The position numbers and the translations under genes were made by a program. From the NCBI GenBank assembly GCA_018873225.1, contig JAEILZ010000001.1:1488001-1552000 (forward strand): a stretch of 64,000 nucleotides of DNA, given 5' to 3'. Below are positions 1 through 64,000 of this stretch, piece by piece. Under the pieces are notes generated by a model. It saw only the letters and a program-made list of their open reading frames with translations, did not search any database and had not been told where the DNA came from. The DNA is from [Phialemoniopsis] sp. UDSM-2020 (taxonomy: Eukaryota; Ascomycota; Sordariomycetes; Thyridiales; Thyridiaceae). Numbering within the stretch: the first letter of the stretch is position 1; the number at the start of each line of letters is the position of its first letter.

Positions 1-648
1 TGAACCTCGCCGACTCTAGATCTCGCCCCTTTTCCTGCGCATGTTAAGTCAACCACCCAGTAATCACAATCTGCCTGATAGACCTCGCTTCTCCAAGATC
101 TATGTGGTTTCCATTTCTCAGTATCAGCACCACAGATCGAAGGCTTATCTGCGGCGGATGTTTGTGCCGGCTCGAAACCGCTTTCAGGTGCGTTCGGGTT
201 TCTTTCGGCATGTCTTCTTGGCTGGGTCGCGGGCAACCCGGCGATCCAGCGGGGGACCATACGGTCTTTTGAAGCGTACCTTCGAATCATCACTAATGAA
301 ATTGGCATGTTCTATTGTCGTTTTTTGACATTATGGCACGTATCTCTTTACAATTGCTCATTTTCTTCAGCACCCATTATATATATCCTGGGTCCTCATT
401 TTCCGGGTAGCATTGAGTGTACCCGAGCCGGCCCGCCGCGCACCCCGAGACCGAGAGTGCCCCGAGAAACCCCGCAGTCTCCAGCAACACCCCTTTCCCT
501 CCGCACTTGCTCCCCAGTGACGGACCGCCCCCTCACCGTTCTCTTGCATGATGGCAGGTCCTTTGGGGGTGGGTTCGTTTCCCACAGGAGTGGCCCGATT
601 ATAGGCTTGCTTGCTCATCGGATCAGACGAGTGGAACATGGCGCCAAT
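1..648. other. intergenic, downstream of CBR1
   Basis: No gene is supportable here. It lies on the 3' side of the cytochrome b5 reductase gene and probably contains its 3' UTR and terminator. Short open frames in it have no splice signals or family resemblance. Confidence 0.5.
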
Positions 649-1761
649 TTAGAAGGCAAAGACCTGGTCTTCCAGCTTGCTGACAGGCTTCGCCTTCTTG
701 AAACCAAGGCTCTCGGTGGCCTTCTTGAGACCGCTGATCATGGGAGGAGGGCCACAGAGTAGGATCTTGACGTCGTCGGCAGGCTTGGGGAGGTATTTCT
801 GAGAGATCGTAGTCAGTTTTCATGCCTGGGCCAAGATATATCATAAACAAACTTACCTGAACCATCTCGGCGGTGACAAAGCCAACACCACCGGTCCAGC
901 CCTCTGGGGGCTTGTCCAGGACGTAGTGCACACGGAATCCCTTGTCCTCCTGAGCAAGAGCGTCGAGGTCCTCCTTGAGGAGGATGTCTTGCTTCGTAAC
1001 ATTGGCGAAGATGAGGTCAACCTCGGTCTTGTCGCCAGCGGCACGGCCACGGATGATGGCGCGAACGACTTGGAGCATGGGGGTGATTCCAGTGCCACCA
1101 GCAATCATACCAAAGTGTCGGACCATGTTGGGGGTGTAGACGAAGGCACCCTTGGGGCCCCGCACCTTGATAGACTGGCCCACGGTGAGGCTGGCCATCA
1201 TTTTGCTAATGTTGCCGGTGGGGTAGGACTTGATGAGGAGATCGAAGTATCCAGGCTGGTGATCGCCGCTAATCGGGGTGTAGGACCTCACGATCTCCTT
1301 GGTGCTTCCATCAGGCTGCTCAATAGCGGCGCCAATCGAGATGTGCTGGCCAATGGGCAGGCCCAGGATGGCCTTCGGCGTAGGGAGGTTGAAGCGGTAG
1401 CTGGAAGAGGCGCATGTTAATTTAAAGGGCTCTCTGTTGTCTTCGGAGAGGTATATTCACTTACATGGCAACGTTGTGGGAGATGACGGTCTTCTCCTTG
1501 AGCTCGAACTCTTGGAACGAGTCGGGCTTGAGCACTTTCTTCGGTTCTGGCAGAGCGCGAGCATGAGCACCGAGATCGGCATGGGTATTTACAAGAAGAG
1601 GACTTACGCATGTTGTTGAATTTCCATGCGCCGAGTGCCAAAGCTAGAGCGGCAGCATAAAGAGACCATTCCCGCTTCACAATGAAGGTACCGAAGACGA
1701 TGAGGCCCATAGGGATGTAAATCCCGTCAAAATACTTGCGGGCGGCGAGTGAGTCGGCCAT
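649..1761 (-). CDS. CBR1: NADH-cytochrome b5 reductase (microsomal/outer mitochondrial membrane type)
   Basis: This enzyme transfers electrons from NADH through FAD to cytochrome b5, for fatty-acid desaturation, sterol synthesis and related reductions. The model has four exons: 1608-1761, 1465-1546, 857-1400 and 649-798, read right to left, giving 309 residues, the usual length. Introns are 54-64 bp with GTAAGT donors. Residues 1-50 include a hydrophobic segment ([13 protein letters not shown], then [12 protein letters not shown]) that should anchor the protein. The FAD-binding motif RSYTPIS, the nucleotide-binding GGTGITPM and the C-terminal CGPPPMI motif (in the last exon) are all present, and the protein ends in the family's typical VFAF. 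The splice at 1465/1400 rebuilds NVAIYRF, which is conserved. The identity is from family knowledge and the exon joins are read from sequence. It is divergent from the GIG1-like gene. Confidence 0.94.
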
Positions 1762-2628
1762 GATGAGAGATTTTGGCCCAATTGAAGGGACCCAAAGCTT
1801 GCGATGAGCTTTAGAGACTCAAGAAGGGAACCAGAAATGTTGTCGTCGAACTTGGCAGAGGTTTTGAGTTACCCGAGGACAGCCTCCCTGAATTATATTC
1901 GACTTGGAGACCCTCAGCTTTTGGAGGTGCGGGACGAGGATAGATAATGTATGAAATGGGTAAGTTAGCTGGGTAGCTCGAGCTGGGTCCCCCGGTTTCT
2001 TCCCCCCTCTCTCAACAGCTGGAAACACAGCAGAATCGAACGACGCCAACAAATTTTAGGCCGGGACTTGGGAGCGGGTTCGGCAGAAGATCTGGCAGCG
2101 GCGCAGGCGGTGAGGGCTGGGATCAATGATGCTCAGTACCTAGGTAACTACTTGACGTGCTGGACCAGACTGGGGCTGGCGACTGCGGAACCGATTGCCT
2201 GGAAGGGAGAAAATAATCCGAGATTTAGCGCCTTAAGCCGCCGCTCTCAGCACTGCGCGGGAATGCGAAGGACCCCCTCTCAGTGCTCCATTCTAGGGTT
2301 TTTGCTGCCATTGCCATCCCTGCCATGGTCCATGCTTCTCTCCATCCATCCATGCCCACACTGGCAGGTGCATTGAAGCACGAGGCTGGTGTGGGTAGTC
2401 AAATCGCAGTAAAAGTGAGTGAATGAGTGGCATGTCAGTGAGACACGGGCCAAGTGTCAAGCTGACACATGTCAAATGAAACTGGGGAGTATGCCATTTT
2501 GTGCTCCTCCTTCCACGTAGTAAATTCAACTATGAGATAACTCCCATTATTGGGCAAATACACCTCCAGGATTCACCAAGCTCACAAGATTGCGCCGCCC
2601 TTCACGAACAGTTGCAGCGGAAAGCAAG
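1762..2628. other. divergent promoter region CBR1 / GIG1-like
   Basis: This 867-bp spacer separates two divergently transcribed genes. It contains a CCATCCATCC microsatellite-like patch near 2340. I see no coding potential. Confidence 0.5.
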
Positions 2629-3405
2629 ATGGGGGCCACCGAACTCCCGCAAGAGTCACCGTTTCCTCTGACCGATACCGATCGATGGGTGCTTTCTCTG
2701 ACAGACGAGGAATACAAGTACCATGACTGGGAAGAGCTTAAGGACATAATTGGTCAGTTACTTTCGAAGACTCAAGTTGCCCTGCACGCATAAACACCAT
2801 CCACAGCCAAATGTCGCATTTCTTGAGGGGACCCAAGCAACGTGAAAGCTTTAAGCAGAAATCTGATTCATTTTCTAGCAACAAACAACCTGTCGGTCTT
2901 GAAGCGGAAACCTTCAGACCTTCGCAAGTACATGACATGGACTGCGGCGACCAAAGCCGAGTATGGATCCATGACCAACTATTTGCTGGTCAATCGACTG
3001 CCGCGGACTTGGGGGGAGCCGCCTTTCAGCCCAGTATCAAAGACGCCTTTCCAAGAGCCCTCAGATTATCGTGTGCTAGTCAATGACTGGCCCTACGGCC
3101 TCACCGCGGACATTGTGCACATCGTTGTCTGGTCACGAACCATCATCCCGACGGATCCCACCACCGGTGATATGACCCCTGAGAGTCGGAAGACCGTTGC
3201 CGACTTTGTCCAAAGCTATTTTGTGGACCGTCTAGGCCCTGGTGGTGCGGAGAAGGTCCTGTGGTTCAAGAATTGGGTCGCCTTGCAGAGCGTTCGAGCT
3301 CTCGAGCACATCCACGTCATGGTCAGAGACGTGCCTCCAGAAATTGTGCAGGAGTGGGCGCAGGAGAAGGATTGCCACAGACTCGGTGGAATAGCAAGCT
3401 CATGA
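2629..3405 (+). CDS. GIG1-like protein (N-acetylglucosamine-induced protein, DUF3605)
   Basis: Two exons, 2629-2752 and 2879-3405, encode 216 residues. The donor is GTCAGT and the acceptor TTTCTAG; the 126-bp intron is about twice the local norm. The junction restores the run DIIATNNLSVLKRKPSDL. The protein resembles the fungal DUF3605 family, whose Candida member GIG1 is induced by N-acetylglucosamine. Signature segments are LTDEEYKYHDWEELK, VLVNDWPYG and VLWFKNWVALQSV followed by EHIHVMVRDV. Members look like soluble cytoplasmic proteins without a settled biochemical activity, so no reaction is claimed. It ends only 24 bp from the end of the convergent SND2 gene. Confidence 0.85.
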
Positions 3406-3429
3406 AGGACATTACTGGGCCCCTCACAC

Positions 3430-3915
3430 TCAGGCGGCTCGTCTCTGCTTGCGGTTGGCAGGAGCCGCAGCAGCTGCAACATTATCGACGTTCTGCATCG
3501 CGGCCATCTGTCTGGTGGCCCCCAGCAGGCTGTAGCCCTTGTACGCGCCGTATGCAGGCACGATTGCCCACACAAGCCATAGCTTATTCCCGAACAATGT
3601 GACGAGTACAACCGTGATCCAAGTGACCCAGACCACATCAAACATGTATTCTGTCAGGCCTGCCGCCGAGAGATCCTCACCAGAAGACTTCAGTGAGCCC
3701 GTAGCCGCATCATACGAGGGGCGGCCGGAGCGCTCGAGGGTAAGCTGGCAGAGCAAGCTGGGTATGCTCATGACGGCGTAGATCAGAAGAGAGCGCTTCT
3801 TGAATAGAAAGTGGAAGAGCAAGAAGAGGCCGTTGACTATCAGCGAGCCGATGTGCAGATTGTTGAGTGCAGCGGCATTGGACCTGGCTCGATCCTTCTT
3901 TGCCTTTTGCGCCAT
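3430..3915 (-). CDS. SND2: SND2/TMEM208 family ER protein
   Basis: A single exon of 161 residues encodes a small multispanning ER membrane protein. In yeast, Snd2 (also called Env10; human TMEM208) helps deliver membrane proteins to the ER independently of SRP, notably proteins with internal or C-terminal targeting segments. The N terminus MAQKAKKDRARSNAAALNNL is basic and typical of the family. Three or four hydrophobic segments follow: IGSLIVNGLFLLFHFLF, LLIYAVMSIPSLL and, after a hydrophilic loop, MFDVVWVTWITVVLVTLFG with LWLVWAIVPAYGAY. The C terminus NRKQRRAA is basic. The start at 3915 is the first ATG of the frame that gives the conserved N terminus. The 5' region has no other ATG for more than 300 bp. 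Confidence 0.88.
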   Translation of the reverse strand: MAQKAKKDRARSNAAALNNLHIGSLIVNGLFLLFHFLFKKRSLLIYAVMSIPSLLCQLTLERSGRPSYDAATGSLKSSGEDLSAAGLTEYMFDVVWVTWITVVLVTLFGNKLWLVWAIVPAYGAYKGYSLLGATRQMAAMQNVDNVAAAAAPANRKQRRAA

Positions 3916-5114
3916 GCTGGGGATAGTACTGGTTGTGTGGTTTGTTCGTTGATTGCAGACAACCTCAAAGTAAAGGCGAGTCAGCAAGCTTATGGTGTAT
4001 GCTGTATTCAAGTGCTGAAGTAGAGTAGTGTCGACGCCAGTGACCGTTGAACGACTCAATGGCCAAGAATGTGAGTCCAAGATAGGTGGTTTCTTGGAAG
4101 AAGAGGAGAAGCTTGTGAGTGAGCGAGGTACAAGCACTCCTACGCAATTGTGCGTGAGGTGGTCCCAGCCAAAAAGCCAATTACGTCGGTGCGTGCTTGA
4201 GAGTGGCTGGTAACTTGCGCTCGGACCCACTCATTGACTGTCCCCCCAAATAGGTACATAAGCAAGGGCGGGGCACTGCTGTAAGGGCGCTGAAGTGGCA
4301 CGCAAAAGAAAATATTACAGGGGAGCTTTAGCGGCTGCGATTTGGGTTGCCCGGCAGGCGACCAGCCACCAGCCCCAGCGTCTAGCAAGCGCCCGCGTCC
4401 AATCAAGTGGCTTCCTCCCACTACACCACAACATCGCGAGGCAGGAAGCTGTGAAGGGCCACGAGACAAGCGAAACATCCTGTCGTCTCCAAGACCCAGA
4501 TCTTGCGCCAGCCCGGAACAAGTTCCTTTCTTCTTTTTCTTGAAGGCGATCCATTAACTTGGGCACGCCTATCATTAGCATCATCTTTTTCTGGCCAGCT
4601 GTTTCTTGGTCCTTTTTGTGTCCGCCAGCGCGTGGTGGGCGGCACTCTGCCTACTCGACTCACTTGCCTCTCGCTTTTGTACTTACTGTGCACCAATCCC
4701 ACCTTCCTGGAGCGCGCATCCACCTGTCGTGTTGCCAGCGGAAACGTGCATCGCGACTATTCAACACGTGCATCTCGACGAGTTCCTAGTGAATAACTTG
4801 GTTCTTCAGTTTATCGGGGGGTTCTTTATCGCAAGGGAGTTAGTGCTAGGGATAATTCTTAATACCATCTTCGCACGCATCATCACAACCAACTCAACTC
4901 AGAGGTCAGCTTAAGATCACAAATTTGTGTTCTAAACAACACAGCCGATCACATTCGCTACTCGACAGCATCTCTGCAACTGTCCTACGACGACTTGACC
5001 GACTCATTGCACGACGACCTTCCCATGGCTCAACCCACCAGATAGCGATCCCTTCGACGCGCATTCATCTCACAGCCCGCCTGGTGCCTTGTGACGACAC
5101 ACACCGCCGGCACG
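3916..5114. other. divergent promoter region SND2 / CDC27
   Basis: This 1.2-kb spacer holds the 5' regions of two divergent genes. Close to CDC27 it contains a 6-codon upstream frame (5025-5045). No gene is supportable. Confidence 0.5.
5025..5045 (+). promoter_or_regulatory. upstream ORF in CDC27 leader
   Basis: ATG to TAG encodes MAQPTR. It starts in a favourable context (CCCATGG) and ends 69 nt before the CDC27 start at 5115. Whether it is in the mRNA depends on the transcription start, which cannot be seen from sequence. Confidence 0.4.
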
Positions 5115-7656
5115 ATGGCTCCTAACAGTGCTGCCGTGACGGGCGTCCTGAGACAGGCGGTTTACTACCATCTCGACAATTCCTCCCATGACAACGCCTT
5201 GTTCTTTGCAGAGAGGCTTGTTGCCCACGATTCACGGTCGATCGAGTCTGCTTTTTTGCACGCTCTCTGCTACTTCCGCCTCGGAGACTTCCGCTCGGCC
5301 TGCGACATCAGCAAGCCCGCTGGAGCTAGAGGCATCCACCTGGGTTGTGCATATGTCTTCGCGCTGAGCTCATTCTCGCTTGAGAAGTACAGGGAAGGCA
5401 TCTCCGCGCTGGAGAAATCCAAAGGACTCTGGCAGAATCGCACGAGCATTGGAAAACACACATCGTCGAGTCGATCTCTATATCCAGATGCGGCCACTGT
5501 CAGCTGCCTGCTTGGCAAGCTCTACCGAGCCATGGACGATAGGAACAAGGCGATTGCCTGTTTCGAGGAATCCCTCAAACTGAATCCTTTCATGTGGGAC
5601 GCCTACACATCCATATGTGACATGGGAGCGAGTGTTAGAGTTCCCACCCTTTTCAGGGTCAGCGACCAGTTGGTTCGCAACTTCGAGCCAGAGTCGGAAG
5701 ATACCAACCTTGACCAGAGGGCGAGCGCAGCTCCGAACGCACTAGAGCCACTTCACCGTAAGACGGCAGCCAGGCCCGCCATGCAGGACTCGACGGATCC
5801 CTTCGATTCGAATAGGCCTGCTGCTTTTGCAGATGCGCCTTCCTTCACCAGCCTTATGTCGACGGATAATACGGAAGGGAACGATTTCATGTCGAGAATT
5901 GCGGCAGCACGGGCGAGAAATGCTGCAAACCATAACCCCAGTCCGCCACCGGCAGACGGCATGGAGACCCCTCCAGGTCCGCCTTTGGGCACGGATACAG
6001 CCGCTTCTAGACCGGCTGCTGCTCAGGAGCCACCGCAGGCTCCGTCTCGTAAGACGAGATCTGTCCAGGCGGCCGATCAGCCTTTCTCGGATGCCCCGCC
6101 CAGGATGGGTTACCGCTTAGGGGCGAGGCGAAGGGAGAGGGGACTCGACGGCGAGCACCCCTCAGCACCTGATCAGGCATCATCGCTCCTCCGAACGGCA
6201 ACCTCGACAATGGCAGCGGCGGAGAGGAAGCGAACTGTGTCCGGCCATCCTGTCCAAGCTCGGCAGGCTCAAGCCGACGAGGGCGGTGCGCCGCAGAGAC
6301 GGAGCGCCAGGCTGAACATGTTCAGGCCGATGAGCAGGAACAATTCTGGTGCCGCAACGATAGGAGCGGCGGCGTCCCGGGAACTCAAGAAAGCCAGACC
6401 GCCGATTCCTAGAATAATGCGACCAGGTTCCAGTGGATCCACTGTGGGAAGGGTCGTCAGCGGCAATAGGAAGCCAGTTGAGGACGGCAATATGGACGTG
6501 GACCACAACGAGGCACCCAGGATCAGGGAGGCGCCATCCCAGGCCACTCAGCCCCAGGTCCCAACCGAGACGGCCAAGACGGAGGAAGCATTGCGCCACG
6601 TCATGGACTTGATGAAGAAGCTAGCCTTAGGCTATCAACATTTGTCGCAGTTCCATTGCTCAGAAGCACTCCAAAGCTACAACTCGCTTCCCCGATCTCA
6701 CTCGGATACCCCTTGGGTTCAGGCACAGATGGGCCGAGCAGCTTACGAGCAAGCTGCGTACCCTGAGGCCGAGAAGCATTTCCGGCGGGTGCGAATTCTG
6801 GCGCCCAGCCGCCTGGAGGACATGGAAGTGTATTCCACCATCTTGTGGCATCTCAAGAGGGAAACGGACCTGTCCTTCCTATCGCACGAGCTGGTGGACG
6901 CGGCTTGGCTGTCGCCGCAGGCTTGGTGCGCGCTGGGCAACGCATGGTCACTGGCTCAAGACCACGAGCAAGCTCTAAAGTGTTTCAAGCGGGCTACCCA
7001 GCTCGACTCCAAGTTTGCATACGCATACACTCTTCAAGGACATGAGCACGTGTCCAACGAAGAATATGACAAGGCACTCACGGCGTATCGCCATGCGATC
7101 TCGGCGGATCGGCGCCATTACAACGCCTACTATGGCATTGGAAAAGTGTATGAGAAACTCGGTAACTATAAGAAGGCTTATACGCACTACTACACGGCAT
7201 CCAACATCCACCCGACCAACGCAGTCCTGGTATGTTGTATTGGCACCATCCTGGAGAAGCAGAAGAACACCACGCAAGCTCTCAAATACTTCAGCAAGGC
7301 GACGGATCTGGCGCCTCGAGCTGCGCAGACAAGATTCAAGAAGGCACGAGCCCTGCTTATCCTGGGGCAGGCTGAGGCGGCCAAGGAAGAGCTCGAGATC
7401 CTCAAGGATCTTGCACCTGACGAGGCCCGCGTCCACTTCCTCCTCGGCAAACTGCACAAGAGTCTGGCTGATAAGAAGGCTGCGGTTCGGCATTTTACCA
7501 TTGCCTTGAGCTTGGATCCCAAGGTGAGAAGACCAGCCCCTGTGGTAGCAGTAGCCGAGTGACTGACATGTACATATCTAGGCGAGCCAGCAAATCAAGG
7601 AAGCGATTGAGAGCCTGGAAGACGAAGATGCTTACGAGGACTCGATGATGCCTTAA
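5115..7656 (+). CDS. CDC27: anaphase-promoting complex subunit 3 (Cdc27/BimA), TPR protein
   Basis: Cdc27 is a TPR scaffold subunit of the APC/C ubiquitin ligase. It binds the IR tails of Cdc20/Cdh1 and of Doc1, and so drives anaphase and mitotic exit. Exons 5115-7523 and 7582-7656 encode 827 residues. The second exon adds the conserved acidic tail QQIKEAIESLEDEDAYEDS. N-terminal TPRs (about 10-190) are followed by a disordered Ser/Pro/Arg-rich insert (about 210-490) and then a tandem array of TPRs (about 505-810), for example ALGNAWSLAQDHEQALKCF and YGIGKVYEKLGNYKKAYTHY. This is the normal Cdc27 architecture. The start at 5115 fits the family N terminus; an in-frame ATG at 5091 would add eight residues. 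If the last intron is retained, the protein ends in a different 12-residue tail. Confidence 0.93.
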
Positions 7657-8736
7657 GGAAATTTACGGGTCTACGACACCGCTTTTTGAAGGTGTTGACA
7701 ACACAGGGACAGGTGTAAGAGATGTCAAGTTGGCAAGCTCAGAAGGAGCTTAGCAAGCAAAAAAAGTGATGGGAAGAGGGATAGGGTATCCGACTCGGGT
7801 CTGGTTACGGTTGTGGCTTGGTCGTTCTGAGCTTTTGTAACTGCATGGAATCGGCGTTTCCGGGAAACCTCTAGAGTACTACAGCATGACATGATGGGCA
7901 GGGAGTCCATGCACAGGTAGCATTTTTGTCGATGGAGTTTGGAGGCTTTTGGCGATGAACCTCGTCGGGTCCACAAGCCCTCCTCGTATGAATACACTAT
8001 CAATCAAGGCTGTCTTTGTGACGGCAGATGCATTTCTCGAAAGAAACCATGGTCTGAGAGCAAGATAACTTCGTGTGATTGATGCTACGGAGTACGAAGT
8101 ACTCAAACGGGGACAGTCATATGTATCTACTCCGTACAAAGAAATCAGAGGAAGACAGACGTCTTTTTGGGAAGACGCGTTGAGAAGGCGGGACGTGGAA
8201 AGCGGAGCCGTACGTACCTGAGAGCGCCAATGCAGAGGAGCTCGGACCAGCAGCTTGAACGAAGCCCGCCTTACCCAAACAGGCCAGGCAAAAAACAAGG
8301 CGGTTTCGCGCCAATTAAAACAGTGGGGCGGCGGGCGCGTGCGCAACGACAGCGCATTTTACACAGCCAAAACAGCCGGCGTTTCTGGCCGCATTTCTAG
8401 AATGAATTGCGTCCCCCCAGAGCGGCCCCCATTTTTGAGAAAATGCGTGTAAGGAACATGGAAAAATCAGCAACACACCTTTTTACATTTAATCCAAAAC
8501 GGACTAGCGCGATTCGCCCGTCACAGAATCAGTAGTTGCCTGCAATCCGCACTCCCCTATTAAAGCAAATCCTCCCACTTTGCCCCCCTCCATTTCTAGA
8601 GTCCCCCCTCTCTTGTTTTCCCCTTCACATCTCGCCTTTACACGTCTCTCCATCAATCAAAACATCAACTTTGTCCATCGCGACATCGACATCCATCAAA
8701 CAAACCCTCTTTTACATCTCCACTACCCCATTCAAA
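7657..8736. other. CDC27 3' region and histone H4 promoter
   Basis: The first part is 3' UTR. The last 200 bp before H4 is a pyrimidine-rich tract (CCCCCTCTC, CTCTCCATC) typical of strongly expressed fungal genes. No H3 gene is present on the other side, so this H4 copy is solitary here. Confidence 0.5.
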
Positions 8737-9349
<613 letters not shown>

Positions 9350-9786
9350 GCAATTGCTCCATTACCTGGGCGGTTGTTGCTTTCTTGGAAGGAGATGGGT
9401 TTCCTGTGGAAATAGATCCTGCGCGGACGCGTGTGGGACTCTGTTGTCTATACAGTCTGGGTTATGCGATGGGTTAGGGAATAAGGTCATGATAACCATA
9501 TTTGATATTTTTCGGCGTTAGAGGCAGGGATAACCGGTATCATTGATCAAAGGGCGTTTTCCTACGGGAGGAAAGACCAGCCCGTGTCTTGAGAATACAC
9601 AAATACCACATTCTGAACATGAACAAAGCGCGTTTTGATTACTACTCTACGTGTCTATGTGAGAAATTTGAAAGCTGCTGTGGCTGACCGTTCCCCGGTC
9701 AGGCCAGCGCCTCTGCTTACACTGGGTATCACTTTGGCCTCCCTGCGCCCTTGCTGTGCTATTGCATACGATCACACTGCCCAAGG
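9350..9786. other. convergent intergenic region H4 / TRS20
   Basis: This 437-bp spacer contains both 3' UTRs. No further structure is evident. Confidence 0.5.
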
Positions 9787-10422
9787 CTATAGATACTTCC
9801 GCCCAGCTGCTGCTATCCTACTCCGGAACACGGGGCTCTTGATTTCCATGTTGACCTTGTAAAACGGGCTCATGATCGCCTTAACCCAGTTCTCGTAGAC
9901 CTCAGCAAAGAAGCTGCGAATAGCCTCCTCCGTAGCTGGGCTGGTCGGGTTGGCTCCGATAGATGTTGATGAGCGAGACGATGTTGACGACGAGAGGGGC
10001 TGTGAGGGCTGGTGTAGGAGTAAGAACTTGACGTTGCCGGCCGTGATGAAGCATGACACGTAGTTGTTGAAGAATTTGTCGATGCACTTGAGATACCTGT
10101 ATGCACGCACGATGTTAGTCATGTGTTAGACTGATGAGCGCACGTCTGTCTCATCCTCATCCATGCTGCAATGACCAAAAACCAGAGGCCCTTCCGAGTT
10201 GGACCAATGCGGGATGCTGGGAAGACAAGAGGCTCACATTTGTCCGTTGGTCCACTGCACCTCCTCGACGACATCTAGGCTGCTGTGCAGAATGAACTGG
10301 TTCATGTGGCGCGCCTGCTCGGAGAAGCGGGAAAGGCCGTCGCCGCCCTGCTTCGAGGTGCCAAACTCATACTCGAAGAGCGGATTGTCCTGGGTGCCGA
10401 TGATGGCGAAGTAGTAGGACAT
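9787..10422 (-). CDS. TRS20: TRAPP complex subunit Trs20 (sedlin, TRAPPC2)
   Basis: Trs20 is a small longin-fold subunit that links core TRAPP to TRAPP II/III in ER-to-Golgi and autophagy traffic. Two exons (10238-10422 and 9787-10096) encode 164 residues. The N terminus MSYYFAIIGTQDNPLFEYEF is the family hallmark. NQFILHSSLDVVEEVQW and MYLKCIDKFFNNYVSCFITAG with KFLLLH follow, and the C terminus contains AIRSFFAEVYENWVKAIMSP. The intron acceptor at 10097 restores the codon ATG of QMYLKC. A short Ser-rich insert (about residues 97-110) between strands is common in fungal orthologues. It is divergent from the mL60 gene across 353 bp. Confidence 0.95.
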
Positions 10423-10775
10423 GGTGCTTTTACGTCGCTCGTCACCTGCCGGTCATTGGGAATGTGCACGCGGGTGCTTTGTCGATGAGGAAGCTGTCGG
10501 CGTGCGTGGTGTGCCTCTACCCTGGCCGCTGTGTCGGAGGCGGCTTCAAGTCGAGGCGTCGTAGCTCTGGGCGGTGGGCGGTCCACTTGTGTGGGGCGCG
10601 TGCTCCCTGCAGGACAAGGCGGGACAGTGGGCTCGCTGGGCTGCGTTCCAATTGGTTAGCGTTAGCGGCGGCTGGTCTCGCAGTCCCAAAACCACCTGAC
10701 GGAAATTTATCACGAACCGCAGAGAAGAGCTCTCGCTGGAGGATCATCTCACTCAACACACTCAGATCGCCCACA
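10423..10775. other. divergent promoter TRS20 / mL60
   Basis: A 353-bp shared 5' spacer between two divergent genes. No recognisable motif stands out. Confidence 0.5.
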
Positions 10776-11228
10776 ATGTTCGGGCCATTCAGGATAACAA
10801 ACGTCTTGAATGGGGGTCTTCTATGGTAGGTGCATTGACAAGGACTTCGCGCAAATTATGGTCTCCAGACTGCTGACCCTTTCTACAGGAAGACCCCTTG
10901 GCGACTGTCGCGGTTCCAGAAGCTCAGGCAACGAAGACGGCTCCGAGCCGTAGACGGCATCATCGCCACCCTAGATCAGGCGCTCGCGAAGCAAGGGCAT
11001 ACGATGAAGTCGCTGGAGAGGTGGAAGGCCGAGATGCCCACCGAGGCGGAGATGTTGCCCAAGGACAAATACACCATCTTCGACCGCAAGGAGAAGAGGT
11101 ACCGAAAGGGCATTCACAGTAAGTCTTGGCCCTTCTATGCAGGAGAAGCGAATGTCACTAATCTTCTGGTCACAGAACTACCAAAGTGGACTCGAGTGTC
11201 GCAGCGACTGAACCCCCCTGGATACTAG
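10776..11228 (+). CDS. MRPL31: mitochondrial large-subunit ribosomal protein mL60 (Mrpl31)
   Basis: This is a fungal-specific component of the 54S mitoribosomal subunit. Three exons (10776-10825, 10889-11118, 11176-11228) give 110 residues. The protein reads MFGPFRITNVLNGGLLWKTP, then WRLSRFQKLRQRRRLRAVDG, a short coiled helix with MKSLERWKAEMPTEAEMLPK, then KYTIFDRKEKRYRKGIHKLP and KWTRVSQRLNPPGY. The GGLLWK.PWR start and the KWTRVSQR.NPPG end match the family. Both introns (63 and 57 bp) fall at codon-internal positions that restore W and K. The protein is small, highly basic and imported into mitochondria without an obvious cleavable presequence. Confidence 0.92.
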
Positions 11229-11588
11229 ATCCGGCCCTTTGGAGGATGCAGTCAACGATATGATTGACTCCAGTGTATACTATAAGGGAGAGATCTCTTG
11301 GGTTATCGACAGCAGTATGGCCTGAAGTGTACAATATTCGAGACTTCCTAGGAAAGATTCAATGTATCACCATCATTCCCTATCCAGGGCAGGTTGATGT
11401 CATCGAGAGGCGAGCAACAAGCCGCGGCAATAGTTACGCCATCATGTGTTGATGCGAGTCGCACATATGTACTTTAGAGAAATGATCAAACGCTTTTCAC
11501 TAAACTCATTGCTTGATATCGGGTATTATCCTCATCGTCTTGGGTCTTTCGTAGACTCCCCACGCGATCCTCCGCGCCGGCGGCTGTC
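11229..11588. other. convergent intergenic region mL60 / CBC2
   Basis: A 360-bp spacer with the two 3' UTRs; nothing else is seen. Confidence 0.5.
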
Positions 11589-12229
11589 CTACCTACGATC
11601 GTCGTAATCTGTCTGAAGGGCGCGTCCCACGCCTCCACGACCCTCGTCAAACTCCTCGCGGTACTCATCTCTGACCTGTCCACCTGACTTGCCTCTGCCA
11701 TACTGTCTGCCCTCTTCGAATCCGGGGTCCAGATCCGTCCGGATGATGCGCTCGTCCAGCTTGGTTCCGCCAATGTACTTCATGCAGTCGAGCGCATCCT
11801 GGTGGGTGTAGTACTCGACAAAGCAGAAGCCGCAAGGAGTCTTGTTGAACCTATCGAGACCCATGATCAAGCGCTTTATCTCGCCGCACTTGCTAAAGAG
11901 CTCGTAGACCTGCTCTTCGGTCGTGTAGAACGAGCTAGGGAATCCGGTGTCAGAGATGAGTCTGCGCAGTCAAAAAGAGGCAGTGCACTCACAGATTACC
12001 GACATATAGAGTGGCGGCATCCTTCAGGGGGTCCTCTTGAGGCGGCTCGGGCTGGCCATTCTCGTCCCCGTCGGCATCCCGATTGTCGCGATCATTGCGA
12101 CGACGCTTGTTGTGCTATTTCTACGTCAGCTAGAGGACAAGAAAATAATGGGGATGCATGTTGTCGCACTCTGCTGTTGAAATAAGCACTCGGCCTATCG
12201 AGTCTCTCGACAGTGTTTCTGAATCGCAT
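11589..12229 (-). CDS. CBC2: nuclear cap-binding protein subunit 2 (CBP20)
   Basis: Cbc2 binds the m7G cap of nascent RNA polymerase II transcripts with the CBP80 subunit and supports splicing, export and decay decisions. Three exons (12170-12229, 11993-12114, 11589-11934) give 175 residues. One RRM spans about residues 52-130, with RNP2 LYVGNLSF and RNP1 GFCFVEYY. The conserved N-terminal motif LDRPSAYF and the C-terminal [20 protein letters not shown], which folds over the cap, are present. The tail is Arg/Gly/Asp-rich and ends YDDRR. The first intron uses a less common GTGCGA donor but has a GCTGAC branch site, and the join gives the basic linker [13 protein letters not shown]. The second junction rebuilds [11 protein letters not shown] exactly. 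Confidence 0.92.
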
Positions 12230-12937
12230 GGTTGCCTTGTTCGCTTTAGGACTGCAAGATTGTGGTGAAGGGCATGTAGTTGGCGAGGCTGAAAGTCAAG
12301 CGGCGAGATTCAAGATTTGAGGCTAGCAATTCCCAGCGATCCAGGCTGCGAGTGACCGTGGATTTAGTGGAGAGGTCGAGCTTGATGCTGGGTGAAGTGG
12401 GGAGCTTGGGTCGCCCTGTCAGGTACCAGTACCGCGCCCCTGCAGGGGTGGGACAGAACTGTTTGTTGGCTGGTCAAAGAGAATAACAGTTAGGCAGTCT
12501 AGGTGATGGGATCATCTACCACCACGATTTCCAATCAATGAACGAATCTCTGAATCGTCTGTTTGGTATCTACTTTATCTTGGGACAGTTTCAACAAGGC
12601 TCATGTTTTGGGTGGCTGGTCCAATGAATACTACCCAAAAGCGGTAGCTAAATCTGGGCGCAGGACAAGGTAGATACAAACGAGGCGCTAAAAAGTTCCA
12701 TCAACACAGCTCCATCCAACATCACCAACCTGACTTGACTGGCTTTTCCAGCCTTTCTTCTCAGCAACTCGTCACGGACCTGTGTCGCAACCGAGTCACA
12801 ACCCTTTTGGTACTCGACACCGTATCATTCATAAATTTCCCGTCTCTATTTTGTCCATATTCTTGTTCCCGCCCTCGAATCTCTCAGCCCACCCCAACCG
12901 GCGCGACGCGGGCTGCTCGCCCCGAAACACGTCCAAG
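12230..12937. other. divergent promoter CBC2 / NUP82
   Basis: A 708-bp spacer between divergent genes. The half next to NUP82 is pyrimidine-rich leader sequence. No gene is supportable. Confidence 0.5.
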
Positions 12938-15664
12938 ATGCCCAAGATCAAGAGCTACACCCCTGCATGGCTCACGGCGCCTGCACCGGGTCACACGTTA
13001 TTCTCTGAGACCGAGCGCCCGAGATCCTCGACCTACTCTCCCTATGGCTCGGCCAAGGCATCAGAGCCCGGCCCCAGGAGGACGATCGCTAGACGTGGTA
13101 CTGAGGTCTTCATCGCCAACGGGCGCGAGATCAAATGGGGAGATCTGGTCCACCTAAAGGAGACGTACGAGACGAGACCCCGTCAGATGAGCGGTGGTGT
13201 ACGGATCAAGCGGGAGGACTCGGACGACTTTTCTCCTGAGGACACCAACGGAACTTCGCACTCTGCCCAAGGCTTCAGGGTAAGTGGTTGTAAATGCTCT
13301 TTTGAATGTGATGTGAGCCGTGCTAACAGAGCCTCACAGAGTATCAAGACGCCCGTCGCAGACGAGATCAAGCAGCTCATCATTTCACCGCATTCGGATC
13401 TGCTGGCCGTAGTCACCGCGCACACTCTTCATGTCTGCTTGCTACCCGACTCGTCGCATCTCACCGCCGAAGACACAGGCATCCTCAAACCAAAGTATTT
13501 CACTTTGGGCCCGACCACACACGTCACTTCTAAATCGCCCATTGCAGCCGCTCTTTGGCACCCGCTGGGCATCAAGGGTTCTGCGCTGGTCACTGTAACA
13601 CAGGATGCAGTAGTTCGCATGTGGGAGATCTCGCCGACGGACAGGTGGTCCTTTGACTCTCCTACACTGGCGATTGACTTAAGGAAGCTAGCGGACGGAA
13701 CGTCACTCGACCAGGATTTCAGCGCATCGACGTCTACGACCAACAAAACCTTCTCCCCTGATTCGTTTGATATGGAAGTGGCATCGGCCTGCTTCGGGGG
13801 CCGCCGCTCGGGAGGCTGGTCTACCATGACACTCTGGATTGCGATGCGGGGAGGGGACGTCTACGCTCTTTGTCCTCTGCTTCCCCAGAAATGGGCACCG
13901 CCACCAATGCTCATTGAGTCGTTATCTGTTTCAATCGTGGCCAAGGTAGCTGCGCTTGAAGATGACCCTGAAGTGAGCGCTCAGGCGAAGCTGTTGGCCC
14001 AGCAGCAGCTAGAATGGATGGCAGATTTGGATAATCAAGAGCCTCGGGCGGTGGAGACAACTCCTGGAGACCCCGAGCTCTACGTTTACACCCGACCCAC
14101 ACACCCCGGCATTGTCCCTCGTCTACAAGGTCCCTTTGATTTGGACCTGGATCCGGAGACGGGCAGGGATGAGGACGATGAGCTGACGGACATCTTCGCT
14201 ATTGGGGAGAAGCTTGATATCGGGGACCTTATGGAGGGAGAAGACGAAGACCTGGAGCTCGAGGATATTGATCACGAAGGTCTACCACTATCTGTCATCT
14301 GCCTGCTTTCTCCCAGCGGCAGAGTAAGGATATGCATAGATTTCGACGGCGTCGAAGCAAAGTGGCTCCCACCACGGAACAAATCCAAGAGCAGTCGGCT
14401 GCTTGAGGAGATCGATGTCCCTACCCTACTCACCTTTCAGACTTTGGATATGCTCCGCCCTTCGGAAGAGGAAGACTGCATCGACATATCCTGGCCTGTG
14501 TTCAGCCCTGACGTCACTTCGCGGTACAGCTTTTACATCACGCATCCATTCGGTATGACATATGTCTCGCTGTCGCCCTGGGTATTCCGCTTAGCCGGTG
14601 AACTGAGCGCCGGCCCGGAGGATGGTCAGGATTTCAGGATTGGCTTGATGGTCAAGGGCGAGAATTCTACCCGTGAGCGGATTTACACGCACCCCCAGCC
14701 AGCGTCATTCGCAGCCTGCACTGCAATCCGTGATCCCGACCTAGGGTACTTTATCCTATCGGCAACACCTCAAGGGGCTGTGGCTGTCAATTTTGATACC
14801 CCCGAGGATGATTTTGAAGCGCCTGTTATGCGAATGGCGTCACCGACCCCAGAGGTGCAGCCAAAGGAACAGTTGGAGGTCTTGTGCGCGCCAAGGCCGC
14901 CATTCCAGCCACCGGAAGAGTTCGATCAGAGGTCCGACATGCCAAAGCTACTCGAAATGCTCAAGACGAGCAAGTACCGATCGTTGATGCAGCAGGAAGT
15001 GCGACTGTCCGGTGCGACCCTGACGATTTTCACGAACGCGCACCACGCCGTGGGTAGTGAGAGTGGCCGCTTGAATAAGGCTGCAGCGCAACTCTTTACC
15101 AGGCTCGACAATCTTCCTGCAGAGCTGGCTGAACAGATTCGGAAAGCAGAAGGCGTGAAGCAGAAGGTGGATGGTATCACCGGAGCTGATGCAAAGGAGC
15201 CTACGCCCGACAATGAACGGCTTACGAGGCGCCTAGAAGCCGCCCAGGCCCGACAGGAGGAGCTAGCAAAGCGGATGGAGAAGCTCAAGAGGACCATCAA
15301 CCGGGCAACCCCACGTGAGCTCAGCGATAAGGAGAGGGCGTGGATGGACGAGGTCGCAGCGGTCCAATCGAGCGTTTCACGGCCCAATGAGGCTGGACAG
15401 AGGTCCTCCAAGGTGAAGCAACCCTGGAAACGGCTCGAGGAAGTGAAAGCCCTGAAGAACGATCTTCTCAAGCAGGCTGAGAAACTTCAGCAGAAGCCCC
15501 CTAGCGAGGGCAGGGAGGAAACGTTGACACGATCCCTGTCGAACCGGAAGATCCCACCCGAGATACGGAAGGTCAAGGTTGCACAGGTACAGAATTTATT
15601 GGAGAGGGAGACGGCATTGGTCGAAGCTGTAAAGAGCCGCCTCGAGAAATTGTCGGTCGGTTGA
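12938..15664 (+). CDS. NUP82: nucleoporin Nup82 (Nup88 family)
   Basis: Nup82/Nup88 anchors the cytoplasmic-filament complex of the nuclear pore and promotes mRNA export. Exons 12938-13279 and 13340-15664 give 888 residues. An N-terminal beta-propeller-like region covers about residues 110-600: IISPHSDLLAVVTAHTLHVC, AAALWHPLG and LVTVTQDAVVRMWEIS resemble Nup82 blades, and an acidic insert (EGEDEDLELEDIDHEG) lies inside it. The C-terminal third, from about residue 690, is rich in Lys/Glu/Leu/Arg with heptad-like runs (RLEAAQARQEELAKRMEKLK) and should form the coiled coil that binds Nup159/Nsp1 partners. The single 60-bp intron has GTAAGT, a GCTAAC branch site and a CACAG acceptor; its length is divisible by three and it has no stop. 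Confidence 0.84.
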   Translation: MPKIKSYTPAWLTAPAPGHTLFSETERPRSSTYSPYGSAKASEPGPRRTIARRGTEVFIANGREIKWGDLVHLKETYETRPRQMSGGVRIKREDSDDFSPEDTNGTSHSAQGFRVSGCKCSFECDVSRANRASQSIKTPVADEIKQLIISPHSDLLAVVTAHTLHVCLLPDSSHLTAEDTGILKPKYFTLGPTTHVTSKSPIAAALWHPLGIKGSALVTVTQDAVVRMWEISPTDRWSFDSPTLAIDLRKLADGTSLDQDFSASTSTTNKTFSPDSFDMEVASACFGGRRSGGWSTMTLWIAMRGGDVYALCPLLPQKWAPPPMLIESLSVSIVAKVAALEDDPEVSAQAKLLAQQQLEWMADLDNQEPRAVETTPGDPELYVYTRPTHPGIVPRLQGPFDLDLDPETGRDEDDELTDIFAIGEKLDIGDLMEGEDEDLELEDIDHEGLPLSVICLLSPSGRVRICIDFDGVEAKWLPPRNKSKSSRLLEEIDVPTLLTFQTLDMLRPSEEEDCIDISWPVFSPDVTSRYSFYITHPFGMTYVSLSPWVFRLAGELSAGPEDGQDFRIGLMVKGENSTRERIYTHPQPASFAACTAIRDPDLGYFILSATPQGAVAVNFDTPEDDFEAPVMRMASPTPEVQPKEQLEVLCAPRPPFQPPEEFDQRSDMPKLLEMLKTSKYRSLMQQEVRLSGATLTIFTNAHHAVGSESGRLNKAAAQLFTRLDNLPAELAEQIRKAEGVKQKVDGITGADAKEPTPDNERLTRRLEAAQARQEELAKRMEKLKRTINRATPRELSDKERAWMDEVAAVQSSVSRPNEAGQRSSKVKQPWKRLEEVKALKNDLLKQAEKLQQKPPSEGREETLTRSLSNRKIPPEIRKVKVAQVQNLLERETALVEAVKSRLEKLSVG

Positions 15665-16973
15665 ATTGTGCATACGGATCCGGAGTCTGGGGTGTGTGTA
15701 TGAATTGAATAGCAACGCATTATTATGAGTACTTAGGTAGTCTATCGTACAACATGGATTGGAGCGTCTGGTACACACATCAGGCACACTCACAAGCACC
15801 ATCATGATTTCTCGGCTTTCTGAAAGCCCAAATCCAGCTCATTACTTTCCGTTTGCGAAGGCCAAGAAAGGGGTAAAAAAAATGATCGGCAGTCAGGAGG
15901 AAAGCACCTCCCGAATGGGTCAACGTCTTGAAGTGTTTGCCACCGTCAGCCTTGCTTGCGGAGAACGAGAACGTGCATATGCCAACCATGTCGCCAGCCT
16001 CACTCAACGACGTCGACGGCTGGCCGGCGTTAAACAGTGACCCAACCAACAGCCGTGGGGAGTCCAGGATGAAATCAAACCTAATCGTGTGACCCCATTG
16101 GACGGCTCACGGGCTGCCAGACAAGCCAGCTAATGTGCGAGGTCACTTCTCTTACGTACTCGAGGAAGCTCCCGATACCTACCTCCGGGGAGCACATTGA
16201 GATTTGCTGTCACCACGAGGAGAGAGCCGAGTCCTTGGTTCGGCGCGATGTTAACCCCATGCTTGAACGGGATAGCAAAGAAGCCGAAGACATCTCACGG
16301 CAGAGTACCTGCTCGAAGCCATCTTGCAGAATTGGTCATTCCAATCGGATGCTTTACCTGCAAGACATTGGAAGCGATCCAACAAGGGGAGTCTGAGTCT
16401 CGACCTGCTTGCATTAGGTCGACTGGTCTGTTTTGTTGGCATTTCTAGAACCATGCGGCCACATCTTACTGCTGGACGATTGCATGCAGCGTATGCCCGT
16501 CTGTCTGGGAAAAGAAAAGTGCGCGTGGGAGGGTGCTGTGACGACTGCAGTCGGCGTTGCACACACACCTTGCCGGCATGTCCTTGTCAGAGATACGCAT
16601 GTGCAACACCACCCCAGAGGCTGTCGAGAATGGACACCGCCTGCAAGTGTCCTCTGTGTACTACGCGTTTGACTTTGTGCAAGCCTCAAACTCAGTATTG
16701 GGCTTGAGCTCGTCCGTTTCCAGTCGTTTCTTCTGGTTGTGAAGCCACATAGAGCGCCACCGGCATCCAAGGGTCTGTGAATGTCGGTGCATATATAAGG
16801 AGAATGTTCGCCCTGTTCCCCTCCTCCGACGGTAGCTTTCCTGAACCACTTTCTCCGTTTGTGAGAGTGCATTTCCCCTGTCATACCTTCTGACTTCAAT
16901 GCTCATTCCCATCTCTCTGCTCACACCGTCTACTCTATCACCCTTGCCAAGATCCACACCGCAGCTCTCCAGT
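15665..16973. other. intergenic region, NUP82 3' / upstream of unknown gene
   Basis: A 1.3-kb spacer between tandem genes. It contains a TATA-like element at its right end and a pyrimidine-rich leader. No gene is supportable. Confidence 0.5.
16792..16798 (+). promoter_or_regulatory. TATA box of the unknown gene at 16974
   Basis: The sequence GCATATATAAGG contains a good TATA element, 182 bp before the chosen start. Most genes in this window lack one so clear, which hints at regulated or strong expression of the downstream gene. Confidence 0.55.
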
Positions 16974-18365
16974 ATGGTGGCCTCTAACGCCTTTGACTAC
17001 TACTACCAGACGCTAGGTACGTTGTTTATGACTCAACTATGACTTTCCGTGATTTGTTTTGATGATACAAAGGATCACAATGGTTGATGTATATCGTGGC
17101 TCGATGCAGAAAACGTCCGCTTCTTCTCGCCCCAAAATGCCGACGTGAGCATCGTCACGGCAAAGGAGCCCCTGGGCACGTTCAAGGCTTTGGTCATGCG
17201 TGCCGAGGGCAAGACTCGCACTGCCCTGCTCTCCGTATCTGCCAACTCGATGCCAGATGCTCTCCGTCTCCTGCACCACAAGTCGGCGGAAGCAGTCCAC
17301 AACCACATGACCACTTACGGGTGTGACTTTGTCCGCGATATCAAGAAACGCTCCAAGAAGAAGCAAGACGTGGACAGTTCTGATACCGACATTGTTGACG
17401 ACGATGTCGCCAGCTCGAGCGACTCTTCCGAAGAGTCTATCGTGTCCGGCTTCACCTTCTCCAAACCTCCTCGCAATGGATCCCAGCCTGATGTCGACGA
17501 GCAGCACTCCGACAGCTCCGACGACGAGAGGACGAGCAGAAAACATCATCGGCGGTCCGGCAGGACCAAGACGCGCGGGCGAGAAGCCTCTGTTCGGAGT
17601 TGCTCCTCGTCTGTCTGCGTCGACGATGATGTGATCGACACAGTGGTACCTCCCTCAATGCCTCAGTTTGACACAGTTCCAGACGTCGTGCCGACAAAGC
17701 CACTCCCTACTGCGGGACCCATGGGCAGGATGCCGCCACCTGGCTGGCCGACTATGCCCAGATACAACAAGCCCACCAATGGTGCTAATGTGCCGACTCC
17801 CCCCAGCAGCGACGTCTCCCCCTTCTCCAAGTTCTGCCCCCCACACCCTGCCCCTGCGAGCTGGATGCCGCGACGCTGCCCGCCGGTGATGCCGCCTCCG
17901 GCGGCCCCGGAGCAGGTAGCGCCGCCGTCCCGCGACGTCAAGCTGCATCTCATCTGGCCCTCCTACGGCGATGTCCGCGTGATCGAGCACTGCAAGCCCT
18001 CGCGCCGCATCCTCGAAGCCGTCGCGGTCCGGTGCGTGACCGAGCAAAAGTCCAGCTTCGGGCTGGACGCGACCTTCTTCGCGACGACGAGCATCAAAGC
18101 GACCCTCCGTCACGTCCAGCTCGGCAACGAGCGCTACAGCCTCTCGAGCTTCAATGGAGAAGACCTTACTAGCCTCTTCAACTCCGCGGGCGGCGACAAG
18201 GGCGGCGGCATCCCGCTCTTTGAGATCGAGATCGAGAGGGTCCCTCCACTACCCATTGGACGCCCCTGGGGTCTGCCCAGACCTATGGGTGGCAATATCG
18301 AGATTGTCTCGATCGAGGGCCCTAGCAAGACGAAGGGAAAGAGAGGTGGGAAGGCGGGTGACTGA
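16974..18365 (+). CDS. fungal protein of unknown function, two blocks joined by a disordered linker
   Basis: I do not recognise a family. Exons 16974-17016 and 17110-18365 encode 432 residues. Block 1 (about 1-95) begins MVASNAFDYYYQTLENVRFF and looks folded. Then come an acidic Ser/Asp stretch with basic patches (about 97-195, for example DERTSRKHHRRSGRTKTRGR) and a Pro-rich section (about 210-305). Block 2 (about 310-420) resumes ordered composition: VKLHLIWPSYGDVRVIEHCK and AVRCVTEQKSSFGLDATFF. The tail is basic (KTKGKRGGKAGD). No signal peptide or membrane segment is visible, and a nuclear location is plausible from the basic patches (inference). An in-frame ATG at 16899 would add 25 residues. 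I prefer 16974 because it has A at -3 and G at +4. Confidence 0.72.
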
Positions 18366-19617
18366 AGTGCCTGGTCGTAGTGCCAGAAGTACCAAGAACG
18401 GAGGCAAATGGACAATGCCTCTTGTTGTGATGTCAAGATGAGATGGTACAATACTGTTTTGTCGGATTACTTCCCCCATATCTGTTGCTTTTCCTCTTAA
18501 ACACTCTCTTTCTCCGGGTCCAGGGCGGCGTATTTGTCTCAGCGTTCTATGTTTACGCATCACTCCTTACCAGTTTTCCGTACCTTGATTTCAACAATCA
18601 CAATCTTTCATTGGGTTTATCTGTCTGCATAGGTTGTTCCTGTTTTTGTTCGCAAACGCCCTTCCGTGGCAATGAATATCATGGGGAGTTCAAGAGGATA
18701 TCTTCGGGAAATTGACACTGCGTTTAATGATCTCATAAATTCCATTGTACCAACTACTTGGGATGTTGTAGGCCTTCTAGCATCTCTATGATTGTCCCAG
18801 CATAACATGGAACGATTCAAAGACGTGTTCCTCGGTCGGTGAGGTATGTGGGAGTTGCTGGTGGCCCCAAAGAGAACCGGCAGACCGATCGGGTACAGCA
18901 GAGTACAGCATACGTATACCGCGTTTGCAGTGCCGTTGTGTATCCCGATGCCAATTATTTGGCATCAACGATGGCTATGCACATCTATCAGACTGGGGTT
19001 GACACAACGCCTTGAGCCACATTGGGCCAGGTTTGTGCGCTGTCACTGCGGGAGCTTCCGAGCCAACCATCGTATACAAGCAAAGCCAATATGCCCAGAC
19101 CTGTCGTCAGACATCTTCTTCTTGCAATTGATCTTCAAATTCTCTCGGGGATTCTTCTAATGCCAGTCGCTGCCATCCTAGTCTCCTGCAATGCAAGGCT
19201 GATATACTCTCCCAATAGACGGCCGGGGCCCCAAGTGAGGCTGTTAGCCTGCTCAAGTGACCTCCCCTATTCGAAAAGGATCGTCGCTCCCACATACATA
19301 CGCTCCAACAACATCGAACCATCCTACTCATACGCTCTCTCAAAGCCTCTGGGCACCCAGCCCGTGAGATGTCGCCCAGAGCGTCTCTTCTGGATAGTTT
19401 CACAAAGTGGAGGGACACAGCCTCGGGAGTGATGGATGTCTTGTTGGACAAGAAGGTAACACTCCGGCGGTGAAGCGGAACACAGGGAACCCTTATTGTG
19501 CTCCCAGCATCTTCCCTGTTCTTTTTCCACATTTGTTCGCCTGCACGATGTCTCCTCGATGCCTCACCGCGGAATGGTGGTGATGTCGTGCGGTATCGAT
19601 ACCCTCTGATTGGAGGT
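18366..19617. other. convergent intergenic region between two unknown genes
   Basis: A 1.25-kb spacer with the 3' ends of two convergent genes. Nothing else is supportable. Confidence 0.5.
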
Positions 19618-21307
19618 CTAGGATCGCATCGCAGCTTTGTCGTGAGCACGAGGGCCTCCAGCGTCGCGCTGAGCAACGGCAGGTGCAGGAGCACATGTGC
19701 CGGCGTTGTTGGACCAGACGTCCTCAGTAGACTCTGGAGTCGGGCGATTACTCCACGGCCCTTGGCCGCCTCCATCATGGCGATAGTGAGGCGATCCGGC
19801 ACCGCTTGATACCTCGGGCGCGCCGTAAGCTGGGGATGTCGCCATCCTGTGGGGGGTCATGTTGCTGAAACCTCCCTCCCAGGCCCTACTGGGACCATAT
19901 CCCACCCCTGTCGCTCCTTGAGGCATTTGGACGTATCCAGGGCTCATGGCTGTATCTCGCGCGGGATGAGTCCACTCTCCAGGGGTGGGGGTCCAAGCCC
20001 GGCCAGTGAGGACGGCGTCGATAGACGGCAGTCGCTTGGCTGACATGTATGCTCCTGCTGGGCTACAGGGAGTCGCGCTCGGTGAAAAGGGAGTATCACG
20101 ATCCCATCCGACCGGTGAGGTGCCAAAGGGCGGAACGCGCGGATGCTCGTGGTGGCTGCGAAACCCGGAGCTGCCGGCGTGTAAGCCACTAGGACCAACA
20201 CTTCCTCCTCCACCACCATCACCTGGAGTGCCGTAAGACAAGCTCTTGGTGAATGGATCGCGGGCCTGAGTGGGAAGGTGATTATGTTGAGTGGGATTTC
20301 GAGTTCCTCCACCACCACGCGCCGCCCGGGCAGAGCCAGACTGACCGCCCGGCCAGTCAGCATTGTACGAGGTGCCATGAGCTGTGGCAGCAGGATACTG
20401 AGACTGCCCACGGTGTGCGCTCGCTCCATATCCCGCTCTGTTGGCCACATTCGGGCCCATCTGCCATGCTGACTGCGTCATTGTCCCATCTTGCTGGGAT
20501 GGGTATTGTAAACCGTCGTCGCCCGGGTTGACCTGAGCTCCTCCTGAAGGGCACAGTGTCAGCTCTGCATAGTTATGTCGTGAGACGTCGGCAGCGTTTG
20601 TCTTGGACGTACCGTTTCTAATCAATGAACGGACAAGTGCTCCCTTTTCGTAAACGGTCATGGGAAGTTCCTCAGCTCCAGCCCCTGAACTTTTTGTTAG
20701 TACACACATCACTTCGTCCCCATTTCAGGGGCTCGAGACCAAAAACATCAAATAGCACAAACATACCTTGCTTCTCAGCCCCAACTACACCCATCCTCCT
20801 AGCAGCAGCCTTCTCCCTCTGCACCCGCTGCACCCTCTCCAGCCACCGCCGATAACTCGCCGCCTGCGCCCGCCTCTCGGCCCGGCCCCGGCCCTCGACC
20901 GCCCACTCGCGCTTACTCCCGTCGTGCGCGAGCCTCTTCTGGAACACGAGGCGCTGCAGGCGCGTCAGTCGACCGGGCGGACGGGGCTGGCGCTCTATGA
21001 AGGCGAGGCAGCCCTTCTTCTCCCGGGCCAGGCGCACGAGCATGTCGCGCACGTCGTCGGCGTCGATGTCGTCCTCGCGGGCGCCGTGCGGGTTCAGCGC
21101 CTCGTTGAGCCGCGCCGCGAGCGGGCCGACGTTGTGCGTGCTCGCCGTGCCGCTGTCGTCGAGATGCACGCCGCGGCTGATGAGGGCTAGCATGGTCGTG
21201 AGCTCGTAGTCGGTCCAGGTGCGGTAAGGGCGGTCGTTGTCGCGAGGACGGTCGTCGTCGTCATCGTGGCGTTGCTCGCGGCGGCGGCGGCGTTTCGGAC
21301 TCGCCAT
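19618..21307 (-). CDS. fungal protein of unknown function, charged N terminus and Gly/Ser/Pro-rich C terminus
   Basis: Three exons (20767-21307, 20613-20684, 19618-20543) encode 512 residues. The first 20 residues are basic (SPKRRRRREQRH) followed by DDDDDRPRDNDRPYR. Residues about 28-110 look like a small helical domain (WTDYELTTMLALISRGVHLD, then DVRDMLVRLAREKKGCLAFI). Arg-rich helices reach to about 180. The rest is low-complexity Gly/Ser/Pro/Tyr. Intron 1 uses GTATGT with a TACTAAC branch site. Intron 2 (69 bp) uses GTACGT, has no stop and keeps frame, so it could be retained. The WTDYEL segment recalls the start of a Myb/SANT helix, but the spacing of aromatic residues is not convincing, so no function is assigned. 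Confidence 0.68.
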
Positions 21308-22080
21308 GGCTGCTTGAGTGTTATCGGGGGGCAAGGAGGTGAGAGGTGTTTGCTATTGTGTTGAATGCTGTTCTGGATCCTGAGAACAGTGACTGTAACC
21401 TTGGAGTCTCACTCCGTACTCGGGTCTGATCTGAGAACAAGGTGAGGCAGATGTCAGAGTGAGGTGGGCAACGCCACTGATGGAGTCGTCGAAGTCGACA
21501 CGAAAAGACTCTTTCATGTAAGCAGAAAATGTAAACCCGATGTCAAGGATCTTTTGGAAAAGGTGAGGTTGAGGTGAGAGTCAAGGTCCTACTCCTGTTC
21601 CGCTCTGGGCCTCAAATTCGTCAACAGTCCGTTCAAGAGTAGTGACCTGACAGCATTCAAAGTGCTCGTGAATCCCTAATGAGTGACAAGCCAGGCAGAT
21701 GTACCGTGACTGCAAGTGAATAGTGGTGTGTCAAGGGCGCGTCGTGAGTGAAATGAATGACCGTCGCCATGGCAGCATGGGCATCAAGATCAGATGCAAG
21801 TCCACGTCGTTGCGAGTCACCGTAGTCTGCTACAGTCACTCTCTCTCGACTAGCAATCACTCCCCCAAAGGTATTCAACGCGATATACTTCAGATATTCT
21901 CATTACTCTTTTCGGTGTATCTGCCTTCTATTTCCAGTCACATAGCCAAAGATGACTTGGTGAGCAAAGTCTCTAATGCCGCCCCATAATCAAAACGCCG
22001 TACAAGATGCCTTGCCATGCAACTTGTCCTGCTCCGTCGTAGGGATGATCATCATCAACCCAACACGTACGGAGACAAGA
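21308..22080. other. intergenic region, promoter of the unknown gene and PIK1 3' end
   Basis: A 773-bp spacer between two minus-strand genes. No gene or repeat is evident. Confidence 0.5.
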
Positions 22081-25000
22081 TCAGTAAATGCCCTGAGTCC
22101 TGTATTGGAAGGTGTCGTAACTAAGATCAAAAGCGTCAGCGTCACGACAACATCAGAGGCCATGGGGGTTTTGACTAACAGTCGTGTGTAGTAGCTGCCT
22201 AATGACTTGGCGATGAGGTCTGTCTCGACGAACTGCTCCGCGTCGTCGGCACTGAGCTGGAGCTGGAAGCGCTGGCGTAGCGTGGCCGTGGCCGCGAGCA
22301 CACCCGCCGAGTAGCATGGCATCTTTGACTCTCGTCCCATCATGCTGACAAGGTCGATGATATTGTCCGCCGAGCGGCGCAAAGCTGTTTTACGTTAGCA
22401 CTGACTGCCACGGATATTTGTCTATAAGAAGATGGGTTACCTTGGAATGCCTGCTTGCAGAGCTTCTTGTAGTCCTCGTACTCAGGAGAGCCGATCCCAC
22501 CCAGCACTTCAATGTACTCGTGCGTCAGTTTGAAAGGCGCTGCTTCGAAGCCGACAGAGCCAGGTGAGTTCGACAACATGAAGCCAAAATCGATGTGGAT
22601 GATATGGCCCTCATTGTCAATGAGAACGTTGCCGTTGTGACGATCCTTAAGTTGGAGGACATAGGATATCATACTGTAGGCAGCCAATGACCTCTTGAAT
22701 GCGTCCACCCCGGCTTTGTACGGCTCGCTATCGGGCGAGCCAAAGACTTTGACAAAGTGGTCTTTGAGCGTGGCGATGCGTCGTCTCGGATTCTGGCCCA
22801 GCTCGATGCTCGAAAGCGTGAGACTCCGCTTAATAGAGTGGAGGGACACACCGTTGGCAATAGTCTCAATCAGGCCTGATGACTCGCCCGTCACCAGGAT
22901 ACGCATTCTCTTGACCCAGACAGAAACACCGGCATCGACCCAGATCTTGTGGCAGACGTCGATGAGCTGGCACGCGAAAGCTTCTTGCCTGAGATCGGCA
23001 CCGGTCTTGACGATGACGCTGACCAGGTCCCAGTTCTTCATCCAGCCATATGGTGACGATCTCCTTATCCGTTCCTTCTTGGTGTCCCACGCCTCTCCAA
23101 AGACGGCAGCACTGGGATCGTCGCGGTCGCCTTTACGTTGAAGACCACCTGTCTTGAAGTCGTTCTCCATCCTCGCCAGACCGGCATTCGGATTTATCGT
23201 AGAATCTAGGGCTGTCTCATCCTCCACTTCTGCGTTAGCCGCTGCATTGGCAGCATTGGCCTTGGCCATGATGAGATCAAAGGTAGGTCCCTGTCCGTCA
23301 TCGACCTCAAAGCTTTGTTCCTCCAAACTCTGCATGCTTGCGATGATCTTCGCTCTGATGGCGGCCACCTCCTGTCGTGGCCTTTTGCCACTAGTCGCAT
23401 CCAATTGAGCAAGCATTTGTGATGCCGTCCTCATGTGGGTTGCGAGAGCCGAGAAGTCGGGCTGGTCTACGGAGCTACTTCTGGGCAATTGGAGTGTCAT
23501 CTTCCTTAACGGTCCCGGACTACTAGACCGCGATGTTGAAGTTGCAGAGCTCCGAGGTGTAGTCTCTGACAGACTCGTCACAGTCGTAGCACCGCTTGAG
23601 ATCCGCTGAGCATGATTTTGTACTGCCACCTTGCCGGGCGGTTTCGAGATATCTTCATCGAAAGTTGCCAACATAGGCGAGCTCCCCAAATCTCCCGAAG
23701 TGGGCTCGAAGACACTGTCAACCGCGGGCTCCGTGGCCTTTTGGAGGGTTTGCAGCCGGGGGCCTTCGGAAAGATCAAATATTCTCTTCTTTGTCCCTTG
23801 CTCGGCGAGAAGATTGGTCAGAAGGCGCTGGTTATCCTGAGAGTCCGGATCGAAGGTGAAATCGTCGCGAAGGACTTCAACCATCAGAAGATACGGAACC
23901 TTTTCGGCGCTGTTCAGCACCGTCGCCTCAGCCGGGTTGAGACGTACAATACGATGGTGTCGGCTCCTGCCTGGCGATCCATTGACCAGAGTGGGAGGAC
24001 AGATCACCGGAATATCAACCTCAGCAGGAAGGTCCTGGGCTATCAGCGCCAGCTCCGCGCGAAGAGCGCTGAGTCGTGCAGCCTTCGGTACGATGACCAA
24101 CCGGTTCGAGATATCCTCGAGGGCTGTCAGAAACTGGGTCTGACACCTAAAGTAGTTTTGCCGCAGCAGACTCCTCTTCTGCTCGTCGGTCAGATCAGCT
24201 TGGCTCACGAGTGTCTTGACATGGTGAGAATGTCGTCTAGACACGCCATCCACCGGTCGAAGACCGGCCGAAACAGGAGTTGCTGGACGGGTGACCATTC
24301 TCGGAGAACGCATCTCAGGTAGTGGCAGAGATGACGAGCTCATACGTGCGTCGACAGATGCAAGCTCTAGGTGTGCAGGTGGCTTTTGTCTTTGCGATGG
24401 CTCGCCCGAGCCGCGAGTTGCCGAGCCGGAGGAGACTGGGCGTGTTGATGGGCGTTTCGGGGACTTGACAGTCTCTTTGTGACCCTTGGGATCCGGGGCA
24501 CTGGTGACACGGCCGCCGCCATCCTTTACACGTTTCGATCTCGTAGTGGCCGATGTCACCGTATGTGCTCGGGCCGGCGTGCTCTGGGTTTGACTTGCCT
24601 CGGCCATCACTTCGCCAGACGGCGCCGGCTTTCTGGCCTGGGCAACGGCCATGGGCCCGGCCCAGTGCGGTAGCAACGGGAGGCCAATGCCGGCAAGTAC
24701 GAAGCTCGCCAGCACCGTGACTGGCATCACATTCTCGGTGATTCTTTCATGTCTGGCTGTGTCGCTCAAGCCAAAGACAATGTGCTGGACCCTGTTATAG
24801 ACTCGCTGGCATGTTCGGAAGGCGTCGGCGTGTGGATTTGCTGAGAGGTCGTGTAGATAGGTCTGGAAAAGCCAGAAGGTCTGGGGCGAGGAGACATGTC
24901 AGCGCAAGGCATTGAGGGACGTTTTTGACGGGGATCGGCAGCACACACCAGTAGCGCAGCCGTCACCGACTCTTCGCATAGGTCGAGGAGGAACTCCTCC

Positions 25001-25315
25001 AGAGCCATAGACTCATTGTCTACACTTATGATGAGGTGGCATAGCTGCGGCAGGAAGAACTCGATGTCCTCGTAAGGGAACTGGCGCAGCTTGTTGCACA
25101 GGACATAGTGTATTCCGACATGATCGGCGTAGCGACTGTTAGGAGGGACTAATCAGCAAATTGAACCGCAACGGGGGCAGCCGCTTGCAGATGGAAGCAA
25201 TGGCCGCAGCGCGGGTACCAGAGAGAGCGGCTTACGAGAGGTAGGAGACGGAGAGAAAGGGGTTCGAGTTGAACACATCACTCTCAAGGAAGCGCTTGAG
25301 CAGGTCCCACGACAT
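22081..25315 (-). CDS. PIK1: phosphatidylinositol 4-kinase, type III beta (Pik1)
   Basis: Pik1 makes PI4P at the trans-Golgi and in the nucleus and is needed for secretion. Five exons (25236-25315, 24949-25135, 22441-24880, 22180-22384, 22081-22120) give 983 residues. The N terminus MSWDLLKRFLESDVFNSNPF and CNKLRQFPYEDIEFFLPQLC belong to the lipid-kinase-unique helical region. A long disordered Ser/Pro/Arg linker follows. The catalytic domain occupies roughly the last 300 residues, with VKTGADLRQEAFACQLIDVC (the ATP-binding region), the catalytic loop DRHNGN and the metal-binding DFGFML. The last exon of 40 nt restores the C terminus LYDTFQYRTQGIY, typical of Pik1. The 3' splice (CTTAG at 22121) is supported by that match. 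An upstream ATG at 25376 opens a frame that overlaps this start. Confidence 0.95.
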
Positions 25316-26374
25316 TGGGGAGGTGGTAGCGTGTCGGCGGGGACGAGTAACCGGGTTCGCGAGGCGGGTGCCTCATATCAAGTCGACATTCACGAATTGG
25401 CCGCGATGGAGCTTTTGCATGGCTGGGATGACGCTCAGCAATGGTGACGGAGTCGGAGTCGGAGCTGAGACATTCGGTCGCGGACGAGATAGGAGTCGCG
25501 GGAAGCTCTGACACAGCCGGGGAGCACGGATAGGAGCTTCTTTAGTTCGCTCGGTGGAGCTTGGATGCAGTCTCTCTGTGATTGTGCTTGAGGTGACGGC
25601 AGTAGCGAGCTCGCGACAGGATGCGAGGTCAAGGGCCTGGAGTTGAGGTTGATCGAGGAGAAAGTAGCCTCAAAAGACAGTTTCGACGGCGATTCAGATA
25701 TCCCGGCAGGTTTCCGGAGTGAGGTAATCTAGAATCTGGGTACGTTTTAGTCAAAAGTGTCCAGTTCTCCGAAGAGTGGAGGATCAATCAAGGTTGGTGC
25801 TGTAGCGCACCCAAGCGTGGGGCGGGCGGGCGCTACAACCTTGATTGACTGATGCTTTTCGCAGCACGCGCGACGCACGGAGGCCACGGATCACATTAAA
25901 CATTGAACTACTGCAATAAGGCAAGAAGATACCTAGGTAATCTTGCCCGTCAGGGGCTAAAATCGCATTGGACTGAATCGAGTACAGGCGGAGTTCAGGG
26001 AACCTTGGATTTTCCAAATGTCAAAGGCACCATTAGTAGCCAAAGGTATATGCCAAGTACGAGGCTTGTCAGTCAATTTCGCTAACCAATAAGTAAAACA
26101 TAAGCTTTGTATCGTCTTCCCTACTAGCGAACTGCTGAGTTCTCAAATGGCACGCATTGAAGATCGGAGATGAAGATTTGGATTCGATCAATGGCACGGC
26201 ATCATCCATGAACATGAACAGTGCCATTATAGCAGAGAGGGTCGATTGAAAGAGGATACTTTAGGTCAAGTTATGTAGATGGGTGTGTAGAGTCATTCAT
26301 GGAGATCGTTAAATCCTCTCATCCCAGCGCTTGCTATCCAAATGCAACGCAGCACAAAAATTGTAACCAAATAC
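25316..26374. other. intergenic region, PIK1 promoter and permease 3' end
   Basis: A 1.06-kb spacer. It contains the 65-bp inverted repeat described separately. No other gene is supportable. Confidence 0.5.
25784..25848. repeat. bipartite inverted repeat
   Basis: The outer arms are 12 bp (TCAATCAAGGTT at 25784-25795, its exact complement at 25837-25848). The inner arms are 7 bp (GTAGCGC at 25802-25808, its complement at 25830-25836). A 6-nt bulge (25796-25801) lies on the left arm only. The 21-nt loop is G-rich on its right side. It is well outside any gene model, 469 bp upstream of PIK1. It could be a hairpin in a transcript, a protein-binding palindrome or a relic of a tiny inverted-repeat element. 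I see no flanking target-site duplication. Confidence 0.75.
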
Positions 26375-28910
26375 CTATCGACCTTTGCTCTTCCGCGACG
26401 GGGCGTGCTGTTTGGCGTACCTTGTTAGTGATTTGCTCGACGTATGTGGTATTCCAAACAGAGAGTCTCCAAGTACTTACCACATATCTCACCCGTTCGC
26501 TTCCATCTGGCAGTTGGATGACCTCATGCTGGATATGGAAGCCGATCATGGGCAGAAGCTTAGCCCATACCAGCCAGTACACCGTGCCAATCGCCAACAT
26601 GCTAGTACCAATACCCGGTACTACCCAGAAGGGAATGTTTGACAGGAGGTTGTTGGGGATGAAGGGAGCAGCTAGTACATAGAGCAGAGAGATGACCCAG
26701 AAGATGGTCAATGGCGGGTAACTTCGGAAGGTCGTGCGCTGCTCTCTCCAATTCTCAGCACTGTTGAATGTGAGATACAAAAGGCCGATGCCAATAAACA
26801 CTGCACAACAGGTTAGTCCACTTTCGAGCCCGCGAATGAGATCGAAGATGAGGATATTATGTACATTTGACCCAGTTGCCAGTGTAGGTAAAGATATTAG
26901 TGACGAAGGTATATGTCTCTGGCGTCTTGGAACCGAGAATGAGGGCAACAGTGAACAGCCAATGCAGAAAAATGGCTCCCGTGGGCGCGTTCAGGGGCCA
27001 ATCGCTGGCGAAGAATCGGGGAAAGGGGAGAATGCCTTCCTTGGCAAGCTCTTGCTTGACTATGAACGAAGATCAGTTATCGCAGTCTACGAGTTGAAGC
27101 CAACAAGGAAAGCATACCTCGAGGCATGGCGAACGACTGGGCAAAGACGTTCCCCAGCGCGGAAAGGGCAATAAACGTCGGCAAGACTCTCGTGACAAAG
27201 ACACTATGGCCCCAGACCTGATTCATCTCAGTCAATAACCAAGAACTTCTTCATGAACATGCTTTCGTGCTCTCTTACATGCTCAAAGAATGCTGCCGCG
27301 ACTACGACACTTGAGTCGGCGATCTGATCCTTGGTCATTGCGGCAAACTAGGTCGCGTCAGTCATTGTTGTCTCGAGCCAGATCAAGGTGGTGGGACATA
27401 CATAGGCAATATTGGCCAGAATGAACAGAATAGTCACTGTGGATATGGCCAATGGCGCAGCAATCTTGAGTGTCCTAGGAGCATCGCGAACTTCTGTCAA
27501 GACCTGGGTAGACAGTGTCAGTAGAGCACGAGGGCATAACCAGCACATATGGGGGGTTCAGACTCACGTAGTTGGCGTTTTCCCAACCGCTGTAGGCGTA
27601 GAGAATTTGGAGAATAGCAATCGCATAGCCGGCAGCCTCGCCAGCTTGGTTGAGCAATGCAGATTCGCTTGCTGACATGACCGTGCCGGGACCATTGAAG
27701 GTCGAAAAATTGGAAGGATTAGGTCTAGGCTCTGCCGTATTACCGGCAAGAGCTGCAAAGCCCGTGCAGACAACGAGCAGCAACAGAACAAGCTTAAAGC
27801 AGCCAAGTGCGTTGCTGATCCAAATACCTGGCCTCGGGGCGAAGGCATGGATGAGACACACAACTTGAGAGAGGTCAGTCAGGCTCACAGTATTTCGAGA
27901 CTACAACAGGTGGGCTCACCAGAGATAGCAGCCACAGCTATACCCCTATTCAGCCAGCTGCCGTTCTGGGCATCGCCACTGGCGGCTCTCAGCACATAGC
28001 TACTGAAGCTGATGGCGTTGCCGGTAGAAACGGCAAACAATACGAATTGAACTAGATCGTTGTGTAAGCAAACTTGTCACACGTTGCCTGGATTTAACAC
28101 ATACTCGCAAAAATACAAGTTGCCAGATATCGTGGCTTCTGGTATACTCTTTCAAGCTGTTTCTCCAGTCAGTCTCATACAACTAGATTGAAGGCATCGA
28201 TGAAGTCGCTTACGTAGACTTTCTCACCACCTGAGCGCGGCAGGGCAGTGCCAAACTCGAGATACACGAACACACTTGTCATATTAGCTCACTTCTTGAA
28301 AGCCTGTTGCAAGAATCACAAAACTCACCCACTAGTCCAATAGTTAGCTAACGTTCATTGATCACACCGTCACACCAGCGATGTACTTACGCAATAGTCA
28401 TGACTCCTCCCAGAACCCAGAAGAGGAGCGTCGCGCCGACACTATCTGTGTTCGCGATGATAGCTGACGGCGTCGAGTAGATACCCGTTCCGACGACACG
28501 GTTGATGATCAAGAGTGCCGTACTGAATACACCCAACTTTCTCTCTGTTGAAGGGCACTCCCATTAGCAATCAGCTCCTTCAAATCCCAGCTCACAATCC
28601 CACACGAAAAGGGCCCAGTGGAAAGCTCAGCACACGTACTCTCCGGAAACACAAAGTCGTGATAGTCCTCGGGAGGCTCCTCGGGCACGGGACCCGTGGC
28701 ATACCCCATCGACTTGCTCCTGTCGACTGCATGCGAGTTGACATTGCCATTCTCATAGCTAGAAGAATGCCCATAGCCGTTGGCGGTCTGAGTGCTGTTG
28801 TAGCCTGTGTAAGCTGTATGGCTGATGTAGCCAGTCTGCTCGTCCCCGCTGACCACCGGCTCCAGCTCGGGCGCCGCCACGGGAGCCCTGTAGATCGTGG
28901 GCTCTTGCAT
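26375..28910 (-). CDS. MUP1-type methionine / amino-acid permease (APC superfamily)
   Basis: A proton-coupled amino-acid importer of the plasma membrane. Thirteen exons encode 595 residues: 28640-28910, 28391-28544, 28329-28331, 28214-28274, 28105-28156, 27920-28051, 27568-27863, 27402-27503, 27279-27347, 27118-27217, 26865-27059, 26481-26800 and 26375-26407. A hydrophilic N tail of about 90 residues precedes twelve predicted membrane segments. TM1 carries the APC signature NRVVGTGIYSTPSAI, and VYLEFGTALPRSGGEK follows TM2, as in the Mup1 branch; YAYSGWENANYVLTEVRDAP is the TM6-7 region. Third exon: only TGG (3 nt), flanked by CTAG and GTGAGT. The last intron is ambiguous: splicing at 26408 ends in HAPSRKSKGR, while reading through ends at 26334. 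Substrate is inferred from the family. Confidence 0.86.
28329..28331 (-). other. 3-nt micro-exon of the permease gene
   Basis: Read on the minus strand, TGG lies between ...TTGGACTAG and GTGAGTTTTG. The two flanking introns are 59 bp (28332-28390, branch-like GCTAAC) and 54 bp (28275-28328, branch-like GCTAAT), both of normal local size. With the micro-exon the protein reads TIAGVFVYLEFG; without it, a single 116-bp intron would give TIAVFVYLEFG, also in frame. A glycine at this place is usual in the family as I know it. Confidence 0.65.
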
Positions 28911-30774
28911 CTCGGGTGCGCGTTACCCTTCAGTGCACCCGGTGATGCTCTTGGAGGGTTTAACTTTGGCAACCCCGTGCAGCCGCTGCAGTAGTTTGCA
29001 ACGGTGCAAAAGCCTGGGTAGCGGTCTGTATCGCGCTTCTCTCTAGCGAGAGATCAGGTGTCAGGGTGCGCAAGACGCGGCTAGTGATCCCGGATTGGTC
29101 CCAACTCCAAAGCTCCAATCTCTGCCAATCCGCAAATCGAATTTTCCAGGTATTCGGATGGCAAGTTACGGTCCGAGGCTCAATTGCATGATCAATCCAA
29201 CAGCAGGATGGAGCAGCAGAGGCCCCGGGGTTCATCTATGCCAGCAGCAGGGTTCTGTTATGTGTCGCAAAGGCAGAACGAACATCCCTTATCGAAAAGT
29301 CTTGGAGATGCGCTTGGACTAAAGCAACCAACTAGGCGCAATGCCAATGTGCAAGACAAGCAGCAGACAGGGTGGGCATGACCGCTTGCCCAGTCCAGCT
29401 AGGCAGTTTTGGCACTCTAAGCCTCGCCACGGCCCCCAGCTAAAACTTCAGCTCTTGCCCTCTGATGGGTCAAACTCGGGGCCGCACTTCTCTTCATTTT
29501 AGGGGAGGGGACACTTGGGGGACCCATCACCCGCCGCCAACCCCGCATACCCTGGTATCAGGACCGGGATGGGGGGAAAGCAAGCGAGATTGGCCAGATC
29601 CGATACCTGGACACCGCTGGAGCAATTCTACGTAAAACCGATATCGCGCGGTGGTTGGTGCCGCCAACTGGCTTCCATTTGTTCTCTCGTGGAAACCCGA
29701 GCGGGCGCTAGAGAGCACGCTTCTGCGGTGCTAAGGGTGCGCCGGCACGCCTCTATTGGCGCTTTCAAACGGTGGACTCGGATGGCAGGGTTGATCCCAT
29801 GTGAGTAAGCACTCTGAGCGTCATGGCATGATGGCATGGACCATGGCGGCATAGCATCATCGCGGCAGTCCAATCGACATTGCAAGTAATGTTTACGGCA
29901 AGACAGCTAGTTTCCTACTGAATCCAGACTCGCCCAAATACGCCCGGTCACACTGCATTCAGCCCTCCATCTTGTCTCAAACGACTTACAGCCATGCTGC
30001 ATGTCTCTGATCCCGATCTCCCCTTCAGAGGAGCTTGAGTACATTAAAACGGACCAGGGTCAGCAAACGCTATTCCCCAAGTGATCGACACTCGGCACAG
30101 CTGAGCCGTCCGACGCCTTGGCATCGAGGACCCGGCCGGGCGGGAAACTGGCGATCACTTTGTGTATGTACATGCGTTTACCATCTCGGTATTTACGCAA
30201 AAGGGAAAGTTGGCTGCGAAGCCACAGGCTTCTTGCAAAATAAATGCCATCATCGACGAGTTGGTAGACCGAGCGTTCCAGGCACGAGGTTCCCGTAAAA
30301 GACGCCTTGCCGGCGTCGGTTGGGCATGCATGCTATCTGCAAGTTTCCAATATCCTCGGCACATACCCTATGCTGTCACAACCGGGGGGCGCTGCAGGCC
30401 AAGCAACCTTCAGCTGTGCACACAGCCACAGGCTAGAATGCAGACACCCATCTTCACTTTTGGAAAGGCCACGACGTCCTCTCTCTCACTCCGCGTAGGC
30501 GGCGAACAGGTGGCTCAAATTAGACGTTGCACCAGCCTGCGTGCAAGCTGTCAAATCAGGGCGCGATCCAAATTTGTTTCAATGTTACAACAGTATTGCG
30601 GGTATCTAGCCGTGTTTGAACCACACCGTATGCAAATATCGACATAATCACCGTAATGATTCATCCGATGACCTCAGACGTAGAACTGGCCATGACGAAA
30701 TACAACGCCTTAAAAAAATTGCTGTCCAGAAGCAAAACACTGGTGGTATCAAGCTGGTATCTCCAAAAAATCAT
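28911..30774. other. intergenic region, permease promoter and unknown-gene 3' end
   Basis: A 1.86-kb spacer between two minus-strand genes. I found no CACGTG or other clear sulphur-regulator element close to the permease start, and no gene. Confidence 0.5.
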
Positions 30775-33106
30775 TCAGGTCCTAACCGAAAGTGCGTCCC
30801 GCGATGAGAAGACCTCCTTCTTCATATCGTCTTGGATTCGCTCGAGTCGTTTCCTTTGCCTCCTCCTCTCGTCCAAGACCTCTTTCCAGGCCTGGATAAA
30901 ATTCACTTGGCCTGAAAGAAGAAGTAATTGTTAGCGGGGGCTAAAAAACTAAGGCAATGCACACAGTGACTTACTTGGCGAGCTTTCGAACTCTATCTCA
31001 AACGTCTTGTAGGATGAGAATGTCTCCTCTACATCGGGATTGTAGGTCTCGCCATGGATGGCGAGCCCAACTGGCTCCGAGTGTGATCGTCCTTCAAATT
31101 GGGCTGTTGAAGCACCTGATTAGCTTTGTCCGTATATTATAAAGCGATGATGAGAGTTTACCTTTCACACCTGGTCGAGAGGCTCGTCGGTGAAGACCAC
31201 TGTACTTTCGAGGTTTTAACCTCACGCATGTCTGGTCCTTCTGGTCGACATCGATATCATCCGTGACTAGATGAAGTCTGTTAATGTCCATTTCGAAGCG
31301 GATTGCAAATCTAAGCTTCTACTCACTGAATACTGTAATATACTCCTCTGCTCTCCCTAGAAAGATCACAAGTCTTGACGTGTTGATGACTGTGCGGTCT
31401 CTTAGGGGCCCTGAGACTGTTGTTCCGGCTGTGACGAAGGAGGCCACGTCCGACTGCATCGTACGCCGTGATCGAGGCTCGTGCCATATTTGAAGACGCA
31501 CGCTGGAATACATCTTACTCGAACGGCTGTTCGCCTTGCCAAGGTTGATCCACTTGACACTGGATATGTCAAGCACAACATCTTCTCCTGTGAGCTTGCT
31601 CTGGAACTTGAATAGATCCTGGAGATCTGGGAACTGGTATATCCCACGCGGCCCGTTCAAGGGCGGTTGTGATGACTGGTGGCCGCTGTTCTTTCTCTTC
31701 TCGTCGTCTCGGATACAGATCAGCCGTTCTGATCTTTGGTCGTATGCATATGTCGGTATAAGCTGGGCTTTGTTTCCCTTCAGCCAGTATGTTTCGGAAT
31801 CGTTCCCGACTTTGCAATAGAATCTCAAATCACGGTTGAGGTTATTTCGGAAAACCTTGAGTTGGGCATCCTCGTACGGCCCTGCAAGGGTTGGAGAGCT
31901 TTTGATGTTACCCTCGTATACCATTTCCTCTCCAGGGAGGACATTGTCGCGTGTGGTACTGGAGCCGTCAGAACGGCTTTGGTTATAAGTTGATGGTGCA
32001 TGAACATGAACGACCACCGGCGTCTGTGTGTCTATGGGGTTCGCATCGTAAGCTGGATAGTCGGTGGTCGTGCGATATCCGTATGCTGCATAACTTCCAG
32101 GGCTGACTGACACAGGATTCGCATATGCAACGGGTTGCGGTGAAGAGTCCGAGGGGGGCGAAACAACCGGACTAGAGTATTCCATCAACGATGGGAGAGA
32201 AGACCGTACAGGCGCGGTCACCGCGGGGGAAGATTGACGCCCTGCAGCTTGCCTGATCCACGCCTCTGGAAGAAAGCCATTAGAAGTACTTCCATTCCGC
32301 TGCTGCGTTTGAGCTTGAGAATAAATATCCTGAGCAGGTGCAACCCGGCCTGGAGAGCCCTGATAGGTGTGATTTTGGTAGGGAGTAGTGGCTGGAAGAC
32401 TCCCTGACCTCACATAGGTTTGAGAGGTCTGGCCATAGTAGAAGCCGGTAGGCGAGAAATGGGTCGTGTCGCCGGGGGACAGTATTGCACCGTCGTATTG
32501 GAAATAGCCACCTTCAGAGTAACTCCGAGCACCTGTCGTGGTATGAAACTGGTCGCCGTCACCGACACTTGCGGTCTCGCTGAATACCGGTTCCCTAAAC
32601 ACTGGCCCGGGCGCTGGGTTTGAGTCCGTCAAGGTCTCTGCCGCCTGCACTCCACCGTCCGACAGCTCGTACAGCGCCGATGCGCTGAACCGCCCGATTT
32701 GCAGATTGCCCACGAGTTCTGCCACCTCGTCCGCCGATAATTTGGAGTCCGCATTCGAACTCCGTCTCGATATGTCAATCACGTCGGGTATTGCCAAGGA
32801 GGCCACCGGTGTCTTGGCAGACACGGGAAGCGGTCTTCGATTCACTGATGTCGCATTCAGTGCCTGGACATCGGGAGCTCGAGAGGGCAGCGCCGGCCCG
32901 GTCGCGTGACTGCCACTATCTGGCAGCTTTCGGATGAGGTATCGCTGCCCCGTGGGCGAAATGAAGACGCTGTCGTCAGCCAGCTGCGCTGTGGACTCGA
33001 CGGTGGCGGCGTCAAAGTTGTGTGCGGCGAAGAAGGAGGAGAAAGGCGCAACTGCCTCGTCAATGTCCGGGAGATTGGGGGCGTGGTTGCGACTCTGCCC
33101 CGGCAT
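30775..33106 (-). CDS. fungal protein of unknown function, disordered N half and ordered C half
   Basis: Four exons (31327-33106, 31162-31266, 30975-31103, 30775-30911) encode 716 residues. The first 60 residues include a compact FISPTGQRYLIRKLPDSG motif. Residues about 65-400 are Ser/Pro/Tyr/Gln-rich and probably disordered. Residues about 410-650 are ordered and beta-rich by composition: VYEGNIKSSPTLAGPYEDAQ, LKVFRNNLNRDLRFYCKVGN, and DVVLDISSVKWINLGKANSR. The C terminus ends in a charged helix (WKEVLDERRRQRKRLERIQD). This pattern of strands followed by a charged helix could be a PH-like or FHA-like fold, but that is only an impression. All three introns have standard donors (GTGAGT, GTAAAC, GTAAGT). 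No signal peptide or membrane segment is present. Confidence 0.75.
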
Positions 33107-34489
33107 AGTTGAATGCCATTAAGCAGCGCGCGATTTCTCAGGTCAACATGTTCAGGGGGGCTGCGAGGAGGGGAAGGCGTCGGGGATGTCGAAGTCTGCG
33201 CGGGCCAAGGCTTTGCATTATCGTGGGTGTTGGCCAGAGAGAAGGAGAACGGTCGGGTTGGAGTGAGAGGACGGAGAGAGCGAGCGCCAACGCGGGGGGA
33301 CCCTAATATTGAATCCAAGGGCCTACTATGGGACTTTACTAAGGTACTTTACTTTACATGGCCCAGACAGATAGATAATGGGGTGGGGTGCCCAGTCCGG
33401 GCCAGTATGTGGATGGGAGCTGGGGAAGGGGGAGAAAGCGGTGCGTGGGAACATGGCACGCATGGATTGAAACCCATCAATCCACCATCAAGACCATGGC
33501 TGGCGCTGCGTACGCTGGTACTGGTCCTGGTGCCTGCCTGACCTCGCCTATCCTCCTTAGAAACCCTACTAGCCCAGCTAGCTTATCTCGCCTCCACCGA
33601 CTTGTAACTTGGACCAATTGATGACGGGCCCTCGAAAAAGCTTGGCGGCACATTGAACTGGGAGGGAGGTGGGAGGGCATCCCGACACCCTTTGCCTGCG
33701 CACTTGTACCAATAGGATGACCGCGGGTGAGGCTGAGATCTGCAACCGTGGTCTCGCGTGCACGAGACAACATTCTCCATCAGACGATATCGGAATGCGA
33801 CAGCATGCTGCGCTCCCGTCTCTGCCCCGGCCCCCAAAGACAAGTTGGAGGTGGACGCCTCTTTCTCTGGCTTCTGTAAGTCCAAAGGCGATCTTCCTAC
33901 CTGGGAAGTACCGTGTCTGTCACGAACAAAACAAGCTCTCTGACAGGTTGACATTGATGCCTACCAGGGTAAGGCTGTGCACTACTGCTTCTCTCCCACA
34001 TCATAGTTCCGTACCTAGGTAGACTGTATCCGAGATGGCGACCCTTCCCCGAACCGCCTTGTAATTTCAAAGATGCCACACGAGGTAGTTGTTTCTTCCC
34101 AACTATCTGCACAGTACTCTTCGTGCCTATCAACGTTTCCAAGTCAAGCGAAGATTTCTAATGTAACGCGATACACATATAGCTTATGCCTGTCCCGTCC
34201 CCAGCTTATATCCACAGGGGTGAAAAGACCCTGATGACATCATGCCCGGTAATAGCTAAGTTGTTGAGCAAATCCCATGCAACGTAGGTACTGTCCTGAT
34301 CCTTCTCCTTTCGCTGAACCAAGTAGAAATGCAGACAAAATCCGACGCCGTTCATTATGCTGAATTCTCCTAACGCCGACCCTCGTAAAAGTCGTAAACC
34401 TGGCCAACACAGGTCCCAAAAGCGGGATACGGTGAAATCCATGCTTCGCCTGATGGGTTCTTGTGCATGTCCAAGTGATGCCGGTTTCA
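33107..34489. other. intergenic region, unknown-gene promoter and NC2-alpha 3' end
   Basis: A 1.38-kb spacer between tandem minus-strand genes; no gene is supportable. Confidence 0.5.
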
Positions 34490-35449
34490 TTACGCCTTCT
34501 TCTTCCTCCCTCCTCGAGCCTTTTTCTTTGCGTCGGCCAGATCCTCGTCGCTCTCGCTCTCCACTTTTGCGCGGCCACCGCTCTTTCCCGCCTTCTCTTC
34601 GTTCTCGACCCGACCTACGATCTCACGAAGGAAATCCCACTGGTCATCTGACTCTACGACTTGCTTCAGCATCTGGGCTGACACCCTCTTCGAGTTCTTC
34701 TCCTTGGCCACATCGGCACTCTTCGAGACGAGGGCAACCATGAACATCTCCAAAGCCTTGCCCACGGCAATGGGAGTCTGCTGGGCAACCTTGCCGACTT
34801 CCTCATCGGCCTGCATGATCCTCTTGATCCTTGCAGTAGGGAATTTGGTCCTCACTGGCGAGGGAGCGATGACAGGGCTCGCCGGAGCCGCCTGAGCGGA
34901 TCTTCGGGGAGGCATCTGATCGGCGGCAAGATATGCCTCGGGCTGTTGCTGGCCGGGAAAAGGTGCCGCTACCGGAGGGTAGCTATGGGGCTGAGGATAG
35001 CCTTGTGGCTGTGGCGGATAGCCGTACGGCTGCTCAGTGTAGACCTGATAGTATGGCTGGGTCTGGTGTTGTTGAGGGATGAATTCAGTAGCGGAAGGCT
35101 GTGCAGGGTACCTCTGTTCCTGAGGAGATGGGGGCAGATACTGCTGGGAGTGGGGTGGAGGTTGCTGAGGATGATGAGCTGCTTGTGGAAGAGACGGGTG
35201 TCGGTGTGGAGCGGTGCCAGGTGAGGCGGGGTGGTGGTAGTAAGGTTCTGGTGGTTGAAGATAGCTTTGTGGTTGCTGCTGCGGCTGCTGCAAAAATGAC
35301 GCAGGAGAGCCCTGGTGAGGGTACTGTGACTGCGGCAGAGGAGGTTGGTAGGCGGAGCTGCCAGCAGCTGGTTGTGGCGGAGGTGCGGGAGCAGAGTAGA
35401 AAGATGACAGGTCGGGCGACTTTGGTGCGTATGTTCCGTCGCTAGGCAT
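34490..35449 (-). CDS. BUR6: NC2 alpha (Bur6/DRAP1), histone-fold transcription cofactor
   Basis: NC2 alpha pairs with NC2 beta through histone folds and binds TBP on DNA, repressing or repositioning the pre-initiation complex. A single exon gives 319 residues. The histone fold is at about 199-285: TKFPTARIKRIMQADEEVGK, then TPIAVGKALEMFMVALVSKS and SAQMLKQVVESDDQWDFLRE. The W/FDFLREIV end after the fold favours NC2 alpha over the related NF-YC and Dpb3-like folds. The N-terminal 195 residues are Pro/Gln/Tyr-rich and low in complexity, much longer than in yeast Bur6. The C terminus is acidic then basic (SESDEDLADAKKKARGGRKK). A 5-codon upstream ATG frame starts 10 nt before the main ATG. Confidence 0.86.
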   Translation of the reverse strand: MPSDGTYAPKSPDLSSFYSAPAPPPQPAAGSSAYQPPLPQSQYPHQGSPASFLQQPQQQPQSYLQPPEPYYHHPASPGTAPHRHPSLPQAAHHPQQPPPHSQQYLPPSPQEQRYPAQPSATEFIPQQHQTQPYYQVYTEQPYGYPPQPQGYPQPHSYPPVAAPFPGQQQPEAYLAADQMPPRRSAQAAPASPVIAPSPVRTKFPTARIKRIMQADEEVGKVAQQTPIAVGKALEMFMVALVSKSADVAKEKNSKRVSAQMLKQVVESDDQWDFLREIVGRVENEEKAGKSGGRAKVESESDEDLADAKKKARGGRKKKA

Positions 35450-37437
35450 TTCTGTACATGAACAAAAAAGAACAAGGGGGATCTTGGGAAAATATGGGCG
35501 GGATCGAAATTTCGGATATGAGTGCCGGTGAGGACCTGGTAAATGGATAACGCTGGTCCCTGGTTGTGCTGGTGGATCCCCTTTTTCAACGTCTTTCGTC
35601 GACCCAGCGTCACCGTTTTTATGGCTTGCGGGCGTGTGTGTTTCCTAGCAAGGCCGTCTAGTGGTTGTAAGGATTGTCAATCTTCCATCGCCTATTTTTT
35701 TGGTGTGGATGGGACGACTGAAAGGAGGGAAGCGGTGGAGGGGCATCTGCGGGGCTAATGCACGACGCCTATCCTGCTTGAACGTAGGTATGGGAATGGA
35801 GAAGGGGCGGGCAGATGGTTTTTGATCGAGTCAATGAGGAGGAAATGAGTAGAATGCCCAGGCCAATTCTGGGTATCTAGAGGCTGGGGTGGAGAGTGGT
35901 CGAGTTTCCGGGTTGCAAACAACGACCAGGGGTAGGCAGGTGCTGGCCAGGCCCTTAAAAGGACCAGATGGTCCAGATGTAGGATAAGGTAGGGAAGTAG
36001 GTAGGGAGATGCAACGCAGTTCGAGGGGAGAACTGACAACGGGTTGCCTTACAAGGCTCAGCCAGTGGATGTTCAACTTGTTAAGTTGCTGGCTTTCGGT
36101 ATTGCTCTACCCAGGTTCCACCAAGACCAGCCTACGGGATATGGAACCACAAGTAGGAGGACGAGGAACAACACAGCAGAGTGAGTGGTCAAGAGCAAGC
36201 AACCCAACCAGTGCGTATTCAACCAAGGTTGGTGACAGGCAAGACAGCGCAGAGCCCCAATCAAGTCAAGTCACCTGGACCTTGTTAGCTCACAAGCCTT
36301 GTCACACTACAACCCAAAAAGCAGGTACAGTGACCAAGTTGTTGGTTTTTTGGTTTTCGCGTATTGCCCGGGACAGGGTGAAGAATAATTTGGTTCACCG
36401 TATGAATGAATGCCGGCGTTTGAAAAAGTGAAAGTAAAAGTAAAAATATATTCGCCTTTTTGAATCCGAGTTCTGACTTTTGAATGCTGTGATGTGATTG
36501 TACTTGTGGTTGACGACGAAAAGGGTAATGGGCTTGAGAGGGCGTATCAGAAGAGGTGAATTGGCATAGCCAAGAAGGAGCTTGGGCCACGTCGAATAGA
36601 GGGGTTCCTGGGCTTGGGCGAGGCGAGGGGCGGGACTTTTTTTTCGTGGGACATGCCGCCCGTTTATATGCGCGACGCGATGGGAAGGCCAGATCAACAG
36701 GGGTCCAGCGCTTGTTTTGATTGGCCAGAGCGTCCCAGGCACCGCCGCGAAGTTTTCTCCCGCCGGACTCAGCGTGGTACCCTATTCCAGAAAAGAGGAC
36801 CGACTGGATTTCGATCGACAAACTGGATCACCCTTTCAATAGCTTAATTCTTCCTCGCTCCTTTTCCTTTCCCCCTCTCTGACATCAGCTCCGCGATGGC
36901 CTCACTCTTGTCGTGAGGAGCTGAAAGGTCAAACCATCGCCTAGTATGACCTAGCCAAGCGTGTTCGAATATGAGTCGAACATGAAACAATCATGACGAA
37001 TCAGCACCCGGCCTAATACCCAGACGGCCACTGCCTACACTGGAAGGTAGAGTAAACGATGCATCGTTCACAGTCTTCAAGTTACTTACTTGTCTGCGCA
37101 ACACCATAAGCCCACGGTAAGCAGACTACGAATATAGGAGTTTTCTGTCCCAGAAGCTGCTCTAGTTTCCATGCAATTCTGGGTCTCACGCTCTTCATAG
37201 AGATGAGCCTCGATCCACTTATACGCAAATGCAGCCAGAGATCCAAGTGGATCGGACTGGAACACGCTGTAACGCCCTGGATGATGAAAAAGCAAGAGCA
37301 AAGCCAGAGACCCTTGAACACAGCGCGGACGAAGCCGAGCATGGTTATTTATAGCCTCGCTATGGTTCTGTCCTACGCTGCACTGGTCCGTGACGGTTTA
37401 AATAACTTGATCTAATCTGACATACGGCAATGACCTT
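35450..37437. other. intergenic region, NC2-alpha promoter and hydrolase 3' end
   Basis: A 2.0-kb spacer. It includes a weak candidate small minus-strand gene (about 37000-37342, see findings) and otherwise nothing I can support. Confidence 0.45.
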
Positions 37438-38862
37438 CTATTTCCCGCCTTTAACACGGCGTTTCATATGTCTGTCTATGTGCTCGACAAAGTTCTTCAG
37501 GCCCCTCAACCTGAGACCAATGGATTCGCATAGGAAGAGCGATGCCACCGGCCAAGCGTGAATGCCACCTTTCTCGGCTATACCTTCTGCAGCGATGCCA
37601 TCTTTCCTCAACATGTCGATCCACGCCCGGCTCTCGGCGGCGAAGACTTCCTCCTCCCCATACGTGATGACGATGCCCCCAGGCGGACAAGCCCTCCGCC
37701 ACCACTTCAGATCCTTACAGTTCCCTGGAGAGATCAGTGGCTCCCTCATCCGAGAGTCATTCGGGTGGCCCTGAACACCGGCATATTGCGATGCGTAGAC
37801 CGTTAGTGTCTCGGCGTCAAGGTAGTCACTCTCGGTCTGCTTGTGCCGGCTAGAATTGAGTGTGATCCAGGGCGAAATAAACGCAGCCAGTCCGGGCTGA
37901 GGTAATTTCCTGACCGCGGCGGTATCGAGCTCGGCACCCTCTGCTGCCGGTCTTGCGATATGGAGCAGTAGGCTCAGGAGGATGGTTGCACCAGCCGAAT
38001 CGCCGCTCACGACCACCTTCGTGGGATCTCGCGCGAAGGACATGACATGCTCATATGCGTGCACCGCCTCGTCGACCTGCCTTGAAAAGACCGCGTCAGG
38101 GACTAGCGTGTAGTCGAGAGCGAATATTGCTGGATTTGTATGCCCGGCATCGACCAGAACCGCAATCCATGATAGCAAGAACTCGAGATAGAAATAGGGT
38201 GAGCCCATCAGGAACCCGCCGCCTGCAGGATTCAAATCAGCAAAATCAGCTTTCGACCTCTTCTTTTCGAGTATGGAAACCCACCGTGAGCGTAGAATAT
38301 CACGATGTCGGGCTCCTTGATGGGATCACGAATAACCCACAAGCCCTTGAATTTCTTCTGCATGAGTGTCCACGTATTAGCCAACTGGTGTCGGAGGTAG
38401 TTGCATGGGGGAAGATGCTACTGACATCCTTGTACTCATGCCAGTGAATAGGAGCTTTGAGATAGCCATGCCGGAGCATGCGGAACCTCAAGAAGGGCAA
38501 CGCAACCCTTTTGGAAAAGAAGACGCGTCCGATTTTGGGATCAATGTTGGCGAATGCGTAGCGCACGCATCGGATCACAAAGTCCTCGAATGGAGCAGCC
38601 TGGTTTAACCACAGAGGCTTGCTCGCTGGTGAACGCCAAAACCTGTCTCTGATGAAGGTGTAGGGAAGTTTGAAGGCTGCGTTTGAGGTTCAATTATCGC
38701 AAACTCATTTGGGAGAAGGGGGACATGCGGCTTACTGAGAAAGGGTAACGTCTGAAGCACACATATGACCGTGCCAATTAAGCCAACATGGTAAAGCAAT
38801 TGCGGCGCCAGGAATACGCAGAAGACTATACAGTCAAGATATGATACTGGACCGAGGATCAT
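37438..38862 (-). CDS. alpha/beta hydrolase, hormone-sensitive-lipase-like esterase
   Basis: A carboxylic-ester hydrolase of unknown substrate. Four exons (38736-38862, 38426-38676, 38285-38357, 37438-38222) encode 411 residues. Residues 1-45 form a hydrophobic N-terminal segment (YLDCIVFCVFLAPQLLYHVG, TVICVLQ), so membrane anchoring is likely. The oxyanion motif HGGG spans residues 150-153 and is assembled across the exon 3/4 junction, which confirms that splice. The nucleophile is Ser226 in GDSAG. A probable acid lies at Glu340-342 (YGEEE) and the catalytic His is His372 (GGIHAWP). The first intron uses the CGCAG acceptor at 38677, the only one that keeps frame into TFKLPYTFIRDRFWRSPASK. 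It lies upstream of xylulokinase on the same strand, but no shared pathway is implied. Confidence 0.87.
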
Positions 38863-39474
38863 CTTGCAGTTGCAGTGGTTTTAAGAGCAGTCATTCGTCC
38901 GAGAGGACGCGACCAGCAAGTGGGTGACTGTTCGAAATGGTGGTTCCCGGATATGAGCCGTTCTACCACGCAACATCCCCGTCTACAGACCTAGAGGAGA
39001 CAGCGATTGCGAACGAAAATAGAGAGTATGCGATACGAGAGAAGTCTTCCAAGGTTGTGAGTCAAATTCGCGTCCCTTCTTCATTAATGACAAATTGGTC
39101 AATATGTTCAAAGAGTCTCATAATCTTGGCTTCTGGAGGTGGTGACGTACAAGACCGGGGCGCCAGTGTTATGGTACTTTGCGTCAGTGTGTTCCACTAG
39201 TGTCAATAGGTGCATATCAAGTACCGTATCTCCAAACATGCTTAAAACTTCGAATTACAATAATGCGTCGTAAGAGAACCTCTTCAAAGGGTTTCAGTTT
39301 GTAAGGAATATTGCCGAGGTTGAGATTTTTTTGTTCAAGAGAATTTCGATAGGGAAATGGGTGATGTTTGCAAGGGATTACAAGCTTTCATCCATTACTT
39401 AGCATTGAAACAAATTAAACATGGATTACTTTTATATTTGATATTGCAGGATATCTTGAATCAAACAACTCGCA
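38863..39474. other. intergenic region, hydrolase promoter and xylulokinase 3' end
   Basis: A 612-bp spacer, noticeably AT-rich at 39200-39460. No gene is supportable. Confidence 0.5.
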
Positions 39475-41313
39475 TCAGGCCTTATGCTTGTGCTGGTCCA
39501 GGATCTCCAGCTCCATCTTCTCAAAGGCCCCCAGGACATCCTGGTACTGCTGGAAGACGCCCTCCTTGTAGCCCTCGTCCACCTTTTCGATCGCGCCCTC
39601 CTCCTTCCACCGCTTGCCGATGAGCTCGTCAAAGGTCTCGCCCTCGCCGCGCTCAAACGCCCAGACCGCCTTGTACGCGCCGCCCAGCGCGCACGCGTTG
39701 CCGCCGACGTCGAGCTTGTACACGCCCTCGGAGGCGCCGAGCACGTCGCCGATGACGCGCGCGATGGCCGGGTTCAGCGACCCGCCGCCGACGAGGTATA
39801 TCCTGCGCGGCTGGGCGGGCAGGCCGCCGCCGGGGCTGTGCACGAGGTTGTGCGAGCGCAGCTTCATCGACAGCGCCTGCGACTCGACAATGATGCGCGC
39901 GTCCGTCTCGCTGTCCCACTGGTCGCCGCCCTTGAGGTCGCCGCCGTCCGTGGGCTTGCAGCTGTACCGCCACGTGCCTGCGGGCAGGTTAGGGACGATC
40001 TCGGGCAAGTAGAAGTACAGGCCGAGCTTGGCGCGGTCGCCTTCCTTCTTGATACCCAGTGGGGCGGTGTTCAGGACGGCTTTGTTGAAGTTGGCCCATG
40101 TATCGGCGCCTTCGGGCTTGGGCAAGGCATCGCGGATCTTCTCGCGCGCAAGACCGCCGTTCTTGTAACAAAGCATGAACATGTAGTGATCCGGAGTGGT
40201 CGGGTGGTTCATGAAATGGTAGCTCGGGTCCGGCTTGTAGCGCGGGGTCACCATGAGGAAGGTGGTTGAGGTACCCAGACTGACGATAGCGTCCAAAGGT
40301 CGGAGTGGAAGGGCCAGGAGCGTCGCCGGGTTGTCGCCAGTGAACGGCGCGATCTGGCAATCGGAACTGAAGCCATGTCGTTTGACGTAGTAAGGCGAAA
40401 TGGACCCCATGCTGCCTCCTCCATCAAGCCTGACCTCACCGAGCTTCTTCTTCAGCTCTGCAACGCTGTCACTTCCTCCAGCAGTCAGCTCAAGCAGAGG
40501 CTCAGACCACTTGTTTGACGACATATCCCAGAGGTTCATGCCGCAGACATCGCCAATGTCTATAGGTGCCACCTTGCCCAAAAGCATAGAGGCAAGGAAG
40601 GACGAGACGAGCGACACACGTGCAGTTTGTGCATATGTGTCTGGGTATCTGCGCCGTATCCTCATTATCTGAGTGCCCGTGAAGCGCTACACTGATGTTA
40701 GCAGACGTAGTGACAGAGTCACAGTTGGTCTTCATGCCACTTACATGGTGAGCTGCACTGCCGGTCACATTGGCCAGATCCTGGGGAGTTCCTAGCTTGG
40801 CATCGAACTCGTCGCACTCAGCCTGGGTGCTGTGATCCTGCCAGTTTGGTGCGTAGGGATTGGAGAAAGCCTCCTTGAGCTGATCCACGAGCGGCTGATC
40901 CGGCGTGAGCGCAGAGAGTAATTTCTCCCCATCCTTGCTCCAGTACACACTGCCATGCTGCTGGCACGATCCACTGATACCCTTGATGCGGTCGAGCGGC
41001 GTCTTCTTGTCCTTGAGGCGGTCACACACGAGGTCCAGCGCTTCCAAGAAAAGAGCCACTGGAGCGTACACCTCGCCCTCCTCCTCGTTGGTCAGTACAC
41101 CCTTCTTGATGCCATATTTTTGACCGAAATCGGCATCAAAGTCGACCTTTGCTTCGGCGACAACGTGCAAGTCCGACTGGACCACGATGGCTTGAGATGT
41201 GTCAATATTTATGCTGAGTGGCAGACTCTCGAGAGATTTCTCAGATTCCCCTACTTACCCTTGAGCTGCTGGGTAGAAAGATCAAACCCCAAATAAAGAG
41301 GGCCCGAAGACAT
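39475..41313 (-). CDS. XKS1: D-xylulose kinase (xylulokinase)
   Basis: The enzyme phosphorylates D-xylulose with ATP to D-xylulose 5-phosphate, linking pentose catabolism (xylose, arabinose) to the pentose phosphate pathway in the cytosol. Three exons (41259-41313, 40745-41190, 39475-40686) encode 570 residues, normal for fungal XKS1. The FGGY-kinase N terminus is LYLGFDLSTQQLK, with GISGSCQQHGSVYW next. The substrate region RFTGTQIMRIRRRYPDTYAQ lies at the third exon start. ISLGTSTT-like phosphate-binding SLGTSTTF and the C-terminal GGGSLNPAIARVIGDVLG complete the ATP-binding half. GNACALGGAYKAVW follows. Introns are 68 and 58 bp with GTAAGT donors. Confidence 0.95.
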
Positions 41314-42103
41314 CTTAGCTCGTTACAAGGCAAGACAAAAAACGATTGTAGTATTCTCTCGTCTATCTGAAGGTACACGGCAAGAACAAGAGGAAAATGC
41401 TTGAGAGACTGGAATCCGGAGGGGTCCCGGGAGGAATCCAAGGACTCGGGGAGGAGCTCTCGCCCATGCGATAGTGTCAAATTGATGTCAGCGTGGGGAC
41501 TAGTAGCCGACAACGTGGGGCAACCCGAGCTCGCATGCAGCCTTGCAGCTATGATTTAGGCTAAATGCGATTGACGAATCGAAGCCATCCCGAGTTGCTG
41601 CTACTACTCAGATCGTTTGTTCCGCACCAATCAATGGATCCTTGGTGTTGATCGCGCTAAAGTAGGCCAGGGTCTTCCTCGAGTCTAGATCTGCCGCACA
41701 TCCCCGTTGCTCCCTTCGAAGGAGGTTTTCTATCATGTATAGGTAGAGGTGCCGAACACATGCTTCAAGTCTTCGAATTTCAAGCCTATGAAGACATACT
41801 TTTCGTATTTGTATCTTGCTGTATTTAAGTGAATAGAAGCAGACGCCGAGATCTACAAGAGATTTGTTTTTGTACACGACTCGCTCCGGCTCCATTTGGT
41901 GACCAAAATTTTTCCAGCCAACGCCATTTCAATGCCCAAAGTTGTATATACAACTGCCAGCCACATATGTAGTCTGTAATTACATAATCCCTGGCCTATC
42001 TATCTGTGAACCATGCCAGAGTCTTGCCACCTTGACATAGATCAATGAATAGGAAAGATGTTCCCCTCCTCTTGCGTGTGGTCGATACTACAGTGCAGCA
42101 AGC
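41314..42103. other. intergenic region, xylulokinase promoter and MMT 3' end
   Basis: A 790-bp spacer with modest AT enrichment near 41900. No gene is supportable. Confidence 0.5.
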
Positions 42104-43621
42104 CTATTGGGACTTGGGATGACCGCCGTCGCCATGTTGGTGGTTATGAGCATGGGACGCTCCATTGTTTGAGTCGGGGTTCATCGTCGCGCTGACAGCG
42201 CCGGGAATAAACTCGTCGAATTTAGGCGCAGATTCCGACTCCTTGGGGACGAAACGAACGCGGACCCTTCGAACGCCGCGAACCTTGCCACCGACGCGCG
42301 TTCGCACCGCGTCCTCCACTTGGCGGATATCTTCCACGGTCCACAGCTTCGGGACCGCCAATTCAAGGTCGACAAGATAATTTTGCCCGGACTTGACACC
42401 CGAGACGTCTCGTACTTCGACCACGTTTCCTTCGCTCACAGCCCCAAGGCTCTCAATCGCTTGGTCGCGGACCGAGTCCTTGACTTCCTCGTCGATACTG
42501 CGATCTGCCAGTTCGTAGAGGGCTGACGTGGTGTTTGACCATCCTGCCTTGATCACAAGCAGGGAAATCAGAAATCCTCCGACCGGATCTAACCAAGAAG
42601 CGTCTTTGATGAAGTTCGCGCCCAAGATCACTGCTAACGTGACAATTCCGGTGAGACTATCGACCCGGTGGTGTACAGCGTTAGAGGCCAATACCGAGGA
42701 CTTGCGTTCGCGAGCGACTTTCATGGCTGTTTCGGGGTCGTGAGCTTTTCAAGTTCCGGATAAATTCAAGCAGAAAGGGGGCCAGAACTTACTAGCACGG
42801 TAAAGCCATTCCTTGACCAGAACTGTACCGGCAGCAAGCCACGCGGCGTGTATACTCGGTCCCAAGTGTGCATGCGAATGGCTGTGGCCGTGAGAGTGTC
42901 CGTGTGATACCATCTCTGCGGCCGCAGCGGGATCAAGGTACAGATGAGCGTAGAGAGCCTCAAGACTGCTCACACCCATGAAAACGCCGCCGCCGAGAAG
43001 CATGCCCGATACACCCAGGGAGCCCAAGCTCTCAATCTTGCCGAAGCCGGTCGGGAAGGCTTCTGACGGAGGTCGCAGACTCCACGATACCGTGGCCAAG
43101 GTCAGTATATCAGATGCCAGGTCGGTCATGCTGTGCCATGCATCGGCAATCATGGACTGCGAGTTGAAATAGTAGCCACCTGCGCCCTTGGCGATTGCCA
43201 TGGCCAGATTGGAGTAGAGGCCTATCCTGGTGATGCGGACACCGGCATCGTTCTTGTTCTGCGAGGTGAGGTAGACATTGTCGTGGTGGTGATGGTGGTG
43301 CGAGTGCCCTGCGTGGCCGCGGACCTGGGTAGTAGTATCAGAGGTGGCCATTATGGCAGGTATCCAGCGAGCAACTTGCTTTCTGTGTGTTCGGAAGAAA
43401 GAAGAAGAGAGCGTGGGCAGACGAGGTCGAGGAAGCTCATCTCTGTAGGATGACGACGTCCTATAGACACGACTGGATTGTGGCTGACGTGTCTTCAAGG
43501 GGCTAAATGCAGATTGGTTCCGAGATTGCCAAAGATGGTGTTGCGTGGAAGCTGTAACATAGCAGTAGCTCTGTAACGCGGGGCCCGGGCGGCGCCCCCA
43601 GCACCAGTTGATGGAAGCCAT
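42104..43621 (-). CDS. mitochondrial metal transporter, cation diffusion facilitator (MMT1/2 type)
   Basis: A CDF transporter, by family knowledge likely to move iron or another divalent metal at the mitochondrial inner membrane. Exons 42793-43621 and 42104-42726 give 483 residues. The first 90 residues are rich in Arg/Ser with few acids, as in a presequence. A His cluster (GHAGHSHHHHHHDN) precedes TM1. Six membrane segments follow in the CDF pattern, with the metal-site motif DAWHSMTDLASD in TM2 and HHRVDSLTG in TM5. A second His-rich loop (HGHSHGHSHSHAHLG) lies between TM4 and TM5. The cytosolic domain ends with GNVVEVRDVSGVKSGQNYLV. An upstream ATG 4 nt before the start (43625) opens an overlapping frame to 43503. 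Confidence 0.87.
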
Positions 43622-44766
43622 CCATATGACCCGTGCCCGAAAGGCCGCGTGCGCACTGCTCGACTACCGCTGCCCTGCCTGCAAGGGATGATAAAACAGA
43701 GGACCAGCCTGGGTTGTCATTCATGGATCTTTCACACCAAGGGGGAAATGAGTGTGGTGCATGTCACGGCGGGCGGGATGTAAAGACAGGTACGCTCCAG
43801 GAACGCGTAAGTGACAAAGAGGCTTTGCGCAGAGGGAAAAGAGATGGCGCACTTTCGATTATTATGGATTATTTATTGTTAGAGCCCGAGAAACTGATGG
43901 TGCCGAAATACGGCGCTTCCAGTGCTGTGCCCACGCTCTTGACAGTGATGTAATCGCCTATCGCTATCACCGATAAGCCCGCCCGTGCGTGCGCCGCCGT
44001 CGTGGCCTAGGAGAGCCCGCCGAGTGGATGGCTTGCCAAGCGCCGGATTTCGGCCATTTTTCGTCATTGTCACCACTTGGGCTCTTCAGCTTCAATGTTG
44101 ATCCTTTCGGAGAGAAATAGTTATCAATGTGGCCCGTATGTAAGTCAATTGGACTATTTGTCCGCTTTCACAATCAGGACAGGCTCGGATGGGGTTTGCT
44201 GCTGGGTGAGAATCACCCCACAGTTGAGTGAAGACAGTTTATCAATCAGAACTGCATCCGGCACTCCCCAATGGAGTTTAGTTTCGAATGAGCCAAACCC
44301 GCCATGGACCAGTCTTGTCGGGTGTTACTTTTAGCCCAAGTTTGACTGGCCAATCCGGCCAAATTCCAAGTTGCCTGGATTTATTTTCAGGCGACTTCAG
44401 GGCTCAGAGCCGCTAAGCATCCCCAGCTGTTGGAGCCGCAGGAACTGTCCAGGCACTAAGTATTTGGTGAGACCTGACTGGCCACCCACTGGAACTTCGG
44501 GTTCCTAGTCCAGTTGATGACGCTATGACAAACACCACAGCCGATTCGAGGCTGTCAAAACATCTCGAAACTCTTTGAAGGTTGTCCATCAACCTACTTT
44601 CAATTTTCAAGGCAAGTTTATTCTTGTTCATGTATACACATCTTAGTTGTATACGTAGGAACTTATGAAAACCTCACTTGATGTTCGAGATCAGACCTAA
44701 CAAGATCATCAACATCGGCACAGCCTTTAGGCGAAGAGCTGGTCGGCCAGCTGAGCGTGAGGCGCG
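43622..44766. other. divergent promoter MMT / sirtuin
   Basis: A 1.15-kb spacer between divergent genes. Its right end contains several upstream ATGs of the sirtuin, including a 29-codon frame at 44681-44770. No other gene is supportable. Confidence 0.5.
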
Positions 44767-44770
44767 ATGA
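44681..44770 (+). promoter_or_regulatory. upstream ORF overlapping the sirtuin start (ATGA)
   Basis: ATG at 44681 opens 29 codons, and the stop TGA at 44768-44770 overlaps the sirtuin ATG at 44767 as ATGA. The peptide begins MFEIRPNKIINIGTAFRRRA and is rich in Arg. It is probably a uORF that could couple termination to re-initiation. See findings. Confidence 0.5.
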
Positions 44771-45969
44771 GCAAACCCCTTATGCGCATCCCGTATACGG
44801 AGGTGTTCCCGCCGCCTCATATCATTCCCTCCAGCGCAAAGACTTTTGACGGCGCTGTGACTGCACTGAAGGAATTCTTCACTCATCCCGCCCCAAGAGG
44901 TCTTCCTGCCTCGACCGTCTTATTATCTGGAGCTGGACTTTCAGTCGCTAGCGGCCTTGCAGACTACAGGGGTGTCAAAGGCACCTACCGAGTCAATAAG
45001 ACTTATCGACCCATTTGGTATCACGAGTTCGTTTCGACACACGAGTACCGGAAACGGTACTGGGCGAGGAGTTTCTTGGGCTGGACGACCCTGCAGAAAG
45101 GACATCCTAACGCCGGCCACCTGGCCATACGAGATCTCGGAAAGCTTGGCCTAGTCAGCAGTGTCATCACTCAAAACGTGGACTCGTTTCACCCCAGAGC
45201 CCATCCCGATGTACCAACGCTTGAATTGCACGGCTATCTACGTTCTACAGTCTGTACATCATGTCGGAATGAGTTCCCTAGAGATGTTTTTCAAAACGAG
45301 CTGGCGAGACTGAATCCGGAATGGGCTGCCCTTCTGGCACGGGCTGTGGCATCTGGCGCCTTGGAGAGCGAAAACCCTGACGAGCGACAAGCTAAGGGTA
45401 TTCGAACCAACCCGGATGGTGACGTGGACGTACCCGACGCTCCCTACACCACGTTTCGCTATCCACCCTGCCCTCGATGTTTGGCAGAGCCGCCTATACT
45501 AGCGGACGGCACTAGAGCCGTTGTGGAGGTCGATGATGAAGGAGCTTGGAAGCTGCCAAGCAATGCGGGCATATTGAAGCCAAACGTTGTTATGTTTGGG
45601 GAGAGTATTGCAGATCATGTGAAGCGTACAGCGGAAGCGGCGATTGATGATGCTGGAAAGCTTCTCATCGTAGCTACATCCCTGGCGACGTATTCAGCAT
45701 GGAGAATCGCGAAACGGGCCAAGGACCGCGGCATGCCCATCGCAATACTCAACATCGGTGGCGCGAGAGGCGAAGATATCTTCTTTTCGGACCTGGACCC
45801 GCTACAAACGGGGAATCAAGGCGTTCGAGCAGAGATGCCAACTGAAAAGCTCCTGCCTGCTCTGGTAGAAGAGCTTCGAATCGACTCGTCAGACAACGGT
45901 GCGGTCCGCGAGATCGTGCGCCCTCTTGAGCGGGACGGGTCCGCCATGTTCAAAGACTTGCTGTCATAG
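44767..45969 (+). CDS. SIRT4-class (class II) NAD-dependent protein deacylase
   Basis: Sirtuins remove acyl groups from lysine using NAD+; SIRT4-class enzymes are mitochondrial in animals. One exon encodes 400 residues. The NAD-binding GAGLSVASGLADYRG starts at residue 55. KRYWARSFLGW is a class II signature. Catalytic Asn137 and Asp139 lie in TQNVDSFH and the catalytic base is His155 in LELHGYL. The zinc module has Cys163/Cys166 and Cys235/Cys238, separated by 68 residues. NVVMFGESI and LLIVATSLATYS follow. The usual GSS near the C-terminal third is ATS here, and the usual IPDYR is LADYR. MRIPYTEVFPPP is the usual fungal N-terminal motif, so the start at 44767 is sound. No cleavable presequence is obvious. 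Confidence 0.9.
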   Translation: MSKPLMRIPYTEVFPPPHIIPSSAKTFDGAVTALKEFFTHPAPRGLPASTVLLSGAGLSVASGLADYRGVKGTYRVNKTYRPIWYHEFVSTHEYRKRYWARSFLGWTTLQKGHPNAGHLAIRDLGKLGLVSSVITQNVDSFHPRAHPDVPTLELHGYLRSTVCTSCRNEFPRDVFQNELARLNPEWAALLARAVASGALESENPDERQAKGIRTNPDGDVDVPDAPYTTFRYPPCPRCLAEPPILADGTRAVVEVDDEGAWKLPSNAGILKPNVVMFGESIADHVKRTAEAAIDDAGKLLIVATSLATYSAWRIAKRAKDRGMPIAILNIGGARGEDIFFSDLDPLQTGNQGVRAEMPTEKLLPALVEELRIDSSDNGAVREIVRPLERDGSAMFKDLLS

Positions 45970-46016
45970 ATACCCTAGACTCCACATCTACGTCTAGATA
46001 ATGTAACAAAAGGATC

Positions 46017-46689
46017 CTAATAGAAACTGGCAGTGCCCCGTGATTTGACAGGTAGCTGCGCAGGATCGCCAGCTGTGGTAGACGGTTCGAACTTTGCTGT
46101 GGTCGTCTCAGTCGGTTTCTTGTCTTGTCGTCTCGAGCCTTTCATCGCCAAGTCCTCCTTCTCAATCTCCTTGAGAACTGCTAGTGGATTAGAAACAAAT
46201 TCCGACAATGTTCAGAGATAGGTATCACCAACCTTGTTCCCATTCCAGCTCCTTTTCTGGCTCATCAGTCCCCAACATCCGCTCCATGTCTACCTTCTCT
46301 CCCCTTTGTATCCTCTCCACCACTTCTCGGAGTAAGCCGATCCGTACGTCGGATTGTCTAATGAATGTCGCAAAGTCTTTCTTAAGGGTGATCATCTGGA
46401 TCGACATTGATCCGATGAACAAGAAGATGACGATGAAGAAAGTTGCAGGATTCCATTCCTTGGACTTAGTTTTCTTGGGCTTCTTGACGACAGTTGCGCC
46501 GGCCTCACGGCCCTTGCGGAAGGCCTTGGGCAGGAGTGACTTCCAGAAAGAAGGTTGCGCAATTGTCGGGATCGAGCTGGAGAAGCGGCTTTGCGCATGT
46601 GCGACGGAATGGGCTGGCGCGACTGAGAGGGCTCGCAGAGCGACCGGCCGCAGCGCCGCTGAGCGTACAACAGCCTGTGTCAGCACCAT
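46017..46689 (-). CDS. small mitochondrial inner-membrane protein, DUF5321/INA17-like
   Basis: Exons 46233-46689 and 46017-46180 give 206 residues. The first 40 residues (MVLTQAVVRSAALRPVALRA and onwards) are a classical mitochondrial presequence: many Arg, Ala and Ser and no acidic residues. One membrane segment, PATFFIVIFLFIGSMSIQMI, follows a basic stretch (VVKKPKKTKSKEW). After it comes a charged coiled coil (LREVVERIQRGEKVDMERML and EWEQAVLKEIEKEDLAMKGS). This layout resembles the DUF5321 family of filamentous fungi and the yeast F1Fo-ATPase assembly factor Ina17, but from memory only, so the function is not claimed. The intron uses GTTGGT. It ends 47 bp from the convergent sirtuin and is divergent from separase across 398 bp. 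Confidence 0.72.
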
Positions 46690-47087
46690 GGTTTCAAATT
46701 ACGTTGTCAACGTGGAAGATAGGCCCAGCGAGGTCGAGGTTGAGCAAACTTTGGTAAATGGACTGGCATGAAGTCGGGGCTTAAGCTAAAATTTAGACCG
46801 ATCGTCGGCGGTTGAGCGCCAAAGTTGCCGCCTGCTCCACTGAGTCTTACCATGTGCCAAACGCGCCCCATCGCCGTTGCCCTGCCAATAGTTAGAGTAC
46901 CCACTTTTGTTATGGAGCTGGGATGGATCGTCAACCATATCGCGAATCTTTCAGCCTCAGCTCATACACGCGACTTTTGCCTGCCGACGTCATATCGTTG
47001 CTTCTTTGTCTTTGCTGCCTCTCCATTGGAACTATCCCCTTCATTTTGGTCATGATATGAATAGGGATCATAACCATTAATGCTTAC
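46690..47087. other. divergent promoter INA17-like / separase
   Basis: A 398-bp spacer. Its last 36 nt contains three upstream ATGs of the separase gene. No other motif is called. Confidence 0.5.
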
Positions 47088-47133
47088 ATGGCTTCCCCAA
47101 ACCCCCAAGCCGAGGCTGTGCGCGCAGCCGTAG
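47052..47133 (+). promoter_or_regulatory. cluster of three upstream ATG frames at the separase start
   Basis: ATG ATA TGA (47052-47060), an 8-triplet frame (47057-47080) and an 18-triplet frame (47080-47133) that overlaps the main start at 47088 out of frame. All lie within 36 nt before the start codon, and consecutive ones overlap. Confidence 0.5.
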
Positions 47134-50100
47134 GCTCGATATCGACCTGCACTTCTGCAACCACCTTGACGCTCAAGGAGTTGATACTGCCGAAGGAGTC
47201 GGGATTTGACAGCCAATCGACAACAGGAAAGCGGCCGACAGCCAAAACCCCCACGGCGACCAGAGCGAGAGCCGCAAGCACGGCGAAATCTAGATCGAAA
47301 AAGGACAACACGAATGATGCCACGGGTGGTGGATTATCGGATAAAGCAAAGGCGGTTCTGGCAACACACGTCGTCAACTCCATTCTCAAGTCACTTGCCG
47401 AAGCCTCGAAGCCCGTGCCCGCAACACCTGCCCGTCGGAGTCCTCAAGATGGAGAGCTGGTCCGGACCATTGCGCGCAGCGCGTTGAGGCGATCGAACTC
47501 GGCACCCATGACTCCTCTTCACGCGCGATCATTAAACCGAGTTACGACCTCCCCAGTTACTGTTACGAAACAAGCGCCGGTCACTGCGACTTCGCCGTCG
47601 AATGGATGCCTTGCAGCTGTGGAGTGCGGTCGTGTTGCCTTTGCAGCACTTCGAGCACTACAAAGCTCTGGCAAGGTCACACTGCCAGAATTTCAATTAG
47701 AAGCAGGCATGTCATCATTCGTGGGGAGGTTGATTGGACTGGGAATGCAGGAACAGGCAATCAAAGAGCTCCGGATCTTGAAGCAACGTTTGGATGGCGC
47801 ACCGGGAACCGCGAAGAAGGGCCTGAAGCCGGCCGTCGCTGAAAGCGGTCCAACGAGCCAGTCGATTGCGGACATTCTCAACTTCGAGAACATTCCTGCA
47901 TCGGAACAAGCGCTGTCACTCGCCATCACAACGCAGATGCAAGCACTGCGCGTGCTGTCGACGCTCAAGAAACCCTCCGTCACCGAGGCTGCCCTACCTT
48001 TCTTGAAATCGTCCAAGACTTCACCCTTGGGTCTACTTCTCCGGTCCGCCAACGGGAAGACTTCTGATGGCGGAAAGATTGCCCGTCAAATAGAGAATCT
48101 TTCCCAGTTAGTCTTGTCGTTGGCACCGAGTATCGCTACCAAGGACGACGGCATCGCGGCCGAGCCGAGACTCAGTGTCTCACCGACGGTAGCTTTGGAG
48201 CTACAAGTCATTGGTATCGAGGCAAGGCTTCATTGGTGGACCCTCGCCAGGCATCAAGGCGATGTCGACAAAGACGTTCTTTCCCCACTGTCAAGATGCT
48301 TCTCCGCCTACGCCCGTCGATCTCGCTCGGAGAGGACGTCCTACAAGCTCTGTCACAGATCTTTCGAGCAGATCATGAATCTGGTGCAGAGTCAAAACCT
48401 CCAACCCTCATTGACATCAAAATCGCCATCTGCCAGCATCAATCAACTCTTGGCTTCAATAGCCCGCGAAGGTGGGTATCTTGAGGAGGCAATTGCTTGC
48501 GTTCAGGAAATATACCGTGCCCTGAATGAAGAGGAAGACTCAGCAGCTAGGCGTTGTTCTGTAGCTGCGCAATTGCTTTCACTTCATCTAAGACGGCCGT
48601 CACAATACTTGAAGGACGACTTACTCCTGAACGAGGTGCTAGAAGGAGTGCAAGGGCCGCTCAAGGGTGACACAACTGAGTTGGAGGAATTACTTACAAA
48701 TATCTGCCAGGTCCGCAAGTCGGCCATGAACCTTCTCGTGAAGCGTGTTCAGGACGAGACGAGCCAAGATTATCTGATGGAAGGCCACAGGCACCTCCTC
48801 GAAGCCTTTGTCTTCCAGTGCCCTAGATTCTGTCTCAGGTGGCTCGGGAAACCGCCGGCGTCAAAAAGCAGCACCAAAGACTTTCTTCGATACGAGCAGC
48901 GGCGACAGCTCTTGTCGAAATCGATACACCACATTCTCGACTCGGCTCTTGTTGTAGCGAAACTTCACATTGATGAAAGGAGGATCGTCTGGACTCAACT
49001 AGATTCGGTCCTCCAGGATTCGCTGACCTTGCTCGACTACATGGGAGATTCCAGTACGCCAACAACATCTACCTCTTTCTACGTCAAGATATCGCATTTC
49101 TATTATCTCCAATACAACACCCTCCGCCAAGCGTCAACTGATCCGAAAGATGCCGAGCCACTTCGAGCTTTGCGGAAATCCATTGACTCCGTCAAGTACC
49201 GATCAAGCCAAGAGAAAGAGAAGTCGCAAATCATTCAGAAATTGGAACGGATGGCGGAAATATGCAAATCTCTAGGTCGAGGAGCCGAGGCATTAGGGGC
49301 TCTGCAGACTATCAGAAGCACTTTTGTCGAAGAAGGTGTTTTGAAAGGGATTGCTGAAAGTCTCAAGAGCCAACCGCCTTCGGTAGCCTGGACCTCGAAC
49401 ATCAAATCCTTGGGGCTTTCAAGGAGTCTAGCAGAGATTGCCAAGCTGGAACAGGTCCATGTCGACTGGACATTGGACTTGACAGAAACAGAGAAAATTG
49501 CTGTACTGGAGCATTACGTCCACTGCGAACCGCTTGGGAGGACACACCAACCCCGACGACTATTTGCGAGCGATCCAGCCGTGGAATCGCTCCTTCGAGC
49601 ATACTATCCCACGCAATTTCCTGTCCGACGGTACCGAACGCTACTGAGACTGCTTGCCACCAATCTCGATGACCGAGACGTCGTTGCTGATATCCAATCG
49701 CAAATCATTGCCACACAAGGTCTTATTGCGAATCAAGATCTTGGTGAAGATGCTTTGCTCAAGGACTATCTGCCTCATTACCAGACTCTACACACTACTC
49801 TTACGGGACTTATAACCGGATATCCACAAATTGCATCCCTAGAGACGTGTCTGTCCACATGGTCAGACATGGCTGAGGCTCATAGGACGGAGGAGGAGCT
49901 CAATAGATGGATGGACGGACCTTCTGACCTTCTGACCCACCTACAATCAATTGGCGACTTCGCGCGAACCATGGGTCTCGAAGCCGTCTTGACAAAAGTC
50001 CTCGAGTTGTCAGCTAAGATTGGCAAGGTCCTATCAGAGTCGACAAAAGATGACCTTGGGTTGAAGCACAACTCTCAACTGGCGACACACTACCTAACGA

Positions 50101-53100
50101 TTGGAGACAGTTCCCGGGCACATACCATTTTGCGTTCTTGCAAACAAGAGACACAGAGTCTCAGCGATGTCTCCCTCGAAACGAGGCTGGGTTTCCATCT
50201 CTCTTTCGCCGAATATTTCATTACCGTCGGTGAAACTGCTGACGCAGAAGTCCACCTGGAACAAGCTCGCCAAGCAAATCATGATCCTCAGCCCCGAGCA
50301 CGGCTTTCCAGAGGTCAACGGAAGGCTTTGGTCGCTCACGCATCCCTGCTCCAATCTCTCGCGAGCCTCAAAAGGGGAGACTCCCACCATGCACTTCTGG
50401 TGGCGAGAAACGGCGTCAAGATTCTGTTTCAAGAGTGGTCCAAACTCGAGAAGAGTTGCCAGCATAGCTCTGCCACAGAAGCATCTCAGCCGGATACACA
50501 GCATGGCTTGGATGAACACAGTCAAGCAGACTTGGATCAGTCACAAGACAGCCAGACATCTCCTGACGAATTGTCCTCACCAGCGTTTTGGGCGTTGTTT
50601 TACCCTCTGTTCCGGAGCCTCTCCTCACTTTCGGCTCTCTACGCTCACCTGGGCATGTTCCAAGAGACCTTGTATTATGCTGAACAAGCAAACAAAATCG
50701 CAAATTCGGCAGGCTCAACGATATACATTGCAAGCTCCGAAGCTTGGCTGGGATCTGTCTGGCTCAAAGCTGCCAAGCCAGAGAAGACACTTACTCTATT
50801 GGACGCTGCCAGGTTGAATTTGCAGGAGGCAAATACCTCGTCTCGGATCGCAACGGTTGCCTGTGACATGGGCGTCATGTTTGGGAAACTTCAGGATTCG
50901 AAAGCTGAAGCAGAAATGATGGAGAAGGCACAGAGCATCATGGTCTCGATCGTCGGGGATATGACAAAGGCGGCTATAGCTGACCAGTCTGTACTCGAAA
51001 CTCAAATGTCAAAACTGACGCTCAAGGAAAAGCCTGGCAGGGTGGTCCGCAAACCTCGAGCACCAGCACAGCGAAAAGCTCCGGCGAAGGCGGCTAACAC
51101 CAAAGCCACCAAGGCATCACCTGCACCAGTCCTGCCGCCCGCGTCAGAAAACTTGGCTGTCTTGGCTCTGAACTCGGCTATCTTGATCCAGAAACTTTCG
51201 ACTTGTGTAAAGCAACGAGATTGGGAAGCCGCCAAGACAATCATACACTCCATGGAGAACTTGCCCAATACCTCATTCAGCGTCGTCTCAGAGAAGGTTG
51301 CCAGAGCCTCATACCTACTTGGACACAGTATCGACCAGATGGCTCGAGACACTGTCTTTTCGGTTATCCAAGACTCAACCCTTTCCTTCCCGGCAGTCGG
51401 CAGCGCAAGCGGAGATAGACATGGTCGGTTATCGTTGACCAAGCAGTCTCCGGCTGGCAAAACACGGGCTCAGAGCACATCACAGACGAGAGATGGTTCC
51501 AAGGAGCGAGGCATCCCCAGTTTCCTGGAGACTTTGAAGGAAGCCCAGGAATGTCTCCTGGAAGCACATTCTATAGCATCAGTCAAAGGAGATGCTGACC
51601 AGCTACATCGGATCTCAGGCATGCTTCAGAATGCGGTTGTGCTGATATCAGCCGCGTGCTCAGTCAAGCCGAGAATGATGAGCCATCCAGGCTTCGCCAC
51701 GTGCTCTGTTGAGATGGCGAGAAATATGACATGGAGGCGGGAGCGGAAGGCTCTTCTTCTAGAGAAGGCGCCAGTCCAGTCAGATGGGCTAGACTGGCCT
51801 ACGACAGCGACTTCACTCGACGCAAGACGTTCAAGTTTCGGCTTTGCTTCGGACATGAACCGTTTCCAGCATGACTTTGTCGACATCATACCTGAGGACT
51901 GGAGCGTTGTCTCTATTGCACTGAGTGAGAACAAACACGACCTGTATATCACCAAGTTGCAAGCCGCACAGAGCCCCTTCGTGCTCCGACTTCCCCTGGA
52001 ACGGGCTAGTTCTCGCGATGCTGACAGTGAGGTATTCAATTTTCAGCAAGGGCGCGCCGAGCTCTTAGACATCATTGAACAAGCGAATGCTAGTTGTCAC
52101 GATGCGCGAGACATGTCCGTCAAGGGTGCGAAGTCATCATGGTGGTCAGAGCGCGAAGCACTGGATGAGCGACTGAAAGATTTGCTAGTGAACGTCGAGC
52201 AGATCTGGCTCGGAGGCTTCAAGGGCATATTCTCGCAGCAGCAGCGAAGGGCGGAGCTGCACTCCAAGTTCCAGAAGGGCTTCCAAAAAATATTGGACAA
52301 ACACCTCCCTTCTCGGCGACAGGTCCGCGGCAGGAAGACCAAAGCTGCGCCCGCACCTAAGGTTTCGCTGGATCCTAGGATTCTGGACCTCTTCATCGGA
52401 CTTGGTGATGTGACCGTCTCGGATTGCGACCTCGATGACGCCTTGAACGACCTGCTCTACTTTGTCGTTGATATCCTGCAATTCCATGGCGAGCGTAATG
52501 CGTATGACGAGATCGACTTCGACTCGATGGTCGTCGAGACGTTTGACGAACTCCACTCGTATCACTCTGCCATCAACAATAGCGCCGAGCCGGCAGGACG
52601 GTCACACACAATTCTTGTCCTCGACAAGGCTCTCCACGCCTTCCCCTGGGAGTCATTGCCGTGCATGCAGGGTCAGGCCGTATCACGGGTACCGTCTCTG
52701 GCATGTCTCAGACGCCTTATCCTTGAGCAGAGGCAGCAGGCTTCCGCAGCAAACGTCACGGAGGAACAATCGAAGAACCACCCCGAGGATTTACAATCCG
52801 GCCAGCCTAGTGGGCACCATGTGTCGCTGGCATCGGGAACATACATCCTCAACCCGTCTGTTGACCTCAAGACAACGCAAGCAACCTTTGACAAACCACT
52901 TGCATCGGCCCTGTGCCCCAAATGGAAGCGCATTGTGGCCCGTGAACCGTCCGAGGCCGACTTCGAGGCCGCACTCGCTGAGCGGGATATCCTTCTCTAC
53001 TTCGGTCACGGGAGTGGTGCACAATACATTCGCGGCCGCACAATACGCCGACTCGACAAATGTCGTGCCGCGGTGCTCCTCATGGGCTGCTCATCAGCTA

Positions 53101-53474
53101 GCCTGATCTACAACGGTGCCTTCGAGGTCTACGGCCCGGCGTGGAACTACATGATGGCAGGGTGCCCAGCTGTTGTGGGCACGTTGTGGGACGTCACGGA
53201 CAAGGATATCGATCGCCTCGCCGGTAGGCTGTTTGAAGAATGGGGGTTGCTGTCCAGGGGTACCTTTGTGGAGAAGCAGGACAAGAGCAAGGGCGCCAGA
53301 GGTCGACGAGTCAAAGCTGCGGATGTCGTCGAGCAGTCCGAGGAGGAGAACGCGTCACTGGTCGAGGCTGTGGCCAAAGCCCGTGATGCGTGTCGTTTCA
53401 AGTATCTCACTGCCGCCGCGGTGTGTGTCTACGGTATCCCGGTGTTCATCGACCCGGAATCGAAGGCGTTGTGA
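47088..53474 (+). CDS. separase (separin, Esp1/Cut1/BimB)
   Basis: Separase is the cysteine protease that cleaves cohesin at anaphase, after securin is degraded by the APC/C. A single intronless frame encodes 2128 residues, in the usual fungal range. The N-terminal 1600 residues are helical-repeat in character (for example ALETCLS-type repeats) with two low-complexity links: 80-130 and about 1300-1350 (VVRKPRAPAQRKAPAKAANT). The C-terminal peptidase C50 domain covers about 1850-2128. Catalytic His1974 lies in YFGHGSG and Cys2001 in LLMGCSSAS, and the following AWNYMMAGCPAVVGTLWDVT is diagnostic. The start at 47088 has a weak context with three upstream ATGs just before it. It is the largest gene in the window and has no intron, unlike most neighbours. 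Confidence 0.97.
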   Translation: MASPNPQAEAVRAAVGSISTCTSATTLTLKELILPKESGFDSQSTTGKRPTAKTPTATRARAASTAKSRSKKDNTNDATGGGLSDKAKAVLATHVVNSILKSLAEASKPVPATPARRSPQDGELVRTIARSALRRSNSAPMTPLHARSLNRVTTSPVTVTKQAPVTATSPSNGCLAAVECGRVAFAALRALQSSGKVTLPEFQLEAGMSSFVGRLIGLGMQEQAIKELRILKQRLDGAPGTAKKGLKPAVAESGPTSQSIADILNFENIPASEQALSLAITTQMQALRVLSTLKKPSVTEAALPFLKSSKTSPLGLLLRSANGKTSDGGKIARQIENLSQLVLSLAPSIATKDDGIAAEPRLSVSPTVALELQVIGIEARLHWWTLARHQGDVDKDVLSPLSRCFSAYARRSRSERTSYKLCHRSFEQIMNLVQSQNLQPSLTSKSPSASINQLLASIAREGGYLEEAIACVQEIYRALNEEEDSAARRCSVAAQLLSLHLRRPSQYLKDDLLLNEVLEGVQGPLKGDTTELEELLTNICQVRKSAMNLLVKRVQDETSQDYLMEGHRHLLEAFVFQCPRFCLRWLGKPPASKSSTKDFLRYEQRRQLLSKSIHHILDSALVVAKLHIDERRIVWTQLDSVLQDSLTLLDYMGDSSTPTTSTSFYVKISHFYYLQYNTLRQASTDPKDAEPLRALRKSIDSVKYRSSQEKEKSQIIQKLERMAEICKSLGRGAEALGALQTIRSTFVEEGVLKGIAESLKSQPPSVAWTSNIKSLGLSRSLAEIAKLEQVHVDWTLDLTETEKIAVLEHYVHCEPLGRTHQPRRLFASDPAVESLLRAYYPTQFPVRRYRTLLRLLATNLDDRDVVADIQSQIIATQGLIANQDLGEDALLKDYLPHYQTLHTTLTGLITGYPQIASLETCLSTWSDMAEAHRTEEELNRWMDGPSDLLTHLQSIGDFARTMGLEAVLTKVLELSAKIGKVLSESTKDDLGLKHNSQLATHYLTIGDSSRAHTILRSCKQETQSLSDVSLETRLGFHLSFAEYFITVGETADAEVHLEQARQANHDPQPRARLSRGQRKALVAHASLLQSLASLKRGDSHHALLVARNGVKILFQEWSKLEKSCQHSSATEASQPDTQHGLDEHSQADLDQSQDSQTSPDELSSPAFWALFYPLFRSLSSLSALYAHLGMFQETLYYAEQANKIANSAGSTIYIASSEAWLGSVWLKAAKPEKTLTLLDAARLNLQEANTSSRIATVACDMGVMFGKLQDSKAEAEMMEKAQSIMVSIVGDMTKAAIADQSVLETQMSKLTLKEKPGRVVRKPRAPAQRKAPAKAANTKATKASPAPVLPPASENLAVLALNSAILIQKLSTCVKQRDWEAAKTIIHSMENLPNTSFSVVSEKVARASYLLGHSIDQMARDTVFSVIQDSTLSFPAVGSASGDRHGRLSLTKQSPAGKTRAQSTSQTRDGSKERGIPSFLETLKEAQECLLEAHSIASVKGDADQLHRISGMLQNAVVLISAACSVKPRMMSHPGFATCSVEMARNMTWRRERKALLLEKAPVQSDGLDWPTTATSLDARRSSFGFASDMNRFQHDFVDIIPEDWSVVSIALSENKHDLYITKLQAAQSPFVLRLPLERASSRDADSEVFNFQQGRAELLDIIEQANASCHDARDMSVKGAKSSWWSEREALDERLKDLLVNVEQIWLGGFKGIFSQQQRRAELHSKFQKGFQKILDKHLPSRRQVRGRKTKAAPAPKVSLDPRILDLFIGLGDVTVSDCDLDDALNDLLYFVVDILQFHGERNAYDEIDFDSMVVETFDELHSYHSAINNSAEPAGRSHTILVLDKALHAFPWESLPCMQGQAVSRVPSLACLRRLILEQRQQASAANVTEEQSKNHPEDLQSGQPSGHHVSLASGTYILNPSVDLKTTQATFDKPLASALCPKWKRIVAREPSEADFEAALAERDILLYFGHGSGAQYIRGRTIRRLDKCRAAVLLMGCSSASLIYNGAFEVYGPAWNYMMAGCPAVVGTLWDVTDKDIDRLAGRLFEEWGLLSRGTFVEKQDKSKGARGRRVKAADVVEQSEEENASLVEAVAKARDACRFKYLTAAAVCVYGIPVFIDPESKAL

Positions 53475-56400
53475 TTGGCTGTGGTTGTACATAATACCTT
53501 GCGATGGACCGTAGTGTCCCGAGCACGATGAGATCATGATGCTACGACCATGAAGAACATTGAGTCTGCATTCTAGAATGGGCGAAAGTCAGGATAAAGG
53601 AGTACCAGGGTTTGGTAATGGGTAAACCCCTGAAGTTTTTTGTACAATACCCCGATTAGAGGAGGAATCAAGACTCGATAATGAATATCAGCACTGAGAT
53701 GCTGTCTACTTACTTACTAGTTGCGATATGACATGTTTGTAGCCTTGCTAATCACGCCAAGGATCGTTACACTCGAACCCGGGGGGAGAGAAACATGCCC
53801 GGGCACCCGAGACTCGAGATGTAGCAAACAATGACCTATCGAATCCTGCCGGCGAGACTGCGGCCAGGATCATGTTTCACTCATCGCTCGGGGAACTTGC
53901 AGCGGGAGCGCAACGTTGGTGCTACTGGGAAAGGGGACGCGAATGAGAGACACGTGAGCCACGATGTCATCATAAGGAATAGCAATTTGGCTGTGTGTTG
54001 AAGAGGTGTTTCCCCTGGCGGCGCTCAGGCCTTGGTCAGAAAACGGCACGGGTGGCTTGCAGGAACGTTGGCACAACGTGGTCGCAGATCGGATCGACGT
54101 CTATGGCTACGAAGAAACAGCATCGAAAGTACAGTCATTGGTTTGTGTATGTCGGGTAGGATTTTTCCGACAATACAACATTCACTTTCCCTTTGCCACC
54201 AGTCTAGCTCCGGTGTTGTGCTAGTTCTCCCCTGGACTTGACGACAAGCTTCACCAAAAAACAAAAAAGTATTGTTCTTGTTTGGTTCGGCGGTGGATTC
54301 CGAGACGCGAGGGATTTGACGAGACGGGATCCATCCAGGGGTGCACAGATTGCGGGAAGGGATGTTTTTCTTTTGGCTTCGACAGGGCAGAGAGAGGGGA
54401 CTCCAGATTACCACGGTTCGCGATCATCTTAGCACAGCTCATATAAGGTGACATCCTGCAGATCTGCACGAGCCCTCGTTTGTCTGCATACCCAGCGCGG
54501 GATGTTCTGTCATGCTTTAGATTGAGTGTGCGACGGGCGGTAAGGCGCTCCGAATGGGTACGGGATCCTGTCTGCTTGTTTGGTCTCCATAATACCCATT
54601 CGCTACCGGGCTGTCGAGTCTCGAGCCACGGAAGAGACAGTTGCCATATGAGGGGTGGTGGAGAGTCGAGGGAGGGGGAAGACACGGGAGGGATGTCTTC
54701 TGTCTCGTTTCCATGCATGGTTCCAGGCAGAGCCGACGATTTAGCCCGATGGTTTCTCCCAAATGGAGCATGTAGTGTGTGCGATCAATATCGAGGCCAG
54801 CCACCAAGCCTTTTGCGACTTTCTGTTGGTCGGCGAGAGGATGACATTAAAGCGAGTACTGCTTGGTCGCCGCGGGCCGATTGCAAGATTCGCTGCAGAG
54901 TCACAACCGAGAATGATTATTATATGTGCGATGGACACGAGGAAATTTTTTGGATCGTCTGGTCCCTGACAACAACCAGTCGTACAAGAAAGGCCCGGTT
55001 CTGGTTAGAGTTGCTCATTCGATCTCAATCAGGCCAAGTCTTGCCTCGCGCAGTCGTACAAACAGTCGCTCAAGCGCCTGAAACGGTCAAGAACTTAAAG
55101 TATCGATATGACTATCGCATAGACCCAATCCGAAGTCGTAGGGTTCGTTGACACCTGCGCCTCGACGATCCGATATCAAGACATCGTCGCTCGCCGCACC
55201 AGCGTTGATCCTTGTGGACCCGTGGTATACACTCCCAACGGCTGAATGTTTAAGAGGATGAGCGATGTTGCTCAGTAGAATCTGATTGCGGGCAATGTAA
55301 CCCCAGAAAGTGTGGCACGAGCTGCGGGCGACATGCTTCAACCTCATGCTGCTGCAAGGGTAGCTCTGGAGTTGCTGACTTCATTCAAACACACAACACA
55401 CACACGACCCTCCATCATGATTTCGTGGATCGGCCGGCTGCGTTGAATTGGTCGAAATGGGACCTGTGGCCAATAAAGGAGCCAGGAGAGTATCATAGCT
55501 AAGCAGGCCCGGACGTGACCAGTCAGGTTGGGGTGGAATGGGCCATTCCAGGTTTTCCCGTCAAGCATTTGGGGGCTGGCTGCATTAATGCTACCCCAGA
55601 CCAGAAACGCCGCCCACTTCCACGTAGATCAGAAACGAGGAGAAAGGCGGCTGGACGAGCGGAACTGGGGAAGCGAGGCCTCGGCAGCAGAGAAATCTCC
55701 GACTTGTGCAAGATAGTAAAGGTTGCGGGCACGGGAGGGCCAGCCGGTTGAGGGCGAAGCGTCATCGCCCCGGCTTACCAACCACTGTGTAAGGCGCAAA
55801 GGCACAGCTTGACTGAGGCCAGGATCCGGAAAGAACCGCGTCTGCAAGCTCCAGGGCTACTTATAAGCATATATCAACGCTTCGTATCTCTGCGACAGGG
55901 TGAGCATGGCGCCTATTGTCAGCTGTTTGGCTGATGTTATCCTGCCCTGAGTGTGGTTATAGAGCAAGTCTACTAAGGAGCAGGGCTTGTTTGGTATAGT
56001 AGCTGCGATGAACTTGCTGCTGGGGTTCATACGGTGCAACCTCCCTAGGTAGGCATCATCTAATACGCATGGAAGATTCTTCCAGAACGAGAGTGAGATC
56101 CAGAACTTGCTGAGTCTCCAGGTACATGTGACTGTTTGCCTTTCTCAACCTTGTAGTTCAGCGCAATATCGCCATAATCAGATCGGCGCTGCTGTATACT
56201 CTTCTGAGCGGTTAGACTGATGGGCAGAATAGCCCGCTCAAAGGAAGGTGATAGCAGGCCCGAATGACGTTGTGGAATTAAACAGTCAACGTGCATGGGG
56301 TGTTTTGTTGGGTGGTGTTGCAGGAGACAGGTAGTCAAGAAGAGGCTACTTGAGGGCCAGCGTTGTAAGTGGTGATGCTGCATCTGTACACAACTACTGT

Positions 56401-58992
56401 CGATGTGCATGTGAGCCATTTTGTTGCCATCCTGGATCGGTGCTGATCTACATGGCTCCCCAGAGCGACAGCAGTCAAGAGCTGGCCTTACCTGAAGCTT
56501 ATTCAATATTCAAAGGAGGAGAGAGGAGAGATCTCGCCTGTGATTACTCCGTTTTATTTCGTTTCATTGCCTGCCAAGTGGGTGACAGATTAGTTGACTA
56601 TGTTCCTTATAGATGTATGCACCTCAGTTATTAACTGATCAACCAGTACTTCCCTACTCCCTAAGCATAACCGAATTGTTCAGACTGTTAGTAATTTGGG
56701 TAGCATACCTCGTCTCTCGTCCACCGTGGTCCATACCTACCCCAGGCCTCGATCCACCTTCAAGGTCCATCACTTTTCATTTCTGGTACTGTCACCCCCC
56801 CCGGTCTTCGCCAGCCTGTTCACCGATCTTTTCCCTTGTTGTCGCTATGATATGTGAGGACGTTGCCGCGATGCGTTGGACGCTTTGAGAACCCCAGTCA
56901 TTTGCCCAGAACAGAGTTCGCTAGCCTGGCTCCGAGAGTGATCTGGACTTCTTGACATGACAGGCAAGCCAAATTCGCCGAATGGCACACAACCCAATAG
57001 GGCGATCCATCCCCAGTGAACCAGCCCGGCCGTGGACGGGAGCTTGACCAGTGAGGTCCATGCTAATCATCTCGAGAGAATCTGAGCGTGCGCCATGCCT
57101 TGTTTCGTCCACCTTAACCAGATGAAATGGATGAAGAGGGTCCGCCCTGCCACACGCATCTCCACTCCGAATCGGCGGCGCGTCTGTGGTCCAGGCGTTG
57201 GACCTCGGCCTTGACTCTAATTTTCTTGCGTACTGACGCGCCTTGAGCTCGGTAGATGAGTGCGGTTCCGGAGTCGTCTCGCGGCCAGCCTCATGGGAGC
57301 GATCAACATGATGGCTGATGCTACTACGTACTTGTACATGCACACCGAGCAGGTCCCCTTGTTGAGGGTTTACATGCTCTGTTCCCTCCTGCCACGGACG
57401 AATCACAGGATGCTCCCCGACAGTGCACATCGTCATATTTAGCAGCCTGCCTTATTCGTGCAGCTGCCCTGCTATAATAGCACAGTTCAACCGACACAGA
57501 TTGCAGGCTCTTCTGTACCTATTCTACCTAACTATACGCCGTGCATTAGACATGCCCACATCAATCCCTCGGTGATGACTCGGGATATTGGGCCAGCTGG
57601 GTCTCCCCCAACAGGCCCAGCTCGGAGGCCACGAAGCGCCCACCAGCACCAGCAGCACGAAGCTCTCCGGGCAAATGCCAAAAAAAAGCCAACCTTGGCT
57701 GATGTGTTAGTGCAATGGATCTGGTATGGGGATGTCGAGGTAAGCATGACCAACCATGGACCAGGAGCAGCTAGCGGCAGGCTATGGCTTTTAGCATAGC
57801 GAGACCTCCACATGCTTTGCGAAATAGGCGCCGTGTCAGTGGTCCCCTCCCATGTCGCAAACAAGATCCTGGCTCCATCTCGTGGATCGACTCTGCGGCC
57901 GCTTGTGTCGAGACGAGAATCCGTCTGCTTGTTAGCAGTGAGGTACCTACCGCGAGTTGGTGACGCCTAGACCTCAAGTCACCACTTCAGGTGCACATAT
58001 GAAGCACGTATGCATGCAAATATACATCCTCGTGCGGGTCGATGGGATAGCGCAACATGGGACCGTCGTAGTTTGTACATAGTCTACGTCCGTCCATTGC
58101 GTGAGCCTCTTGCTCCTCTAGTGTCGCCAGTCCAGAGATAAACGGTGCGGATCGGGGCCAAACTCTACTCTAACAGCGATGATGGAGATGATCGTCATGC
58201 CATGCACCGCAAACCTAACACCGGGGGTAGCGCATACAAGTACATCTGCACAATATTCCCATACTATCAAGACCTCCTCCATCCATGACAGCCTATGGCG
58301 TTGTGTGGGAGCCCCGGACTAAACCGGGCCTCCATCCGCGGGCAACTTCCGTGGTCACTTGGCTGGAAAGATGAAATGAAATGGACGGACGTCTTTGCCT
58401 AATCTCACGACCCCCAGGGCTGCAGGTATCCTTCCATGCCCTGATACTGCAAAGGATAGCATGGGAGAGGATCTATTGATTCTCCTTTTATCTATCTTGC
58501 GACTGCTTACAACATACGAAGTAAGGGTCGATATCTTGATGCTTGACCGTGGCCCTACCAGCTTATTTCGTTTCCGTTTTCCACCCCTGCCAATCCCCCG
58601 GCTTTCTCCCTATTTGCATACTGCATTGCTTTTCCGGGATCCCTCGGGCTGCACCACTTGCTGTCTTACATCTTACATACCTCAATCCAGCATCTTCCCC
58701 ATCGAGCAGGGCTTTGCGGTGCAATCGGCAGCGAGGAGCAGTACTTGGGCAAATCTCCGCCGTCCGACTTTTTGCCTTGAGAGACCTAGGGCCGGCAACA
58801 CTGCAGGCGACAGGTGTGCACAGTTCTTCTGCAGACTTCACGAGACGTCACAGGCCGCGTGCGACGCCATGTCGTGCGACTTGGAGATGGAGATTCGGGG
58901 TACTCCATGTGGAGAAAAAGCCAGGCCATCCTGGGGGGAAAGAGGCCATAGCTGCATTCGATTGCACATCATGCTCTGTAGTAGAGATATCA

Positions 58993-59012
58993 AGCCAGCC
59001 AGCCAGCCAGCC
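58993..59012. repeat. (AGCC)5 microsatellite
   Basis: Five perfect tetranucleotide units. It is probably of no functional importance. Confidence 0.8.
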
Positions 59013-59302
59013 AGACCTTACTATTCTCTATTATTAATTCTACTTTTCCCTGTGACTCCGTAATTCGCTCAGTCGCCTTCAGATCTGATCTGGGTGCTGC
59101 TATGCTTGGACAAGGGGGCCCAGACCCTCCATTCTTGAAAATCATCACAGCGCCAAACCTTGGAGGGTAATAAGAGGATACACACCTCTTCCCTTCGGGA
59201 GCCACCAGTCAGTCTCCCACGCCAACCTTTAGCCTCCCATCGTGCTGTGTGGGTTCTAAATCGCCTTCGACTTCTCACCACCGACAAGGGGGGGCCCGCA
59301 TG

Positions 59303-60007
59303 CTTGCCTACCAAGCCTACATACCTTGCATAGGAACTCTCTTCCTCTGTATTTCCTTCAACTAAGCTACCCCACATCTGGTCTGGGGGACCCAGCAACA
59401 AGTGCAAAACCCACCCCCATACGAGGCGGAAAAAAGGCGCCTTCCTCCTTCTTCTCTCCCCCCAGGCTTCGCTCTAGTCGGCGAACCACTAAAGGAAAAT
59501 CGCACTAACTAGACGTCGGAGAGTCTAAGAGCAAACCCCAGCCCGTTTTTGGCCCCTCCACACATCTTTCTCTTCTCTCTTCCTTACCTCACCACTTCCA
59601 CCCGTCCAACGGCTTCGCTTCCGTACCTTGAATACATAACTCTGGACCTCAACCTCGATCTGTGGTTGAGACTGGAGACTCCGACGACAGCTTGCCGAGA
59701 CAAGCTGCTGCCCACCCCGCACCCCCGATTCTTGCCGAGGTGCTTGCCTTGACCACTGACGGTAGCAAGAGTCGCCAACCTCCGTCCGACCCGGGCCCGG
59801 ACGATGCGGCCTTGACTTGCGCCTCCTGCCGCAAGTCGATCACTTCAAGCCTGACACAGTAAAACCGCCGGAGCCGCAGGGGGGCTCTCAACTCTCGGCG
59901 TCGCCTGCCCGGGCAGTCGCTTCTTCTCATCGCAGGACTCGCGACTGATCTTCTTCACAAAACTAACCGCCCCTTGCGCACTCGTCCGAGTACGCGCACC
60001 CCACGTC
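59303..60007 (+). promoter_or_regulatory. probable ATG-depleted leader of the Zn2Cys6 gene, with one 3-codon uORF
   Basis: Between 59303 and 60007 only one ATG occurs on the plus strand (59804, reading MRP then TGA at 59813-59815). A random stretch this long would carry about ten. The region is rich in CT tracts (TTCTCTTCTCTCTTCC). This fits a long transcribed 5' leader under pressure to avoid upstream starts. Confidence 0.5.
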
Positions 60008-63000
60008 ATGTCTTCTGCTCTTTCTGAGATCGACGTGAAGCCGTTACCGGCTCTTGATCTTGATGTCTCGCCTCACGCCGGTGACGACATCGCAGTCGAC
60101 GCGGTGCATCACGACACAGGGCTGAGCGCCTTCTCGATGGAACCACCCACTGATGGGATCAGCTCCACCACGGCTACCCACGGTCTTATGGATTCCTCCT
60201 TCGGGGACTTCCAGTTTCCCTATCATGGAATGGACGAGGACGCAACCATTGTCGCCCTCCCCGACAGCAACAGCCCGGACCTGTTCGGCTCATCTCATGG
60301 AGTTTCCTTAGAAGGCCTCCAGGATCACCAAGAACCCACTGATTCGGTGATCGCACACCTGTCGAGCTTCAATGGTAACCACGGCGAGCAGAGACGAGAA
60401 AGCATTGATGTATCAGATGACGGTAGTCCGGACAGTATGAATCTTGGCGCGAATCCCTTGGAGGAACCCCTATCAGATGAATTCGGCCTGACGCATGCAC
60501 CCGGAGATGGAACGGACCTTGGAGGGAAGAACAAGGAGGACAAGTCCGACGCCATTCCGGCTTGGAGCGAATTGAAGACCAAAGCCGGCAAGGAGAGGAA
60601 ACGACTACCCCTTGCATGTATTGCTTGTCGGAGGAAGAAAATCCGCTGCTCTGGTGAGAAGCCGGCGTGCAAGCACTGCCTTCGATCTCGAATCCCATGC
60701 GTCTACAAGGTAACGGCACGAAAGGCTGCGCCGCGAACAGACTATATGGCCATGCTGGATCGGCGGCTGAAGCGGATGGAGGACAGAATAATCAAGATCG
60801 TCCCCAAGGCCGAGCAGGACAACATATCGTCTGCCGTCACCAGAGCTGTCGTTAAGCCTGCCATACCTGGCACCGTGGCGAGCGGGAAATCGTCGACCAA
60901 GAAACGTGGCGTCGATGAAGCCTTCGGGCCTGACCTTGACCACTGGGCACGAGCCCCTGCCAAGAACAAGTTGAGTAACGCGGGAAAGCCTCAAACGCTC
61001 ATGATCCAAGAATCGGAAGAGAGCAAACTTCTTCAAGAAGGCGTGGAGGCTTTGCCCTCAAAGGAAATCCAGGAACATCTGGCGGAAGTCTATTTTGAGA
61101 ACATTTATGGTCAAGCGTACCATATTCTGCACAAACCAAGCTACATGCGAAAACTGAGGTACGCCCGGACTATTGGGGTCAACTTGCGCGTGCGCTCATT
61201 TACTAACCACTGCGTTCAGAACGGGTACTCTTCCCCCGGTTCTCATCCTCTCCGTCTGCGCTATCTCGGCCCGGTTCTCTACGCACCCGAAGCTCAATAC
61301 CAGTCCCAACTTTCTTCGCGGCGAAGAATGGGCCTCACACGCACGCGACATTGTTATGAGGAGATATGAGTGGCCGAACATTACTATCCTAACATGCCTC
61401 CTCATTCTAGGCTTGCACGAATTCGGCACTTGCCACGGCGGAAGGAGTTGGGCGCTGGGCGGGCAGGCAATTCGCATGGCGTTTGCCCTGCAACTTCACA
61501 AGGACCTTGAGTACGACCCTCAACCGCTATCGTCGAGAGACCCTCTCAGTTTCGTAGACAGAGAGATCCGCCGAAGAACAATGTGGGCCTGTTTTCTTAT
61601 GGACCGCTTCAACTCTTCCGGCACAGACCGGCCGACTTTCATGAAGGAGGAAACCATCAAGATCCCGCTGCCCATCAAGGAAAAGCAATTCCAGCTCGAC
61701 ATGCCCGGCCCTACCGAAACTCTCCAGGGACAAGTACTCTTCCCTTCTTCAGGCGACGACAATCTTGCTGCCGAAGCCAAAGACAACATGGGTGTGGCTG
61801 CCTACATGATCAAGGCTATTTCAGTCTGGGGTCGTGTCATCAACTATCTCAGCCAAGGCGGCAAAGAGCTGGACCCTCATCCGATGTGGAGCCCCGAGTC
61901 TGCTTATTCAAACCTCGTGAAGCAAACAGATGACATGCTGTCCACCCTGCCCGATGCTTTAACACACTCAACCGAGAATCTTCATCAGCATGACACGGAC
62001 GGGATGGCGAACCAGTTCCTCTTTCTGCATATCGCGATCCAGCAGAACATACTATTCATGAACCGATTCGCTGTTTCATCTCCCAACGGCCAGTCACAAC
62101 AGGATGTACCCAAATCGTTTGTGACCAAGGCAGGGGCCAAGGCATTCGGCGCTGCAAACCGTATCTCGGAGCTTCTCGCCGAATCAGAGTCGTACTTGAT
62201 AGCCGCACCCTTTGTCGGCTACTGTGCGTTCCTTTCGAGTACTGTTCACATCTTTGGCATCTTCTCCGGCAATCCCGCAATGGAGGCCACTTCGAAACGC
62301 AACCTGGCCACCAATGTCAAGTTCCTATCCAAGATGAAGCGATACTGGGGTATGTTCCACTTCATGTCGGAGAATCTGCGGGAACAGTACCGGTCATGTG
62401 CCGATGCAGCAAGACAGGGCAACAATCCGGCCAGTGAAAGCTCTGCATCCCCCATCTTCCAATACGGCGACTGGTTCGATCGCTATCCACACGGCGTGTC
62501 ACAATCAGATTTCTTGGATCCTGCGCAGTACCAGAAGAAGGAGAGAGGAGACGATGCGGTTCTGGAGCAAAAGCCTGAGCTCCACACAGTGGAGGAATTC
62601 TTCACTACTCTGTCGCCTCGCAGTGCCGAGAACAAGGATCCTAATGCGCCCCGGCCCGCAATGTCCAAGCGCAAGTCGGCCATCAAGAAGTCGACCGGCG
62701 GTGTTGCGAGGAGCGAGACGCAACAACTCGATCATCTTAGCCAGCAGGGCTCGGAACATATTCAACCCCAGTTGCGGAGAAGAGCTTATTCGACCTCGTT
62801 GGGAGGTCAAACGAGTGGACCGACCAACTTCAACCCTCTGACGATACCGCATTCGCAGACCGGGACCTCGTACCACGCGCTATCTCCCATCAGCCCCGTA
62901 GCGATGAACCAGTTTGGCCATCACTCTGGCCAGTTCTACTCACCAGAGCTCATGAATCTGTCCTTGGCACATCCAGCCAATGGACTGTTGCCGCAACTGG

Positions 63001-63374
63001 ACAGGCAGCTTGTTTTCGGCGCGTACGCCGGCATGGACCCGTCCTCGATTGGCGCGCTGGACGGAATGGGTTGGGATGGCATGGCGGAGGGGCACTCGGG
63101 CACGGCAGGTCGCCGAGCCAACGGGAGTGTAGGCGAGGGCCACGCTGGCAGGGGAGGGCCGGAAGGCGTGGACGCCATGCACCCTTTTGGCCACGGGCAG
63201 GAGGCCTCGTCGGCGTGGTTCATGCCGTTCAACATGGACCCGCCGGAGATCGGGCAGGATATGGGCCCGGGCCTGGGCAACCTGGATCAGTTTGCCAACA
63301 TGTTTGGTGGAGGAGGGATGTCGACCCCCGGAGCAGGAGGCATGGGGGGCTTGCACCACAGCGGCGGACACTAA
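60008..63374 (+). CDS. Zn2Cys6 transcription factor with fungal-specific regulatory domain
   Basis: A binuclear zinc cluster activator, expected in the nucleus. Exons 60008-61158 and 61220-63374 give 1101 residues. The zinc cluster is C-X2-C-X6-C-X6-C-X2-C-X6-C at Cys204, 207, 214, 221, 224 and 231 (IACRRKKIRCSGEKPACKHC), followed by a linker and a short coiled coil (MLDRRLKRMEDRIIKI). The cluster sits far from the N terminus; an acidic stretch (about 1-190) precedes it and may be an activation domain. A middle homology region typical of Fungal_trans covers about 370-650: LEILSVCAISARFS-like PVLILSVCAISARFS and HEFGTCHGGRSWALGGQAIR. The Gly/Met/His-rich tail is low in complexity. I cannot assign the regulon; carbon-source regulators (for example the BglR/COL-26 group) are one possibility I cannot confirm. 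Confidence 0.88.
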
Positions 63375-64000
63375 GTTCTCTCGAGCGGAGTCTTGGACGC
63401 AAAGCATGGGTCGAGTAGGCGGAGGTCAGAAAAGGGTTTCTTTTTGGATAACACGAGGCGCGACAACGCTGGCACGGCCCGGTTGCTCTGATCCACGGTC
63501 TTTCCTCATTTGGGTGAGCGAGGAGTTCTGACACTGCCCAATTTTTCAACATTTGGCATTGGGGGAAAACGTATATGTAATACTCTACGACAATGGGAAG
63601 GAACTGGACAGTAGCTTTGGCGTTTCATCAAGTGCCCGGGAAGATCTCGCGAGGACTTGATACGAGGTATATCCAGGGACATTAAACGGATTGGAAGGCT
63701 GGCTTGGGTGGTTTGCCCTCCTTGCAATCTTGGAACATATAGCGAAAAGGGGGTGTTGGATGGATCTCTCTCTCTTGCTCGATTACTCAAGATACCAGAT
63801 ATCGCGTGCGTCACAAACAAATATCAAAAGATTATCTCAAAAAAACCATACGCTTTAAACAATTGAAGGTAGGAATTGTATTCCGTATCATGTTCACCGC
63901 GACGGAGGTCTCGCATTTTGTAAGTCTATTTGTATAATAGGGTATCGATACACAGCGGGCAAAATATTCAACTACACGACGGTTTCCAACAGCCAAGGAA
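63375..64000. other. 3' region of the Zn2Cys6 gene, window edge
   Basis: 626 bp of probable 3' UTR and intergenic sequence, AT-richer toward the end. No gene is supportable before the window ends. Confidence 0.5.

Follow-up and report, generated by a model that had tools for sequence, protein, structure and literature searches.

A probable three-nucleotide exon in a fungal amino acid permease gene and its apparent omission from annotated models of related genes

The window analyzed here, a stretch of 64,000 nucleotides from [Phialemoniopsis] sp. UDSM-2020 (contig JAEILZ010000001.1, positions 1,488,001 to 1,552,000), contains an amino acid permease gene in which three nucleotides, TGG, stand between two stretches that each look like an intron. 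Do these nucleotides form an exon of their own, or is a single intron of 116 nt removed and a protein shorter by one residue made? From the DNA of the gene and the proteins of its relatives, we put at about 0.92 the probability that TGG at 28331-28329 is a genuine internal 3-nt exon, included by default in the mature mRNA. The start codon and splice sites of the gene model were placed by eye and by homology, and the features are as follows.

26375..28910, minus strand: coding region of the amino acid permease gene, in 13 exons that specify 595 aa when the micro-exon is counted
28391..28544, minus strand: exon 2, ending in ...ATTGC, phase 2
28332..28390, minus strand: intron A, 59 nt, with GTAAGT, GCTAAC and CTAG
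28329..28331, minus strand: putative three-nucleotide exon TGG, giving the last base of an alanine codon (GC|T) and the first two of a glycine codon (GG|T)
28275..28328, minus strand: intron B, 54 nt, with GTGAGT, GCTAAT and CAAG
28214..28274, minus strand: exon 4, starting with T|GTGTTCGTGTATCTCGAG (VFVYLEFG)

The minus strand thus reads exon 2, intron A, TGG, intron B, and then exon 4: TGTGTTCGTGTATCTCGAG. The spliced protein with the glycine scored 303.2 bits against the Pfam family PF13520 (AA_permease_2; curated cut-off, 27 bits) and belongs to that family. The version without the glycine scored 299.5 bits, the residue adding only 3.7 bits, and for that version a second family, PF00324, was also reported. 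The best three named homologues among the matches listed (P0002-P0004, from the genera Coniochaeta, Pyricularia, and Podospora) showed 67-68% identity, with 98-99% of the query aligned. A long open frame (599 aa, stop to stop) in which S, P, T, Q, and Y are abundant lies 5' of the permease gene, on the minus strand at window positions 31319-33118.

The sequence-only reading had proposed two adjoining introns of 59 and 54 nt with TGG alone between them and a full set of donor, branch-like site, and acceptor in each; its coordinates are borne out on the minus strand, and all six signals turned out to be whole in the genomic sequence. The other ten introns of the modelled gene measure 53-95 nt (mean, 63.5 nt). 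On a splice-site matrix built from those ten introns, the donors of introns A and B scored 8.6 and 7.1 bits, within the ten-intron range of 6.0-10.3, and the acceptors scored 5.0 and 3.8 bits, within the range of 3.7-7.0, with acceptor B near the bottom; the CAAG acceptor of intron B also serves the intron at 27919-27864 of the same gene. Both introns contain the branch-like motif NCTRAY, as do eight of the ten others. With its 3 nt between two complete introns, TGG falls within the definition of a micro-exon as an internal exon of up to ~30 nt so flanked.

We then enumerated the possible splice models, with GT donors (also GC in the one-intron models), AG acceptors, and introns of at least 40 nt. 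The reading frame and the two outer motifs were kept by 4 one-intron and 18 two-intron models. The motif WVLGGVMT was retained by a single two-intron model, the one with TGG, in which the glycine is included, and by a single one-intron model, that of the 116-nt intron, in which the glycine is lost; this last model is in frame, as the earlier claim that the frame also survives skipping had it. When the interior of the 116-nt stretch was shuffled 200,000 times with dinucleotides preserved and the ends fixed, a branch site, acceptor, 3-nt spacer, and donor in this arrangement, with both parts at least 45 nt long, arose in 52/200,000 shuffles, and in 3/200,000 with a spacer ending in GG.

The motif occurs once in the window, both strands counted. 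A strict form, CTAAC..YAG-TGG-GTRAGT, cut from the TGG feature itself, gave one match in the 44.18-Mb genome and one in the reversed control. Allowing any 3-nt spacer, the genome scan yielded 9 matches versus 13 in the reversed control, no excess, and the CTGAC version with any 3-nt spacer yielded 7 versus 15; these loosened scans gave no sign of many further such exons in the genome. Since the genome counts do not exceed the controls, the motif by itself proves nothing, and it is the gene context and the comparison with relatives that carry the case. A second CCAG-TGG-GTGAGT behind a CTGAC is present in the genome (locus L051, G000:C2:402954-402982) and could be an ordinary exon end.

For the comparison, three homologue searches scored ~8,000 candidates each, of which 1005, 1094, and 269 passed the cut-offs. 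All 191 distinct proteins among the matches listed were aligned together with the window protein (192 rows) and then sorted at the site, full length being defined as a motif span of 19 residues, counted from its W through its last G (here WVLGGVMTIAGVFVYLEFG), and short as exactly one residue fewer. In this alignment, the residue is kept in 137 of the 192 rows listed (window included), 25 rows are short by one, and 30 are irregular or do not cover the site. Glycine stands at the position in 135 of the 137 full rows among the matches listed, in line with the claim that inclusion of TGG restores a glycine of the family; the two full rows without it, P0018 and P0190, have serine. TGG thereby encodes part of a conserved, in-frame protein segment. 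In phmmer comparisons with structure sequences (20 matched), the glycine aligned ungapped to a glycine in the three alignments shown (7nf6, 8qey, and 6yup), which are named as b(0,+)-type and Asc-type amino acid transporters. We take the position to lie in TM2 of the transporter fold, and its conservation suggests a functional need for the glycine. At seven other permease-like loci of the same genome, the glycine lies in an unbroken frame at six and is absent from one, L036. A paralogue on C9 that showed a gap near the site was set aside, its intron actually lying after VYL with the glycine inside an unbroken frame.

The tree was built from 71 of the 192 rows, a hand-picked close clade with outgroups, with the columns of the site excluded. 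Taxon names of its rows came from source labels, and the fungal classes are those to which we take the taxa to belong. The window gene, Pyricularia, and four contig-derived rows formed a group of 6 rows (SH-aLRT, 98), nested in a 53-row group of Sordariomycetes, Dothideomycetes, and one lichen fungus (SH-aLRT, 94). Four Orbilia/Arthrobotrys rows joined on a long branch to make 57 rows (SH-aLRT, 92). Nine presumed classical MUP1-like rows, chosen by us as the outgroup, fell outside this clade. The earlier label of a MUP1-type permease is therefore only loosely right: some members of the window gene's own clade are named "high-affinity methionine permease," but the clade sits beside, and apart from, the presumed classical MUP1-like rows. 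Rows in which the site was not covered or was garbled were left out of the tree and of the clade test, namely, contig rows P0048, P0049, P0055, P0059, P0060, P0062, and P0121, annotated rows P0040, P0042, P0058, P0061, P0071, P0079, and P0122, and nine Orbilia-type rows, P0147-P0155. One of these, P0055, is an amino acid permease fragment whose jgi label, "phosphatidylinositol 4-kinase," is apparently wrong. Searches for relatives' DNA at the site gave 9 pattern matches in bacterial and archaeal genomes and 3 matched stretches in viral contigs, none of them a relative.

The short rows were distributed unevenly between sources. Among the matches listed, the 157 annotated rows comprised 110 full, 25 short, and 22 other; the 31 rows known from lgn or jgi contigs only (we take the source code lgn to denote Logan assemblies) comprised 23 full and 8 other; and the mixed-source rows were full in 3/3 cases. 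All 25 short rows, each standing for a cluster at 90% identity, are thus annotated models, and none is an lgn/jgi-only or mixed-source row. The clade itself, Orbilia included, offers 56 rows besides the window for a test, of which 7 irregular ones (6 annotated and 1 contig-derived) stand outside the 2x2 table. Its contig-derived rows were of full length in 11/12 cases, the twelfth, P0053, being irregular before the site with the glycine present; its 44 annotated rows comprised 25 that are one residue short, 13 that are full, and 6 that are irregular at the site. Fisher's test on full and short rows (11/0 versus 13/25) gave a P value of 8.6e-5, and without the four Orbilia rows (11/0 versus 13/21) one of 2.8e-4, the rows in both cases being related and not independent. 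A sign test on independent pairs in the tree found about 5 in agreement, 0 in disagreement, and about 4 without a difference (P of ~0.06). Neighbors in the tree differ at the site in one direction only, for example, Pyricularia P0003 (short) versus P0013 (full), which are 86% identical. It had been predicted that gene finders would merge the two introns, and annotation does seem to drop the residue, 25 of the 44 annotated clade models being one short.

Four of the short models, P0064, P0067, P0072, and P0073, come from Orbilia/Arthrobotrys and their kin. Among further Orbilia-type models, the micro-exon site is garbled in P0147-P0152, coincides with the start of P0153 (MFVYLEFG), and precedes the first residue of P0154 and P0155; P0147, read back from protein, seems to have kept an intron tail ending in AG|G CTA. 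The annotated clade models P0031, P0032, P0033, and P0051 are cut or altered at the site. P0014 has WRSG, which would be expected if the model had used an acceptor located six bases upstream of the micro-exon, and P0035 (Cercophora sp. LCS_1) seems to go on from the glycine into intron B, which would fit a GTAYGT donor directly after GG.

When a gene model leaves out a phase-2 exon of three bases and splices exon 2 straight to exon 4, the expected junction codon is XY|N, in which XY comes from the codon that precedes the glycine (its first two bases) and N from the third position of the glycine codon. The residue before the glycine in the 137 full rows listed is C in 73, A in 36, S in 19, T in 5, and F in 4, and W in 0/137. 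The junction residue of the 25 short rows listed is W in 11, C in 7, L in 4, A in 2, and V in 1, and the difference for tryptophan (11/25 short versus 0/137 full) has a P value of 1.2e-10. With XY taken from a C, A, or F codon, 24/25 short rows fit the rule (W as TG+G, C as TG+T/C, A as GC+N, and L as TT+A/G), and V does not. The rule was framed after the data had been seen and, tryptophan apart, is loose, as 8/20 residues would pass; for this reason, we place the weight on tryptophan, plain loss of a glycine codon being expected to leave C or A. The valine at the junction belongs to P0054 (Xylariaceae), and P0018 (Podospora bellae-mahoneyi) has Cys-Ser in place of Cys-Gly; both may perhaps reflect a wrong choice of acceptor.

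The value of the contig-derived rows depends on whether they represent spliced RNA. Ten of the 11 full-length rows keep the spacing of the window gene to within 6 residues at all 12 intron positions. The remaining one, P0024 (a jgi contig), keeps it at ten positions and has the glycine, but carries 21 extra residues (63 nt, in frame) at VY|LERVY, the next intron position, after GGEKVY, and another 21 near the last intron position. The first insert begins with VS and ends with AQ, as a retained GT-AG intron would, so that P0024 looks like partly spliced RNA with a retained intron there. Elsewhere, P0048 starts with intron-like sequence before VQFVLF, extra residues occur at intron positions in P0049 (17 and 18), P0053 (36), and P0062 (29), and the contig open reading frames of P0059, P0060, and P0121 start at residue 225. 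Since contig reading frames break at, or read through, several of these positions, introns exist there in the relatives, and the 11 collinear contig-derived rows are consequently best read as spliced RNA. On the other hand, of the 12 intron positions, six are passed smoothly by P0053 and five each by P0059 and P0060, which points either to relatives with fewer introns or to partly spliced contigs and makes collinearity a weaker proof of splicing than it appears.

P0053 (Neurospora-like; 86% identical to its neighbor, P0029 of N. crassa) reads ...KAANSHPQPQ-SGLAVYLEFG. This would fit a translation that passes from the last part of intron A straight into the glycine, intron B being absent, as AN is compatible with GCTAAC, followed by AG before the Y of YGG; partly spliced RNA would be expected to give the same pattern equally well. 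If the former holds, intron A can exist without intron B, which that lineage would have lost or would never have acquired.

The protein scars and the contig-derived sequences together indicate that the same exon is probably present in many Pezizomycotina and skipped by annotation. We consider it likely, if less securely so than the exon in the window gene, that a 3-nt nuclear exon has been kept and constitutively spliced since the ancestor of Sordariomycetes, Dothideomycetes, Lecanoromycetes, and possibly Orbiliomycetes and that it is absent from most of the public clade models examined.

One other explanation is that TGG is a regulated cassette micro-exon, skipping being a used alternative by which the transporter is switched off or altered. 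Skipping in frame is possible according to the enumeration, and a precedent has been described in Trichoderma, where a 20-nt micro-exon of xlr2 acts as a glucose-dependent switch (PMC11121469). However, the signals of both introns are ordinary, the glycine hardly varies among homologues, and the skipped form, sought among the 11 full-length contig-derived clade rows, was seen in none (0/11), these rows being few and their conditions not given. The hint in the sequence-only reading that skipping might be in use thus finds no support, and we regard such regulation as very unlikely.

If anything still harder to sustain is a single 116-nt intron (28390-28275), in which case the protein would truly be without the glycine and TGG amid splice-like signals would be a product of chance. 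This intron is the sole one-intron model to keep both WVLGGVMT and the frame, and the gene models of 25 public relatives are shortened in the same way; moreover, L036, one of the seven other permease-like loci, also goes without the glycine, and four of the seven are not needed for this reading. Against this, 116 nt is outside the 53-95-nt range of the gene's other introns, chance produced the internal signals in only 52 of the 200,000 shuffles, the residue is present in the 11 full-length contig-derived clade rows, and the junction tryptophan of 11/25 short models fits TG joined to G and not the simple loss of a codon. A stwintron, in which one intron is nested in another and the two are excised one after the other without leaving an exon between them, is virtually out of the question. 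Although two adjacent fungal introns of such size are the setting in which stwintrons have been described (PMC6616335), each intron here leaves the donor, branch-like site, and acceptor of its neighbor intact.

For a genuine 3-nt exon, the route of splicing can be outlined. Intron definition is usual in filamentous fungi, and introns A and B would each be recognized across itself. As both are short and have complete signals, each could be removed alone, and an exon of three bases would need no exon definition. The two removals are likely to be sequential, because a U1 snRNP on donor B would cover the exon and crowd acceptor A. With both introns in phase 2, the exon would complete the alanine codon and begin the codon of a glycine in a membrane helix. 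Joining of the outer sites would instead give an in-frame protein without the glycine, with the register of the helix shifted and the transporter probably damaged.

Ultra-short exons are already known. A close case is CYP621A of Fusarium, a nuclear gene with a 1-nt exon reported in February 2026 and confirmed by SRA reads; like TGG, it concerns a filamentous ascomycete and an ultra-short exon within a conserved glycine codon, deduced by comparison with collinear homologues and with a relative that has no intron, whereas it is 1 nt long, breaks the frame when omitted, and belongs to a different gene family (PMC12940212). The 1-nt micro-exons of plant APC11 (PMC4674806) and VPS55 (PMC8831610) resemble TGG in being conserved over a large clade and widely absent from reference annotations but differ in being of plant origin, 1 nt long, and RNA verified. 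A 3-bp micro-exon of Drosophila homothorax is likewise three nucleotides long, in frame, and evolutionarily conserved, yet a second donor there yields an alternative form of 48 bp, and the gene is that of an insect transcription factor (PMC7392893). The xlr2 micro-exon shares with TGG a filamentous ascomycete host and omission from the gene model, although it is longer and glucose regulated (PMC11121469). Stwintrons also place two short fungal introns side by side and allow sequential excision, but at the TGG site no signal is interrupted and an exon is left between the introns (PMC6616335). Exons from 6 bp upwards occur in P450 genes of Phanerochaete (PMC1184071), and one report mentions exons of 3 bp in the mitochondrial genes of fungi (PMC12308204). 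No paper combining "methionine permease" and "microexon" was found in the open-licence literature, and none of the matches listed from it, in the parts accessible, names such an exon in any amino acid permease. Judged against the literature covered, what is new here is the amino acid permease family, and what stands out is the apparent spread over several fungal classes together with an apparently recurrent annotation error.

For protein work, it matters that the short models, which come from several genera (Pyricularia, Podospora, and Thermothelomyces among them), are without a conserved glycine of a membrane helix, which concerns anyone who expresses or models these proteins. The scar itself, one residue too few and a tryptophan at the junction, may allow such exons to be recognized in protein databases without RNA, and the present case suggests that, if the reading is true, more of them are hidden in fungal annotation. 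It further suggests that fungi with short introns can retain an exon of minimal size, and, if true, fungal intron definition would tolerate exons of nearly zero length over deep evolutionary time.
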